Shown here one piece after another: positions 1 through 64,000 of a DNA stretch of 64,000 nucleotides; position 1 is the first letter of the stretch; every line of letters begins with the position of its first letter. A program made the position numbers and the translations under genes. Where the stretch lies: assembly GCA_028344575.1 (NCBI GenBank), contig JAOMBO010000004.1, positions 1 to 64,000 on the forward strand, given 5' to 3'. Below the pieces are notes generated by a model. It had not been told where the DNA came from and made no database searches. It saw only the letters and a list, made by a program, of their open reading frames with translations. This DNA comes from Candidatus Nitrosopelagicus sp. (GTDB lineage: Archaea; Thermoproteota; Nitrososphaeria; Nitrososphaerales; Nitrosopumilaceae).

Positions 1-1184
1 TCTGAATCTTCTTTTGAAATATCCTTTCCCATGGCATTATGAGTGTCCACAATCATAACTTGCTCAAAATTTCTGTTTTCAGCAAATTGTTCAATCTCAC
101 TTCTAACATTTGGTGGTAAATCTTCCATTCCGTGAGGTGATAATGATAAAAATAACAAAGCAGTTCTATCAAATAGCAATCCTCCTGCTCTAGCCTTGTT
201 TATTGTAACTGCTACTGGTTCTGTACATACTGCTCCCCCTTGCTGTACCTTACTTTCTTGTAAACTGTTTAGATAATTTTGAACCTCTTTTTGAGTTGGT
301 AAATTAAGATCATGGTTTGAAATACTATGCATAACCATTGCAGTTGAATCCATTTTCTTGTAAATCAGGTCTGTAATGTTACTTCCACCTATAGGATGAA
401 ATGGACCTGGGTGAATATCTGGTAATACTATTCTGAAATCAGCTTCTTTATCTGATGATTCAAATCTTAATTGTGATGTAGATACAGTTGATTCTGTTGC
501 ACTTTGTTCAATAATCTTTTCTAATGGGTCTGGGTCTTTCCTAGACATTGATGTAACATAAGCTTGAATCAATTCGTGAGTACTTTTCAATCCTGGTCGT
601 CCTGCCTTGTCGGTAAGATAAGCCCATGCTGTTGCTAATCCTAAAAATATCGCTCCAAAAAATAACGCCATTGGGTTTGTAAGTGAACTAATCCACATTT
701 CTGGTGGTATCAAAACTAAATACATTGCTAGAGGCTGAATAAATGCAACTGCCCATGCCTTCTTTAAACTTGCTCCTAAGATTGTTGTGAAAATTCCGAT
801 TCTAAAGCTTGCAAATACAATCATTCCCATTGTAACATAAAACAAATCTAATCCATCTTTTTCAAACAGTCCCATTGCACCAAATCCTATCAGTGTACTA
901 ACAAAGAATAATCCATTTCCGAATAATGATACGTGTAATGATTTTGAATATTCTTTATGTTTTGAAAATAAAATGTCTAAAAATTGTGTTCCAACTAATG
1001 CTCCAATGACTGCTAATGTTGGAAATAGTAATTCTGTTGAACCTAAGTATGTTGAAGCAGTAAACGCACCAATCAATCCTGCAATTACAATTGATACTGC
1101 TAGAGAAATATAATGTGACGATGGATTAATCAGCGATAATGTATATTTGTCATGTATCTTACTAACGTCGTCTTTTTCAGGCAT
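1..1184 (-). CDS. DUF2070 family multi-TM membrane protein (C-terminus truncated by window start)
   Basis: Open minus-strand frame from ATG at 1184 (MPEKDDVSKIHDKYTLSLINPSSHYISL...), multiple TM segments then a soluble domain (..VLPDIHPGPFHPIGGSN..); absent from ORF track because it runs off the edge. Confidence 0.8.
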   Translation of the reverse strand, partial: MPEKDDVSKIHDKYTLSLINPSSHYISLAVSIVIAGLIGAFTASTYLGSTELLFPTLAVIGALVGTQFLDILFSKHKEYSKSLHVSLFGNGLFFVSTLIGFGAMGLFEKDGLDLFYVTMGMIVFASFRIGIFTTILGASLKKAWAVAFIQPLAMYLVLIPPEMWISSLTNPMALFFGAIFLGLATAWAYLTDKAGRPGLKSTHELIQAYVTSMSRKDPDPLEKIIEQSATESTVSTSQLRFESSDKEADFRIVLPDIHPGPFHPIGGSNITDLIYKKMDSTAMVMHSISNHDLNLPTQKEVQNYLNSLQESKVQQGGAVCTEPVAVTINKARAGGLLFDRTALLFLSLSPHGMEDLPPNVRSEIEQFAENRNFEQVMIVDTHNAMGKDISKEDS

Positions 1185-1191
1185 TTTTCGA

Positions 1192-1359
1192 TCAAGGAAT
1201 TAACAGTATATCTAGCAACCATGAGACTACAATTAGACTAATTGGAATTGAAACAACAATTCTTGGATCTACCTTAACACCTTTTGTCTCATCTTCAAAA
1301 AATCTTAAAAGGCCTGCACCTGATGCTGGAAGTGATGCGCTTGCTTTATTATCTGCCAT
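1192..1359 (-). CDS. Preprotein translocase Sec61-beta/SecG-like subunit (55 aa)
   Basis: Manual translation MADNKASASLPASGAGLLRFFEDETKGVKVDPRIVVSIPISLIVVSWLLDILLIP; Sec61-beta pattern (SGAGLLRFFEDE..KVDP + single C-terminal TM). Not in ORF track. Confidence 0.85.
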   Translation of the reverse strand: MADNKASASLPASGAGLLRFFEDETKGVKVDPRIVVSIPISLIVVSWLLDILLIP

Positions 1360-1396
1360 GAATCAAACCAAGAAATTACGAATAAAAAGTTTTTGT

Positions 1397-1717
1397 CTAC
1401 TTTTTCAACTTGGATATCGTGTCAATGAGTAAATTGATCGATTTTAGTATGGTTTGTTGCTTTTCAGGATCTTTTTCCTTTGATAATTCATCTGTCATAC
1501 TCTGTAATTTTTCCTCCAATTTTTTTACAGGTGAGTCATTTTGAGATTCATTTCTGTTCTTTTCTAGTTCTTTATCTGGTGATTTTCCACAACTGACACA
1601 TAATGCATCTCCATCTTTCATCACTCTAACTCCTTTACAATATGGGCATGGCTCGCTAAGTAATGTGGCACCGCTTAACAACATCTCTATTGCCTTTTTT
1701 TTAACATCCTCAGACAT
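1397..1717 (-). CDS. Sjogren's syndrome/scleroderma autoantigen 1 family zinc-ribbon protein
   Basis: KKKAIEMLLSGATLLSEPCPYCKGVRVMKDGDALCVSCG motif. Confidence 0.8.
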   Translation of the reverse strand: MSEDVKKKAIEMLLSGATLLSEPCPYCKGVRVMKDGDALCVSCGKSPDKELEKNRNESQNDSPVKKLEEKLQSMTDELSKEKDPEKQQTILKSINLLIDTISKLKK

Positions 1718-1800
1718 ATTTTTACTTGTTATACAACCTAAAAAAATTGTATTTGTCTACTAAGGCTTAATAACATGATAATTCAAAGCTTTTCGAACTA

Positions 1801-2109
1801 ATGGCGGTAATCTGTAATACTTGTGGTCTTCCTGATGATTTATGCGCTTGTGGTGATTTAGACAAAGATAGTTCTCAAATAATTATTCGTTTAGAGACCC
1901 GAAGATTCAAGAAAAAAGGAACAATGATTGAAGGACTGGATCCTAAAATTAACAATTTGGAAAGTGTAGCCAAAGAGCTAAAAGGCAAATATGCTTGCGG
2001 CGGAACTGCAAAAGAAGGATACATCTTTTTACAAGGTGATCATCGAGATACAATTAAAGAAGCACTTGTTAAATTGGGATTTTCTGAAGAAAAGATAGAA
2101 CTTCATTAG
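1801..2109 (+). CDS. Translation initiation factor eIF1 / SUI1 homolog
   Basis: CNTCGLPDDLCACG N-term plus LKGKYACGGTAKEGYIFLQGDHRDTIKEAL. Confidence 0.93.
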   Translation: MAVICNTCGLPDDLCACGDLDKDSSQIIIRLETRRFKKKGTMIEGLDPKINNLESVAKELKGKYACGGTAKEGYIFLQGDHRDTIKEALVKLGFSEEKIELH

Positions 2110-2116
2110 AATTATC

Positions 2117-3109
2117 GTGTCTCTTTTAGAAAATATTTCGCAAGGTTTTGGAATTCCATTCTCTGCTTTAATGTCTGTGATTTTTGGTTTGATGATTGTA
2201 TCATTTCCATTAGGTGCATATGCAGTTTTTAATTCTAATGTTGGGGATGATATAGATTATACATTTCCTCTAGAAAAATTTGATATTTTTATTGCTGGTG
2301 TAAACATCCAAGTTCCATTTGAATACCAAATAGGTGATCTATTTGTAATTTTTTGGTCAATTTTTATAATATTATTTGTTATTTCATTTCTTGGCCCTAA
2401 AAAAAATTTTATAAAAATAATTGCAAATATCTTATCAAATGAAAAAACATCTTTTTCGGATAATTACATGCTTAATATCATCAAATGGTTTTCAATACTT
2501 GTTTTAATTTCTGCAGTAATAACAATAGTTCAAGAAAGTTTTGGAATAACAACTGAACCTCCTGATACTGCAAATGATCTAATTCTATTTTTACAAATAT
2601 CATTAGCTCCGATTACAGAAGAAATTGGATTTCGTTTAATTTTAATTGGAATTCCATTATTTTTAATTTATTCACATAAATCATCTCTAAAATTTTTCAT
2701 AAAATCACTATGGGCTCCATATTCTACTTTACACATCTACGATAGCAAAAAGGCCATAACAATAATTGTAATTGTTGGAATATTCTTTGGTGTGGCTCAT
2801 GTAATTTCAGGTGAACCTTGGACTACTGGAAAAATTCTTCAAGCATCTGTAGGTGGAATAATTATTGGTTGGGTCTACTTTAGGTATGGGTTAGCTGCGG
2901 CAATAATCTTACACTGGGCTACCAATTATTTCATTTATTCATACTTATTTTTGATATCTGAACTTAATGGAATTTCTGTACAAAATGCTTCGGCTCATTC
3001 CATGATTGGTACATTTGAAATAATTTTAATCATTTCAGGTATATTTTCTATCATAATGCTATTTCTGAACTACAAAAAATCAATTAATTCTTCCATAATA
3101 CAAGAGTAA
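2117..3109 (+). CDS. CPBP family intramembrane metalloprotease (CAAX protease-like)
   Basis: TM protein with EEIGFR (EExxxR), GVAHVISGEPW and LHWATNYF motifs. Confidence 0.8.
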   Translation: MSLLENISQGFGIPFSALMSVIFGLMIVSFPLGAYAVFNSNVGDDIDYTFPLEKFDIFIAGVNIQVPFEYQIGDLFVIFWSIFIILFVISFLGPKKNFIKIIANILSNEKTSFSDNYMLNIIKWFSILVLISAVITIVQESFGITTEPPDTANDLILFLQISLAPITEEIGFRLILIGIPLFLIYSHKSSLKFFIKSLWAPYSTLHIYDSKKAITIIVIVGIFFGVAHVISGEPWTTGKILQASVGGIIIGWVYFRYGLAAAIILHWATNYFIYSYLFLISELNGISVQNASAHSMIGTFEIILIISGIFSIIMLFLNYKKSINSSIIQE

Positions 3110-3742
3110 TTAATTTTCAATAATTTTTCTTATTTTATCACAAAATTCTGGTTTAATGTTTTGTTTTAGAACAAATTCCAAATCTGCTGTATTGTCGATA
3201 TCTAGCATTAATCTGTATATCAAAGCAATTGTAATCTTTATGCCATCACTTTTTGCAGACTCTATCTGAAAGCTGTAACTTCCCTCATCATATCTTGGTG
3301 TCATGGAATTAATTGGTGTTCTAATTAGGGCATTAGTTCCATCAAAATGTCTTGATGGTACTATTACTACTGACTTTTCTGATGAGATTTTCAATAATTT
3401 TTCCAAATCTTCGGAATCAAAAAATGGAACATCTAATGGCAAAACAATTGAATGTGTAAATTTATTATCTATCAAATATTGTTCTGCTAGTTTTACGGCA
3501 TCGTTTACACTTGTTTCATGTTCGTCTTGAATTTTTTCACAATTATATTTTTTTATAATATCTGAAACTTGTTCTTCATTTGTAACCACGATTGTTTTAT
3601 CAATTAATTTTGTTTCATTGATTGTTTTTATGACTTCTTCTAATAACAATCTGCATAAGTCTCTTGTTTTTTCTTCAGATAAATGTAATCTTGTTTTAGA
3701 TTTTTGAAATGTCTTAACAGGAATTATTACGGATGTTTTCAA
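3110..3742 (-). CDS. cofC: 2-phospho-L-lactate guanylyltransferase (F420 biosynthesis)
   Basis: MKTSVIIPVKTFQKSKTRL..; LPLDVPFF; RHFDGTNALIRTP; adjacent to cofD. Confidence 0.88.
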   Translation of the reverse strand: MKTSVIIPVKTFQKSKTRLHLSEEKTRDLCRLLLEEVIKTINETKLIDKTIVVTNEEQVSDIIKKYNCEKIQDEHETSVNDAVKLAEQYLIDNKFTHSIVLPLDVPFFDSEDLEKLLKISSEKSVVIVPSRHFDGTNALIRTPINSMTPRYDEGSYSFQIESAKSDGIKITIALIYRLMLDIDNTADLEFVLKQNIKPEFCDKIRKIIEN

Positions 3743-4663
3743 CTATAATTTCAATTGTTTTAAAATGAATCCTGCAAGTGCTTCTTCAGCTATTTTATTT
3801 TGCATTTTGATTTTTGTATCTAATACACGTATATCTAAGCCTTCAATTTTTGATGTAAGAGCTTTATCTTTCGTATCTATAATCATTTTTGAACATACAT
3901 CTGCATAAAATTGTGCCAATCCGAATACCGAAACTTCAATTCCTGCGGCCTCCATATACTTGTCAGCTGGTCCGCTAAATGATTTATTTCCAATCAGTGG
4001 TGAAACTGCAACTACTTTCTTTTTATTTTTAGTTAATTCTTTTCTAACTCCTTTGATTCCCATCATTGGCCCAATACTTGTTAATGGATTTCCTGGTGCA
4101 ATAACTACTAACTCTGCATCTTGAATTGCAGCTATTGCATCTGGATTTGGTCTTGCTTTGTCTGCTCCAACATATTGAATTCCTTCGATAGTTCCTCTAC
4201 CTCTATGTTTTACCCAAAACTCTTGCAAATGCAAATCTTCCCCATTTGCTGTAATTCTTGTTTCAACCGTATTATCTGTAATTGGAATAACTTTAGACTC
4301 TACTGCAAATTTCTCGCACATCCATTGTGTGATGTCTGAAAGATTCTTTCCGTTCTTTAACATGTTAGTTCTCATTAGATGTGTTGCAGCATCTCTGTCT
4401 CCAACTCTAAACCATGTCTCTTCTCCAAAAACTTCCATCTGTCTTAGAAAATTATTGGTATCTTTTTTTACGCCCCAGCCTTTTTCTTCATCTAAAATTC
4501 CTGATAATCCATAAATTATTGTGTCAATGTCTGGACAAACATACATTCCATAAAGCCAGTAATTATCTCCAACATTACTAATTACCGTAACTTCTTGATC
4601 ATGAGCTGCAAAACCTCTGACCATCTTTATTGATCCTGTGCCGCCAGCCAATATTGTTATCAT
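3743..4663 (-). CDS. cofD: 2-phospho-L-lactate transferase (F420 biosynthesis)
   Basis: MITILAGGTGSIKMVRGFA..SNVGDNYWLYGMYVCPDIDTIIYGLSG..IAPGNPLTSIGPM. Confidence 0.93.
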   Translation of the reverse strand: MITILAGGTGSIKMVRGFAAHDQEVTVISNVGDNYWLYGMYVCPDIDTIIYGLSGILDEEKGWGVKKDTNNFLRQMEVFGEETWFRVGDRDAATHLMRTNMLKNGKNLSDITQWMCEKFAVESKVIPITDNTVETRITANGEDLHLQEFWVKHRGRGTIEGIQYVGADKARPNPDAIAAIQDAELVVIAPGNPLTSIGPMMGIKGVRKELTKNKKKVVAVSPLIGNKSFSGPADKYMEAAGIEVSVFGLAQFYADVCSKMIIDTKDKALTSKIEGLDIRVLDTKIKMQNKIAEEALAGFILKQLKL

Positions 4664-4775
4664 AAATTATTATACCGAAAGTCTCAAAACGCTGACTACA
4701 TATTACTTCTTCCAAATGATCGCAAAAAACAATCCTCGAAGTTAGATTTATTATTAAGAGTAAAAAAATCGCTAC

Positions 4776-6101
4776 GTGTCTCGTGTAGGAATTTTAGTAG
4801 CCTCTCTAGCAGTTATCATGCTAGCATCTACTGTTGGCCCTGCCTTTGCAGCTCAAATGGAATTTAGAACTTGGGTTGAAGGTGGAGCATCTGATGAAGT
4901 TGAGATAAAATTCCAAAGAACCGTCATTTTGAATTATGATGATGGTGGAATGCTTGCTGATGAACTTAGAGGTCAAAAGTTTGCAAAAACCTTCAGTGTT
5001 GACTCTAATGACCCAGGCGTCAATGAATTACGTGATAGAATTAATTACCAATTTTCCCAATCAGGAAGTTCTGCTGCTGTAACTGATGTTCAAATTGATT
5101 ATGATACTAAATTAACAGGTCGTGGATTAAACACCTCTATTGATTATAAAATTATTTTAACAATGACTCTTACAAATCACGTACTCCGTGAATCTTCTGG
5201 AAGTAACTCCGGTTTAGTTGATATGAATTGGAGAGGATTAATGATTCCAGGTGAAGTTACTGTAGATGCCAAAGGAATTCCTCATGAAATCAATCTCCCA
5301 ATCTCATTTATTTCTGATGTTGCCCCAGGGTTATACTCTGCAATATTAGGTAGTGAGGCTGAAACTTTATTGAATACTCCAATTATGGATGCAAGTGGAA
5401 TTAAAGCACAACCATTAGGTAACTGGCACTTTTTGTTTGACCCAACTGGAATCAATGTAGATGCTGCGCAATACGGAATGTCTTCTGAATTAGCAGGAGT
5501 TGTTTGGTCATCTTACACAATGGGAGAAAGTAGTCTCAGAGAAGGAATCCAAACAGAAAAAGAACATGAAGCAACATTTACCACTGACACGACTTATGAT
5601 TTACGAACTATTGAATCTGCAGATTCTGCAAACATTTTCTTTGCCGGATTTGCAAACATTGACGTTTTAGATAGTGCTGAGGTTGTTGGTGTTTATCCTG
5701 AAGCACCTGAAGGCTTCGCAACAACATCAACTGGTGAATTTCCTGTCATGATTATTTATGGTATGGCTGGATTTGCAGGTCTCGCCGGAGTTGCAATTTT
5801 CATCGTAAGTGAAAAGAAACGTAAAGGTGACATTGCAGCAGGAAATGTACAGACAGGTATTGATCCTTCACAATTAGTTGGTGCTGATACAAGTACTGGC
5901 TCTGGTGGTTACAAAACTAACAGAGGTGAAGCCCATCTCAAATCTGATGATTACGAACATCACAGAAGTGTTTATGACAATCCACAAGTTGAACAAAAAG
6001 CTGAAGAGCCAACAACCGAACAAGCACCAGCTGAAGAACCAACAACCGAAGAACCAGCAAGTAAACCTGGTGCCATGCCAAAAGGCTGGAAACCAGAGTA
6101 A
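4776..6101 (+). CDS. Secreted/membrane-anchored protein with signal peptide and C-terminal TM plus acidic PTTE tail
   Basis: N-terminal signal peptide (LVASLAVIMLASTVGPAFAA), C-terminal TM, low-complexity EEPTTEEPA tail; GTG start. Confidence 0.75.
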   Translation: MSRVGILVASLAVIMLASTVGPAFAAQMEFRTWVEGGASDEVEIKFQRTVILNYDDGGMLADELRGQKFAKTFSVDSNDPGVNELRDRINYQFSQSGSSAAVTDVQIDYDTKLTGRGLNTSIDYKIILTMTLTNHVLRESSGSNSGLVDMNWRGLMIPGEVTVDAKGIPHEINLPISFISDVAPGLYSAILGSEAETLLNTPIMDASGIKAQPLGNWHFLFDPTGINVDAAQYGMSSELAGVVWSSYTMGESSLREGIQTEKEHEATFTTDTTYDLRTIESADSANIFFAGFANIDVLDSAEVVGVYPEAPEGFATTSTGEFPVMIIYGMAGFAGLAGVAIFIVSEKKRKGDIAAGNVQTGIDPSQLVGADTSTGSGGYKTNRGEAHLKSDDYEHHRSVYDNPQVEQKAEEPTTEQAPAEEPTTEEPASKPGAMPKGWKPE

Positions 6102-6103
6102 TA

Positions 6104-6389
6104 GTGCGTGCTGGCCGTAACCCTCTTTCTGTTTTACACATTATTCCGCTTTGCAGCCTACCTGAACCAGATGCAGAATTCTATAGTTCTGTTTGGCTTT
6201 GCTCCTTGTGGGTCAGATTTCTCATTCTCTTTTCTCGGAAATCTCAGATTTTGTCCTCATCGTACACTCCAAGAGAGATTTTTTTCTGCTCTGTTGCCAA
6301 CCATCTCTGATTGCCCATCTCCGGACCACAATTTCTGCAAGGAGAGAGGAGTTTCCTCTGTCGTAACAGCACTGTGCACCAGCTCGCAC
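6104..6389 (-). ncRNA. rnpB: RNase P RNA
   Basis: GC-rich block without plausible CDS. On minus strand: terminal P1 helix GUGCGAGCUGG...CCAGCACGCAC; CR-I-like GAGGAAACUCC; CR-V-like ACAGAAAGAGGGUUAC; P4 pairing AAC[U]CCUCU x AGAGGGUU with the conserved bulged U; internal GGCAACAGAGCAGAAA. Confidence 0.92.
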
Positions 6390-6437
6390 TTGTAATTTTT
6401 CTAAAAACTAATCAGTTATTTCAAGATATCTAAAAAA

Positions 6438-8783
6438 TTAGGCATTGAAATGGTCATCATCATATCTATCTTTTTGGGATGTTGCTCTCATGGAATAAAT
6501 TTTTTGCATAATGTTGACATAAATTTGATAGATGAATTTCACTTGACTAATTTTTGGCATAATGAAATTTGCAAAAGATCTTGCATGTACTTCTGAAAAC
6601 CTGTGATTTCTAACTATTATTGCTGATTTACCACTCTTATCTAAAATGCTTAGCGTTTTAGGACTAAATGCAGTATCGGTTTGATTTCCTGCACCTAATA
6701 TCAACAATGCATTCTTTTCTTTTTTGAAATTATCTAATAGTTCATTTATGATGTTTGAATCTGAATAAACTTTCTCAAATTGTATTTTTGGTAATTCCAA
6801 TTCAAACATTTTTTCATTAATCCTGTTCACAATTTGTGTTTCTTCTTTTGGATCCTCGATAACACCTCTAATCACTCGAATCTTTGATTCTTCCATCTTT
6901 TGAAATGAATTGGCAATTTCTAAACCTAGATCACTATGTCTTCCTTTATCGTATGCTACAATAATATTTTTAATATCTTCTTCAAAAGATTTTCTAACTC
7001 TTACTCCAATAATATCGCATGTTGTAAGTGAAAGTAATTTTCTATTATTCTTCAAAAAATCAAAGTCAACCAATAATGTATTGATATCTTGTTCTTCTGT
7101 AGTTTGTAAAATTGCCTCTGTTGGGTCGTGTGCTAATCTTACTAGATATCTATTTCTTAAAGAACCTGTAATCTCTCTTTTGAACTCTTCTATTGCTTTT
7201 AATCCTTTTTCACCAATACCATGTGTTAATGACAATGGTGTTTGTCGTGGTACATTTACAACATCTAAAACTGTAATTTCTCCATCTTTATCTTTGGCAA
7301 TAGATCTTGCCATCGTATACATTCTTTTTGCAGATCGTTTGTCAAAAACCATCAATACTCTGTATTTCTTTCGTAACTTTGGTCCTTGTGTAAAAACTAG
7401 TGGGGCGTTATGTTCTAACTCTTTTTTTGATGTATAAAATTTGTAAATTACAAAACCAATTCCTATCCAAATGATAGCTATTAGCCAACTCTCGGGATGT
7501 GTAAATAATAGATAAATTGAAAGTCCCATTGCTGTGAGAATTCCTATTATTGGAATTAATGGAAAGAGTGGAGTCTTGAATCCATAATCTACCGTTGATG
7601 CATACAATCTTCTAATCGTAATTGAGGCTAAATTCACCTGTGTGAACAAAAATAGGAACATAACACTTGCTGCAAACGCAATTGCGGTCAAATCCATGGA
7701 TACTGCAAGAATCAACATGATTATTCCTGAAACAATTGTTGCTACAAACGGTGTGCGATATTTTGGATGAATTTTGCTGAATACGAATGGTAAATTGTAT
7801 TGTGTTCCCATCGCAAAACTCACTCGACTTGCTGCAAATGTAGTTGCATTTAATGCAGAAAGTGTAGAAACTAAACCTCCTGCTAATACAATTAATGCAC
7901 CAAATGGAAGAAACTGGTCTGCCGCTTCTATTATTCCTAATTCTCCAAAACTTCCAATAAATTCCCATGCGGGCATTCCAATAACTGATTCGTTTAGTCC
8001 TCCTATGAATACAAATGTGAATACAATGTAAACTGAAACAACAATTCCAAGTGAAATCATAATTGCACGTGGGATATTTTTTCTAGGATTTTTTATCTCA
8101 TCTCCTGCCTGTGAAATTATTTCATAACCTTCAAACGCAATGAATGTTAATCCCATCGCTAATGCCAATCCGGCTACTCCGCTAGGAAGGAAATCTCTAT
8201 AATTATCAGACCAATTTGGATTTGCAAACATCATTGCACCAATTGCTGCTGCGATTAGTATGCCAATTATTGCTAATTGGGTAAATGTAATTGCATTACC
8301 AACCTTTCCTGTATCTGATGATCCTCTGACATTAACAAATGTAAAAATGATTATTGCAATTATGGCAAAAATTTTATCTATTGGAATTCCTGTATCATCT
8401 CCAATAACTCCTGATGTTATCAATAGATGCGCAAAAAATGAACCAAACGCAACTGCATAGAGAGAACCTGCAATTGTATGTCCAAACCATGCCATCCATC
8501 CGCTAAGGTATGCGTTAGGTCTCGGTAATCCTTCTCTCACCCATTTGTAACCTCCTCCTGTTGCAGGAAATGCAGATCCTAATTCTGCATATGTCAATGC
8601 TGTAAATACTGTAATTACGCCATTAAGCAAAAATGCAATCATTAATGCAGCTCCTGCTTGAGCCATACCTGGTCCTACCAGAACAAAAATGGCTCCCCCT
8701 ATCATGGATGCCACTCCAATCATAACTGAATCCTTTAGAGATAAACTACGCACTAAACCTGATTCTGATTTTTCAAATGTCAT
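6438..8783 (-). CDS. APC-superfamily amino acid permease fused to C-terminal universal-stress-like domains
   Basis: MIGVASMIGGAIFVLVGPG..; ~12 TM followed by ~300 aa soluble region containing USP-like segments. Confidence 0.88.
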   Translation of the reverse strand: MTFEKSESGLVRSLSLKDSVMIGVASMIGGAIFVLVGPGMAQAGAALMIAFLLNGVITVFTALTYAELGSAFPATGGGYKWVREGLPRPNAYLSGWMAWFGHTIAGSLYAVAFGSFFAHLLITSGVIGDDTGIPIDKIFAIIAIIIFTFVNVRGSSDTGKVGNAITFTQLAIIGILIAAAIGAMMFANPNWSDNYRDFLPSGVAGLALAMGLTFIAFEGYEIISQAGDEIKNPRKNIPRAIMISLGIVVSVYIVFTFVFIGGLNESVIGMPAWEFIGSFGELGIIEAADQFLPFGALIVLAGGLVSTLSALNATTFAASRVSFAMGTQYNLPFVFSKIHPKYRTPFVATIVSGIIMLILAVSMDLTAIAFAASVMFLFLFTQVNLASITIRRLYASTVDYGFKTPLFPLIPIIGILTAMGLSIYLLFTHPESWLIAIIWIGIGFVIYKFYTSKKELEHNAPLVFTQGPKLRKKYRVLMVFDKRSAKRMYTMARSIAKDKDGEITVLDVVNVPRQTPLSLTHGIGEKGLKAIEEFKREITGSLRNRYLVRLAHDPTEAILQTTEEQDINTLLVDFDFLKNNRKLLSLTTCDIIGVRVRKSFEEDIKNIIVAYDKGRHSDLGLEIANSFQKMEESKIRVIRGVIEDPKEETQIVNRINEKMFELELPKIQFEKVYSDSNIINELLDNFKKEKNALLILGAGNQTDTAFSPKTLSILDKSGKSAIIVRNHRFSEVHARSFANFIMPKISQVKFIYQIYVNIMQKIYSMRATSQKDRYDDDHFNA

Positions 8784-8837
8784 ACAATTTTCGAGAAAAT
8801 CTAGATGAATAAAGCCTTGCCTCGTACTGATTGTAGA

Positions 8838-10046
8838 TTACGTACCTTTGACCATATTGAATAACTGTCTGACAATCATCTTTGGATGGTGCGTAGCAAG
8901 CTTTACCATTTTTGCCACTCCAAAATCTGCACGAATGAAATCTAAAAACTCATCAGCCGTTAATTCATTAATTATATCTAATTCCTTATCCCACTCGTCA
9001 TCTGATAGTCCTACCCATCTATTTTGAACCTTAACTGCTGAATTAATTTTTGATTCTATTGCCTTTTTCCATTCTTTTTCATATGGAATTAATGATGCTT
9101 CTGTTGTATTGTTATTTTTTATTGCATCTGCTGCAACCTTACCTGCAACTTCTCCAAATCTAATTGCATATCTTATTCCTTCTAAAACAAGAGGATTTGC
9201 TTGACCTGCTGAATCTCCAACTAGAATTAAATTATCATAAACTGTTTTCCTTGACAATCCATCATTTGGTATTAATCCGTAATGAAACTCAATTTTTTCA
9301 ATATTTCCCAAATCTTTGATAGGACCAATTTTTTTATCAATTAATTCATTTAATCTGACCGTTGGATCAACATCTGAATCTGGTTTTCCAACCCCCACTC
9401 CAATTCTTGCAGTATTTTTTGATGTTGGAAAAATCCATGCATATCCTGCAGGTGAATATTCTTGTCCTACCATTAACCACCAATTATCGTATTCTAATTT
9501 CTCTGTCCTTACTTCAAACTCTGCTCCTGCTCCAAATTTTTTCCACTGGGTCACATATCCTAATTCTTTAGCAACAATTGATGTGAATCCGCTTGCATCA
9601 ATTATGACTTTAGCCTTAAATTGCATAAGTTTACCTTGTGATTTTGCAACAACTCCTACACATTTACCTGATGAATCCTTTAACACCTCTGAAACATTTG
9701 TACCTGTAAATAATTCACTACCTGATGATTTTGCTCTTGTTGCTAAGAATCTGTATGTTTTTCTGACATCTAATACTGCTGCTTTTGCAACATCATCTGC
9801 AATTGTAACATAATTTTTTGGTGAACAAAAAGAAAATTTCTTTATTGGATTGTAGCAATCTTTGGGAATTCCAAATTCATTAATATCTGAAATCCATGTT
9901 ACACCGCTAGTTCTAACAGTTTCTGCAATTTCTTTTTCTTTTTCAATTAATGCAACTGTACAACCATTCTTTGCTGCCATATGTGCTGCAGATGAACCTG
10001 CAGGACCTCCGCCAACTACCACTACGTCAAAATTTAATTCTTCCAA
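8838..10046 (-). CDS. Geranylgeranyl reductase family FAD-dependent protein
   Basis: VVVVGGGPAGSSAAHMAAKNG FAD motif; ILVGDSAGQANPLVLEGIRYAI. Confidence 0.9.
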   Translation of the reverse strand: MEELNFDVVVVGGGPAGSSAAHMAAKNGCTVALIEKEKEIAETVRTSGVTWISDINEFGIPKDCYNPIKKFSFCSPKNYVTIADDVAKAAVLDVRKTYRFLATRAKSSGSELFTGTNVSEVLKDSSGKCVGVVAKSQGKLMQFKAKVIIDASGFTSIVAKELGYVTQWKKFGAGAEFEVRTEKLEYDNWWLMVGQEYSPAGYAWIFPTSKNTARIGVGVGKPDSDVDPTVRLNELIDKKIGPIKDLGNIEKIEFHYGLIPNDGLSRKTVYDNLILVGDSAGQANPLVLEGIRYAIRFGEVAGKVAADAIKNNNTTEASLIPYEKEWKKAIESKINSAVKVQNRWVGLSDDEWDKELDIINELTADEFLDFIRADFGVAKMVKLATHHPKMIVRQLFNMVKGT

Positions 10047-10133
10047 CTAAATTGATTACATTTCTGAATATTATAATCTAACAATTGATATTTTTTTTGA
10101 CATGTTTATTTTGGTGTAAATTCACACTAATTC

Positions 10134-10271
10134 ATGGCAGATACTGAAGTTGTACCATTTGTAATGTGGTCCGGATTGACTGCCATTTTGATGGTCATCA
10201 CCGGATTGGCCTATAAGGCATATCAAAGAAAAAACTCTAAAGAAAAAATCACATCATCAAATAATGATTAA
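10134..10271 (+). CDS. Small single-TM protein (45 aa)
   Basis: Manual ORF MADTEVVPFVMWSGLTAILMVITGLAYKAYQRKNSKEKITSSNND*. Confidence 0.6.
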   Translation: MADTEVVPFVMWSGLTAILMVITGLAYKAYQRKNSKEKITSSNND

Positions 10272-10281
10272 ACTCGCATAA

Positions 10282-11109
10282 TTATTCGAATAAAATCTTC
10301 TTTTCTCTATAGAGATTTTTAGGATCTGGCTCTGAAATTGCAGAAATTAGCGCTTTAGTGTATGGATTTTCAGGTTGTGATAACACCTTTTCAACTGTAC
10401 CTATTTCCATCACTTTTCCTGATTTTAAAATCAAAATATCATCTGCAAAGTGTTTGGCTGTTGCAAGATCATGTGTAATGTATATCATTGAAATATTATT
10501 TTCTTTCTGAATTTCTTTCATCAATTCTAAAACCTCTGCACGTATTGAAACATCTAACATTGATACTGGTTCATCCGCAATGATAATCTCTGGTTCTACC
10601 ACTATCGCTCTTGCAATTACCACTCTTTGTCGTTGTCCTCCTGATAGCATATGTGGATATTTTTTAGAAATTTCTTCTGCAGGTTCCAGTTTTACTTTTT
10701 CTAATGTTTCGATTACTCTTTGCTCACGTTCCTTTTTTGTACCTATATTATGAATCTCTAAAGGTTCACTAACAATATCTGAAATTGTCATTCTTGGATT
10801 AATTGAATCATAAGGATCTTGGTATATCATTTGACATTTCATTCTAAATTTTTTTAGCTCATCTGAATTATCCATAATCTCTTTTTGATTATGAAAAATT
10901 TTACCTGAATCTGGTTTAATAGCTCTGAGAATTAATTTTGCGATAGTTGATTTTCCTGAACCCGATTGTCCTGCTATGGCTAAAATTTTTCCTTGTTCGA
11001 GTGAAAAATTAATTGAATCTGCTGCAATAACTTCATCTGAATCAGATGAAAAAAAGTTTTTTTTCTTAAATTTCTTTGTCAGATCTTCGATTCTTAGTAA
11101 ATCCTTCAT
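10282..11109 (-). CDS. ABC transporter ATP-binding protein, oligopeptide/dipeptide (DppF/OppF) type
   Basis: Walker A GQSGSGKST, signature LSGGQRQRV, Walker B IIIADEP; likely start MKDLLRIEDL at 11109 rather than the track start 11163. Confidence 0.88.
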   Translation of the reverse strand: MKDLLRIEDLTKKFKKKNFFSSDSDEVIAADSINFSLEQGKILAIAGQSGSGKSTIAKLILRAIKPDSGKIFHNQKEIMDNSDELKKFRMKCQMIYQDPYDSINPRMTISDIVSEPLEIHNIGTKKEREQRVIETLEKVKLEPAEEISKKYPHMLSGGQRQRVVIARAIVVEPEIIIADEPVSMLDVSIRAEVLELMKEIQKENNISMIYITHDLATAKHFADDILILKSGKVMEIGTVEKVLSQPENPYTKALISAISEPDPKNLYREKKILFE

Positions 11110-11166
11110 ATTGGTATTATATTCTCCTATGATAAGAAATTTATGCAAAGCAAAAATCGCCAAAAT

Positions 11167-12192
11167 ATGAACGATAAATCAAAACAAGAACTGTCAGGAT
11201 ATCAATCATATCTAATCCAAGAAAATCTAAAATATTTCAAACCTCATAAGACAAGTGTTACTGTAACCTTTGCCGAAGAACTTCGTAAGACACTCCAGGA
11301 ACCAAAAAAATCAATTAGCCCAAAATTTTTCTATGATGAAAATGGTTCCAAACTATTCGATGAAATATGTTCTCTTCCGGAATACTATCCTTACAATTCT
11401 GAAACAGAAATTCTACAAACACTTGAGAAAAAATTACTCCCATACCTTTCAAACGAATTTCATCTGGTAGAGTTAGGAAGCGGTTCTTCTGTAAAGACTC
11501 GTCTTTTAATTGATATTTTATTCAAATCTCAAACACATTTACAATATTTCCCAATAGATATTTCAGAAATTTTAGATCAAAGTGCCAAAAACCTTTGCAT
11601 GGATTATGAGAATCTCACAGTAACTGGCGTGGTGGATACATTTGAAAATGGTCTTGATTTCATTGAACATTATGATGACAAGCCAAATCTAATCACTTTT
11701 CTTGGTTCAAGCTTTGGAAACTTTAATGAAAATGAAGGAATGAAATTTCTTCAAAAAATTAATAATCTTATGAAATCTGATGATCTATTTCTAATTGGTC
11801 TAGACCTGAAAAAAGATCAACAGGTGTTACACAATGCATACAACGATTCCCAGAATATAACCGCAAAATTCAATCTAAATGTCTTGAAAAGAATTAATGA
11901 TGAATTGGGTGCAGATTTTGATTTAGAAAATTTTAAACATCATGCAATTTATGATGAAGAAAAAGGTCGTGTTGAGATGTATCTTCGTTCATTATCTGAT
12001 CAATCTATAACAATTCCAAAATCTGATCTATCTGTAACTCTTTCAAAAGATGAGTTAATTCATACTGAAAACTCACATAAATTTTCTATCCCACAAATTG
12101 ATTCTTTATTGAAGGAATGTAATTTTGAAAAGTTAGAGATTTGGTTTGATTCTAAAAATTATTATTCACTCGTTTTAGCAAAAAAACTCTAA
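11167..12192 (+). CDS. egtD: L-histidine N-alpha-methyltransferase (ergothioneine biosynthesis)
   Basis: SPKFFYDENGSKLFDEICSLPEYYPYNSETEIL...LVELGSGSSVKTRLLI; next to egtB. Confidence 0.9.
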   Translation: MNDKSKQELSGYQSYLIQENLKYFKPHKTSVTVTFAEELRKTLQEPKKSISPKFFYDENGSKLFDEICSLPEYYPYNSETEILQTLEKKLLPYLSNEFHLVELGSGSSVKTRLLIDILFKSQTHLQYFPIDISEILDQSAKNLCMDYENLTVTGVVDTFENGLDFIEHYDDKPNLITFLGSSFGNFNENEGMKFLQKINNLMKSDDLFLIGLDLKKDQQVLHNAYNDSQNITAKFNLNVLKRINDELGADFDLENFKHHAIYDEEKGRVEMYLRSLSDQSITIPKSDLSVTLSKDELIHTENSHKFSIPQIDSLLKECNFEKLEIWFDSKNYYSLVLAKKL

Positions 12193-13490
12193 ATATCTTC
12201 TACGCATCTGAATCCTGAAATTAGCCATCTTTCATCTAATCTGAAAAAATTTCTGTAAGATCCTCTAATTGATTTTGATGGTGTTCCAAAAGAACCTCCA
12301 CGTAAAACTTTTTGATTTGTAAACCACTTGTCATTGTATTCATCGAATCCACTTTTGAATCCTGGATATCCGATAAACTCTGATGATGTCCATTCCCAAA
12401 CATCTCCTATCATTTGGTAGCATCCGTAGTTGCTTTTTCCATTCTCATAGGCGCCCACATTACTGCAGTTCCAAATATTTGATTCTAACAAATTTGCATG
12501 TGATTCTGTAGGTTTTTCATTTCCCCATGGGAAAATCGTTTTGATTTCTTTTTCATCATTCCAAAGTGCAGCTTTTTCCCATTCTGCCTCTGTTGGCAGT
12601 CTTTTATTTGCCCACTTACAGTATGCTGATGCTTCATAGAAGCTTACGTGACATACAGGCTCATTTGGATTAATTTTTCGTTTTCCTGCAAAATCTCTTG
12701 TAATCCAGTCATCTCCATCTTTTTCCCAATACATTGGAGACTTCCACTCATTTTTCTTTACTGCATCCCATCCATCTGAAAGCCAAAATGAATAATCTTC
12801 ATATCCTCCATCATTCATAAATTCCAAATATTCTGAATTACTTGTTAAAAAATTGTCAATCTGATAATCATTTAGATACGTTTTATGTTCTGGAAGTTCA
12901 ATATCATAACAATAATCGTTTCCTGAATATCCTAAATTGTATAGCCCTCCGTCCACTTTGATAGCTTTCTTTTCTTTATTTGATGATGCTACTGGTTCGT
13001 TAATTTTAGCTGGTCTATATTGATCTCCTAACAAATGTTGCAAATCATAAACTAAAAGTTCTTGATGTTGACATTCATGATTGATTGCCATTGTGAAAAG
13101 ATATGCAGTTTCTTTTTCTAAGGGTTTACTGATAACATCTCTAACCTTATTTGTTATAACATCAAAGTATTGTAGAATTTCATCTACAGTTGGTCTTGAC
13201 ATTACTCCTCGTTTTGATTTATCATATGGTTTGCCAAATTGATTATAGTACGAATTTAGATATTCAGAAAGTTCATCTGAAACAAATTCATAATTAGGTT
13301 GTGTTTTGCTTAAGACTATTTCATTTAACCAACTTACATGTCCAATGTGCCATTTTGGTGGGCTCATGAAAACTGCAGTTTGTACACCAAAATCATCTCT
13401 TTCTAAGTTTTTTACTAATTGCAATGTTGTATTTCTTGTCTCATTAAATGAGTCTAAAAGAAAATTCTGAGATGGTTCTTCAAGTGTCAT
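12189..13490 (-). CDS. egtB: Ergothioneine biosynthesis protein EgtB (DinB + FGE-sulfatase domains)
   Basis: HECQHQE (HX3HXE iron site), PPKWHIGHVSW, C-terminal FGE domain (ANKRLPTEAEWEKAA..VWEWTSS..LRGGSFGTP..GFRC). Confidence 0.9.
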   Translation of the reverse strand: MTLEEPSQNFLLDSFNETRNTTLQLVKNLERDDFGVQTAVFMSPPKWHIGHVSWLNEIVLSKTQPNYEFVSDELSEYLNSYYNQFGKPYDKSKRGVMSRPTVDEILQYFDVITNKVRDVISKPLEKETAYLFTMAINHECQHQELLVYDLQHLLGDQYRPAKINEPVASSNKEKKAIKVDGGLYNLGYSGNDYCYDIELPEHKTYLNDYQIDNFLTSNSEYLEFMNDGGYEDYSFWLSDGWDAVKKNEWKSPMYWEKDGDDWITRDFAGKRKINPNEPVCHVSFYEASAYCKWANKRLPTEAEWEKAALWNDEKEIKTIFPWGNEKPTESHANLLESNIWNCSNVGAYENGKSNYGCYQMIGDVWEWTSSEFIGYPGFKSGFDEYNDKWFTNQKVLRGGSFGTPSKSIRGSYRNFFRLDERWLISGFRCVEDI

Positions 13491-13529
13491 GTAATAGTTG
13501 AAATTTTTTGAATATATTTGGTTTTATGA

Positions 13530-14018
13530 CTATTCTTTCATTACACAGCATGTAGCGTTGTTAATGTTACGCATGGCCCACCAAATTGAAAATGTTAGTG
13601 CTCCAATAGATATGAATTTCAATTCTAATCCTTGCAATGGGAATATGGCAAGTCCTCCTACAATTCCTAAAACTGCTGATAATGATGTTGTACATGCAGG
13701 ACAACCAGGAGTAAATGCTGTTAGCGCGCCTCCTAATATTGCACTTGTACCATTTTTCATATTTTTACTTCGTTGTGTCTTAATATTGTAAGCGACCAGT
13801 GCGATGTTTATTCCTGCTAATATTGCTACGATTGCTGTCAATGTAATTGATGCTGCCATATACATTGGCAATAATTCAATTTCTGCTGACATGTGGGCTA
13901 ATCCCATTTCTAATGTGAGGAAATAGTATAATGTCCCTACACTGACTCCTGAAATCACAGCAATCATTCCAAACGTTCGCTGTTTCAAAATATCCTTAAT
14001 TGTTAATTTCAGCATCAT
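13530..14018 (-). CDS. 4-TM membrane protein with GCPACTT motif, unknown function
   Basis: TM segments; FTPGCPACTTSLSAVLG and C-terminal NNATCCVMKE. Confidence 0.75.
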   Translation of the reverse strand: MMLKLTIKDILKQRTFGMIAVISGVSVGTLYYFLTLEMGLAHMSAEIELLPMYMAASITLTAIVAILAGINIALVAYNIKTQRSKNMKNGTSAILGGALTAFTPGCPACTTSLSAVLGIVGGLAIFPLQGLELKFISIGALTFSIWWAMRNINNATCCVMKE

Positions 14019-14151
14019 ATTAGTTTATGATAATCTATGATTAATAATATTGATGTTATTTTTTATGATAAACTTGAATTTTCGAAATAGTACAATGATA
14101 GATCTATTGTGATCATTATTATATTCATAATTCAAAATTAGATTGAATCTT

Positions 14152-15165
14152 ATGACTGTTGAATCATCATACCACTCTGCTAATCCTGAAATTCAAACAT
14201 TGACTGAACAATCAAAGAATTACTCCAAACAAATAATGACAATTGTAGATGAAGTTCAAAAAGTCATAGTAGGACAAGAAGAAGTAATTAAAAAATTAGT
14301 AATTGCAATGATGGCTGACGGACATGTTCTATTAGAGGGTGTACCTGGTTTAGCTAAAACCAAAATGGTTGATACATTGTCAAAAACACTTGGTGCAAAT
14401 TTTTGCCGAATACAGTTTACTCCTGATTTACTTCCTGCTGATATCACTGGAACAAAAATTTATGATAACAAAAATGAAAAATTTGTAACTGAGAAAGGAC
14501 CTGTTTTTAGTAATCTAATACTTGCTGATGAAATTAATCGTGCACCTCCTAAAGTTCAATCTGCATTACTTGAAGCAATGCAAGAACGACAAGTAAGTAT
14601 ACACGGTGATACATTTGAAATCGAAAAACCATTTTTAGTTCTTGCAACACAAAATCCAATTGAAAGTGAAGGCACATACAGATTACCTGAAGCTCAAATT
14701 GATAGATTTGCATTAAAATTAATTATCAACTACCCGTCTAAAGAAGATGAAAAACTAATCATTCAGCGAAATACACAAGAAACCAAACCATCTGCAGAAA
14801 ATATTGTATCAAAGGATGTAGTACTTGAGATACAAAAATTTGTCCAAAAAATCTATGCAGATGAAAAAATTGAAGAATATGTATCAAGCATTGTGGATGC
14901 CACACGAAATCCAAAAAATTATGATCTTGAACTAGGCGATATGATAGAATTTGGTGCCTCTCCTCGTGCATCTATCTGGTTAATTTTAGCAGCAAAAGCA
15001 AATGCATTACTTGCAGGACGGGGTTTTGTCATACCTGATGACATTAAATCAATTGCACATGATGTCTTACGACATAGAATTATACTAACATTTGAGGCAG
15101 AAGCTGAAGGTAATACTTCTGATGCTCTAATTGATAAAATATTGGAAAAAGTCCGTGCACCATAG
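14152..15165 (+). CDS. MoxR family AAA+ ATPase
   Basis: VIVGQEEVIKKLVIAMMADGHVLLEGVPGLAKT..ILADEINRAPPKVQSALLEAMQERQV..LATQNPIESEGTYRLPEAQIDRF. Confidence 0.95.
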   Translation: MTVESSYHSANPEIQTLTEQSKNYSKQIMTIVDEVQKVIVGQEEVIKKLVIAMMADGHVLLEGVPGLAKTKMVDTLSKTLGANFCRIQFTPDLLPADITGTKIYDNKNEKFVTEKGPVFSNLILADEINRAPPKVQSALLEAMQERQVSIHGDTFEIEKPFLVLATQNPIESEGTYRLPEAQIDRFALKLIINYPSKEDEKLIIQRNTQETKPSAENIVSKDVVLEIQKFVQKIYADEKIEEYVSSIVDATRNPKNYDLELGDMIEFGASPRASIWLILAAKANALLAGRGFVIPDDIKSIAHDVLRHRIILTFEAEAEGNTSDALIDKILEKVRAP

Positions 15166-16045
15166 AATTCAATTGTCTGAAATTAAAGATCTACTGAAAC
15201 GTATTCGTGAATTAGAAATCAAAACTAAGGGATTAGTGGATGGTATGATGGCGGGAAGCTATAAATCAAAAATTCGTGGGAGAGGAATAGAATTTTCTGA
15301 AGTTAGAGAATATGTTTTGGGTGATGATGTAAGACATATTGACTGGAATGTCACTGCACGTACTAACAAATTACATGTAAAAGAGTTCGTTGAAGAGCGT
15401 GACTTACGTGTGTATGTGATATTTGATTATTCGGCAAGTAATGACTTTGGGTTTATGAAAAGTAAAAAATCGATAGGACATGAAGTTGCAGCATCAATCA
15501 TATTTTCTGCAATGAAAAATAATGATAATGTTGGACTTGGAATATTTACCGATAAACTAGAACAATTTGTTCCTGCAAGAAAAGGTAGAAAACACAGTTT
15601 ATCATTACTTCGAACATTACTTGCATACAAACCAAAAAGTACACAAACTGATATCCAATCTTCATTACTACAATTACATCACATTTTAGGCCAACAAAGT
15701 GTAGTATTCATAATATCTGATTACATATCACCAAACTTTTTACGTCCATTAAAATTTCTTAAAAATCGTCATGATGTAATTTTAGTAAATCTATCTGACA
15801 TACGTGAATCTGAGTTACCAGATATTGGTTATACAATGCTAGAAGATATTGAATCTGGTGAACAATTAATGGTCAATACTTCTGATGCATCATTTAGGGA
15901 TGCATTTACAAAAAACTCATTAGAAAATAGTGAAAAAATCAAAAATGATATTACAAAATTAAAAGTAGAAATGGTAAATGTTTCAGAACAAGTTCCATTC
16001 GATGTTGCGTTAAGACAGTTCTTTAATCAACGTATGAGGCGATAA
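15155..16045 (+). CDS. DUF58 domain protein
   Basis: GRGIEFSEVREYVLGDDVRHIDWNVTARTNKLHVKEFVEERD; GTG start overlapping the MoxR stop. Confidence 0.93.
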   Translation: MHHRIQLSEIKDLLKRIRELEIKTKGLVDGMMAGSYKSKIRGRGIEFSEVREYVLGDDVRHIDWNVTARTNKLHVKEFVEERDLRVYVIFDYSASNDFGFMKSKKSIGHEVAASIIFSAMKNNDNVGLGIFTDKLEQFVPARKGRKHSLSLLRTLLAYKPKSTQTDIQSSLLQLHHILGQQSVVFIISDYISPNFLRPLKFLKNRHDVILVNLSDIRESELPDIGYTMLEDIESGEQLMVNTSDASFRDAFTKNSLENSEKIKNDITKLKVEMVNVSEQVPFDVALRQFFNQRMRR

Positions 16046-16047
16046 AT

Positions 16048-16998
16048 ATGGATTATGAATTTGGTTATTGGTATGTTTTATTTGCACTTTTAATACTACC
16101 TGGATTTTATTATCTGTATAGATTTTACACAAAAACAAAGAAATCAAATTCACTAAAATTCAGTAATCTACAGCTTGTAAAAAATTCTGTTTCATCACAA
16201 TCGCAATTACGAAAACACCTTCCATTCATACTCATACTTGTCGCTGTAGGTCTAATCATAATTGGTCTTGCAGATCCAAGAATGCCGCTTGAAAATATTC
16301 AAGAAGGAGTGAATGTCGTATTGGTTCTTGATGGCTCTGGAAGTATGGCTGCAACTGACTATCCGCCTACTAGATTGGAATCTGCAAAAAATGCAGCTGA
16401 GATTCTAATAGATAATCTTGAACCAAATGATCATACTGGAATCATTTTATTCGAGTCTGGCGCAACAACTGTTTCATATCTGACCCCATTCAAAGAAAAA
16501 ACCATTAACGATTTACAGTCAATTCGACAAAGAGATGGTGCTACCGCAATCGGTGATGGTCTTGTATTAGGCGTGGATATGGCAAATTCCATTCCTAACA
16601 AGAAAAAAGTAGTAATTTTGCTAAGTGATGGTGATCATAATGCTGGTATTGTAACACCAAATGAAGCCGTACAATATGCATTGCAGAAAAAAATTCAAAT
16701 TCATACAATTGGCATGGGCTCTGATGAACCTGTATTACTTGGAACAAACATCTATGGAAATCCTTTGTATGCAGAATTAAACGAAGAGGAATTGATTGCT
16801 ATTGCAACTGCTGCAAATGGAAAATATTACAAATCTGTTGACAATGATAGTTTGAATGAAATTTTTGAACAAATCACTGATGATATTGATAGAGAATTAG
16901 AACAAGTGAGCATAAAGGACTGGTTTTTCATTGCAGCCGTAGCCGTTTTAGCTGCTAATATTTACATTGTATACGGCAAATATAGAATAGTGATATAA
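16048..16998 (+). CDS. VWA domain membrane protein (BatA-like)
   Basis: VVLVLDGSGSMAATDYPPTRLESAK MIDAS motif, flanking TMs. Confidence 0.92.
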   Translation: MDYEFGYWYVLFALLILPGFYYLYRFYTKTKKSNSLKFSNLQLVKNSVSSQSQLRKHLPFILILVAVGLIIIGLADPRMPLENIQEGVNVVLVLDGSGSMAATDYPPTRLESAKNAAEILIDNLEPNDHTGIILFESGATTVSYLTPFKEKTINDLQSIRQRDGATAIGDGLVLGVDMANSIPNKKKVVILLSDGDHNAGIVTPNEAVQYALQKKIQIHTIGMGSDEPVLLGTNIYGNPLYAELNEEELIAIATAANGKYYKSVDNDSLNEIFEQITDDIDRELEQVSIKDWFFIAAVAVLAANIYIVYGKYRIVI

Positions 16999-17000
16999 CT

Positions 17001-18497
17001 GTGAGAAAATTATTTTATCTCTTCATCATAATGGGGCTAATTCCTCTATTTGGTTTACCTGCATTTGCTGGAGGGGGATTTGTAGCAGCTAAAACTCCTG
17101 AAGTATTAACTACTGATTCTGGTTTTATCATTCAAAGTGTAAATGAAGCTGAGAATTCTGTTTTTATGCAACATGTATTGATAAATGATTCTGGCACTCC
17201 TGTTAATGTTTCAGTTTCAAGTTATGCTAGTGCAAATTTTTTAAAAATAGATGAAACATGCAAACCTCAAACATTGTTTACAAATCATATTTTAGTAATT
17301 CCATATTCTCCCGTTCAGATTGCTGATCTAGGGAGATATGTTATGCTTCCGGCATTAGTTGAATTTGAACATCCTGAAACTTTTGATCAAATTGAAATAT
17401 TTTTTGAAAAATATGGTTTATTACTTGATGATGGGGAAAACACTGGATTCACAAATTCTGTTGATTTTTCATGTGATGATGTTTACATCTCAATGAATCC
17501 ACGATATGATAATTTATTCCAAGAGAATCTTACAATGCAGAGTCAATCTAGTTCATCATCTCAAAACGGTGCACAACAAAACGGTGCACAACAAAACGGT
17601 GCACAACAAAACGGTGCACAACAAAATAGTCCTCAAAATGGTCAACAATCAGGCACAAATTTGACACCTCAGGAGCAAGAACTTCTCCAACAGGCTGATG
17701 AATTATTACGTGAATATCAAATGGCAGCTGAACTACAAAATTCTCCTCTTGATCCAACTGAACGTCCACTACTAGTTGAACAAAATACTGAACAATTTCG
17801 AGATGAAATTAGGGAACAAATGCAAATGCAAGAACAACTAATGCAGCAATTACAACAAAATCCTGACTTTCAAAATTTTGATGAACAATTATCAAACGAA
17901 GGTTTGACACAACAACCTCCTTCACTTTCTATGTCTGATGATGAGACCTTGTTATCGGTCCCATATGAAAATGATAATATGTCTGCTGTTATATCTGCAG
18001 AATTTCAAAATGGACAAATAACAAATGTTTTACTAGAACGTCCATCTGATGAAATTGAATCTAATCTCTTATGGATAATCCCTTTGATAATCGGAGTTAT
18101 TGCGGTTGCAATATTCATATCAATGAAACTTCCAAAAAAGAAATCAATCATACAAACTCCTATGATAGTAAAAAATGATAATTATACTATCAGCTATGTT
18201 GATCTAACCCGTGAAATGCTAACTGAGGCTCAACAAATGTATGATGAGGATCTTTTCAAAGATGCACACGAAAAACTATCTCAATCAATTCGATTCTATT
18301 ACTCAAATAGATTTTCTACCGGAACAGAAATCACAAACATGGATGCATTACAATTGTTAAGAAAAGAGAATATTCCTGAATTCGATTCTATACTTGACTA
18401 TCTTGGTATGTGTGAAATGATTGAATTTGCAAAAAATCCTACGGAAAGAAAAAAATTCTTTTCTGCGATAGAGAGATTTTCACAAATTATTGAATAG
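17001..18497 (+). CDS. Secreted/membrane-anchored protein of the MoxR-DUF58-VWA cluster
   Basis: Signal peptide, Q-rich linker with NGAQQ repeats, TM, cytoplasmic helical C-term (DLTREMLTEAQQMYDEDLFKDAHEKLSQSIRFYY). Confidence 0.8.
   Translation: MRKLFYLFIIMGLIPLFGLPAFAGGGFVAAKTPEVLTTDSGFIIQSVNEAENSVFMQHVLINDSGTPVNVSVSSYASANFLKIDETCKPQTLFTNHILVIPYSPVQIADLGRYVMLPALVEFEHPETFDQIEIFFEKYGLLLDDGENTGFTNSVDFSCDDVYISMNPRYDNLFQENLTMQSQSSSSSQNGAQQNGAQQNGAQQNGAQQNSPQNGQQSGTNLTPQEQELLQQADELLREYQMAAELQNSPLDPTERPLLVEQNTEQFRDEIREQMQMQEQLMQQLQQNPDFQNFDEQLSNEGLTQQPPSLSMSDDETLLSVPYENDNMSAVISAEFQNGQITNVLLERPSDEIESNLLWIIPLIIGVIAVAIFISMKLPKKKSIIQTPMIVKNDNYTISYVDLTREMLTEAQQMYDEDLFKDAHEKLSQSIRFYYSNRFSTGTEITNMDALQLLRKENIPEFDSILDYLGMCEMIEFAKNPTERKKFFSAIERFSQIIE
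17563..17622 (+). repeat. In-frame 15-bp tandem repeat (AAAACGGTGCACAAC x4) encoding NGAQQ
   Basis: Four identical 15-mers read directly. Confidence 0.97.
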
Positions 18498-18512
18498 TTT
18501 CAAAAATTTTGA

Positions 18513-18689
18513 TTAGATTTCTTTTATGAGCGTCTTGATGTTTGCCACATTTTCAGGTGTAAGTTCAATTTCTTTGTGTTCTGCTTTTACATGTTCTTCG
18601 ATTTTTACCATCAATTCATTTTCTGTTGGTGCGCTTGCAGACCATTCACAATCTTTTCCTGCATCGTGGCAGCTGATACTTTTTGTCAT
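18513..18689 (-). CDS. DUF1059 family small protein (58 aa)
   Basis: Manual translation MTKSISCHDAGKDCEWSASAPTENELMVKIEEHVKAEHKEIELTPENVANIKTLIKEI*; DUF1059 pattern. Not in ORF track. Confidence 0.8.
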   Translation of the reverse strand: MTKSISCHDAGKDCEWSASAPTENELMVKIEEHVKAEHKEIELTPENVANIKTLIKEI

Positions 18690-18781
18690 ATTTGCCCAAT
18701 GTTATTAAGAAACATAAAAATTTTAAAAAAAAGTTATTAACTTTTTACACATTTATTAATAATATTCTATGGTTATAGAAT

Positions 18782-19024
18782 ATGACGACAATGATTCAAG
18801 TAAATCTTGAAACTGAAAATGTTGACAACGCCGAAGCATGGGTAAATGAAATTGCCAATGTCTATGCAGATATGGAAATATCTGACATAAGCATATCTGG
18901 AAATAAGATTTCATTTAAAGCCGGTCTATCTGGAATGGATGATACCACTTCTGATGATATCAGACTAAAGATTGACGAGTATGCTACCATGTCTGACACA
19001 CAACTCAAAAACATTTCATGCTGA
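18782..19024 (+). CDS. Hypothetical 80-aa protein
   Basis: Isolated ORF with its own A/T-rich promoter region. Confidence 0.65.
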   Translation: MTTMIQVNLETENVDNAEAWVNEIANVYADMEISDISISGNKISFKAGLSGMDDTTSDDIRLKIDEYATMSDTQLKNISC

Positions 19025-19103
19025 TAACCCAAAATTCTTATTTTTTTTTATCCCCTTCAATGAATATTTTCAATTCAGAATGAACTATTACTTTTAATCA
19101 AAT

Positions 19104-20738
19104 CTAAAGAATAACATTCAAAACTTTATCTGAATGTGCAAGCAGTAATGTAAATGCAACAACTGCAACAATTTGCTTTCCTACCATTTTAATTGCAAAC
19201 ATCCATGACATTTCACGAATAACGGTTAAGAATGTCACAATGCACGGAAGTAATGTTCCTGCTAGATAAACTCCTGTCAAAATTTGTAATGCTGAAAGTG
19301 AACTTACTAAATTAGGTTCAGCAAGAAGTAATAATCCGTCTTTTCGAATAGAGCCAAATATTATTGCAAGTGATGCATCTTCAGGTAGATTAAAGAATTT
19401 CATTAGGAAACCAATCTCGACTGCAAAATAATCTATAATGCCTGTCCAACTTATGATGGACGCAACAAATGTGATTGCTAAAAATATTGGGAGTGCCATC
19501 TTAAAGAATTGACTGATGTTTGACTTTGATTCTCTCCAAATTGCACTGACTGTAGGTTTTTCAAAGAATACTTGTCCCTCAATTACTGGCATGTTTAGCT
19601 TGACGCGATTTTTCTTTCTGCTGACCAGTCTGGTATAAAGAATAGTTGTTGCTGTCAAAAAAAGTAAAAATGGAATTACCAACCAAGGCATGCCCGATGC
19701 TGAAAAAACAGCAATAGATGCACTAAATTGGTATGAACATGCAGAACCAAAACTTATTGCAGAAACGGTTGTTCCTCTTGTGCAACTTGAACAGGATCTA
19801 CTACTAATAACGGCAGGAACATTACATCCAAACCCCATTACTATTCGAGTTACATCTCTCCCACTCACTCCAATTTTCTTTACTAGTGGATGAATTGCTA
19901 AAGATGTTCTATCCAATAATCCCGTTGATTTGTAAATCCCTAATACTAATGCGTATATTACAACTACAGGGGTTGCCCAAACAAAAAGAAATGGACCCAT
20001 GGATACAAATCCATAGTCTCCAACAAAAATGTCCATTAATGGCGATGGTAAAGTACTAAGACTTTCTATTGGTTCTTTCAAAAGATCTGATATTATTGGA
20101 TGAATAAGCTCTCCAAAATAATTGGCTCCAATGACTGATAATATGGACGGAGAAAGCAATAATGCTAGTCCAATCAAAATCCCTGCGTGTTTTTTCTCAA
20201 GTATTGTTGATTTTGGCCTAATCGATATGCCTGTATGAACTGTTTTGTTCGAGAATACACGTGGATTCTCTAATGTCTCAAAAATACTACTTTTTTGAGA
20301 ATCGGTAATTCTTCGTGCATCTAAGGCTGTAATGGGAATCTTAAGATCCTGTTCTAGATTTTCAAGTATACCTGCATTTTTTGAATTAAATCTATCCCAA
20401 TTTGTTACTATTATCATTCCTTTCTTGTTTTTGATCAATGGGAGAAAATATTCAATATCATCATCTATGTTTGTGGCACTAACAACAAGTAATATGGAAT
20501 CGTTTCCATGTATCGATGAAATTGCAATCTTTGTTGTTTCACTGTCTGAATCAAAAACAATTCCAGGTGTGTCGACAAAGGAAAATTTATCGTTGTTGTA
20601 AGATTCCTTTGAAACGGTAGAACCTTTAAAATTACTACTCTCTGCATCCTTTCCGGTAAGAGATGATATTAATTGTGATTTACCAACTCCTTCTTTACCG
20701 ATTACAATAATTTTTGGAGTTGAAGAACTTTTTAGCAT
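19104..20738 (-). CDS. FeoB-like ferrous iron transporter (GTPase + Gate domains)
   Basis: GKEGVGKSQL, FVDTPG, TNWD; GFGCNVPAVISSRSCSS...TTVSAISFGSACSYQ. Start MLKSSS (20738) overlaps the upstream stop. Confidence 0.85.
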   Translation of the reverse strand: MLKSSSTPKIIVIGKEGVGKSQLISSLTGKDAESSNFKGSTVSKESYNNDKFSFVDTPGIVFDSDSETTKIAISSIHGNDSILLVVSATNIDDDIEYFLPLIKNKKGMIIVTNWDRFNSKNAGILENLEQDLKIPITALDARRITDSQKSSIFETLENPRVFSNKTVHTGISIRPKSTILEKKHAGILIGLALLLSPSILSVIGANYFGELIHPIISDLLKEPIESLSTLPSPLMDIFVGDYGFVSMGPFLFVWATPVVVIYALVLGIYKSTGLLDRTSLAIHPLVKKIGVSGRDVTRIVMGFGCNVPAVISSRSCSSCTRGTTVSAISFGSACSYQFSASIAVFSASGMPWLVIPFLLFLTATTILYTRLVSRKKNRVKLNMPVIEGQVFFEKPTVSAIWRESKSNISQFFKMALPIFLAITFVASIISWTGIIDYFAVEIGFLMKFFNLPEDASLAIIFGSIRKDGLLLLAEPNLVSSLSALQILTGVYLAGTLLPCIVTFLTVIREMSWMFAIKMVGKQIVAVVAFTLLLAHSDKVLNVIL

Positions 20739-21535
20739 GGTAAGCCATCCCATCCACATGATGGACAAAAACTAACTTCTTCTGGCCATGAATCACCACA
20801 CGCACCACAAACTTTCTTTGTTTTTTGAGACTGTTGTGTAAGATTAGTTTGTAATGGCTCTAATGCTCCTATACCATAATCTTGTTCTGGTGGTTCAAAA
20901 GTTTGAAGAATTTTTGGAAATTTTTCAGATAGTTCAGACCATTTTTTATCTAAGCGAACAGGAGGGGACAAATATTGACCATCTAATGATTTATCACGAT
21001 ATGTTTGTCCACATGTTGCTAATACCCATTTTTCGTATCTTTCTAACCACTTTATGGATTTAACAAGTAGTTTTAACATCAGAAGTTTTTCATCAGAAGT
21101 TTTTGGTATTGTGCAATGTGAAATCTGATTAGGTTCCCAAATATGAGATGGGATTGAATTAGCATCAAGTAATTTTGGTATAAATTCATGACGCCACAAA
21201 AACACCGCATCATTTTTTGTAGCAAATATCATTCCAAAACCAAAAAGAATTATTTGATCATCTTGTTCAGTTAATGAATATTGACTAGTTCCCTGTTTAG
21301 GAATTGGGGCGCTCTGTTTGGTAAATCCATATTCTGCTAAAAGATTTTTCTCGTATAGTATATCTTTACCAAAGGCATAGATTTGTTTCGTAAAAAATCT
21401 CTGCCAGTCCTTTTGTACATATTTTGGAATATATTCTGAATAACTCTGGTTATTTTTCTCTTCTGCAGAATTTTGTTTATTCGCTTTTAGTTTTTCAACA
21501 AATTTCCCTGTAACGCTAAATGCCCGAGTTCCCAT
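20732..21535 (-). CDS. Uncharacterised protein with C-terminal zinc ribbon
   Basis: C-term CGACGDSWPEEVSFCPSCGWDGLPC; overlaps feoB-like gene start. Confidence 0.75.
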   Translation of the reverse strand: MGTRAFSVTGKFVEKLKANKQNSAEEKNNQSYSEYIPKYVQKDWQRFFTKQIYAFGKDILYEKNLLAEYGFTKQSAPIPKQGTSQYSLTEQDDQIILFGFGMIFATKNDAVFLWRHEFIPKLLDANSIPSHIWEPNQISHCTIPKTSDEKLLMLKLLVKSIKWLERYEKWVLATCGQTYRDKSLDGQYLSPPVRLDKKWSELSEKFPKILQTFEPPEQDYGIGALEPLQTNLTQQSQKTKKVCGACGDSWPEEVSFCPSCGWDGLPC

Positions 21536-21652
21536 ATCTCCGTAACCACTAGATTTCTCAGGAATTTTTATATATTAAGATTATTGCTTATTCTTAATAA
21601 TTATTATGATAAATACCTAAAAACTTTAATATTCATAGGCGTCAAATAGTGT

Positions 21653-22744
21653 ATGCTTGAAGTAGTTGTCGTAGGAGCGGGACCCTCAGGAATTGGCGTA
21701 TCAATAATACTCCAAAAGATGGGAGTCAATTTTACAATTTTAGACCGTAATAATGTGGGTAGTTCTTTTCTTAAATGGCCAAAACAGATGAAATTACTAA
21801 CTCCTTCGTTTTTTAGCAACACATTCAAAATGATAGACCTCAACGCAATAACTTATGATACTTCACCTGCATTGACGTTGCAGACAGAACATCCAAGTGG
21901 GCAAGAATATGCAGCATATCTGAAAAAACTTTCAGAGCATTTTAAGCTGCCAATTCAGGGTAACACCAATGTAGATTCAGTATCCAAAAAAGATGATGTA
22001 TTTACAATAAAAACTAACAAAGGAGAAATAAAATCTAAATATGTAGTCTGGGCTGCAGGTGAATTTCAATATCCAAAAATTCACTCATTTCCAGGTTCAA
22101 AACATTGTACACATAATAGTTTGATTTCTAATTGGGAGGATGTTCAAGGTGAAGAATTTTTTGTTATTGGTGGTTATGAAAGCGGTATGGATACTGCAAT
22201 TAACTTAGCAGCACGAAAAAAACGTGTCCTAATAATTGACAAAGATAATTTGTTAAGCACTGAAGATATAGATCCTAGTAGAACAATTTCCCCATACACA
22301 AAAGACAGATTGAGAAAAGTCAACACTGACAACCTAATAGAGTTTCATACTGGAAAAGTGATTAGGGTAGAAAAAGATCAAAATGAATATATAATTTTTA
22401 CAGACAAAAAGAAACTTCGCTCAAAAACAAAACCAATCCTTGCTACCGGTTTTAAAGGAAGTCTTTCACTGATTAAAGGATTGTTTGACTGGGAAGATGG
22501 AAAATCACAATTAAATTCATATGATGAATCTACAAAAACACCAGGACTTTATGTAACAGGTCCAATGCTACAATCTCATAATATGATCTTCTGTTTTATT
22601 TACAAATTCCAACAGAGATTCGCAGTAGTTGCAAATAACATTGGAATAAAATTAAGCAAAGATGTCTCTGTAATTGAACAGTACAAAAAAGAAGGAATGT
22701 ATCTTGACAATCTGGAAAATGCCAAAGACGAGTGTGCATGCTAA
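21653..22744 (+). CDS. FAD/NAD(P)-binding oxidoreductase (flavin monooxygenase/YpdA-like)
   Basis: VVVVGAGPSGIGVSIILQKMGV..; ATGFKGS; second motif VIGGYESGMDTA. Confidence 0.85.
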   Translation: MLEVVVVGAGPSGIGVSIILQKMGVNFTILDRNNVGSSFLKWPKQMKLLTPSFFSNTFKMIDLNAITYDTSPALTLQTEHPSGQEYAAYLKKLSEHFKLPIQGNTNVDSVSKKDDVFTIKTNKGEIKSKYVVWAAGEFQYPKIHSFPGSKHCTHNSLISNWEDVQGEEFFVIGGYESGMDTAINLAARKKRVLIIDKDNLLSTEDIDPSRTISPYTKDRLRKVNTDNLIEFHTGKVIRVEKDQNEYIIFTDKKKLRSKTKPILATGFKGSLSLIKGLFDWEDGKSQLNSYDESTKTPGLYVTGPMLQSHNMIFCFIYKFQQRFAVVANNIGIKLSKDVSVIEQYKKEGMYLDNLENAKDECAC

Positions 22745-22748
22745 AAAG

Positions 22749-22928
22749 ATGAAAAGTTTAGAAGATAATTTACAAGAGTGTATAAACGAGATGATATGGG
22801 CAGATAACAGACAAGATACTATCTATTGGTTAGGCAGAGTAGACGCATTTATGAAAATGGTTCATGAGCATGATTATCAATTATCTCTTTCAGTAAAACT
22901 TGAAAAATGTACTATTGAAGAAAAGTAA
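22749..22928 (+). CDS. Hypothetical 59-aa protein downstream of oxidoreductase
   Basis: ATG at 22749 (MKSLEDNLQECINEMIWADNRQDTIYWLGRVDAF..), 4-nt gap to upstream stop. Confidence 0.65.
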   Translation: MKSLEDNLQECINEMIWADNRQDTIYWLGRVDAFMKMVHEHDYQLSLSVKLEKCTIEEK

Positions 22929-22935
22929 TTTTTTA

Positions 22936-23964
22936 TTATGTGCCTGTGATCATTACTTTTATTGAATTATTATTTTCTATAGCACATTCAAATGCTTCTT
23001 TAGAATCTTTTATTGAAAATTTATGAGTTACAAGATTTTTAACATTTATTGAATGATTTTGTATCAGATCAATTGCTGTTCTGATATCCTCATTTGATGC
23101 TGCATATGTAGTATGTATGGTAATTTCTTTTGAATATACCTGTGACATATCGATTTCACACAACAAATCCTTTCTTGGTTGACCAAATAGCATTATCTTG
23201 CCACCCTTTCTAACTAATTCAATTGCTTGTTTCAATATTTCTATATTTGATGTTGCAATAATGATTAAATCCACTCCTTGGTTGTTAGTTATCTTTTTGA
23301 TATTATCAAAATTTTCAATTGTTGAATTAATACCCTGACCTAAATTCATCTCTTCACAAATTTTTAGTTTTTCTTTATTCACGTCAACACAAAAAATTTG
23401 ATTAAATTTGTAATGTTTTGCAAGCATTGCATGCATTATTCCTATTGTCCCCATTCCAAAAATTACACATGAATCATTTTCCATGGCTTTGATTTTATTC
23501 CATGCTCTAACACAACATCCAAGCGGTTCAATTAACACTCCCTCTTCATTACTAATTGAATCTGATAATGGAATTAAGCAACCATTCAATACATTCCATT
23601 CAGGCAAAACAAATTTTTCTGACATTCCACATGGTTCTAAACTATCTTCATACTTTTCACACATTGTATGATTTCCATGTAGACAATAATGACATTCATT
23701 ACAATGAGTGTGATGGTGAACAAAAACTCTCATTCCTTCTGAAATTTCTGTATTAACTTTTTGTCCTTTTTTAAGAACTGTACCACAAATTTCATGTCCT
23801 AGTTTTGTTGATGGTTTACTTGAATCACCATTCAAATTTTCTTTATCTGTACCACAAATACCACAACCATCTAATTTTATGAGTACGTCACCTTTTCCAA
23901 TTATAGGTTCATTGACTTCTTTGACAATTACTGAAGAATTTTCCGTAATATCTACCGCTTTCAT
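22936..23964 (-). CDS. Zinc-dependent alcohol/polyol dehydrogenase (MDR family), ebo-like operon
   Basis: GCGICGTDKENLNGD, GHEICGTV, structural-zinc cysteines CNECHYCLHGNHTMCE, GMGTIGI. Confidence 0.9.
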   Translation of the reverse strand: MKAVDITENSSVIVKEVNEPIIGKGDVLIKLDGCGICGTDKENLNGDSSKPSTKLGHEICGTVLKKGQKVNTEISEGMRVFVHHHTHCNECHYCLHGNHTMCEKYEDSLEPCGMSEKFVLPEWNVLNGCLIPLSDSISNEEGVLIEPLGCCVRAWNKIKAMENDSCVIFGMGTIGIMHAMLAKHYKFNQIFCVDVNKEKLKICEEMNLGQGINSTIENFDNIKKITNNQGVDLIIIATSNIEILKQAIELVRKGGKIMLFGQPRKDLLCEIDMSQVYSKEITIHTTYAASNEDIRTAIDLIQNHSINVKNLVTHKFSIKDSKEAFECAIENNNSIKVMITGT

Positions 23965-25265
23965 AGTTCTAAAAAATCTAGTATTCTAGGCATAATTTCG
24001 ACCATATCTAATTTTTCAGGTAATTTTTTTTCTGAAATTGTAGTGCCGATAATTGGCAATTTGGAATTTTCATTATCAATTATTCCATGAGACCCATGAA
24101 TTAATGATGTATCATGACTGATTTTTTTTGTCTTCATATCAAAAAATAATTCTAATGGATCAAATCCTGGTTTTCTATGTATGTCTACTGAAAAAGTAAA
24201 GTCTGGTGCATTTTTTTCATCTCTCCACCAATGATAATTAAACCATGAATTTTTTTCAGATGTTAAGATGATATCTCCACTTCTTTCATTGTCTATGTGT
24301 AATTCTTTTTGTTTATCTTTATTGAAAATTTCTCCAATGGGTTGTTTCTCAAAAATTTCCGTCACTGTTTTCTCGAATCCGGGTTTTATGAAGACATGTG
24401 CAATTTGATGGTCACACATTGCAAACGCCTTACTTAACTCAAAATCAATATACTCTTTTCCGCCTATCTTCCTAGTTTGTAACAATGAATTTTCATTAAG
24501 AATTATGTTTGGAGAAATTGAATTGTCTACTTGATTAAAACCATATTCTGAAAGTATTATTATTTCATATTCTATTTTTTCTGATTGTAAAAAGTCAATC
24601 AAATTTCCTATCAATTCGTCAACTTCTGATAAGCTATTTTGAAATTCTATGCTTTCTGGCCCATATTTCTGACCTGCATAATCCAAATGTGGAATATAGG
24701 TGAAAAGTAAATCTGGATTGTGATTCTTTATTGTAATTTTTGTGGCATTGATAATCCATTTACTTGATTCTATTGATGCAAATGGTCCCCAATACCATTT
24801 TAAATCAAATTCACCTATCTCTTTAACTATTTCTTCATAGAAATTTTCAGGTTTAGAATAACACCACATAAGAAAATTATTTTCTAAATGTAGTGGTTTT
24901 GGAGTTATCACGATATCTGATTTTGCAAAAAGTGTATTTTGCCAAAACAATACTGCAGTTTTTATTTTAGAATTCTTTTCTTTCAAAACATCCCAAATTT
25001 GTGGTTTTTTTACTAATTTTGATGGCTGATCCCAAAAATGAATTTCTTTGTACGTTTTATCATAATATCCATTTGCAATAATACCGTGTTCACTTGGATA
25101 TGTGCCTGTTAGAATACTTGATTGTGCACTACATGTGACTGCTGGAAATGTTGGAATTAGTACTGAGTGATTATTTTCTATAATTTTGGAAATATTTTTT
25201 GTTTTATTTTTATCAATATTTGCCCCAACTAATCCTGGAATATCTAAGACAATGATTTTCTTCAT
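23961..25265 (-). CDS. Alkaline phosphatase/nucleotide pyrophosphatase superfamily protein, EboF-like
   Basis: PTFPAVTCSAQSSILTGTYPSEHGIIANGYY; YIPHLDYAGQKYGPES; HGSHGI. Confidence 0.85.
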   Translation of the reverse strand: MKKIIVLDIPGLVGANIDKNKTKNISKIIENNHSVLIPTFPAVTCSAQSSILTGTYPSEHGIIANGYYDKTYKEIHFWDQPSKLVKKPQIWDVLKEKNSKIKTAVLFWQNTLFAKSDIVITPKPLHLENNFLMWCYSKPENFYEEIVKEIGEFDLKWYWGPFASIESSKWIINATKITIKNHNPDLLFTYIPHLDYAGQKYGPESIEFQNSLSEVDELIGNLIDFLQSEKIEYEIIILSEYGFNQVDNSISPNIILNENSLLQTRKIGGKEYIDFELSKAFAMCDHQIAHVFIKPGFEKTVTEIFEKQPIGEIFNKDKQKELHIDNERSGDIILTSEKNSWFNYHWWRDEKNAPDFTFSVDIHRKPGFDPLELFFDMKTKKISHDTSLIHGSHGIIDNENSKLPIIGTTISEKKLPEKLDMVEIMPRILDFLEL

Positions 25266-25293
25266 CTCTATATGATTAATTTTTATTGTATAA

Positions 25294-26136
25294 TTATGTG
25301 ATGTATAGCTTTTTTGTTATGATATATGCGGGGATAATGAGTGATGATAAAATTATCCCATACACAAATTCATTACTTAAACTTACAATTATTGCATCTA
25401 ATAGTATGATTCCTAAAATCTGAATTGTAACTATTTTTGAAATATTTGTTTTATAATATTTTAACGAGAAAAACATCAATATTGAAAAAATTCCTAAAAA
25501 TATTATTGAAATCCAACTATAATCTTGAGCTATTAAATAAATCACACTTGCAATAGTTACTATTAAAAATATTTTATTTAGAATACTATCTTTTGAATTT
25601 GTATTCAATTCATTTTTGGCAAGAATACTGATTCCTGCAACATAAATTGCCACTGGAATTGCATAAGGTAAGATTTCAAAACTTAATTCCACAATCGAAA
25701 AACCTAAGATAATATTTAAAAATCGTATTGCGGAAATAGTAAATATTCCAGCTGATGTTATATTTTTTAATTTAAAATTATATGATATGATTAATCCTGT
25801 CATTAGTAATGAAATGATGATTGATGTCTCACCAATCATTACTGCAGACAGATTCGCTATTGAAAAACAAACTATTGTAAGATAGAGTGCGGTATTACGT
25901 GAAATTTTTCCAGATGGTAGTGGACGTTTTGGTCTTTCAACTGAATCTATTTTATGATCTGCATAATCATTCATCACCATTGTACCTGCAAAAAGAAATC
26001 CCGTTGCAGTTAACAAAAACGGTAATACATTAAATTCAAAATTTCCATTTGAAATTAAAAAAAAGCCAATGAGTACATTACTGAATGATGTAAAAATTCC
26101 TGGAAATCTCACTAATTGAAAAATATTTTTTAACAT
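25294..26136 (-). CDS. UbiA-family prenyltransferase, EboC-like
   Basis: NDYADHKIDSVERPKRPLPSGKIS motif and multi-TM. Confidence 0.9.
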   Translation of the reverse strand: MLKNIFQLVRFPGIFTSFSNVLIGFFLISNGNFEFNVLPFLLTATGFLFAGTMVMNDYADHKIDSVERPKRPLPSGKISRNTALYLTIVCFSIANLSAVMIGETSIIISLLMTGLIISYNFKLKNITSAGIFTISAIRFLNIILGFSIVELSFEILPYAIPVAIYVAGISILAKNELNTNSKDSILNKIFLIVTIASVIYLIAQDYSWISIIFLGIFSILMFFSLKYYKTNISKIVTIQILGIILLDAIIVSLSNEFVYGIILSSLIIPAYIITKKLYIT

Positions 26137-26137
26137 C

Positions 26138-26956
26138 TCACATCATTGATTTTAGATGATTTAATGCCTCACTGGCAGCCTTTTCTGGTTGTTCTAGATA
26201 TGGATACAATTCAATTGTAATGAATCCTTCATATCTGATTTTTTCTAAATTCTCAAAAATCTTTTCAAAATTTATCACTCCATGTCCTGGGATTAGATGA
26301 TTGTGAACTCTATCTTTTGATATGTCTTCAAGATGAACGTGTTCAATAAATTGTTCTAATTTTAAGACAAGATCTGCAGGATCCTCCTTTACACAAAAGA
26401 AATGACCTATGTCAAAATTCAATTTTATGAAATCGGTATCTATTCTTTTCATAAATTCTAAAAATTGGTCTGAGTTTTCAATTAACAAATTTGGTTCTGG
26501 TTCAATTAACAATTTGACTTTTGTTTGTTCCAAAAGTGGAATTAATTTTTTAATTCCTGTTTCAAATATTTTCAGATCCTTTTCTTTAGGAATTCCTTCA
26601 ATTTGACCTCCAGGTTGCGTTGAAACAGTCTTTACATTTAATTTATCTGCAAGTATTATGCAATTTTTTGTATGTTCTATTCTTTTATTCCTAAATTCAA
26701 TTGAATCTTCAATCCATGATGGATGATGAAAATCTTGTATTGCACATAACATAAAGCCATTAAGATTTGAAATTGACATTTCATTGTTTTTTAGTTTATT
26801 TTTAATTTGTAAAATTTTTTCATCTGTTAGTGGTGGATATGCGTGTGGTGTATCACACATTATTTCTAATGCTGAATACCCTGCATTTTTTATGGAGGTT
26901 ATACTTTCCTCTAATGAATACTGTCTGTATGCATTAGTACTGAAAGCAAATTTCAT
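26138..26956 (-). CDS. Sugar phosphate isomerase/epimerase (xylose isomerase-like TIM barrel)
   Basis: MKFAFSTNAYRQYSLEESITSIKNAGYSALEIMCDTPHAYPPL; NFDIGHFF; HVHLEDI; LIPGHGVINFEKIF. Confidence 0.85.
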   Translation of the reverse strand: MKFAFSTNAYRQYSLEESITSIKNAGYSALEIMCDTPHAYPPLTDEKILQIKNKLKNNEMSISNLNGFMLCAIQDFHHPSWIEDSIEFRNKRIEHTKNCIILADKLNVKTVSTQPGGQIEGIPKEKDLKIFETGIKKLIPLLEQTKVKLLIEPEPNLLIENSDQFLEFMKRIDTDFIKLNFDIGHFFCVKEDPADLVLKLEQFIEHVHLEDISKDRVHNHLIPGHGVINFEKIFENLEKIRYEGFITIELYPYLEQPEKAASEALNHLKSMM

Positions 26957-26957
26957 T

Positions 26958-27758
26958 TTAATTATTAATCTTATAATTTCTTGATTTTTTTAAAAATGAT
27001 TCTGGATTATTATACAATAGCTTTTCAATTTCATTTTCACTAAAGCCCTCGTTTTCCATGTATAGTGCAGTTTTAGGTACGCTTAGAGGATCTGACTTAC
27101 CCCAATCAGCTGAACTATTTATCAAAATATTTTCTATTCCATATTTTTTGATTATATTTACAGCTCGAATTGGATTTAATTTTGTATCTGGGTAAACTGT
27201 TATTCCTGAAAATACTTCGTATGATTTTGACAATTCAATTGTTTCTTCTGTGTTATGGTCTACTATGATTCGTGTTTGGTCGACTCCTGTCTCCTCAATT
27301 ATCTCAAATGTACGTTTAGTACCTTCTAATTTGTTGATGTGTGGAGTATGGACTATGATTGGGCATCCCAACTCATTTCCTAAAATTAATTGTTGTTTCA
27401 AAATGTCCTCTTCTTGTGAAGTTATATCGTCAAACCCTATTTCTCCTAATGCTACTACGTTATCCCTTTCCAGATATCGCTGAATGTTTTCCATAGCTTC
27501 TTTTGATAATTTTTCATTGTTAGCTTCTCTAGGATTAATTGATATTGCACAGAAATGATTTATTCCAAACTCTTTTGCCCTATTTCTCTCAAATGTGATT
27601 ATATGTTCCCAATAATCTTCTAATGTCTTATACGAGGTTCTTTCTTGGCCTAACCAAAATGATGGCTCGATTACTGTTTTAATTCCCGCCAATCGCATAT
27701 TCTCATAATCATCGGTTGTTCGTGAATACATGTGAATATGTGGATCAATGAATTTCAA
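26958..27758 (-). CDS. TatD-family metal-dependent hydrolase, EboB-like
   Basis: MKFIDPHIHMYSRTTDDYENMRLAGIKTVIEPSFWLGQERT; VALGEIGFDD; VHTPH; DHN. Confidence 0.87.
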   Translation of the reverse strand: MKFIDPHIHMYSRTTDDYENMRLAGIKTVIEPSFWLGQERTSYKTLEDYWEHIITFERNRAKEFGINHFCAISINPREANNEKLSKEAMENIQRYLERDNVVALGEIGFDDITSQEEDILKQQLILGNELGCPIIVHTPHINKLEGTKRTFEIIEETGVDQTRIIVDHNTEETIELSKSYEVFSGITVYPDTKLNPIRAVNIIKKYGIENILINSSADWGKSDPLSVPKTALYMENEGFSENEIEKLLYNNPESFLKKSRNYKINN

Positions 27759-28585
27759 TTATGAATTAGATTATTCAAGAAAATAAAAGTCTCACTAGCA
27801 GCTTCTCTGGGTTTTTCAGCATATGTGTATAACTCTGCAGTCAAAAAACCATCATAATTAATTTCCTTTAGATTGGAATAAATTTTTACAAAATCAATTT
27901 CTCCATATCCTGGTATCAAATGATAGTGGATGGAATTTTTACAATCACTGATATGGGTATGAAATATTTTATCTTTAAATTTATGAATCACTTTTGAAAA
28001 ATTTTCATTTAAGACTGCAACATGACAAGTATCTAAATTCAATCCTAAATTTTTAAAATTTTTAGATACTTCAAAAACATCGTGTGATTTTTCTATTAAA
28101 AGACCTGGTTCATATTCCATACAAATTAAAATACTATTTTTTTCCGCAAATTCTAAAATTTCTGATAATGATTTGTTGATCTGTGTCATTTCATTTTCAA
28201 ATATTTCCGTATTTTTTATTCCAGATGTAATACATACTGAAGGTGCACTTAACTCCGCAGCTACTTCTATTGCTTTTTTTGTATATTCCACTCTCCATTT
28301 TCTTAATGTTTCATTTTTGTTAGATAATGATGGTTCAAATTTTTCATCATTTCCATTTTCTAAATTCCATCCTAATACGGTATTTGCATTAATGTTTGAA
28401 ACTAATAATTTTCTATTCTCTAAACTACTCTTAATCTGTTTTAATTTTTCATTTGATAATGGTAAAAATGCATGTGGTGTGTCTGCCACTATCTCAAGAC
28501 CATCATATCCAACATCTGAAATTATTTCAATTGTTTCTAGTAATGAAAATTTTGTAAATGCATTTGTACTGAATCCTGTTTTCAT
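27755..28585 (-). CDS. Sugar phosphate isomerase/epimerase (paralog of 26138-26956)
   Basis: MKTGFSTNAFTKFSLLETIEIISDVGYDGLEIVADTPHAFLPL; LIPGYGEIDF. Confidence 0.85.
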   Translation of the reverse strand: MKTGFSTNAFTKFSLLETIEIISDVGYDGLEIVADTPHAFLPLSNEKLKQIKSSLENRKLLVSNINANTVLGWNLENGNDEKFEPSLSNKNETLRKWRVEYTKKAIEVAAELSAPSVCITSGIKNTEIFENEMTQINKSLSEILEFAEKNSILICMEYEPGLLIEKSHDVFEVSKNFKNLGLNLDTCHVAVLNENFSKVIHKFKDKIFHTHISDCKNSIHYHLIPGYGEIDFVKIYSNLKEINYDGFLTAELYTYAEKPREAASETFIFLNNLIHN

Positions 28586-28731
28586 TCTTTCATCTTCAAA
28601 ATATTGACAACTTCAGTTTTTGCTCTTTGGACCATTTCAGGCTCAATGTATGAATCTGGATTCAAGATTTTTGCTGTTTCCCAGATCAAATTTGTGATTT
28701 TTGCATCTATTTCATGTTCTTTTCTATTCAT
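28582..28731 (-). CDS. Small helical protein (49 aa), first gene of ebo-like operon
   Basis: Manual ORF MNRKEHEIDAKITNLIWETAKILNPDSYIEPEMVQRAKTEVVNILKMKE*; its stop overlaps the next start (ATGA). Not in ORF track. Confidence 0.72.
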   Translation of the reverse strand: MNRKEHEIDAKITNLIWETAKILNPDSYIEPEMVQRAKTEVVNILKMKE

Positions 28732-28778
28732 ATCATTTTTCTTATTTTATAATTAATTATCTTTGTCCAAAAATCCAT

Positions 28779-29465
28779 TCATAATTTAGATTCCCTTTCT
28801 CTTTGAGCCTTGAATTTTCCACGAAATGCAAACGCCGCAATTATGGTTCCTACAAATGGGGCTGTCCAATATAGCCACAAATTTTCCATTACTCCTGATA
28901 ATAACGCTGGAGCAAGCGCACGGGCTGGATTCATTGAAGCACCTGAAATAAACGCCAAAAATAAAATATCTAATCCCACAATGCCTCCAATTGCTACGCC
29001 GCTAAATCCTCTCAAACCTTTTGTATACACGACATAAAAGATGACTCCCATGAGCATTGCAGATGCTAAAACTTCCACCGGAAATATCAAAAGCATGGAA
29101 AAATCAAAGTTTGGTGCATTTGCACCTAAATCCGCTTTATCCCCAATTATACTTAGAACAAATAATGAACCTAGTATAGCACCAATTATCTCTGCTGCAA
29201 AATAATACAAAATTTGAATTTTCGATATATGGCCTGTGATATAATACCCGATTGTAACTGCTGGATTGAAATGTGCAAGTGATATCTTGCCAAATGAATA
29301 AACTCCAATTAACAATGCAATGAATGGTGCAACTGCTGCAAATGGAATTCCCAGTTCTCCGTTAAACATCTCTGCGTCCAAAACAATTGAACCTGTTGCA
29401 AAAATTACAAGAATGAATGTTCCAATTAATTCAACTGTAAAAATTTGTAAATTTGAATATGCCAT
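28779..29465 (-). CDS. MIP family channel (aquaporin/aquaglyceroporin)
   Basis: Two NPA boxes: HFNPAVTIG and SMNPARALAP; six TMs. Confidence 0.93.
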   Translation of the reverse strand: MAYSNLQIFTVELIGTFILVIFATGSIVLDAEMFNGELGIPFAAVAPFIALLIGVYSFGKISLAHFNPAVTIGYYITGHISKIQILYYFAAEIIGAILGSLFVLSIIGDKADLGANAPNFDFSMLLIFPVEVLASAMLMGVIFYVVYTKGLRGFSGVAIGGIVGLDILFLAFISGASMNPARALAPALLSGVMENLWLYWTAPFVGTIIAAFAFRGKFKAQRERESKL

Positions 29466-29872
29466 TATTTCTCATTATCTATTGATGCAATCAAACTCAA
29501 AACTTCAGATTTTATCTGATCACGAATCTCTCTGACCTGTTCTATTGTTTTTTCTTTAGGGTCTGGTATATTCCAATCAATTACATCTTTTACAAAAAGT
29601 GCTGGACATGATTCTTTATCCATGCATCCCATGTTAACTGTCTTAAATGAATTAGAAATCATTGATTGAGATAGTGTTTTTGGAGATTGATTTGTCATGT
29701 CAATTCCAATTTCTTTCATTACTTGTATAACAACTGGATTTAGATTTCTTGAAGGAACTGTTCCTGCACTAATTACATTAAATTTATCTTCTGAGAATTT
29801 TTTGAAAAATGCTTCCGCCATCTGACTACGACCTGCATTTTCTACACATACAAACAGAACATCTCTAGTCAT
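29465..29872 (-). CDS. arsC: Arsenate reductase, LMW phosphatase (thioredoxin-coupled) type
   Basis: VLFVCVENAGRSQMAEAFF (CX5R), plus MGCMDKESCP redox cysteines; divergent from ArsR regulator. Confidence 0.9.
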   Translation of the reverse strand: MTRDVLFVCVENAGRSQMAEAFFKKFSEDKFNVISAGTVPSRNLNPVVIQVMKEIGIDMTNQSPKTLSQSMISNSFKTVNMGCMDKESCPALFVKDVIDWNIPDPKEKTIEQVREIRDQIKSEVLSLIASIDNEK

Positions 29873-29913
29873 AATATTTATATAAATATATGTTGATATA
29901 AATATTAATTGAT

Positions 29914-30213
29914 ATGAATGGACCTGCTCTTTTGAAGTGTATTTGTGATGAAACTAGATTTGAAATTTTAGAATTATTACAAATAGACAATGAATTGTGT
30001 GTAAATGATTTTGTTGAAAAATTAGAAAAAGATCAACCGCTTGTTTCGCATCATCTCAAAACTCTAAAGCAATGTGGAATTGTAAAATCAAGAAACGAGG
30101 GAAAAAAGGCAATGTATTCAATTTCTAATCCTCAACTATCTACTTTGATATCTGCTGTGACTAAAACAAGCAATAAAATCCCAACTTTATGTACTGATGA
30201 AAACTCTTGCTAG
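29914..30213 (+). CDS. ArsR-family transcriptional regulator
   Basis: LLKCICDETRFEILELL..ELCVNDFVEKLEKDQPLVSHHLKTLKQCGIV.. Confidence 0.92.
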   Translation: MNGPALLKCICDETRFEILELLQIDNELCVNDFVEKLEKDQPLVSHHLKTLKQCGIVKSRNEGKKAMYSISNPQLSTLISAVTKTSNKIPTLCTDENSC

Positions 30214-30512
30214 AACTTTTCTGTTCTAACTACGCCAACATCACTAACGTACAAAATTATGGTAAAATCTGGAAATAATGTTCTAGATATATCCTCAATT
30301 ACTGCTGATAATTTCTCTTCACGCATAATTACCTCCACTTTGACATTTTTTTCAGATTGTATTCCTTGACCTCTTAATCCCTTTTCTCCATTACCATCCA
30401 CTTCATAAGATGTGTATCCTGTAATTTCATGATTCTTCAAAATATCGATGACATTTTTTTGTGCCAATATTTCACAGGTGATTGTAAGTAATTTTACATC
30501 ATAGAGTTTCAT
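30210..30512 (-). CDS. PII-like regulator, SbtB-type
   Basis: ~100 aa GlnB-like fold pattern (VKLLTITCEILAQKNVIDILKNHEITGYTSYEVDGNGEKGLRGQG) overlapping the sbtA-like gene by ATGA. Confidence 0.78.
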   Translation of the reverse strand: MKLYDVKLLTITCEILAQKNVIDILKNHEITGYTSYEVDGNGEKGLRGQGIQSEKNVKVEVIMREEKLSAVIEDISRTLFPDFTIILYVSDVGVVRTEKF

Positions 30513-31591
30513 ATGAACACCCTTGTAACGTAATTGAATAAGTCTATTGCTTCTTCACCATGTACCCATGTTGAAACGGTGAACATGATTGGTAGTAACA
30601 CGATAATATTGTATGGGAATGTAATTCCTAAAGCTGATGTAATGTATAGACTTGGATTAGCTTGAGGTATGGCATGACGTAAAACAGCTGGTGCTGCAAT
30701 AAATGATGCACTAGCCAAAAGTAATCCAAACATAACTGCCCCACCTAAACTTAATCCCAATGCTGTTGAAACTAGTACGCCAATTATTCCATTAATTGTT
30801 GGCATTATTATTGCAAATGAGGTAAGAAAAACTCCAACCTTTTTGATATCCTCTAATCTTTGTCCTGCAATTATTCCCATCTCAATCATAAAAATTACTA
30901 TTGCTCCTGTAAACAGATCATCAAAAACAATACTGATTGGTTCAAAACCTTCTTCTCCAATTATGTATCCAATTACAATACTTCCAAGTAAAATCACAAT
31001 TGCTTTTCCTGTAATTGATTCTTTTAAGACCTGGGAAAGTTTTGTTTTAGTTTCTTTCATTCCCATGTCGATATCAGATACTTTGTCACCTGAAAATGAC
31101 TGTTTTTTTGTACGAATCTGTTTTGATACTGCCATGTTTGTCAAAAATATTGCCAGGATGAATGCTACAGGTTCTAACACTGCAAGAATTGCTGCCAAAT
31201 ACCCTTCTGATGTTACTCCTTGATTTTTGAGAAATGACAATCCTACTGAGAATGTTACTGCTCCAACTGCACCGTATGTGGATGCTAATGCGTATGAATC
31301 AAAGATGTTGAATTTACCTAATCTTCTTAGAATTTGATAATGGTTCAACGTGAATAATAATGACAGACCTATTGCAACTAGCATTGGTACTAACATCTCC
31401 TCAAAACCCGTTTTTCTCATCTCTATTCCTCCATGAAGGCCGATAGCAGCTAGGAGGTATATTGGCAAAAACTCTGAAATTGCTTCAGGAATTTTTAAAT
31501 CAGATTTTATTCGTGCTGCAATAATCCCAAACAAGAAGAATAGGATGATTGGAGTTAGCAGATTCGATTGGATTAATTCTAAAATATCCAT
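30509..31591 (-). CDS. SbtA-like sodium-dependent bicarbonate transporter family permease (DUF897)
   Basis: KIPEAISEFLPIYLLAAIGLHGGIEMRKTGFE; ASTYGAVGAVTFSVGL; 10 TM-like segments. Confidence 0.87.
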   Translation of the reverse strand: MDILELIQSNLLTPIILFFLFGIIAARIKSDLKIPEAISEFLPIYLLAAIGLHGGIEMRKTGFEEMLVPMLVAIGLSLLFTLNHYQILRRLGKFNIFDSYALASTYGAVGAVTFSVGLSFLKNQGVTSEGYLAAILAVLEPVAFILAIFLTNMAVSKQIRTKKQSFSGDKVSDIDMGMKETKTKLSQVLKESITGKAIVILLGSIVIGYIIGEEGFEPISIVFDDLFTGAIVIFMIEMGIIAGQRLEDIKKVGVFLTSFAIIMPTINGIIGVLVSTALGLSLGGAVMFGLLLASASFIAAPAVLRHAIPQANPSLYITSALGITFPYNIIVLLPIMFTVSTWVHGEEAIDLFNYVTRVFI

Positions 31592-31743
31592 TAGCTATAT
31601 TTGAAAAAATTTTCTGCTGAAATAAAAATCCAGAGGTCATTTTTGATGCCTATAGTGATAATCAATTGATATGCATTTGATATAATATTCCATAGTTTCG
31701 AAATAATGATTATGTATAATAAAGAATAATTCAGCGAAATATT

Positions 31744-32310
31744 ATGAAGAAGATTGAAGCAATCATCAATCGAAAAAATTACCCAGTTCTTCGTGAAAAA
31801 TTAGATTCTTTGGGTATTGACATTATCGATAAACGAAATTTAGAAGACAGTAAATTCATCAGTGAATCAAAAGGTTCTCGTGCTGGTGGAACTGGTGTTA
31901 GATCTACAATGCTTGCAAAAATTGAATTGGCCATGCAAGATAAAGAAGCACGTGCGGTCCTGGAAATAATTTCTAAAAATTCAGGTCTTCCTCAATCTAT
32001 CAAGAGTAAAATTTTTGTCTTTGATATGGAAGAAAGTATTGATCTATCCACTCTTGAAGGCCAGGCTGATGTAGAACCTGAAGAAAAACCTATTCCTGTT
32101 AGATTTGCTACAAAACGTAATAGATTGGTTCCACTCCAAAAGCGAACCTTGTACAAATTAGAACAATATTACGATGAGCATAGTGAAATTTTAGAATCTG
32201 ACTATAGAATTCGTTCATTTAGCGATTTTGTTAATTATTGTATCTTGAAATACCTTCCAACCCTAGATAAGCAATTAAAGAATCCAACAATGCTTTATGA
32301 AGATATTTAG
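31744..32310 (+). CDS. PII-like (GlnB fold) protein with ~80-aa C-terminal extension
   Basis: MKKIEAIINRKNYPVLREKLDSLGIDIIDKR..; KIFVFDMEESIDL; extra C-term RFATKRNRLVPLQKRTLYKLEQYYDEHSEILESDYRIRSFSDFVNYCILKYLP. Confidence 0.75.
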   Translation: MKKIEAIINRKNYPVLREKLDSLGIDIIDKRNLEDSKFISESKGSRAGGTGVRSTMLAKIELAMQDKEARAVLEIISKNSGLPQSIKSKIFVFDMEESIDLSTLEGQADVEPEEKPIPVRFATKRNRLVPLQKRTLYKLEQYYDEHSEILESDYRIRSFSDFVNYCILKYLPTLDKQLKNPTMLYEDI

Positions 32311-32319
32311 TAATTTTTT

Positions 32320-32439
32320 TTAAATATAATCTGCAAACAAATACAGACCGAGTAAGGTCATACCTACTGCTGCAAAGCCAAGTTTGGCAACAAAGATTTT
32401 TGATTTTCTAATTTGAGTTGTAATTTGTTCTAGTTTCAA
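32320..32439 (-). CDS. Putative 39-aa single-TM microprotein
   Basis: LKLEQITTQIRKSKIFVAKLGFAAVGMTLLGLYLFADYI*, TTG start overlapping the upstream stop (TTGA). Confidence 0.45.
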   Translation of the reverse strand: MKLEQITTQIRKSKIFVAKLGFAAVGMTLLGLYLFADYI

Positions 32440-32711
32440 TTTATTTTGATTAACCTTCGTTTTGTTCCACGTTCTGTGGTAATATATGCCATTTTTGGTT
32501 TGGATGACTCAATTTCTGAAGAATTTTCCAAATATTTTGTTACAGTTCCTCTTGCTGAGGTGATCACTGTTTTATTTCTTTTAGATAAAATGACTGATGC
32601 GGTTCTTCTTGATTGATATTCTTTGAATGTTTGTCCTGCCCAGTTGTAGCTGATATCCTCTTCAACTATTTTGTTTGAGGTTCCACGTTTTGTTATTAAT
32701 CTAAGGCTCAT
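32436..32711 (-). CDS. Hypothetical basic protein (91 aa from MSLRLITKRGT)
   Basis: Internal Met start at 32711 follows the preceding microprotein stop at 32717; track start 32780 would overlap it. Confidence 0.55.
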   Translation of the reverse strand: MSLRLITKRGTSNKIVEEDISYNWAGQTFKEYQSRRTASVILSKRNKTVITSARGTVTKYLENSSEIESSKPKMAYITTERGTKRRLIKIN

Positions 32712-32716
32712 ATTCC

Positions 32717-32839
32717 TCAGTTCACCAACATTATCATAATTACAGGTGGAATTACGACTATTACGCCTATAATTGTGCATTTTAGATAGTCTAATTTGGT
32801 TAATTTTGAGAATTTACTTCTATCGAGTGATAATTTCAT
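32717..32839 (-). CDS. Putative 40-aa single-TM microprotein downstream of GlnK
   Basis: MKLSLDRSKFSKLTKLDYLKCTIIGVIVVIPPVIMIMLVN*; starts 1 nt after the glnK stop. Confidence 0.6.
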   Translation of the reverse strand: MKLSLDRSKFSKLTKLDYLKCTIIGVIVVIPPVIMIMLVN

Positions 32840-32840
32840 T

Positions 32841-33170
32841 TTAGATAACTTCTTCCCCTTCGTTTCCGGATTTGATATCAATTGCCCGTAACATTTGTGA
32901 GATGAAAATTTTACCATTTCTTGCGTTCTTCTTGATAATGTCTACGGTTTTTTCTTCTTTTGACTCTGGAACTACTACCATCATTCTATATTTGTCGCCA
33001 AAATGAGGTGTAAACACTTCCATACCTTTTGATGTGTGAATTTCAGGTTCAGTTTTTGCACCTCGACCTCTAACTTTGATAATTGTTAGTCCGCCAACGT
33101 CAATTTCTTTTAATCCTTCACTGATTTCCATCACGTCGTTTTCTGCAAGTATGACTTCAAGTTTTAACAT
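32841..33170 (-). CDS. PII nitrogen regulatory protein (GlnK/GlnB)
   Basis: VGGLTIIKVRGRGAKTEPEIHTSKGMEVFTPHFGDKYRMMVVVPE..; NARNGKIFISQMLRAIDI; divergent from amt. Confidence 0.88.
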   Translation of the reverse strand: MLKLEVILAENDVMEISEGLKEIDVGGLTIIKVRGRGAKTEPEIHTSKGMEVFTPHFGDKYRMMVVVPESKEEKTVDIIKKNARNGKIFISQMLRAIDIKSGNEGEEVI

Positions 33171-33282
33171 GAATTATTTTATCTGTCAAAGTAATTAATA
33201 ATTTAGAAATTGTACATCTTTTGATTATCACTGATAACCAAATTGGTAAACTGTTAAATGAAAAAAACTTTCAAAATTTTTA

Positions 33283-34575
33283 ATGATAGATACCGGAGAC
33301 ACAGCATGGATGTTAATAGCAGGATGCTTGGTTCTGTTAATGATCCCAGCACTTGGATTATTCGAGTCGGGTCTTTTGCGAAAGAAAAATGTGGTTTCGA
33401 TTTTCATGCAGATCTTCTTTGGAATGTCACTCCTAAGTGTAATGTGGTTTGTCTTCGGATTCAGTCTATCATTTGGTCCATCAACACAGGGTATTATTGG
33501 TAATCTTGATTGGACATTTTTGAAAGGAATTCCTTGGGATGCACCTCTTGAACAGTACGCGCCAACAATTCCTGGTGTATTATTTGTAAAGTTCCAATTG
33601 ATGTTTGCATGTATCACACCTTTACTACTAACTGGAACTATCGCTGAAAGAATGAAGTTCAGCTCTTTTATCATATTCATATCTGCATGGTCAATGCTCA
33701 TCTATTACCCAATCGTTCACATGGTTTGGGGTGGTGGATGGTTAGCAGAACTTGGTGTAGTTGACTTTGCTGGTGGTATCGTTATTCACACTACTGTAGG
33801 AATGGCAGCACTTGCAGCCGCTTTAGTACTTGGAAAAAGAAGAGGATTTGGCCCTGCCATAAACATCCCTCACAGCATTCCTCTTGCAGTATTAGGATCT
33901 TCATTATTATGGCTAGGATGGTTCGGATTTAACGCAGGAAGCGCACTCGCATCTGGCGGTGTAGCAGGAAATACTGTAATTGTAACTCACTTGGCATCTT
34001 CTGTATCTGCTCTAATCTGGGCTGGATTGTCTTGGATGCGTACAGGAAAACCATCTATCGTTGCTACAATAAACGGCGCTATTGCTGGTCTTGCAGGAAT
34101 TACCCCTGCATCAGGCTTTGTCAGCGTAGAACATGCATTTGTTCTTGCAATAGCAATTGGTATCTTATCATACGGAGGAGTCGTACTAATTAGAGATAAA
34201 TTAAAAATTGATGATTCACTTGATGTAAGTTCCGTTCACGGTATTGCAGGAATTGTAGGTGCACTTGGAATTGGAATATTCGCAAGCACTTTGATTAATC
34301 CTGCAGGTGTTGACGGCTTGCTCATTTCTGGAAGTCTGGATCAAATCTGGATACAGGGTGTTGGAATTGCAGTTGCTGCTGCTATGGGCTTTGGTGGAAC
34401 ATGGCTACTTTTACAGTTAATCAAACATCTTATTGGTATACGTGTCGAACCAGAACAAGAAGACGTTGGTTTGGATATCAGTGAACATGCAGAACAAGCT
34501 TACTCTGATGAAGAAGAGTTCAAGTTAAGCCTTGATGAAAAATTAGAATCATCAAAAAAGAAATCTGACGCTTGA
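33283..34575 (+). CDS. amt: Ammonium transporter
   Basis: MIDTGDTAWMLIAGCLVLLMIPALGLFESGLLRKKN; HMVWGGGWL; DFAGGIVIHTTVGMAALAAAL; SSVHGIAGIVGALGIG. Confidence 0.96.
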   Translation: MIDTGDTAWMLIAGCLVLLMIPALGLFESGLLRKKNVVSIFMQIFFGMSLLSVMWFVFGFSLSFGPSTQGIIGNLDWTFLKGIPWDAPLEQYAPTIPGVLFVKFQLMFACITPLLLTGTIAERMKFSSFIIFISAWSMLIYYPIVHMVWGGGWLAELGVVDFAGGIVIHTTVGMAALAAALVLGKRRGFGPAINIPHSIPLAVLGSSLLWLGWFGFNAGSALASGGVAGNTVIVTHLASSVSALIWAGLSWMRTGKPSIVATINGAIAGLAGITPASGFVSVEHAFVLAIAIGILSYGGVVLIRDKLKIDDSLDVSSVHGIAGIVGALGIGIFASTLINPAGVDGLLISGSLDQIWIQGVGIAVAAAMGFGGTWLLLQLIKHLIGIRVEPEQEDVGLDISEHAEQAYSDEEEFKLSLDEKLESSKKKSDA

Positions 34576-34616
34576 TGTCTGATGGATGACGATAAAGAAT
34601 ACGAAGAGAGACCTGA

Positions 34617-35006
34617 ATGGGAATGGCTGAAGAAATAGTAACTACACAATCTTATGAAAAACTTTGTAGTGATGTACTTTATTCAAATGAAAGTGTTCGT
34701 TTTGTAGGTTTGGTAAATAATAAATCTGATTTAATACACAGTGTTCAAAAAAAAGATTTAGATCCACTTTTGGATGATGATGAAATAAAAATTTCAATAA
34801 ATTACTCATTGGAAAGATGGAGAAAAGCACAAAATCTTTCATTTCGTTTAGGTCATGAAAAACTCACACTAACTGAATATGAACATGTAACTTTAATTTC
34901 AATTCCATATGATGGAAAATTATTACTAATCAGTACTCAGCCAACTATACATTATCATGAAATGATACAAGCAATCATTTCTGTAATTCCTCCATGGGAG
35001 AATTAA
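34617..35006 (+). CDS. Hypothetical protein (archaeal, small soluble)
   Basis: Complete ORF between amt and FNR genes. Confidence 0.7.
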   Translation: MGMAEEIVTTQSYEKLCSDVLYSNESVRFVGLVNNKSDLIHSVQKKDLDPLLDDDEIKISINYSLERWRKAQNLSFRLGHEKLTLTEYEHVTLISIPYDGKLLLISTQPTIHYHEMIQAIISVIPPWEN

Positions 35007-35010
35007 TAAT

Positions 35011-35841
35011 TTGGAAAACGCTACTGTTAGTTATATTCAATTACTACGAGAAGATTTAGCTATATTTCGAGTGGTTCCTGAAGGTCCTTTTCCTGAATAC
35101 AAAGCAGGTCAGTTTCTCACTTTAGGACTACCTGTAAAAAGTGAAAATAATCGTGTAATCAATCGTGCATATTCAATTGCATCTCATCCTGAAAATAAAA
35201 AATATATCGAGTTTGTCATTCGGTGGGTAAGAAAACCATATCCTGGAAGATTAACCACTGCAATGTTTAATCTAAAAGAAGGTGATCCAATTCAATGGAG
35301 AAAAGCTAATGGCACTCTTACAATTAATGACAAATTACCAAACGGTGAACCTGACAAACGAAGAATTGTCTGTATCGGGGGTGGAACCGGATTGGCACCG
35401 TTTGTTAGTTTTGCCCAACATCTTCATGATGTAGGAGATAAGCGTGAACTTGTTGTTTTACACGGAGCAAGTTACGTTGATGAACTAAGTTACAGAGAAC
35501 GTTTGACGGATTTAGAACTTGAAAGTATTGATAGAGGTACGGACAAATGGAATTTCAAATATCGAGCAGCAATTAGTAGACCACAAGAATGGCTAAATCG
35601 TTCTTGGACTGGACAGGTGGGAAGAGTAGAACAATTTCTAAGAGCAAGACCTGGACAAATATCTCCATTAGAAGAATTAGTTGGTGAAAAAATTACACAA
35701 GAAAATACCATGTTTTACATTTGTGGATGGCAAGGAACAATTGATGGAACCTTGGATTATCTTGGAAATAAAGAGTTTGTAACAGAGAGAAACAAACGCG
35801 AAGATGGTAGTTACGAAGTTAAATTCGAATCTTACGGATAA
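35011..35841 (+). CDS. Ferredoxin/flavodoxin-NADP+ reductase family protein
   Basis: NRAYSIASHPENKKYIEFVIRWV; CIGGGTGLAPFVSFAQHL; FYICGWQGTIDG. Confidence 0.88.
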   Translation: MENATVSYIQLLREDLAIFRVVPEGPFPEYKAGQFLTLGLPVKSENNRVINRAYSIASHPENKKYIEFVIRWVRKPYPGRLTTAMFNLKEGDPIQWRKANGTLTINDKLPNGEPDKRRIVCIGGGTGLAPFVSFAQHLHDVGDKRELVVLHGASYVDELSYRERLTDLELESIDRGTDKWNFKYRAAISRPQEWLNRSWTGQVGRVEQFLRARPGQISPLEELVGEKITQENTMFYICGWQGTIDGTLDYLGNKEFVTERNKREDGSYEVKFESYG

Positions 35842-35860
35842 TAAATTTCTGTGTCATATT

Positions 35861-35897
35861 ACGGCGTTTAACAAAACAGATCAGTCGTATATACTAG
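35861..35897 (+). promoter_or_regulatory. Duplicated promoter element, copy 1 (contains GTATATAC TATA-like core)
   Basis: ACGGCGTTTAACAAAACAGATCAGTCGTATATACTAG; 36/37 identical to 36040-36076; ATG exactly 54 nt after repeat start. Confidence 0.9.
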
Positions 35898-35914
35898 ATT
35901 CACTTGTCAAGGAC

Positions 35915-36010
35915 ATGGGTTCAATTGATTTAGGACATACCGAAAATGAATGGGGTTCAAAGAAAAAAAAGAGATCTGTAATTATAGCATATGATGTTTT
36001 AGAAAAATAA
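35915..36010 (+). CDS. 31-aa microprotein controlled by duplicated promoter
   Basis: MGSIDLGHTENEWGSKKKKRSVIIAYDVLEK*; ATG spacing to promoter repeat identical to the ferritin gene. Confidence 0.65.
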   Translation: MGSIDLGHTENEWGSKKKKRSVIIAYDVLEK

Positions 36011-36039
36011 TTTTTTTTAAAATATTACTCTGTTATACT

Positions 36040-36076
36040 ACGGCGTTTAACAAAACAGATTAGTCGTATATACTAG
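36040..36076 (+). promoter_or_regulatory. Duplicated promoter element, copy 2 (upstream of ferritin-like gene)
   Basis: ACGGCGTTTAACAAAACAGATTAGTCGTATATACTAG; ATG exactly 54 nt after repeat start. Confidence 0.9.
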
Positions 36077-36093
36077 TATTACGTTATCGGCTT

Positions 36094-36576
36094 ATGGGCA
36101 AAAAGAATATTGAAATTGCTGGAGCTGCAGAAGGAACAATCGAAATGCTAAAAAAAGCATATGCATTAGAAATGTCCGCATTTCATTACTGGTTTTACAT
36201 TGATCAGTATGCAGAAGGATTGGGATTCTTGCACAGTGATTTCTATTCAGAAAGTGCTAACGACGAGTTAGAACATGCAAAAAAAGTTGCATTGAGATTG
36301 GATCAGTTGGGAGCAAAAGCAACCGACAATCCACAAGACTGGGCAGAAGTTTCTGGACTAGGAAACTTGGAACCTGGTAACCATGTTACATTGCGAAGTG
36401 CATTAGAATATGCACTTGAATTCGAAAGAACTGCAATAGAACATTATAACGAACTTGCAAGTAGCACTCAAGGAAAAGACCACATAACATACCATCTCGC
36501 ACTAGACTTGGTAACTGATGAAGCAAAAGACGAACAAGACATCGAAGACATACTAGACAAACTGGAAATTTCCTAA
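36094..36576 (+). CDS. Dps-like / bacterioferritin-like ferritin superfamily protein
   Basis: LKKAYALEMSAFHYWFYID..ESANDELEHAKKVALRLDQLGA..EYALEFERTAIEHYNEL..ALDLVTDEAKDEQD di-iron ligand pattern. Confidence 0.87.
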   Translation: MGKKNIEIAGAAEGTIEMLKKAYALEMSAFHYWFYIDQYAEGLGFLHSDFYSESANDELEHAKKVALRLDQLGAKATDNPQDWAEVSGLGNLEPGNHVTLRSALEYALEFERTAIEHYNELASSTQGKDHITYHLALDLVTDEAKDEQDIEDILDKLEIS

Positions 36577-36594
36577 TTTCCTTTTTTTTAGAAA

Positions 36595-36840
36595 TTATTT
36601 GGATTTTGGTTTTTGTGATTCTTTTGGATGTTTTCTTGGTAAATCTAATCCCACTACACTCATCATAGATTCTCCAATTGGTTCATAAATCGATTTGAGT
36701 GATTCTTCATCATAATATTTTGCAATCTCGTGTAATTTTGCTTCAATCTTTTTTTGTTCTATGCGAATCAAAATACTTCTTGCGATGAGCGCTTTTAATT
36801 CGTCAATCTTATTTTCTGGTATTGTATTTTTTGTTTTCAT
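36595..36840 (-). CDS. Hypothetical helical protein
   Basis: Complete ORF, 81 aa. Confidence 0.6.
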   Translation of the reverse strand: MKTKNTIPENKIDELKALIARSILIRIEQKKIEAKLHEIAKYYDEESLKSIYEPIGESMMSVVGLDLPRKHPKESQKPKSK

Positions 36841-36842
36841 GA

Positions 36843-37040
36843 TTAAGGTGCATCTCGAACTTTCACTACGGAGCCATATGTGAGCTGAATCTCATTTAGT
36901 GAATATTTGATAGTCTCTAATGGGTCCAACATGTGTTCGTCAGCATCGCAAATGAAAATTGGAAGTTCTTCTTCTACTTCACTCTCAATTTCAGATATTT
37001 GTTTCATGTTCGTTTGAACTTCTTTTCTAACATAAATCAA
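36843..37040 (-). CDS. Hypothetical acidic protein (may start at internal Met, MKQISEIE)
   Basis: Complete ORF 2 nt upstream of 36840 start. Confidence 0.55.
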   Translation of the reverse strand: MIYVRKEVQTNMKQISEIESEVEEELPIFICDADEHMLDPLETIKYSLNEIQLTYGSVVKVRDAP

Positions 37041-37194
37041 ATTGTTATTCTAAGATCTTGTTCTAAAGTTATCAAATCAAACTCTTATGGATGATTGATA
37101 AACAAAATCTTTTGATCGCGTGATACGTCTGCTATATAGTTGCCATATAGTACACGTAGATCATTGTTAACTTCAAAATTTTATTTTATTTGTT

Positions 37195-37824
37195 ATGGGA
37201 CAATGGTTTTCTTGGGTAAAATCAAATGAAAAAGAACTGTTAGTGATTTTAGATGGTTTAGCAAAAAAAGCAGTGGAAGCATCTGAAGCTGTATACGAAT
37301 TATTACAAGACCCAACTAATGTTGAAAAAATAAAAGAAGTGTCAAGAATTGAAACTGAGGCAGATGTTCTAACAAGAGATATTTTTTCAGAACTAAACAG
37401 AACTTTCATCACACCATTAGATAGAGAAGATATGCAAAGGGTTGCATCAAAGATAGATGATATTATTGATTTTATGGATGGAATAGGTGCGAGATTCTTG
37501 AGTTACAAAATTACTACATCTCCTCCGCATGCACTGGAAATGGCAGAAGAACTGGTAAAAGCTACAAAAGAGGTTGAATATATGGTATCAAAATTAAGCA
37601 ATGTTAAGAATCCTAAATCAATGATTGAACATTGTAGAAACACAAGTGCAATTGAGCATAAAATTGATGATTTGTACAGAACTGCAATAACTGAACTCTT
37701 TGAAAGTAATGATGCAATACACATAATCAAACTAAAAGATATCTATGAAACTATGGAAACTGCATCAGACCGATGTGTTGATGTGGCAGATGTAATTGAA
37801 GATATTGTTTTAAAATATACCTAG
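37195..37824 (+). CDS. DUF47/PhoU-like phosphate transport regulator
   Basis: EADVLTRDIFSELNRTFITPLDREDMQRVASKIDDIIDFMDG. Confidence 0.92.
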   Translation: MGQWFSWVKSNEKELLVILDGLAKKAVEASEAVYELLQDPTNVEKIKEVSRIETEADVLTRDIFSELNRTFITPLDREDMQRVASKIDDIIDFMDGIGARFLSYKITTSPPHALEMAEELVKATKEVEYMVSKLSNVKNPKSMIEHCRNTSAIEHKIDDLYRTAITELFESNDAIHIIKLKDIYETMETASDRCVDVADVIEDIVLKYT

Positions 37825-37833
37825 GAAAAAATT

Positions 37834-38820
37834 ATGTTAGAAATAGCGATTATAGGAATTGTCATCGCTTTGGTGTTCGATTTTGTTAATGGCTTTAATG
37901 ATTCAGCAAACTCGGTAGCCACGGTAATTGGCACACGTGTTTTAAAACCAATTCATGCAGTTGCAATTTCAGCAGTTGCAAACTTTGTAGGACCATTCAT
38001 TTTTGGAGTTGCAGTTGCAACAACCATAGCAAAAGGAATCGTTAGTCCCGATGACATTACAGTTTACATGATTATTGGAGGATTATTAGGTGCAATTGCA
38101 TGGAGTTCCTTATGCACATACTTTGGACTGCCAATTTCAAACAGCCATTCATTAATTGGAGGCATAATGGGGGCAGGAATTGCAGGATTAGGATTTGAAA
38201 AATTAGTTTATGATGGATTAGGCAAAGTGTTTACAGGAATAATTGTTGCACCTATTGGAGGAGTGCTTTTTGGAGTTGCAGTGACAGGGCTCATCATATT
38301 CTTTTTTGCAAGAAGAAAACCCGCTATAGTAAACAAAACATTTGGAAGATTACAAATTATTTCATCAGCATGGTTTGCACTAACACATGGAGCAAATGAT
38401 GGGCAAAAAACTATGGGAATTATAGTTTTAATTTTATTTGCTGCAGATTTAATCCCCGAACTTGAAATGCCATTATGGGTAATATTTGCAGCGGCAACAG
38501 CAATGGGGTTAGGCACGTTCTTTGGAGGATACAAAGTAATCAAAACATTGGGCGTTAAGATTACTAGATTGAAACCATATCAAGGATTTGCAGCAGAAAC
38601 TAGTGGAGGATTAATGCTTGCAGTATTTGCAACATTGGGAATTCCTGCAAGTACAACTCATGCAATTACAGGTACAATCATGGGTGCAGGGTCTGCACGA
38701 AGAATACGAGCCGTAAGGTGGAAGGTAAGTAGACAAATTATCTTTTCATGGGTCATAACAATTCCCGGTGCTGCAGCAATGGGGGCGTTGGGCACTTACA
38801 TCATAAATCTATTTGTATAG
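37834..38820 (+). CDS. PiT family inorganic phosphate transporter
   Basis: VFDFVNGFNDSANSVATVIGTRVL; TYFGLPISNSHSLIGGIMGAG; THGANDGQKTMGII. Confidence 0.94.
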   Translation: MLEIAIIGIVIALVFDFVNGFNDSANSVATVIGTRVLKPIHAVAISAVANFVGPFIFGVAVATTIAKGIVSPDDITVYMIIGGLLGAIAWSSLCTYFGLPISNSHSLIGGIMGAGIAGLGFEKLVYDGLGKVFTGIIVAPIGGVLFGVAVTGLIIFFFARRKPAIVNKTFGRLQIISSAWFALTHGANDGQKTMGIIVLILFAADLIPELEMPLWVIFAAATAMGLGTFFGGYKVIKTLGVKITRLKPYQGFAAETSGGLMLAVFATLGIPASTTHAITGTIMGAGSARRIRAVRWKVSRQIIFSWVITIPGAAAMGALGTYIINLFV

Positions 38821-38901
38821 AAAATAAAAAACCAAAAATGATGATCAACTGATCATCAATTCTCAACTATGTATCTTATTCTATAACTCTGTTATTACAA
38901 C

Positions 38902-40011
38902 ATGGAACTATGTTGCCCCCTTATATCCTCTGTATTTTTTGAAAAAGTTATGATGTCTACAAAGACCAAAAACATTGAACGTAGAAATATCCAGATTAGC
39001 GGAGGCTCTACTTATGTAATCTCACTTCCAAAAAAATGGATTGAAAGACTAAATCTAAAAAATGGCGATTCAATGCAAATTGTCAACAATCCAAATAATT
39101 CTATAACACTCTCTTCCGATACTAAACAAGAAGAATCATCAACATATCCTGAAATTAAAATCAAAAAAACAGACTCTGTAGAGTCAATAAAGCGAAAAAT
39201 CATCTCATTATACATCTCTGGGCACAATTTTATCGTATTAAATTCACCACGAGCAAAAATTGAAACAGATGTACGCTCTATGGTTATGAAATTAATTCGA
39301 ACCAAGTTTGTAGGAACTGAAATTATAGAATCTGATTCAGAATCAATAACAATCAAGGTACTTACCGCAACTCCTGAGATGAAACTAGAGTTGGCATTCA
39401 ACAGAATGTTCAAATCAACATCCAACATGTTTTCTGAAACAATGCATGCAATTGAAAAAGGGGATTCTGAATATGCACAAGAAATCGTTCACATGGATGA
39501 TGAGATTGACCGCTTTTCATATTATCTTACCCGAAACTTGGTTATGGCCTTAGATGATAGCAACATCTTATCTGCATTAGGATTAGAAAAAACATCTCAA
39601 GCAATTGGGTACAAACGAATCATCAACTGTGTTGAAAGAATTGCAGACCATATCACTACAATTGCAAAACTGGTTGTTGATATGGATAAAAACATCTCAA
39701 AAATCCCAAAAGACATCTTGAGCACATATCAAAAAACGATTGAACTTTTTGATAAAACCATGATTCTCATATCTGAGAGAAATTACTCACAGGCAGAAAA
39801 ACATGCTGAAGAAATAGAGGCACTAATTGATGAGACAAACGCCTTGGTAAAATCAACTAAATCAAATTCTGAAGCATCTGTCGTATATCAAAATTTGATA
39901 TATCAAAACAGACGAATCTTAGATTACATCTTAGATGTATCTGAGGTTGTCATGAATGATACAGTAGATTCTATTGTTTCTATGAAAACAATTGAGAATA
40001 CTGAGGCTTAA
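38902..40011 (+). CDS. PhoU-domain protein with N-terminal AbrB/SpoVT DNA-binding domain
   Basis: IQISGGSTYVISLPKKWIERLNLKNGDSMQIVNNPNNSITL then PhoU-like helical repeats. Likely start at an internal Met (MMSTKTKN). Confidence 0.87.
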   Translation: MELCCPLISSVFFEKVMMSTKTKNIERRNIQISGGSTYVISLPKKWIERLNLKNGDSMQIVNNPNNSITLSSDTKQEESSTYPEIKIKKTDSVESIKRKIISLYISGHNFIVLNSPRAKIETDVRSMVMKLIRTKFVGTEIIESDSESITIKVLTATPEMKLELAFNRMFKSTSNMFSETMHAIEKGDSEYAQEIVHMDDEIDRFSYYLTRNLVMALDDSNILSALGLEKTSQAIGYKRIINCVERIADHITTIAKLVVDMDKNISKIPKDILSTYQKTIELFDKTMILISERNYSQAEKHAEEIEALIDETNALVKSTKSNSEASVVYQNLIYQNRRILDYILDVSEVVMNDTVDSIVSMKTIENTEA

Positions 40012-40076
40012 GATCCTATAGAAATTTCTTAGACTAACTATTTCTCATAATTCTGAACTTGAATCTTAAGAATATT

Positions 40077-40592
40077 CTATAGTGAAGACATGATGTCTGC
40101 AAGGTTATCGGATGCAGATTCTACTACGTCTGGGTGATATTCTGTAATTAGATTTGAAATTCTTTGTTTTTCTACAATAAAGTAATTTTTCTTCAAATTA
40201 ACTTTCTTGAAACTAACAATTTCATCATTAACTAATTTTGATAAATAAAATGATACTGTGGCACTTGCTTTTCCAACACTTGAGACAATTTCTTGAAACT
40301 CCATTCTATCATTTTCTAATAATGATACGAGGATTGCTTTTGGTGTTGTCTGTCTTAGACGTGATACAACTTTGGTTTCTTCTTGTGTCATATCATTAAT
40401 GAAGAATCTTGAAACTCGTGTTGTTCTTTGAGTTTTGATTACTCCATTATTTTCTAATTTTCTGACATAGTAACTTAAAACACCATTTGAGAGGTTTATT
40501 TTTTCCATTACTTCTCTAAATCTAATTCCAGGATTTCTTTTGATCTCTGAAATGATTAATTCCTCTCTTGATTCCATGTTTGCCAATTTCAA
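40077..40592 (-). CDS. Tandem winged-helix transcriptional regulator
   Basis: Two wHTH-like segments: SREELIISEIKRNPGIRFREVMEKINLSNGVLSYYVRKLENNGVI and KAILVSLLENDRMEFQEIVSSVGKASATVSFYLSKLVNDEIV. Confidence 0.83.
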   Translation of the reverse strand: MKLANMESREELIISEIKRNPGIRFREVMEKINLSNGVLSYYVRKLENNGVIKTQRTTRVSRFFINDMTQEETKVVSRLRQTTPKAILVSLLENDRMEFQEIVSSVGKASATVSFYLSKLVNDEIVSFKKVNLKKNYFIVEKQRISNLITEYHPDVVESASDNLADIMSSL

Positions 40593-40978
40593 TCTCTCCT
40601 AAATATAGCTAATGCGAGCAGCCCAATCATTGCAAGCATCATTAAATGTGCTATCTCTGATGGTGATTCTAAAATATTATAAACGTGAGTTTTAGTTGCA
40701 TCTAAAAGTTGAACAATCTCTGCTGCTGTAAAGACCATAAAGGCAATTGTAGTTATGATCATCTTCTTGGTTCTCATCTTATAGTATGCATTAACACTGA
40801 GAATTGCTAGAAATACTGACAAAATTATTCCTGATGTGTGTAAAAGTAGATGCCAAATGTGTGCACCATGATAAATGTGAGGCATCAATACTGGAACTGA
40901 TAATGCTGCAACAGTTGTCAAAATGACCGCAATGAGTAATTTTGGTTTACTTTCTGCAAATTGCTGGTAACTAATCAT
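40589..40978 (-). CDS. Small multi-TM membrane protein
   Basis: 4 TM-like segments; overlaps the regulator start by ATGA. Confidence 0.7.
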   Translation of the reverse strand: MISYQQFAESKPKLLIAVILTTVAALSVPVLMPHIYHGAHIWHLLLHTSGIILSVFLAILSVNAYYKMRTKKMIITTIAFMVFTAAEIVQLLDATKTHVYNILESPSEIAHLMMLAMIGLLALAIFRRD

Positions 40979-41048
40979 ATTTCATGATCATGGCATTTCT
41001 AATTTAAAACGATATAGTACAACCATCGAAAATTTATGAATAGATGGA

Positions 41049-41519
41049 TTATCTGATTGTGATCACACCTTCCATCCAAGGATGAAGTGTACAATGGTAT
41101 TGGTATTTTCCTAATTCATGAAATTTGTAAACAAAATATTCATTTTGTTTTATGACATCTGTTGGAAAATGTAGGTAATTTGGGTCTCCTCTTAGTCTAA
41201 CATTATGTTCAAATTCATCTTGATTCACAAATAATATCGTCTCACCTACGCCAATTATTTTTTCATAGGGTGAAAAACATGAATCATCTATCTCACATCC
41301 TTGTTTCCATGAATCTTTTACTATTATGATTACATGCTGAGCTCTATCTTTTGTGTTACCGCTATACGGTGCTTCTGTAAAAATTTCCTTTTCAGAATAG
41401 ATTGAATCAATTAATTCATTATCTGTATTTTGAATTTCAAAATTCATCATACCTGATATGATTGCATACAAGATCAGAATGGATGCGGTAATGATTAAAC
41501 CTAAGATGATAATTTTCAT
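41049..41519 (-). CDS. Membrane-anchored cupredoxin (plastocyanin-like) protein
   Basis: N-terminal TM; DEFEHNVRLRG and YQYHCTLHPWMEGVI type-1 Cu ligands (H, C, H, M). Confidence 0.88.
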   Translation of the reverse strand: MKIIILGLIITASILILYAIISGMMNFEIQNTDNELIDSIYSEKEIFTEAPYSGNTKDRAQHVIIIVKDSWKQGCEIDDSCFSPYEKIIGVGETILFVNQDEFEHNVRLRGDPNYLHFPTDVIKQNEYFVYKFHELGKYQYHCTLHPWMEGVITIR

Positions 41520-42581
41520 CTAGTTTGTGTTTACAATATCTGTTCTAAGCTGACCACATGCAGCCGATATTTCAGTTCCTTTCTCAATGCGAATTGTACA
41601 ATTCACCCCTGCCTCATTTAAAATTCGTTTAAACTCAAAAACTCTACTTTTTGATGGGCGGTTGAAATTACCTGCTGTTGGATTTATTGGAATTAAATTC
41701 ACATGTGATCCATTTCCTCGTAAAAGTTCGGCCAATTCGTGTGCGACATCCCGCGAATCATTAACTCCTTCCATCAATGCATATTCAAATGTCACACGTC
41801 GTCCTGTCTTTTTAAAATAATAATGTCCTGCATCAATTATCTCTTTAACAGAATCTTTTGTCGCGGTAGGAACTAATTTTTTACGTAATTCATTGTTTGG
41901 TGCATGTAGTGATATTGCAAGTCCAATCTGAAGATCCTCATTTGCCAATTTTTCAATTCCTTCCTTGATTCCAATTGTTGATATTGTAATGTGTCGTTGT
42001 CCCAAACCAAATCCTCTTGGGTCTGTTAAAATTTTCACGGCTCTGATCATTTCATCATAATTTGCCATCGGTTCGCCCATTCCCATAAACACTAAATTTG
42101 TAATATGCTCTTTTTTTTGCTCAATAATTTCTTCAAAATGAACTACTTGTGCAACAATATGCTCTGCCTTTAGATTTGTTTCAAAACCCATCTGCCCTGT
42201 TGCACAAAATGTACATCCCATGGCACATCCAATTTGAGTTGAAACACATACTGTTGATCTAGGTAGCCCTCCTTCTTTCTCAGATTCATATTGCATGAGA
42301 ACAGTTTCAACAGATTTATCGTTAGTGAGATTAAGTAATAGTTTCGTAGTATCCCCATCTTCACTAGTAACTCTGTGAATTTCTTTTGCTGAACCTATTG
42401 TATATCCTGCTTCCACCAATTCTGCAATCATTGTCTTTGGAAGCTGTTTAATGTCTGCAATATTTTTAGGAAATTTGAAATAAAGTGGCATTAGAATTTG
42501 GTCTGCTCTGTACCTTTGATAGCCCATATCAATTACTAATTTCTCCATCTCTTCTGGAAGTAATCTGTATAGATCAGTCAT
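41520..42581 (-). CDS. rlmN: 23S rRNA (adenine-2503-C2)-methyltransferase, radical SAM RlmN family
   Basis: CVSTQIGCAMGCTFCATGQMGFETNL; GMGEPMANYDEMIRAV; AACGQLR. Confidence 0.93.
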   Translation of the reverse strand: MTDLYRLLPEEMEKLVIDMGYQRYRADQILMPLYFKFPKNIADIKQLPKTMIAELVEAGYTIGSAKEIHRVTSEDGDTTKLLLNLTNDKSVETVLMQYESEKEGGLPRSTVCVSTQIGCAMGCTFCATGQMGFETNLKAEHIVAQVVHFEEIIEQKKEHITNLVFMGMGEPMANYDEMIRAVKILTDPRGFGLGQRHITISTIGIKEGIEKLANEDLQIGLAISLHAPNNELRKKLVPTATKDSVKEIIDAGHYYFKKTGRRVTFEYALMEGVNDSRDVAHELAELLRGNGSHVNLIPINPTAGNFNRPSKSRVFEFKRILNEAGVNCTIRIEKGTEISAACGQLRTDIVNTN

Positions 42582-42664
42582 ATCATATGTTAAATCTCCA
42601 ATTGATATTATAATCTAACTTCTAATGCTATGAAACAATTGTGAAATTTTTTATAATCATCTAA

Positions 42665-43051
42665 TTGAAAATTTATCATATGATTACAGTTGATTGCCAT
42701 GAAGTTGAATCAATCCAAAATGAATTACTAATTTATGTGGCTGATGATGTTGCGGCAATCCCTAATATCAAATATCATGAATTTATTTTATCTCCTATAG
42801 AGGAAGAGGGTGTTATTGATACAAACGAGGTGGTCACATCCATCAAACGATTTTTGGATTCAATTGGTGAACAACGTAACTTTGCTGTAATTTCTCGAGG
42901 TGATATAATTTCAATAGAATCTATTGCTGGTAAAACAATTGAACGTGATTCAAAACAATCTGCAGAAGGACTATTCTCTTGCCCTCATTGTGGTCATATT
43001 ACTCCATATGAGACGGTACATCAAACTCATATGAAAATTCATTATTTTTAA
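42665..43051 (+). CDS. Hypothetical protein with C-terminal C2H2-like zinc finger
   Basis: FSCPHCGHITPYETVHQTHMKIHY C-terminus; plausible start MITVDCHEVES at 42680. Confidence 0.7.
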   Translation: MKIYHMITVDCHEVESIQNELLIYVADDVAAIPNIKYHEFILSPIEEEGVIDTNEVVTSIKRFLDSIGEQRNFAVISRGDIISIESIAGKTIERDSKQSAEGLFSCPHCGHITPYETVHQTHMKIHYF

Positions 43052-43053
43052 TT

Positions 43054-43602
43054 TCATACTACCTTCTTTTGAATTTCAAAAATCCATGTCGTTATATCTC
43101 CTGTTTCAACTAATGATGCTGGAAGTTGTGCGTCTAGTAATTTTATAACATAAATTCTATTACTCGTCTCAAATTTTTCAAAAATTCCAACATTCGAATA
43201 AAATGTACGCTGCATTTCTTCATATTCTATTACAAATCTCCATCTTTCATAACTACCATTTTCATTTTTTACGATATCTTTTTTTGAATAACTCACTGTT
43301 TGAAATTCTTCTATACCTAACCATGGAAATAACAATATCTTCTTATCTTCATAAATAGCATCTAATGATTTTTGCAATGTTTCTGATGGAATGATACCTG
43401 TATACACGTTTGAAGTTGTAGAAATTAATCTACCCTGTGAATCTCTGACAATTTGTATTATCTCTACTTTGTAATTATCATTGAATTCTAGTATGTTCAC
43501 TAATTCATTGTTATTTATGATATCTTCGATTGTTTCTCCATGTGCTTGATAGATTGAACCTCCACCAACAACTAAAATAATGAATAATGATATACGTATC
43601 AC
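43054..43602 (-). CDS. Secreted hypothetical protein
   Basis: N-terminal signal peptide-like segment. Confidence 0.65.
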   Translation of the reverse strand: MIRISLFIILVVGGGSIYQAHGETIEDIINNNELVNILEFNDNYKVEIIQIVRDSQGRLISTTSNVYTGIIPSETLQKSLDAIYEDKKILLFPWLGIEEFQTVSYSKKDIVKNENGSYERWRFVIEYEEMQRTFYSNVGIFEKFETSNRIYVIKLLDAQLPASLVETGDITTWIFEIQKKVV

Positions 43603-43673
43603 AAAGATATTTTGTTGATTTCAGTTATTATATTTTCATATCCTCTATACGAAATTAATTTTGAAATATTAAA

Positions 43674-43748
43674 AGCCAATAGAGAGATTTGAACTCTCGA
43701 CCTATTGATTACAAATCAATTGCTCTAACCAGGCTGAGCTATATTGGC
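43674..43748 (-). tRNA. tRNA-Thr (anticodon UGU)
   Basis: Minus-strand cloverleaf GCCAATA-TA-GCTC...GAGC-A-ATTGA-TTTGTAA-TCAAT-AGGTC-GAGAG-TTCAAAT-CTCTC-TATTGGC-T. Confidence 0.95.
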
Positions 43749-43843
43749 ACCGTATTTTTTACAAAATTGCTGTTTTAAAATGTTAAGATATTATGAAATA
43801 TCTCCTAGAAAATCTTAACTAGTGACCAATTTATTCAAAATTT

Positions 43844-44224
43844 ATGTTAAAAGATCTTCTCTCTGATATTGTAAGAATTGATGATGTATTGATGATAGTC
43901 AAAAGTAATGGCGCCACAATTGAAATGAGAAGTAATTCTCTTTCAATAAGACAAAAAGAACAATGGATCACCATCGGAGATAATGATGGACCGTGTCATA
44001 TGCATGTAAATGAAGAAATGATAAAAAATGCTGAATTTGTAACAGAAGAAAAACTTGAAAGAATTAGTTTTAGTGTGAGATTGTTTGATAAAAACAACGA
44101 ACGTGTCTTGGCATGCTTCTTCACAAAAATGTATGATGAATTTAAAAAATTGAAGTCCGAACGAAAAAAACTCTATGATAATTTACAGGCAAAATATGGA
44201 CAGAAAATCGAGTTCTACTCATAA
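43844..44224 (+). CDS. Hypothetical protein
   Basis: Complete ORF, soluble. Confidence 0.65.
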   Translation: MLKDLLSDIVRIDDVLMIVKSNGATIEMRSNSLSIRQKEQWITIGDNDGPCHMHVNEEMIKNAEFVTEEKLERISFSVRLFDKNNERVLACFFTKMYDEFKKLKSERKKLYDNLQAKYGQKIEFYS

Positions 44225-44311
44225 GATCTTTCTATTAATTCACTCAAATTAGTTTGGTTTGAACTATGACGATACTCATAATTTAATAACTTCTAAACTC
44301 TGGTTTGGTTA

Positions 44312-44557
44312 TTGAAATTAAAATACGTCCAGCCAAAGAAACTCAAAATTCTCATAGCTACATTTACCCTGGTTGGTATTTGGGGAATCGCATTTGGATT
44401 ATTTATGGGAGGTCAAAAAGCATCAATGAATTATTTCATGATTGTTGTTTTAGGTGTAGTCAATCTATTCTTAGGTGCATTCATGACATATCTGTATTTG
44501 ACACAAGTTAGAAAAATTGATCCAAGAAAAGATTCAAAGTACAAACGAAAGAAATAA
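44312..44557 (+). CDS. Small two-TM membrane protein
   Basis: LKILIATFTLVGIWGIAFGLFMGG...FMIVVLGVVNLFLGAFMTYLYL with basic tail. Confidence 0.65.
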   Translation: MKLKYVQPKKLKILIATFTLVGIWGIAFGLFMGGQKASMNYFMIVVLGVVNLFLGAFMTYLYLTQVRKIDPRKDSKYKRKK

Positions 44558-45106
44558 CATTCCCACAACCAAAATGTTTGTTGCAAAATGCATTGCGTAC
44601 GAATGCTTTATTCCTTTTTTATCATAAATATACTTGAATACAAATCCTATTGGTATCAAAACTAATGCCATGTGTATCTTTATGCCCATTCCAATGTGAA
44701 TTAATGCCCACACCAAGACCATTTTTTTTGATTTTCTAAAGTAAAACTCTTCAAAATAATTGATATGTAAAAACATGTAAAGTAATAATGGGACAAATGG
44801 AATAATTCCCAACATTCCTTGATCTGCAAATGGTCCAAATGCAATGTTGTATCCAAGCCAACTCCAATTTAGTATTGGTACCTGATCAACATATTCGAAC
44901 ACAAATAAAACGTAGACTGATAAAATTCCAAAAGCTATTGGTGCATATTTGATTGAACTAATTCCTACTTTTAGATCTAAAATTCGTTTCTTTGTATCTT
45001 TGATTAAAAGAAGACTGGCACCTACCGTTAGTACATAATATCCAATAAGAAATGCATCTGAATCAAGAAATGAAATATCCAATGTAATCAAAGTGCACAC
45101 TTTCAT
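44534..45106 (-). CDS. CPBP-family-like intramembrane protease
   Basis: EEFYFR (EExxxR), WALIHIGMG, HFATN in a multi-TM protein. Confidence 0.7.
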   Translation of the reverse strand: MKVCTLITLDISFLDSDAFLIGYYVLTVGASLLLIKDTKKRILDLKVGISSIKYAPIAFGILSVYVLFVFEYVDQVPILNWSWLGYNIAFGPFADQGMLGIIPFVPLLLYMFLHINYFEEFYFRKSKKMVLVWALIHIGMGIKIHMALVLIPIGFVFKYIYDKKGIKHSYAMHFATNILVVGMLFLSFVL

Positions 45107-45130
45107 AAATAACCTATTCTAATAGAATTC

Positions 45131-45598
45131 ATGACTCTTCAAAAAGGTGATATGGCTGAAGATTTTGAATTATTGGCTCATGATGGAACTTCTATCATAT
45201 TAAGTTCATATAAAAATTCAAAAAATGTTGTATTGTGTTTTTATCCAAAAAACCATCTATTTGCATGTCCTTCAAAAAAAGTTTTTGAGATGGCGAAAAG
45301 TGTAATCTCAGTTTATTCTAATATTGTTGCAACTGAAACAGTTGTGTTTGCTGTATCTGTGGATTCTGTTAACTCTCAATCTGATTTTGTTAAAGAATAT
45401 GAAATTCCATATGTACATCTAAGTGATCCAAAGAAAGTTGCTTGTAAAAAATATGCTGGAACAAACATCACTGGTCTTGCTAAACGGAGTACCTTTGTAA
45501 TTGATAAAAATGGAATAATACGAGACGTGATGAGGGACATTAATGTTGCATCTCATGGACAAGAAATTCTTGATTCTTTAAAGAAAATCAAAGTATAA
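45131..45598 (+). CDS. Peroxiredoxin (BCP/AhpC-TSA family) with atypical active site
   Basis: AEDFELLAHDGTSIILSSYKNSKNVVLCFYPKNHLFACPSKK; STFVIDKNGIIRDV. Confidence 0.85.
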   Translation: MTLQKGDMAEDFELLAHDGTSIILSSYKNSKNVVLCFYPKNHLFACPSKKVFEMAKSVISVYSNIVATETVVFAVSVDSVNSQSDFVKEYEIPYVHLSDPKKVACKKYAGTNITGLAKRSTFVIDKNGIIRDVMRDINVASHGQEILDSLKKIKV

Positions 45599-45623
45599 AT
45601 CATACAATAAAATTATTCGAAGA

Positions 45624-46175
45624 ATGATTGATTTAGTTGCCAAAGAATTGTTTCTTACTAGAGGAATTGGTGTTCATGAAGATAAACTTACAAGTTTTGA
45701 ATATGCATTACGTGATGCAGGAATTGCTGGAACAAACATTGTTCTAATTTCTAGTATCTTTCCCCCAAAAGCAAAACTTGTTCCTAAAAAGGATGGTTTA
45801 AAGAAAATTAAACCTGGACAAATTCTTTTTACAATTTATTCTAGAAATCAAACAAATGAACCTCATAGAATGATTTCTGCATCTGTTGGCTTGGCATTAC
45901 CAAAAGATCGTACACGATATGGATACTTATCTGAATATGATGCATTTGGACAAAATGAAAAACAAGCAGGAGATTATGCAGAAGATATTGCAGCTCAAAT
46001 GCTTGCATCTTCACTTGGAATACCTTTTGATATTGATAAAAGCTGGGATGAAAAAAGACAACAATGGTCAATTTCTGGAAAAATTTACAAATCCCAGAAT
46101 ATTACAATGACTGCTAAAGGTGACAAATCTGGAAAATGGACTACAGTATTTTCTGCAGCATGTTTAATTCTCTAG
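45624..46175 (+). CDS. pdaD: Pyruvoyl-dependent arginine decarboxylase
   Basis: LFLTRGIGVHEDKLTSFEYALRDAGIAGTNIVLISSIFPPKAKLV (SS self-cleavage site); ISASVGLALPKDRTRYGYLSEYDAFGQ. Confidence 0.9.
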   Translation: MIDLVAKELFLTRGIGVHEDKLTSFEYALRDAGIAGTNIVLISSIFPPKAKLVPKKDGLKKIKPGQILFTIYSRNQTNEPHRMISASVGLALPKDRTRYGYLSEYDAFGQNEKQAGDYAEDIAAQMLASSLGIPFDIDKSWDEKRQQWSISGKIYKSQNITMTAKGDKSGKWTTVFSAACLIL

Positions 46176-47401
46176 CGTTTTGGTTTGTATCCTTTTAGAT
46201 AAAATACTGCCGCACCAATACCTATTGCAATTATAATTCCTAGTACTGCATATTGTGATTCATCTTCTGCAGTATCATTTTTAGTAAAATCTTCTATTGA
46301 TCGGTATTCTTCTTTTTCTTGTTGTGGAATATCTTCTACTGAATAAAATGATAATTCCGATTCTCCATCCCATGGACCGATTTCTAATCTCAATTCATCT
46401 TTTTGAATTATTTTATCACTGCCAAATAGAAACTTTGCATCAATTGAATTTCCTGCAGGTGAACTAAAGAACCATCCTTTTTTTGAAATATTCTCTAATG
46501 TAGTTAAATCGGTTATTGCATGTGTCGCTATCGTATCTATTTTTGATGGTTCATTTGGAATAACAACTAGATGTATTACTGAATTCAATGGAACATTTCT
46601 TCCATCAAAAATATTTGAACGTGAAATTTCATCTACTCCAAAATTTTCTAGTATATTGATTCTTGAAATATCATCTGCAACATTCTTTATTTCCTTTGTC
46701 ACTTTAAATATGAATAAATTTGAATCTCCAGTTTTTATAATGCTGAGGGAAATTATGGCTTCATCACCTTTTATTAATTTCTTTGAAATATCATAGAAGC
46801 CTTCTCCCTCTCTAATTTCTTTAGATAAAATTTTCCCAGATAATCCTGTAAATAGGAAATCTGTAGATTGTTTTGGCATTGTATATGTAGCTGAAACTGC
46901 ACCTCTTCCTGAAATCACTCCTGATGTTTCTAGTAGCAAATTTGCATCATCTACTGTATGTATGAATGTGGATTGAAATTTTCCATTTACCCCTAATGCT
47001 TCATTCAAGTCGTCAATTATTTGATTCCCCATTTCTCTTGCGGAATCCTGAACCATTCTGATTCCGCCATCCCCTTTCAATTGTTGATAATCAAAATTAA
47101 TCATTATACATTGCTCTTCACTTGTTACGCCTATCACACACTCTCCGGCATTTGTGAAAACAATGGCTCTGATCTTATCGTTGTCATTAATTTTCTGAAT
47201 TAATTCATCTGAAAATTTAATTTCTTGATTATCTGTAGTTTCTAATCCTATTGACATTACTACTGAATTTGAATATTGTTGATCATAAATCATAAGTGCA
47301 CTTTCTTGAAATGTCGCTTTCTCAAACATTTGTCCATTTGCAAATGGCATCATGAGAATTATGCCAAAAATAGCTCCTAGTGACAGTAATTTTCTTTGCA
47401 T
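46172..47401 (-). CDS. Membrane-anchored secreted protein of unknown function
   Basis: Signal peptide and C-terminal TM (YAVLGIIIAIGIGAAVFYLKGYKPKR). Confidence 0.7.
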   Translation of the reverse strand: MQRKLLSLGAIFGIILMMPFANGQMFEKATFQESALMIYDQQYSNSVVMSIGLETTDNQEIKFSDELIQKINDNDKIRAIVFTNAGECVIGVTSEEQCIMINFDYQQLKGDGGIRMVQDSAREMGNQIIDDLNEALGVNGKFQSTFIHTVDDANLLLETSGVISGRGAVSATYTMPKQSTDFLFTGLSGKILSKEIREGEGFYDISKKLIKGDEAIISLSIIKTGDSNLFIFKVTKEIKNVADDISRINILENFGVDEISRSNIFDGRNVPLNSVIHLVVIPNEPSKIDTIATHAITDLTTLENISKKGWFFSSPAGNSIDAKFLFGSDKIIQKDELRLEIGPWDGESELSFYSVEDIPQQEKEEYRSIEDFTKNDTAEDESQYAVLGIIIAIGIGAAVFYLKGYKPKR

Positions 47402-47502
47402 GCAACATGGAACTTCTATTATTTTATTTAGTTTACGGCTTTATGCTATAAGGTTTAAATCACTAATCTAATTCTGCATAATTGACATCGAATTCAAACC
47501 GT

Positions 47503-47546
47503 TGGGGAACACGCTGGCAGTCCGATGGCTCGGGCTGCCAGCCCCA
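47503..47546. ncRNA. Candidate structured RNA / hairpin, unknown family and strand
   Basis: TGGG-(GAACAC)-GCTGGCAG-T-CCGA-[TGGC]-TCGG-G-CTGCCAGC-CCCA: near-continuous 13-bp GC-rich stem plus outer TGGG/CCCA in an AT-rich intergenic region. Confidence 0.5.
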
Positions 47547-47622
47547 CATTTTAATAAATTATAATTTAGGATTATCCTCAATTTATGAAATAATCAAATC
47601 GATTCTGTTAGAATTTTAGTAA

Positions 47623-49392
47623 TTATAATTTAGCCAGATCGTCTACTTGTTTTTTGATATAATCGAATCCACTCTGCCAGAATTTTGCTTTAGAAATATC
47701 TAGTCCGTGTTCTTTTAGTAATTTTTCAGGTTTTTGTGAACCTCCTGCAGACAAGATATCGGTGTACGTCGACACAAAGTCATCCCCTTCATTTTTGTAT
47801 GTCTGGAATAATGACACTGCAAGTAAATTGCCAAATGAATAAGAATAGCAGTAAAATGGTGAATGGTAAAAATGTGGAATACAACTCCATTCTATTCCAA
47901 AATCATCTGAAATATCTACTGAATTTCCAAATTGTTCTTTTAGATTTTTTCTATAGATATTTGATATGTCATCAACTGTTATGGAGTTTGCAATTTGGTT
48001 ATGGGCTTCAATTTCAAATAATGTGAAAAATGATTGTCTTCCAATTGTTGCATAGAAATCATCTATCTTATCTGAAAGCATACTGGCTTTTTCACCATCT
48101 GAGATTTGATTTGAAATGTTATCGTAGAGTAATAATTCTGAATATGTAGATGCAGTTTCTGCAAGTGGTAATGGTGCATCTGAAACTAGAATTGATTTAT
48201 CAGATGCTGCAACACTGTGCACTGCATGTCCAATTTCATGAGCTAGTGTAAACACATCTCTTGATTTTCCTGTATAATTAATCAAAACAAATGGTGTGAT
48301 GTATGGAAGTGGAGTACTACAGAATGCCCCGTCTCGTTTTCCATGTCTTAATGAATAGTCTATGTGATTTTCATTAAAAACCCGTGATGCATATTCTGCA
48401 ATTTTTGGACTGAATCTATTAAGAGAATCAAGAACAAGTTTTGTTCCTTGATCAAATGTGTAATTTTTCTCTGCTGCACTCTTTTTTGATGGTGCATACA
48501 AATCATATCTCCTAAGTTTCTTTACTCCTACACGTTTTGCCTTTTGTTGGAAATATTTTTGAAATACAGATGCGTTTTTTTTACACACCTCTAACATAAC
48601 CTCTATTGTTTTATCGTCCACATCATTTGAAATGTTTTGAATTGAAATTGGATTCTTAAATCCTCTCATATCCATTCCTTCATTTTTCCAATTTAGTACA
48701 ATATTTTGATAAATCTGACCAATTACTCCTTTATTATCTTGGTATTTTGTTAATAGTGATTTGTAAGCTGCTTCTCTAATTTTTGGATTTTTATTTCTTA
48801 CGAGTGTTGTAAGCTGCTCTCTTCCCATTGTCTTTTTTTTACCATTAACACTTACCGTGTAGGTAAATGCATTTGTTATTTTATCATAAATTTTTACTAG
48901 TGCAGAAATTCCTGTAACATCCAAAGTATTGATAATTTTTTCTTCAGGCTCTGTTAATGCATATTTTGCTACTAGTCTCTTATATCGTAAGTAATCTGAT
49001 AATTCGCCTGCATCTTTAATCAATCTCTTTGCATTTTTCTCATCTACCTGTTTTTTCCACCATAAATCAAAAAATAGCATCTTATTTTCTATAGTTGAGC
49101 CAAATTGAGAAATTCTATTTAGTAGTGCTGTTGCCTCGTCAGATTGGGTATTCTCTGAAAACTTTAATCCTGCATACCCTCCAACCTTACTTGCTTTTTC
49201 TGTTATATCTTCAATTTCATGTAGTAGCTGTAAAAATTTCTTAGATGACATATTTGGTTTTAATTGAGATTTATTTTTTGCAAATTTTTCAGACTGTCTT
49301 TGTATCTCTTTAATTTTCTTATCGAATGTCTGTCTAGTTGGATTTTTGACTAAATCATCAAGATCCCATATGCCTTTTTTGTAATTTTGCAC
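47623..49392 (-). CDS. pepF: M3 family oligoendopeptidase F
   Basis: FTLAHEIGHAVHS zinc site; C-terminal FYHSPFYCYSYSFGNLLAVSLF. Confidence 0.92.
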   Translation of the reverse strand: MQNYKKGIWDLDDLVKNPTRQTFDKKIKEIQRQSEKFAKNKSQLKPNMSSKKFLQLLHEIEDITEKASKVGGYAGLKFSENTQSDEATALLNRISQFGSTIENKMLFFDLWWKKQVDEKNAKRLIKDAGELSDYLRYKRLVAKYALTEPEEKIINTLDVTGISALVKIYDKITNAFTYTVSVNGKKKTMGREQLTTLVRNKNPKIREAAYKSLLTKYQDNKGVIGQIYQNIVLNWKNEGMDMRGFKNPISIQNISNDVDDKTIEVMLEVCKKNASVFQKYFQQKAKRVGVKKLRRYDLYAPSKKSAAEKNYTFDQGTKLVLDSLNRFSPKIAEYASRVFNENHIDYSLRHGKRDGAFCSTPLPYITPFVLINYTGKSRDVFTLAHEIGHAVHSVAASDKSILVSDAPLPLAETASTYSELLLYDNISNQISDGEKASMLSDKIDDFYATIGRQSFFTLFEIEAHNQIANSITVDDISNIYRKNLKEQFGNSVDISDDFGIEWSCIPHFYHSPFYCYSYSFGNLLAVSLFQTYKNEGDDFVSTYTDILSAGGSQKPEKLLKEHGLDISKAKFWQSGFDYIKKQVDDLAKL

Positions 49393-49472
49393 AGTTTAAT
49401 TCAAAATGAACTGTTTCTATATCTTTTGAAAATAATTTAACGTCTAAATAACACAATTTCAAAAATAATCTT

Positions 49473-49547
49473 GGATCCGTCGTCTAGCCTGGTTTGGATG
49501 CTGCACTCACACTGCAGAGGTCGCGAGTTCAAGTCTCGCCGGATCCA
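49473..49547 (+). tRNA. tRNA-Val (anticodon CAC)
   Basis: GGATCCG acceptor, anticodon arm CTGCA-CTCACAC-TGCAG, T arm GCGAG-TTCAAGT-CTCGC, CGGATCC-A. Confidence 0.94.
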
Positions 49548-49615
49548 TTGAATAATTCTCAAAAATTAGAATTAGTTCGATAAGGTTTTATTATGAAATA
49601 CGCTGATTGTTAATA

Positions 49616-50335
49616 ATGAAAACCGGTCTATTCATAATCATAGTATTGGTTTCCGGATGCTTTGCAGGAATAATTCATGGCGGAATTAATCTTGCAATAG
49701 TAGAACCATACCTTGATCAGGCAATTGGAATTGAAAATCAGACTCTCTTTGCAATTGGTGAAGAAGAAGACACTCCTGAATTTTGGGTAGAATACAATTC
49801 GTATCGTGTCTGGCAAAAGGGTGGTCAAGTTTTAGCTGGTGCAATACTTGGAACATCTATTGCAGCGTTAGTTGGAATTGTGTTTCTATTTGCAAGAAAA
49901 GTATTGCCTGAAGGAAATAATATTAAAAAAACACTTGTTTTATCCGGATTGATGTGGTTTACAATATTTGTAATTCCTTTCTTGAAATATCCTGCAAATC
50001 CTCCTACTGTAGGAGAAACTGAAACTGTAGTCTTACGCTCAATTCTTTTCCTATCCTTTATAGCAATTTCAGGATTAGGGGCTGTTGCATTTTATCAAGT
50101 TTACAAAAAATTACAAAACAAGAAATTTCTTGCATTTGCAGGATATGCAGTATTCATCAGCGTTGTATTTTTCTTAATGCCTGAAAATCCTGATGAGATA
50201 ACTGCACCTATGGAACTAGTTGATGGATTTAGAGGTGCATCATTTGTGGCAGTAACCGTTTACTGGCTCACATTAGGTTTGATTCTTGGCGGATTCATTG
50301 AAAAACTTCAAGAGCGACTTAAGCTGAAGAATTAG
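49616..50335 (+). CDS. CbtA family predicted cobalt transporter
   Basis: ISVLVSGCFAGIIHGGINLAIVEPYLDQAI-type N-term; WFTIFVIPFLKYPANPPTVG. Confidence 0.8.
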   Translation: MKTGLFIIIVLVSGCFAGIIHGGINLAIVEPYLDQAIGIENQTLFAIGEEEDTPEFWVEYNSYRVWQKGGQVLAGAILGTSIAALVGIVFLFARKVLPEGNNIKKTLVLSGLMWFTIFVIPFLKYPANPPTVGETETVVLRSILFLSFIAISGLGAVAFYQVYKKLQNKKFLAFAGYAVFISVVFFLMPENPDEITAPMELVDGFRGASFVAVTVYWLTLGLILGGFIEKLQERLKLKN

Positions 50336-50336
50336 C

Positions 50337-50645
50337 ATGGTAAACGATCTAAAAACTCCTGGATTTTCAATAATTATTTTATTGGGAAGTATAATGACTC
50401 TTGGATTTTTTGTTGTATTTTTTGCATTACTTCTAAAAAAAGGGATTAAGATTGAATCTAAAACATTCACTATAGTTGTTTTTGATGTCTATGGAAACCG
50501 GGCTCAATTAAGTGGAATTAGAACAAATTTCAAAAATCGTGATGTTGCCTTATCTTTTTCCAAATTTTATAAAAAGGAATTTCCTCTCTACACATTTGAT
50601 GTAATGTCTGCAAATGATGCCAAAAAACAAATAATTCTAAAATAA
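50337..50645 (+). CDS. Small membrane-anchored protein
   Basis: One TM then soluble domain; 1 nt after the cbtA-like stop. Confidence 0.65.
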   Translation: MVNDLKTPGFSIIILLGSIMTLGFFVVFFALLLKKGIKIESKTFTIVVFDVYGNRAQLSGIRTNFKNRDVALSFSKFYKKEFPLYTFDVMSANDAKKQIILK

Positions 50646-50692
50646 TTCCAAGACAGGATATCCATAAATTATCTAAAATCATATCAAAAGTA

Positions 50693-50971
50693 ATGAAAGC
50701 GATATGGAATGATGAAGTAATTGCAGAAAGTGATGATACTGTAGTGGTTGATGGAAATCACTATTTCCCAGAAAACTCCATAAAAAATGAATTCTTTAGT
50801 AAAACTGCAACTAGCACATCATGCCCGTGGAAAGGAATGGCAAGCTACTACTCTGTTACTGTAAATGGAAAAACAAACACAGATTGCGCATGGTATTATC
50901 CTGTTCCAAGTAAAGAGGCTGAAAAAATTAAAGGAAGAGTTGCTTTTTGGAATGGCGTTCAAGTAATCTAA
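50693..50971 (+). CDS. DUF427 family protein
   Basis: MKAIWNDEVIAESDDTVVVDGNHYFPENSI..CPWKGMASYYSV..CAWYYPVPSKEAEKIKGRVAFW. Confidence 0.9.
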   Translation: MKAIWNDEVIAESDDTVVVDGNHYFPENSIKNEFFSKTATSTSCPWKGMASYYSVTVNGKTNTDCAWYYPVPSKEAEKIKGRVAFWNGVQVI

Positions 50972-50995
50972 ATAGTAGTTTGTAATACGTTTCTT

Positions 50996-51169
50996 ATGGT
51001 TGGTCCGCAAGATGGTGGTTTTGGCTTTGATCAGTCAAAAAAATACACTAGTGTTGATAATTTGGAAAAAATTTGTGTTCAATGTCAGGCAGGCCAACAC
51101 AAAAAATGTCTTTTCAAATCTAAAGAACAACCTGATTGTGATTGTGAACATTGTCTAATTTACGGCTAG
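50996..51169 (+). CDS. 57-aa cysteine-rich (probable zinc-binding) protein
   Basis: Manual ORF MVGPQDGGFGFDQSKKYTSVDNLEKICVQCQAGQHKKCLFKSKEQPDCDCEHCLIYG*; not in ORF track. Confidence 0.7.
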   Translation: MVGPQDGGFGFDQSKKYTSVDNLEKICVQCQAGQHKKCLFKSKEQPDCDCEHCLIYG

Positions 51170-51226
51170 AATTAGTTCTAGCTTAGAAAAATAACCTTTA
51201 ATCATAACTATTTCTATAAAACTAAA

Positions 51227-51691
51227 ATGGAAAAAACTCCCAATGATTCAAAAGCTGAAGTAATTATCCGAATGTTTCCTTCTGATGCAAATCCTGCTGG
51301 GAACGTCTTTGGTGGTGCAATTTTAAAACACATAGACATGGTTGCAGGAATTGTTGCACAGCGTTATAGTCAGACGAATGCTGTAACTGTTAGTATGGAT
51401 AAGATAAGTTTCTTAAAACCTGTATTTGTTGGGAATGTTTTATTTGTAAATGCACGTGTAAATTATGTTCAAAAATCATCCATGGAGATTGAAGTAAACG
51501 TTGAAGCTGAAGATATTGCAAAGGGAACTCGTGTTCATACTGGAAATGCATATGTTACATTTGTTGCATTAGATGATAACGGTAAACCTACTACGGTTCC
51601 AACATTACATATTGATAATCCTGATGATCAAAAGCGTTTTGATGAAGGTAAACTTCGAATGGAACGTAGAATAAAAGAGCGAAAAAAATAA
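51227..51691 (+). CDS. Acyl-CoA thioesterase (hotdog fold)
   Basis: PSDANPAGNVFGGAILKHIDMVAGIVAQRYS..VTVSMDKISFLKPVFVGN. Confidence 0.92.
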   Translation: MEKTPNDSKAEVIIRMFPSDANPAGNVFGGAILKHIDMVAGIVAQRYSQTNAVTVSMDKISFLKPVFVGNVLFVNARVNYVQKSSMEIEVNVEAEDIAKGTRVHTGNAYVTFVALDDNGKPTTVPTLHIDNPDDQKRFDEGKLRMERRIKERKK

Positions 51692-51727
51692 CTCATACTT
51701 TAAGTAATTAATATCAGAATTTTAGAT

Positions 51728-52978
51728 ATGTCTAATGTTTTCTATCGGTATAGGAAAACTTTTGGTCCTGGAATACTTTTTGCTTGCACGGCAATTGGTG
51801 TATCCCATCTTGTACAGTCAACACGTGCAGGTGCCGAATTTGGTTTTGTGATTTTAGGATTTGTAATTTTAGCAAATGTCATGAAATATCCATTTTTTGA
51901 ACATGGGTCACGATATGCTAATGTCACGGGTACAAGTATTATTGACGGTTATGACAAATTAGGACGGAAGTTCCTTTTTTTGTATTTAGGGATAACTTTA
52001 GGTTCTATGTTTTTTGTTACCGCTGCTGTGGGATTTGTAACTGCTGGATTTTTTGAAAATTTATTCCAAATTGAATTTTTGGGAATGTGGACTATGGTTA
52101 TTTTATTTGCAGTTTGTGGATTCATTTTATGTGTTGGAAAATTTGGAACACTAGATGGAATAATTAAGATAATCGGATTTGTATTGATTATTTCTACAGC
52201 TGTTGCATTCATTTTGGCATTTGTTAATGGACCTGTTGAACAATCAGAGAATTTCCTTCCTCGTGAATTATGGGATGATTCCGGAATATTTTTCTTAATT
52301 GCATTAATGGGTTGGATGCCTACTGCAATAGATCTTTCGAGCTGGAATAGTCTATGGACAATTGCACGTATCAAGCAGACAGGTTATAGGCCAAAATTAA
52401 AGGAAACTCTAACTGAATTCAGAATTGGTTATTTTATCACATCATTATTAGCCATTTTCTTTCTGGGATTGGGAACGTTAGTTTTCTTTGGGTCTGGAGA
52501 TTCTCTGCCCAATAATAATTCGTTATTTGCACACAAAATTGTTACAATGTTTGCTAACACGATTGGTCAATGGAGCTATATCATAATTGCAGCATCTGCA
52601 TTTAGTGTGATGTTTGGAACAATTCTTGCAGTTTTTGATGGTTATTCTCGTTCATTTCAAAAAATAATACAACTTTTACGAAATAATGAATCTGATGATT
52701 CAAGAAAATCATATGTTGGTATAGTTTGCATACTTGCAATTGGTTCAATTTTGATTATAATGCAATTTGGAGATAAATTAAAAGAGTTAGTCGATTTTGC
52801 AACAACCTTATCTTTTCTGGTTGCGCCAATAATTGCAATACTAAATCATAAATTAGTAATAGGTAAATTTCTACCTAAAAATTCACAACCTTCTGTATGG
52901 ATAAAAGGACTCAGCATGTCTGGTATTGTGTTTTTAACAGGATTTGCATTATTCTTCATCTATACGAAATTTTTCTAG
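51728..52978 (+). CDS. Nramp family divalent metal transporter
   Basis: FGPGILFACTAIGVSHLVQSTRAGAEFGF; multi-TM; GWMPTAIDLSSWNSLW. Confidence 0.87.
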   Translation: MSNVFYRYRKTFGPGILFACTAIGVSHLVQSTRAGAEFGFVILGFVILANVMKYPFFEHGSRYANVTGTSIIDGYDKLGRKFLFLYLGITLGSMFFVTAAVGFVTAGFFENLFQIEFLGMWTMVILFAVCGFILCVGKFGTLDGIIKIIGFVLIISTAVAFILAFVNGPVEQSENFLPRELWDDSGIFFLIALMGWMPTAIDLSSWNSLWTIARIKQTGYRPKLKETLTEFRIGYFITSLLAIFFLGLGTLVFFGSGDSLPNNNSLFAHKIVTMFANTIGQWSYIIIAASAFSVMFGTILAVFDGYSRSFQKIIQLLRNNESDDSRKSYVGIVCILAIGSILIIMQFGDKLKELVDFATTLSFLVAPIIAILNHKLVIGKFLPKNSQPSVWIKGLSMSGIVFLTGFALFFIYTKFF

Positions 52979-53023
52979 AAAATCACACAACTTATAGATA
53001 TTCTAAGAGATGAGTGAGTTATT

Positions 53024-54130
53024 ATGGTAAAAAGTAATTATGAGATTTTAGGTGTGCCTGAAAATGCATCTCGAAATGAAATTCGTACTGCATTTAGAAA
53101 TCTTGCATTAACACATCATGCCGATAGAGGTGGCCAAGACGAAGAATTCATTATAATTAAACAAGCGTTTGAAGATCTTAAATCAGGAAAAAAATTCCCT
53201 GACTCTCTTGATGAAAAAAAGCGTAGGTCAAAATTCTTTTGGGGAACTGATGAAGAAGAACGTCTTCGCCAAAATACATTATTGTCTAATGATGTTGCAA
53301 GAGAAATTAAAGTTGCACAAGAATGGATTGATGCATTAACAAGAACTAATGCTACTGGGATTAGATTATTTGGCTCAAATGAATTAGGACAAGTAGAAAT
53401 TGAGCGAAAACCTACCGGTGCTTTATCGCTTAAGGGCAAATTCTGGGCTGGAAAGATTTCATACCCGAATCATGTATTTATGTGGGGCAGCATGACTAGT
53501 CCTTATTTTTTAGATGGCGATGATTCGAAAACGATAATACATCTAACACAAGGAACCTTCAAACTAATGGAGCCGTTAGAAAATGGTTACAATATAGAAA
53601 ATGGCTCACACATTATTGTAGATAATGGTGATATTGTTTGTGGTAATGTAAATGGAATAAGACAACAAGTTCCACATCCCACAGGTCGTGTTGGAATGTC
53701 AATAATAAAAGAACATTTTACTAAACTAGAAGCACCGAATGGAAAAATTATTGCAGGTGATGTACGTGAAACTGTTTTGTTAGATGCGCAAGAAGTTTTG
53801 GCACTAAATCTTATTGATAATGTAATTGTAAGAGGAAAGAAGATTTCTGTCTTTGGTCCTAAGGTTAGTTATGACGTATTTTTTGAGCTAAAGAAAGGTG
53901 GAATGATTCGTTTCTATGACAAAGGCTCTGGATTTGATATTAGTGATGATGCAATATTGAAACTTGAAAATGGAAAGGAATTTTTCTTAGATGATCTTAA
54001 AACTAGAAAATTAATTGGATTTGGAGGGCGAGATATGACATATGAGTTTCTGGATAAATTAGAAGAAAGTAGTGGTGTGATTCCGTCTAATTGGACATCT
54101 AAATTTTCTGGTTTGTTTAAGAAAAAATAA
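53024..54130 (+). CDS. J-domain protein with atypical HAD in place of HPD
   Basis: NYEILGVPENASRNEIRTAFRNLALTHHADRGGQDEEFIIIKQAFEDL. Confidence 0.85.
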   Translation: MVKSNYEILGVPENASRNEIRTAFRNLALTHHADRGGQDEEFIIIKQAFEDLKSGKKFPDSLDEKKRRSKFFWGTDEEERLRQNTLLSNDVAREIKVAQEWIDALTRTNATGIRLFGSNELGQVEIERKPTGALSLKGKFWAGKISYPNHVFMWGSMTSPYFLDGDDSKTIIHLTQGTFKLMEPLENGYNIENGSHIIVDNGDIVCGNVNGIRQQVPHPTGRVGMSIIKEHFTKLEAPNGKIIAGDVRETVLLDAQEVLALNLIDNVIVRGKKISVFGPKVSYDVFFELKKGGMIRFYDKGSGFDISDDAILKLENGKEFFLDDLKTRKLIGFGGRDMTYEFLDKLEESSGVIPSNWTSKFSGLFKKK

Positions 54131-54298
54131 TTACTTTTTAATTCCCAGTGCTCTGTTTTTCAATCTTAGTTGGGTACTTCTGCATTTTCTACATCTTGTA
54201 GCGCTCATATCTAATCTTGCACCACATGAGATACAAATTTTCATATGAAGTCTTGCTTTTTGCGCAATCTGTTTCTTTAGAGGATCTGCAACTGGCAT
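54131..54298 (-). CDS. rpl40e: Ribosomal protein L40e (55 aa)
   Basis: Manual ORF MPVADPLKKQIAQKARLHMKICISCGARLDMSATRCRKCRSTQLRLKNRALGIKK*; four-Cys zinc ribbon. Not in ORF track. Confidence 0.92.
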   Translation of the reverse strand: MPVADPLKKQIAQKARLHMKICISCGARLDMSATRCRKCRSTQLRLKNRALGIKK

Positions 54299-54330
54299 AG
54301 TAATTCGTGAAAAATCTGTTATTTATTCTA

Positions 54331-55245
54331 TTAGCTGTTCATTTTTCCAGCTAAGAGTACTGCAACTTCACCTGGTCTTTTTGCAACCGGAATGTTTGCT
54401 TTTGCGAACATGGATATCTTTGATTCTGCAGAACCATAATTTCCCATGACTATGGCGCCTGCATGCCCCATACGTTTTTCTTTTGGTGCTTGACGTCCTG
54501 CAATGTATCCAACTATTGGTTTCTTGAAACCAGTATCGATGATATGTTGAGCCAAAATCTCTTCGGAGTCTCCGCCAATTTCGCCCACCACTACCATGGC
54601 TTCAAGTTCTGGGTCATCTTTTACCATATCGAATGCATCAATCATTCTTGTACCATTTACCGGGTCTCCGCCTATTCCTATTGTGATATTTTGCCCAAAT
54701 CCTGCGCTGGTTAAATTATTAGAAATTTCATAAAGCAGTGTACCGCTTTTTGATAATACTGCAACCTTTCCTGTTGAAAATGGTGTAGCAGGCATGATTC
54801 CTACTTTGATTAATCCTGGTACAATCACTCCTGGCGTGTTTGGTCCAATAATTATTGCATCCTTTTTCTTTGCAAGTTCAATTGCCTCCATAGCATCTCT
54901 AATTGGAACGTGTTCTGGAATTGCAACTAGTAGTTTTATTCCTGACTCTAATGCATCTTTTGCTGCACTTAAGAAAAATTTTGCTGGAACAAAGACTATT
55001 GATATTTCTGCACCTGTTACATCCACTGCTTCTTTTACTGATTCATAAATTGGAATTTTATCTTCAAATTTCTGTCCACCTTTTCCAGGTGTAACTCCTG
55101 CAACAATGTTTGTACCATATTCTAACATTAGTTTTGCATGTGCTGATCCATACTTACCGGTAATTCCTTGAACAATAACTGGTTTTTTCTCATAATTACC
55201 GTCGGCATCTTTTTGACCACGAAGAATTTCATAAATATCTGTCAT
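54331..55245 (-). CDS. sucD: Succinate-CoA ligase alpha subunit
   Basis: VIVQGITGKYGSAHAKLMLEYGTNIVAGVTPGKGG; GPNTPGVIVPG; MGHAGAIV. Confidence 0.95.
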   Translation of the reverse strand: MTDIYEILRGQKDADGNYEKKPVIVQGITGKYGSAHAKLMLEYGTNIVAGVTPGKGGQKFEDKIPIYESVKEAVDVTGAEISIVFVPAKFFLSAAKDALESGIKLLVAIPEHVPIRDAMEAIELAKKKDAIIIGPNTPGVIVPGLIKVGIMPATPFSTGKVAVLSKSGTLLYEISNNLTSAGFGQNITIGIGGDPVNGTRMIDAFDMVKDDPELEAMVVVGEIGGDSEEILAQHIIDTGFKKPIVGYIAGRQAPKEKRMGHAGAIVMGNYGSAESKISMFAKANIPVAKRPGEVAVLLAGKMNS

Positions 55246-56348
55246 TTGTTTGCCTCCATTACTACTCCATTAATTGCTTCTTCTATTGAATCAAACATTT
55301 TTGTTTTTGTATCTTTTAGCATTTCTTTTGCCTCTTTTGATTTTGTGCCCATGAGCCTTGCAAATACTGGTATGTCAATTAAATTATTATCATATGCTTG
55401 AATGAAAGCCTCTGCAACAGTTGTGGTCTTAACAATTCCGCCATAAAGGTTCACCAAAATACCTGTAACTCTTTTCATTTTACTAATCAGTGTCAATGCT
55501 TCATATACTGTTTCTGTTGTTGCACCTCCACCTACATCAAGAAATGTTGCTGGTTTTCCACCGTTATCTGTGACAAGATCAAAAGTTGACATAACTAATC
55601 CTGCACCATTTCCAATTACTGCAATATTTCCTTCTAATTCTACAAGTGAAAATCCACTTTTCTCTGCTTGTTCTTCTAATTCTGATTTTTCTTGATATTG
55701 TTGTAACTCATCATGTCTAAAGTTTGAATTATCATCTGTCATTACTTTTCCATCAAGTGCAATTAATGTTCCATCTTTTAAAATTGCAAGTGGATTAATT
55801 TCTGCTAATTCTGCTTCTTTTTCAATAGTTAATTTTGATAGTTTTTGTAACATCTCTACAAATTGTTCTTCTTGGGAATCCTTCAATCCAATTTCATTTG
55901 CAACTTCTTTGGCTGTCTGGGCATCTACATCTCCTAATCCGACCTCGCGAATTGTTTGGCTTTTCACTGATTCAATCTCGACTCCTCCTTCTGATGAGGC
56001 TATGATTGTATAGCATCTTTTACTTCTATTGAGGAATAGTGATAGATACAGTTCTTTTTCAATGTCAGCCATTTTTTCAAGCAAAATTGCACGTGTTTTT
56101 TCACCTTTGATTGACATGTTTAGTAATTGAGGATATTTGAGTTCAAATTCATCATCACTACTACATTTTTGAATTCCTCCTGCTTTTCCTCTTCCGCCTA
56201 CTGGTACCTGAACTTTGATTACAAATGGATATCCTAATTCCTTGGCATCTTTTCTTCCTTTCTCAATATCTTTTGAGGAGATACTAGGTGGAGTTCTAAT
56301 GCCAAATTCTTTGAAAAGTTCTTTTGCCTGGTACTCTAAAAGTCGCAT
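55242..56348 (-). CDS. sucC: Succinate-CoA ligase beta subunit
   Basis: MRLLEYQAKELFKEFGI; NGAGLVMSTFDLVTDNGGKPATFLDVGGGA; ATG overlap with sucD. Confidence 0.95.
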   Translation of the reverse strand: MRLLEYQAKELFKEFGIRTPPSISSKDIEKGRKDAKELGYPFVIKVQVPVGGRGKAGGIQKCSSDDEFELKYPQLLNMSIKGEKTRAILLEKMADIEKELYLSLFLNRSKRCYTIIASSEGGVEIESVKSQTIREVGLGDVDAQTAKEVANEIGLKDSQEEQFVEMLQKLSKLTIEKEAELAEINPLAILKDGTLIALDGKVMTDDNSNFRHDELQQYQEKSELEEQAEKSGFSLVELEGNIAVIGNGAGLVMSTFDLVTDNGGKPATFLDVGGGATTETVYEALTLISKMKRVTGILVNLYGGIVKTTTVAEAFIQAYDNNLIDIPVFARLMGTKSKEAKEMLKDTKTKMFDSIEEAINGVVMEANK

Positions 56349-56385
56349 AAATTTTATCTAAAAATGGACTTTATATTCCTATTAA

Positions 56386-56715
56386 CTATTCAAATTGGTC
56401 TTCTAACAAATCTACAACTTGACCAAAAAGGTCTTTGCTCTTTTTTAAGAGTCTGTTCGGAAACTCTTCTGTCGAAAATACAATTTGTTGTTTAATCTCT
56501 GGAATCACCATTCCGCCAGAAACAATCACTTGTTCGATAACATGTTCTTGAGTCAATGTACAGACAATTTCTTCAAAAACGTCCTCTTTCTCTTCAAGTG
56601 TTTCTCTGTACAAAACAATTGGTGTGTTGGTTTGACTGATGAAATTTGTAGCCTTTACCATCAATTCTTGTAAATGGTGTATAGACCATGTATCGAGACT
56701 GATCTGTTTTACCAT
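56386..56715 (-). CDS. Hypothetical protein
   Basis: Complete 109-aa ORF. Confidence 0.65.
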   Translation of the reverse strand: MVKQISLDTWSIHHLQELMVKATNFISQTNTPIVLYRETLEEKEDVFEEIVCTLTQEHVIEQVIVSGGMVIPEIKQQIVFSTEEFPNRLLKKSKDLFGQVVDLLEDQFE

Positions 56716-56791
56716 GCCATATTATAGCGAATTTATTATTTAAGCCCCGCAGGTACTTGTTAACTAGATGGTTAGTCAACCTTTGGTAAAC

Positions 56792-59700
56792 TTACTCGAC
56801 TGCGATCCTGATTTTTAGACCGTCAATGTCGTCGTCTTTGTAATTTTTACACGATTCTTCAAAATCTACGTTTTTCACTCTAACTAAAAATGCAATATCT
56901 TCGGTCTTGTCCTTAATCAAATCAAGTGATTCTTGATCCAAATCTAATATTGATGCCTTTTCTAAAATATCTGTGGGATTGAATCCTTTTTCTTTTCTCA
57001 TAGTTTGAATACGTCTTGCCAAATCTTTAATCAATCCTTTTGCCATCATTTCATTATCTCTTTCTAATGAAATTATAACAATTAGATTCTGTCTTTTCGC
57101 AAATTGATATTTTTCATTAACCTCAAAATCTACAATGAAATCTTGTTTGTCCAATACGACTGAGTTGTCTCCAATCTGAAATGTGTATTTTTCATTATCC
57201 TTTAATTCATTTATGATTAATTCTGGATCTGTTTCTGCAAATATTTTTAATAATTTTCCCATGTCTTGCTTTGCTTTTGGACCTATTGCGCTTCTTTCTA
57301 ATTCTATTTTAGGCACAACTGGCAATCCATTTTGTTTTAACTCTAGATATTGTTCTATTCCTTCGTAATTATCAATCTCAAAAATTTCATAATTCTGTAT
57401 ATTCATTTGTGATTTCACAAGTTCTGAAAGTGATTCTAAGACTTGTTTTTCTCCTTTGTTTAAGCAAATTAGCGCTTGATTTAATGGCCATCTTCTTTTT
57501 AGCTTACCTTTCATTCTTGCAGCCGACGTTACAGAAACGGTCTCTTTTAACAAATCAAATGATGTTTCAACTTTCTCGTCAATTAATGATGAATCAACTT
57601 TAGGCCATGATTCAAGTAAAATATTTTCTTTTCCAGCAAATATTGTTCTATACAAGTATTGGGACGTAAATGGTGCAAATGGATGTATCAATATGTTGAT
57701 TGTTTTCAAAGTTTTTGCAAGAATTGCATAAATTGTAAAACGTCTATCTTTTTTTGAATCATCTTCATCCCATAATTCTGATTTAATAATTGGAATATAG
57801 ATCTGACTAAGAGAGTTTATCAAAAAATCTTCAATAGCTTTTGCCGATTCATGAAATCTACATGAATCATTTGTTTCGGTAGTTCGTTCTATCATTCTTT
57901 GGAGTTTTGATAGTAACCATACGTCTGGGGGTGTTAGTAATTCTTTTTTCTTTGCCCATCCGATAGTTGATTCTTCTAAATTGAATTTATCGTATTCACT
58001 ATTTTGTTTGTAAAATGTATGTAGGTGATATAATGTACTAATTACTTGATATGGTCTTGACATTAATTCTTTAGTGCTAAAGTTTAATGGTTCGATAGGA
58101 CTTGCTTTCCACATGAAATAAAATCGTACAAGATCTACTGGATATTTTTCCAAAAGTTCTTTTGCTTCTAATACATTTCCTTTACTCTTACTCATTTTAT
58201 TTCCATTTTCATCTAAAACATGTCCTTGAAACAAAAATGATTTGTAAGGTGAAACTGATGCGTTGTTGTATATCACATTTTCAATTAAAAGTGTGTATGC
58301 CCATCCTCTAGTCTGATCAATACCTTCAGTAAAAAATGGAGCTGGAATTTTTTCTTTGTATGTAGACTCATCTAAAGATGCAATTGGTGCAGAACCGCTA
58401 TTATGCCATGTATCGAGAACAAATTCTTCTCTTTGCATGATTGCATCACATTTCTTACACTTGACTTTGATTTTATCAATCCATGGTCGATGTAATTCAA
58501 AGTTTTCACCGTCTGGCAATTCTATTGCCGATTCAATAATTTCTTTTCTTGAAAACAATCTTTCCATATTTCCACATTCATCACATTTCCAAATTGGTAT
58601 TGGACATCCCCAAAATCTTTCTCGTGATATGCACCATGGGTGTTTTTCTTTAATAATTTCTAAGAATCTATTTTTTGGTTGATCAAAAAAGTATTCCACA
58701 TCTTCTGCTGCTTTGATAGCTTTGTCTCCAAGCTTGTCAAGCATATAGAAATATTCTCGACGAGCAAGCCATACTAACCCGTGATTACAACGCCAGCATA
58801 ATGGATATTTGTGCTTAATTTTTCCAATTCTTACTAGTGCATTTCTATCTTTTACCGCCTGAACTAGTTTTTCATCTGCATCTCTGACAAAAAGTCCTGC
58901 ATACTTTCCTGCATCCTCTGTAAATTTGACTTCATCATCAATTGGACAGAAAATTGTTACTCCTCGTTTCATTGCAATGTTGTTATCTTCTTCTCCATTT
59001 GCTGGTGATAAGTGAACTAATCCGCTACCTGCATTAACGTCAACAAAGTTTTCTGCTACTGTAACATGATAGTTATCTTGTTTTGCAATTTCTGCTAATT
59101 TTGGTATCTCGTCTAATAATGGATGTATGTATTTTTTACCTTCCATCTCGGTTCCCAAAAACGTCCTCTCAATTTTATAATCTTCAATTTTTACTTCTGT
59201 CATGAATTCTTCTAAACGTGTTTTCCCTATAACCCATGTTTCATTTTCCACACGAACTTCCACATACTCTTCTTTTGGATTAACTCCAACCATTGCATCT
59301 GTTACAAGTGTAAATGGCATTGTTGTCCAAACAATCAAAAATTTGTCTTCTTGTGCGAGTTTTACTTTATAATATAATGATGGATCTTTCACCATATCGT
59401 AACCCTGATTAACTTCAGAATGACTTAATGATGTTTGACAGCTTGGACAATATGCCACCACTCTAAACCCTTCTGTCATTATTCCATTTTCATGTGCTTT
59501 TTTCATTAACTGCCATTCTTTTTCAATAAACTCATCTTTGTATGTCCAGTATGCTTTGTCTTGATTAAATGACATACCAATTAATTTGTCAACTTCTACC
59601 CATTTCGTATGATATTTTTTTACAATGTTTTTACATTCTGCAACTAATTTTTCAATATCTTCTGTTGATCTAATGTCACTCTTGCCATTTTCAATTCCAA

Positions 59701-59992
59701 GCTCTTTTTCTGCTTGTAATTCTACTGGTAATCCTTGTGTATCCCATCCTGCATTAAAAATAACTTTGTTACCTGCTAAAACATTGTACCTATACCATAG
59801 ATCTTTGAACACTCTGCCTCTCAAATGACCTGCATGTGGAATTCCATTCATCGTTGGAGGTCCCTCGATAAACATTATTTCATTTTTCTTACTCTCATCT
59901 TCTTGAATTAATTTTGAAATATCTTTATCTTTCAAATCATCTTGTACATTTTTCTCAATTTGTTTAATATCAAAATTCTCTACAAGTTCCAT
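56792..59992 (-). CDS. ileS: Isoleucyl-tRNA synthetase
   Basis: GPPTMNGIPHAGHLRGRVFKD (HIGH-type); KMSKSKGN; 1066 aa. Confidence 0.96.
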   Translation of the reverse strand: MELVENFDIKQIEKNVQDDLKDKDISKLIQEDESKKNEIMFIEGPPTMNGIPHAGHLRGRVFKDLWYRYNVLAGNKVIFNAGWDTQGLPVELQAEKELGIENGKSDIRSTEDIEKLVAECKNIVKKYHTKWVEVDKLIGMSFNQDKAYWTYKDEFIEKEWQLMKKAHENGIMTEGFRVVAYCPSCQTSLSHSEVNQGYDMVKDPSLYYKVKLAQEDKFLIVWTTMPFTLVTDAMVGVNPKEEYVEVRVENETWVIGKTRLEEFMTEVKIEDYKIERTFLGTEMEGKKYIHPLLDEIPKLAEIAKQDNYHVTVAENFVDVNAGSGLVHLSPANGEEDNNIAMKRGVTIFCPIDDEVKFTEDAGKYAGLFVRDADEKLVQAVKDRNALVRIGKIKHKYPLCWRCNHGLVWLARREYFYMLDKLGDKAIKAAEDVEYFFDQPKNRFLEIIKEKHPWCISRERFWGCPIPIWKCDECGNMERLFSRKEIIESAIELPDGENFELHRPWIDKIKVKCKKCDAIMQREEFVLDTWHNSGSAPIASLDESTYKEKIPAPFFTEGIDQTRGWAYTLLIENVIYNNASVSPYKSFLFQGHVLDENGNKMSKSKGNVLEAKELLEKYPVDLVRFYFMWKASPIEPLNFSTKELMSRPYQVISTLYHLHTFYKQNSEYDKFNLEESTIGWAKKKELLTPPDVWLLSKLQRMIERTTETNDSCRFHESAKAIEDFLINSLSQIYIPIIKSELWDEDDSKKDRRFTIYAILAKTLKTINILIHPFAPFTSQYLYRTIFAGKENILLESWPKVDSSLIDEKVETSFDLLKETVSVTSAARMKGKLKRRWPLNQALICLNKGEKQVLESLSELVKSQMNIQNYEIFEIDNYEGIEQYLELKQNGLPVVPKIELERSAIGPKAKQDMGKLLKIFAETDPELIINELKDNEKYTFQIGDNSVVLDKQDFIVDFEVNEKYQFAKRQNLIVIISLERDNEMMAKGLIKDLARRIQTMRKEKGFNPTDILEKASILDLDQESLDLIKDKTEDIAFLVRVKNVDFEESCKNYKDDDIDGLKIRIAVE

Positions 59993-60063
59993 CTAACGTT
60001 TGAAAAGGTATTTCCTATAAAATCTCTTTGAGGAATATATACTGGAATCCCGTTGAATAATTA

Positions 60064-61299
60064 TTGATTAATGTCTTAGTTGTAGGTGCAGGAGGACGTG
60101 AACACGCATTGTCATGGAAATTATCTTCTTCTGATAAAATTGATCAAGTATACACTGCACCTGGAAATGGAGGTACTTCTCAAAATATTGAACTATCTGT
60201 TAATGATATTGAAGGGTTGGCAAAATTTGCTCAAGAGAAAAATTGTTTTACTGTTGTTGGACCTGAAGATCCACTTGCTGCAGGCATTGTAGATGCATTT
60301 ATTGAAAAAGGACTTCCTGTATTTGGGCCAACCCAAAACGCTGCACAGTTAGAATCAAGTAAAATTTGGGCAAAAGAATTCATGAAGAGAAATTCTATAC
60401 CTACCGCTGATTTTCAAATATTTGATGATGCACAAAGTGCAAAAGATTTTGTTAAATCATATGAAAAACCTGTTGTAATAAAAGCAGATGGTCTTGCTGC
60501 AGGAAAAGGTGTAATTGTTTGTCAAAATAAAGATGAAGCAAATGATGCAATAGATACAATCTTGACAAAAAAATCATTTGGAGATGCAGGATCAAAAATA
60601 ATTATTGAAGAAAGAATTGACGGCATAGAGGCATCTTACATTGCTCTATGTGATGGTAAAATAGGAATTCCTATGGCTACAAGTCAAGATCATAAACGAA
60701 TTTTTGATAATGACGAAGGTCCAAACACTGGAGGCATGGGTGCTTATTCTCCTACACCTATAATTGATGAAAAACTTGCATCTGAAATCCAGGAAAAAAT
60801 AATTAATAAAACAATTAATGCAATGCATCAAGAAGGAATTGATTTCAAAGGATTTCTTTATGCTGGAATAATGATAAAAGATGGCACACCGTATGTTCTT
60901 GAATACAATGTTCGAATGGGTGATCCTGAATGTCAGCCAATTCTAATGCGTCTTGATTCTGATTTGTATGATTATCTACGTGCTTCATCTGAAGGAAAAT
61001 TAAACGAGTTACCTGAAATATCTTGGAAAAATGATTATTCCGTATGTGTTGTATTGGCATCTGATGGATATCCCAAATCATATCCTACAGGCGATGTGAT
61101 TTCTGGATTTAATGATATTCCATCAAATTCATTTGTATTTCATGCTGGAACAAAAAAACAAGATGATAAAATAATTTCTAATGGTGGTCGTGTCTTAGGA
61201 GTTACTGCATTAGGTTCTACATTACAAAATGCAATTGATAATGCATATGATGCATGTAAAAAATACAATGGAATAACAAGTACCAAAGAAATGATATAG
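60064..61299 (+). CDS. purD: Phosphoribosylamine-glycine ligase
   Basis: VLVVGAGGREHALSWKL; APGNGGTSQN; EYNVRMGDPECQPILMRL. Confidence 0.96.
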   Translation: MINVLVVGAGGREHALSWKLSSSDKIDQVYTAPGNGGTSQNIELSVNDIEGLAKFAQEKNCFTVVGPEDPLAAGIVDAFIEKGLPVFGPTQNAAQLESSKIWAKEFMKRNSIPTADFQIFDDAQSAKDFVKSYEKPVVIKADGLAAGKGVIVCQNKDEANDAIDTILTKKSFGDAGSKIIIEERIDGIEASYIALCDGKIGIPMATSQDHKRIFDNDEGPNTGGMGAYSPTPIIDEKLASEIQEKIINKTINAMHQEGIDFKGFLYAGIMIKDGTPYVLEYNVRMGDPECQPILMRLDSDLYDYLRASSEGKLNELPEISWKNDYSVCVVLASDGYPKSYPTGDVISGFNDIPSNSFVFHAGTKKQDDKIISNGGRVLGVTALGSTLQNAIDNAYDACKKYNGITSTKEMI

Positions 61300-61319
61300 G
61301 AAAAAAAGGACTTTCTAGT

Positions 61320-61880
61320 TTATGATGTTTTTATAACATCTTTTTCTGTAATTATCCAATCCATTTTGATATCTTCATTTGTAACTGGAATTGACTTGAC
61401 AATTTGTTTTGAATATGAAAGTGCAATCTTAATTGCACCGTTGCCTTGAAGATATTTATCATAAAATCCTTGTCCATATCCTATCCTGTTACCTTCCACA
61501 TCTAATCCTACACACGGAACTAAAATCACATCATGTTTTTCTTGAATTGGTGCATTATCTTTCGGTTCTGGTATGTCAAATTCACCTTTATCTAATTTTG
61601 ATAAATCATCAATTATTCTAAATGACATGGTGTTACTTGATATTCTAGGCAATGAAACACTTTTTTTTTCGTCTAATAATCGAGTGATCAATTCAATAGT
61701 TTGTACCTCACTTCCTATTGAATAATAACAGGCAATGGATTCTGCTTCTGAGATTACTTTGGTTTTCATTAATTTTGATAAAATTTTCTCACTGTGAATT
61801 TCCATCAAATCAAATGATGTTGAATCTCTTTTTTCTAAAAGATGCTTACGTAAAGCAGCTTTTTCAGGATTTAATGTCAA
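61320..61880 (-). CDS. 5-formyltetrahydrofolate cyclo-ligase family
   Basis: LPRISSNTMSFRIID; ILVPCVGLDVEGNRIGYGQGFYDKYL. Confidence 0.92.
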   Translation of the reverse strand: MTLNPEKAALRKHLLEKRDSTSFDLMEIHSEKILSKLMKTKVISEAESIACYYSIGSEVQTIELITRLLDEKKSVSLPRISSNTMSFRIIDDLSKLDKGEFDIPEPKDNAPIQEKHDVILVPCVGLDVEGNRIGYGQGFYDKYLQGNGAIKIALSYSKQIVKSIPVTNEDIKMDWIITEKDVIKTS

Positions 61881-62748
61881 TTCCCTTTGATATTGCAGCT
61901 GCTGTAACAGTATTTTTCAAAAGCATGGCAACCGTCATCGGTCCCACACCTCCTGGAACTGGTGATGCAAATGAAGTCTTTTCAATAATTTCTGAATAAT
62001 CTGCATCACCTGATAATTTTCCTTCGTGTCTTGTAGTTGCAACATCAATTACTACTGCCCCATCTTTTATCATATCGGGTGTAAGCTTGAAAATTTCTCT
62101 ATTGCCGACTCCTGTTATTATTATATCTGAATCTAAACAAATTTTCTTTAGATCTTTAGTTTTTGAATGACATGTAGTTACAGTTGCATTATTTTGTAAT
62201 AATAGATGATATAGTGGTTTTCCTACCAAATTACTTCTATTGATTACTACTACATTTTTTCCTTCTAGTTCAATATTGTAATATTTACACATCTCGATTA
62301 TACCTGAAGGTGTACATGCAACTAACATTGCTTTTCCAATTGATAAGAGCCCAACATTTGGTGGTGTTAAACCGTCAACATCTTTTTCAGGTAAAATTTG
62401 CGTTGTTGTATTAAACTCACTGAGATGTGATGGAAGTGGTAGTTGTACTAAAATACCGTGAACCGTTTCATCTTCATTTAATTTCTCAATTAATTGATTC
62501 AATTCTTCTTGTGTGATATCTGCTGATGGTGTATGATCCTTTGTTAATATTCCAACTTCCTCGCATGCTTTGTGTTTATTTCTTACATAAGTTGCAGAAG
62601 CTGTATTTTCTCCTACAAGTACAGTTGCAAGACATGGTGAAACTCCTTTTGATTTCAAATCATTTACAATTTCTGTAACTTTTACTTTGATGCTCTTTGC
62701 AACCTCAATTCCGTCAATTTTAACTCCTGTCAATGTTGCTAAATTCAC
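61864..62748 (-). CDS. folD: Methylenetetrahydrofolate dehydrogenase/cyclohydrolase
   Basis: CLATVLVGENTASATYVRNKHKACEEVGI; LPEKDVDGLTPPNVG; VINRSNLVGKP. Confidence 0.95.
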   Translation of the reverse strand: MNLATLTGVKIDGIEVAKSIKVKVTEIVNDLKSKGVSPCLATVLVGENTASATYVRNKHKACEEVGILTKDHTPSADITQEELNQLIEKLNEDETVHGILVQLPLPSHLSEFNTTTQILPEKDVDGLTPPNVGLLSIGKAMLVACTPSGIIEMCKYYNIELEGKNVVVINRSNLVGKPLYHLLLQNNATVTTCHSKTKDLKKICLDSDIIITGVGNREIFKLTPDMIKDGAVVIDVATTRHEGKLSGDADYSEIIEKTSFASPVPGGVGPMTVAMLLKNTVTAAAISKGIDIKS

Positions 62749-62818
62749 AAAGCGAGTAATAAATCCTTGATTATAAAATCACAGAAAAGAAATTATTGGG
62801 TAAACAAAACGTAATGGT

Positions 62819-63103
62819 ATGTTCGTTGCAATTGTTGATATTGTTCTTAAAGATGAGAAAAAAGATGAATTTAAGACCTGGATTACCGAATCAAATAAGA
62901 CTCTATCAAAGTTTGATGGGTTTGTCTCAAGAAGATTACTTGAAGCACAAGATGGAGGAAACAGAATTATGGTTGAATTCAATGATATGGAATCTTTTAA
63001 AAAAATGCATTCAAGTCCAGAGCATGGAAAATTTGCTGGTGAAATAGGACAATTTATGGCTCAACCTCCACAGCGTAATTTCTTCCAAGTAGTTGCTGAA
63101 TAA
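62819..63103 (+). CDS. Antibiotic biosynthesis monooxygenase (ABM)-like ferredoxin-fold protein
   Basis: MFVAIVDIVLKDEKKDEFKTWITESNKTLSKFDGFVSRRLLEAQDGGNRIMVEF. Confidence 0.78.
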   Translation: MFVAIVDIVLKDEKKDEFKTWITESNKTLSKFDGFVSRRLLEAQDGGNRIMVEFNDMESFKKMHSSPEHGKFAGEIGQFMAQPPQRNFFQVVAE

Positions 63104-63425
63104 AATGAAATTTGAGTATAACACCGCTGAATATATTAAAAAAATAAACAATGGAAATTCATATTTCAATACATTTCTTGATAAAAATACTCTTGCTGCA
63201 GGAATCTTAGTTTTGAAACCTGGTGAAGACGATACTCAACTTCCACATGAATCTGATGAAATGTATTATGTTTTAGATGGTGATGGATTTCTCAAAATAA
63301 AAAATAAAAAATATAAATTGAAACAAGGAAAAGCATTCTTTGTACCAAAAGATACTGAACATTATTTTTTTGGAAATAAGAAAAAATTAACTGTATTATA
63401 TTTTTTTGGTGGTCCAGATTCTTAA
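63104..63425 (+). CDS. Cupin domain protein
   Basis: LKPGEDDTQLPHESDEMYYVLDGDGFLKIKNKKYKLKQGKAFFVPKDTEHYF. Confidence 0.87.
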
Positions 63426-64000
63426 CTTGAAATTCTAACTCTTCTTCCTTTGATTGATAGTTTCTTTTTAGCAAAAAGTTCTACTGCTTTTGGATAAATT
63501 TCATGTTCTTTTGTAAGAATTTTCTTTGTCAATGTTTTTTCTGTATCCTTATTTCCAATTTCAACAATCTCCTGTATAATTATTGGACCTGTATCAACAC
63601 CTTCATCTACAAAATGTACTGTACATCCTGAATATTTTGCACCAAACTCCATTGCTTGTTTTTGTGCATCTAATCCTGGAAATGCCGGAAGGAGTGCAGG
63701 ATGAATGTTTAAAATTTTATTTTTATATTCTTTAATGAAGTGTGGACTAATAATTCTCATAAATCCTGCCAAGCAAACTAATCCATTTGTAGGCGTTACA
63801 TCATATTTTCTTAATGTTGCGATAATTTCTTTATCAAATTGTAATCTCTTTCCTTTGTATTTAGAACTGTCAATTACTGCTGTTTGAACTCCCATCTTCT
63901 TTGCAATTGCTAATCCTTTTGCATTTGATTTGTTTGAAATAACTATTGCTGGGTTTATTGGAATTTTTTGCTTTTTAATTGCTTTAAGAATTGATTCCAT
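63422..64000 (-). CDS. purN: Phosphoribosylglycinamide formyltransferase (may extend past window)
   Basis: LVCLAGFMRIISPHFIKEYKNKILNIHPALLPAFPGLDAQKQAMEFGAKYSGCTVHFVDEGVDTGPII. Confidence 0.94.
   Translation of the reverse strand: MESILKAIKKQKIPINPAIVISNKSNAKGLAIAKKMGVQTAVIDSSKYKGKRLQFDKEIIATLRKYDVTPTNGLVCLAGFMRIISPHFIKEYKNKILNIHPALLPAFPGLDAQKQAMEFGAKYSGCTVHFVDEGVDTGPIIIQEIVEIGNKDTEKTLTKKILTKEHEIYPKAVELFAKKKLSIKGRRVRISS

Follow-up and report, generated by a model that had tools for sequence, protein, structure and literature searches.

The DNA analysed here is a window of 64,000 nucleotides from a Candidatus Nitrosopelagicus sp. contig. On its forward strand, a 37-bp sequence occurs twice, at 35861-35897 (copy 1) and 36040-36076 (copy 2), with a single C/T difference between the copies. 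Each copy is followed by a 17-nt spacer (35898-35914 and 36077-36093) and then by an ATG (35915 and 36094), which lies 54 nt from the start of its own repeat. The first ATG opens a 31-aa open reading frame (MGSIDLGHTENEWGSKKKKRSVIIAYDVLEK; 35915-36010, stop codon 36008-36010), and a tract of eight T residues (36011-36018) stands directly 3′ of its stop codon; promoter, gene and probable terminator together make up a unit of 179 bp. The second ATG opens a gene for a 160-aa protein of the ferritin superfamily (36094-36576; PF00210, E 1e-17). On the reverse strand, the same cassette continues with the gene of an 81-aa protein convergent with the ferritin gene (36595-36840), which matches nothing in Pfam or NCBIfam, and with that of a small protein (36843-37007; 54 aa from an ATG at 37007). 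A first-pass annotation had described the near-identical repeats, the equal distances, the 31-aa frame and the ferritin assignment, all of which were found as described; the features lie where it placed them, while its span was a few bases off, the full unit being 35861-36576.

The repeat does not arise readily by chance (no match to the 37-mer in 100 shuffles) and is present as a pair in seven genomes. A search of the whole assembly for the 37-mer, which the first-pass annotation had proposed, returned these two copies only (assembly 65.8% complete), and a third site of the 21-bp upstream block was not found at up to 3 mismatches in the same 856-kb assembly.

Archaeal leaderless promoters with BRE/TATA elements and an upstream regulator site are a known design. 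The locus resembles them in having a TATA element near -27 relative to the start codon and a regulator-like site directly upstream, but differs in that the whole 37-bp element is duplicated side by side, each gene having its own copy, and that the copies are homogenised. The distance from repeat start to ATG is 54 nt in every one of the 15 copies, which come from eight genomes, and the spacers keep a constant length while differing at up to 9 of 17 positions between genomes. TATATA (35888-35893 and 36067-36072) starts at -27 in both copies. Since TATA-like words upstream of 32 other genes in the window peak at -30 to -27, leaderless starts look normal in this window. The proposal of a duplicated leaderless TATA promoter is well supported. 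The TATA-ATG distance agrees with that of other window genes, and transcription would start at or beside the ATG in both units. Upstream of TATA, the block ACGGCGTTTAACAAAAC (35861-35877 and 36040-36056) is identical in 15 of 15 copies and has an imperfect symmetry, CGTTT-AACA-AAACg. It occupies -54 to -38, a common binding position of archaeal activators, and is probably an activator or regulator site. In addition, a tract of seven or eight T residues follows the microgene stop in every genome with the cassette and probably ends the microgene transcript as a U-tract terminator of the archaeal type. Because each gene has its own promoter with fixed spacing and a T-tract follows the first stop codon, each looks like its own transcription unit. 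A separate observation concerns the spacers in genomes G000 and G021 (L068), which differ at 5/17 and 4/17 positions, respectively; the microgene differs at 0/96 and the ferritin gene at 6/480 (Fisher p 3e-8 for spacers vs. genes). This marks a burst of change where the two promoters initiate transcription. In the open-access literature, no paper was found on this locus, on transcription start site maps of Nitrosopelagicus, or on the microprotein family described below.

Conservation of the microprotein frame could be confirmed: the 31-aa frame occurs in 10 of 31 genomes of the genus. In seven of these (G000, G001, G012, G016, G018, G021 and G030) the gene lies between the two repeats, ahead of the same ferritin, and in the other three (G011, G022 and G023) it is found at other loci, without repeat or ferritin. 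Nei-Gojobori counts gave dN/dS values of 0.08-0.74, below 1 in all computable pairs, and the deficit of nonsynonymous changes was significant in four of seven pairs tested (G000-G023, p = 0.0009; G012-G023, p = 0.0003; G023-G011, p = 0.007; G000-G001, p = 0.03). Judged by these substitution patterns, the 31-aa open reading frame is real and under purifying selection. In G030, an in-frame stop just 5′ of the ATG excludes an upstream extension of the gene. The core motif of the peptide is lost in this genome (EYAENKLD) with the frame still open, and selection was not significant for the G000-G030 pair (p = 0.41), so the microprotein may be dispensable there.

Across the class, a profile search detected members of the wider family in 56 of the 300 genomes, spread over eight genera of one archaeal family, which is Nitrosopumilaceae according to the named relatives. 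The GHT..EWG core is invariant in an alignment of 21 members, and the window microprotein combines this GHTxxEWG core with an I.AYD end within one short frame. Relatives share the core, a Lys-rich stretch and the C-terminal I.AYD; those outside the genus differ in being usually 45-57 aa long, with an N-terminal PKFxW..SE segment, and in having a TTGCA..TGCAA element upstream in place of the ferritin-type block. No Pfam or NCBIfam model matches the microprotein, even at E 10, and GHTxxEWG is an undescribed, lineage-specific microprotein family. In other genera (loci L045, L053-L057 and L180), the TTGCA..TGCAA inverted repeat lies just 5′ of a TATA-like word near -28, and in some genomes the family gene shares its intergenic region with a divergent winged-helix-type gene, a neighbour that recurred in five fetched loci. 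A search for a regulon of the TTGCA element yielded a handful of matches only. Neighbours gave no indication of microprotein function, as there was no fixed partner across genera, and in the loci read elsewhere the family was not found near a ferritin. In G001, a genome that is 99% complete, the cassette copy is the sole convincing member of the family, and the winged-helix gene has no close relative there, only a paralogue at 36%. Since relatives occupy other loci under an unrelated promoter and G001 has the cassette copy only, the microgene appears to have been relocated, and we infer from this distribution its capture under the ferritin promoter as well as the direction of the move. In a Nitrosopumilus MAG with an 83% identical ferritin (L050), the microgene stands at another locus, contains an in-frame TAG, lacks an ATG and is apparently decaying.

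With regard to the ferritin, the best PDB matches are DPS/DPSL chains (7stw, 2vzb and 2clb; E 1e-11 to 3e-6), and profile and PDB matches span residues 12-157. The protein falls short of the NCBIfam cut-offs for archaeal DPS and DPSL (NF040955/NF009990), with 54.1 bits vs. 250 and 52.6 vs. 158. It differs from DPSL in lacking the cysteine pair near the diiron centre; it contains no cysteine at all, the aligned positions being Gly and Thr, and Asp aligns where the last His ligand is expected. By homology, it would be classed as Dps-like, with DPSL as the nearest group. The missing cysteines and the Asp for His point to a possible divergent metal site in the product of 36094-36576. The closest ferritin outside the genus (G163, 83% identity) is accompanied by neither the repeat nor an adjacent microgene.

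The cassette comprises repeat, microgene, repeat and ferritin gene together with the two small convergent genes. In five genomes it is located between a gene for an FAD/NAD-binding reductase and a PhoU_div/PiT pair; among these, G020 is without the first repeat and the microgene. In G001 the left flank of the cassette differs, and in G030 the cassette is inverted and lies beyond PiT. In G014 the same junction is empty and the flanking proteins are 98-99% identical. By this comparison of sites, the ferritin cassette is accessory. Two further observations were made at its borders. The reductase 3′ end and following spacer (TCTTAYGGATRAT...) occur on both sides of the cassette (35829-35845 and 37083-37103), as if insertion had duplicated its target, and a single copy is present at the empty site of G014. 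Also, the PhoU_div/PiT phosphate genes are preceded by CTATATAGTTGCCATATAG (37132-37150), which is nearly unchanged in the inspected genomes of the genus and is kept even where the flanks differ; it is a candidate phosphate-regulon operator.

The two repeat copies change in step by lineage (CAGATCAGTCG / CGGATCAGTCG / ATCAGCTG), and copy 1 of G001 carries 18 bp of the upstream flank of copy 2, an additional stretch of identity between them. Such patterns reflect concerted evolution of the copies, probably by gene conversion. In G020 (AH-558-C08), the single repeat is bordered by copy 1's left flank and copy 2's right flank; these flanks differ from the window at 0/2500 and 2/2500 positions, and exactly the 179-bp unit is missing. 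Recombination between the repeats has apparently deleted the unit in AH-558-C08, although, if this is a single-cell genome, as the AH-558 assemblies seem to be, the absence may be an amplification artefact between direct repeats.

The upstream block was also searched for as the mark of a regulon, using the 17-bp block at up to 2 mismatches in the 31 genomes of the genus with the reversed pattern as control. Outside the cassette, all sites fell within or close to coding sequence, apart from those that preceded a tRNA in two genomes, and their rate was about that of the reversed control, which argues against a regulon. As the block stands at no other promoter, no regulon names the inducing signal, and the earlier suggestion of an operator for iron or oxidative stress is a guess. 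A viral origin was considered and rejected: viral contigs contained no match to the 37-mer and a ferritin relative at 24% identity only.

Taken as a whole, the locus likely consists of two independent tandem transcription units with the same promoter, co-expressed through promoter sharing. This reading draws on the duplication, the spacing, the coding conservation, the different loci and promoters of relatives, and the exact absence of the unit from one assembly. Briefly, each 37-bp copy would provide a regulator site and a TATA box at -27 that direct a leaderless start at or next to the ATG. The first unit would yield an mRNA of about 100 nt for the 31-aa microprotein, ending in the T8 tract, and the second would yield the Dps-like ferritin, so that a common promoter could co-induce both products without an operon. 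Such an arrangement may have arisen by tandem duplication of the ferritin promoter and capture of a microgene from the Nitrosopumilaceae family, after which recombination between the copies would keep them alike by conversion and sometimes delete the 179-bp unit. The anatomy of the locus thus points to co-expression and to genetic instability. Iron or oxidative stress as the signal is a guess, and so is a microprotein that helps or tunes the response of the ferritin; a role tied to that response is plausible and rests on adjacency, which is weak evidence for a functional link because it may stem from one event.

It is possible, if somewhat unlikely, that the microprotein is a passive passenger in a duplicated ferritin promoter, expressed there without taking part in the ferritin response and kept for a conserved function of its own. 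The absence of ferritins near family members in the other loci read, a capture that looks like a single event, and the near-identical strain assembly without the microgene all agree with such a passenger; yet seven of the eight genus genomes with the ferritin keep the microgene and the same promoter, despite up to 9% divergence of ferritin DNA, and both promoter copies change in step. A bolder extension of the two-unit reading, offered here as speculation, treats the repeats as a built-in recombination module by which a population would alternate, through exact loss of the 179-bp unit, between ferritin alone and ferritin accompanied by a co-induced microprotein, conversion locking both promoters to one regulator and the microprotein acting as a ferritin-response modulator of a new family. 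Still less probable is an upstream unit that functions as a cis-acting leader, in which transcription from promoter 1 across the small frame would tune promoter 2 by interference, attenuation or titration of a regulator on a decoy site, the peptide itself being unimportant. Two promoters in tandem, 179 bp from each other and with the same upstream block, would suit this role, as would G030, where the peptide core has decayed and the promoter copy and frame remain. However, the amino acids are conserved, and substitutions biased towards synonymous ones, across loci whose promoters are unrelated, which indicates that the peptide matters in general, and the T8 tract separates the units. Finally, a mobile or dispersed element unrelated to promoters is very improbable: the accessory nature of the cassette and its varying position would fit such an element, but dispersed copies were looked for and not found (two copies only in the assembly, none in viral contigs and none at other protein-gene promoters), and the repeat keeps a fixed distance of 54 nt to each of two unrelated start codons, its TATA standing where a TATA box is expected.

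If the locus operates as two units under one promoter, it would represent a very compact design for co-regulation in a group of ammonia oxidisers that is among the most abundant in the ocean, and it adds a lineage-specific microprotein family absent from Pfam and NCBIfam. Capture of the microgene under a stress-type promoter, with sister lineages still showing the other promoter of the family, would provide a clean natural experiment for studying the recruitment of small genes into a regulatory unit and the homogenisation or loss of duplicated promoters.
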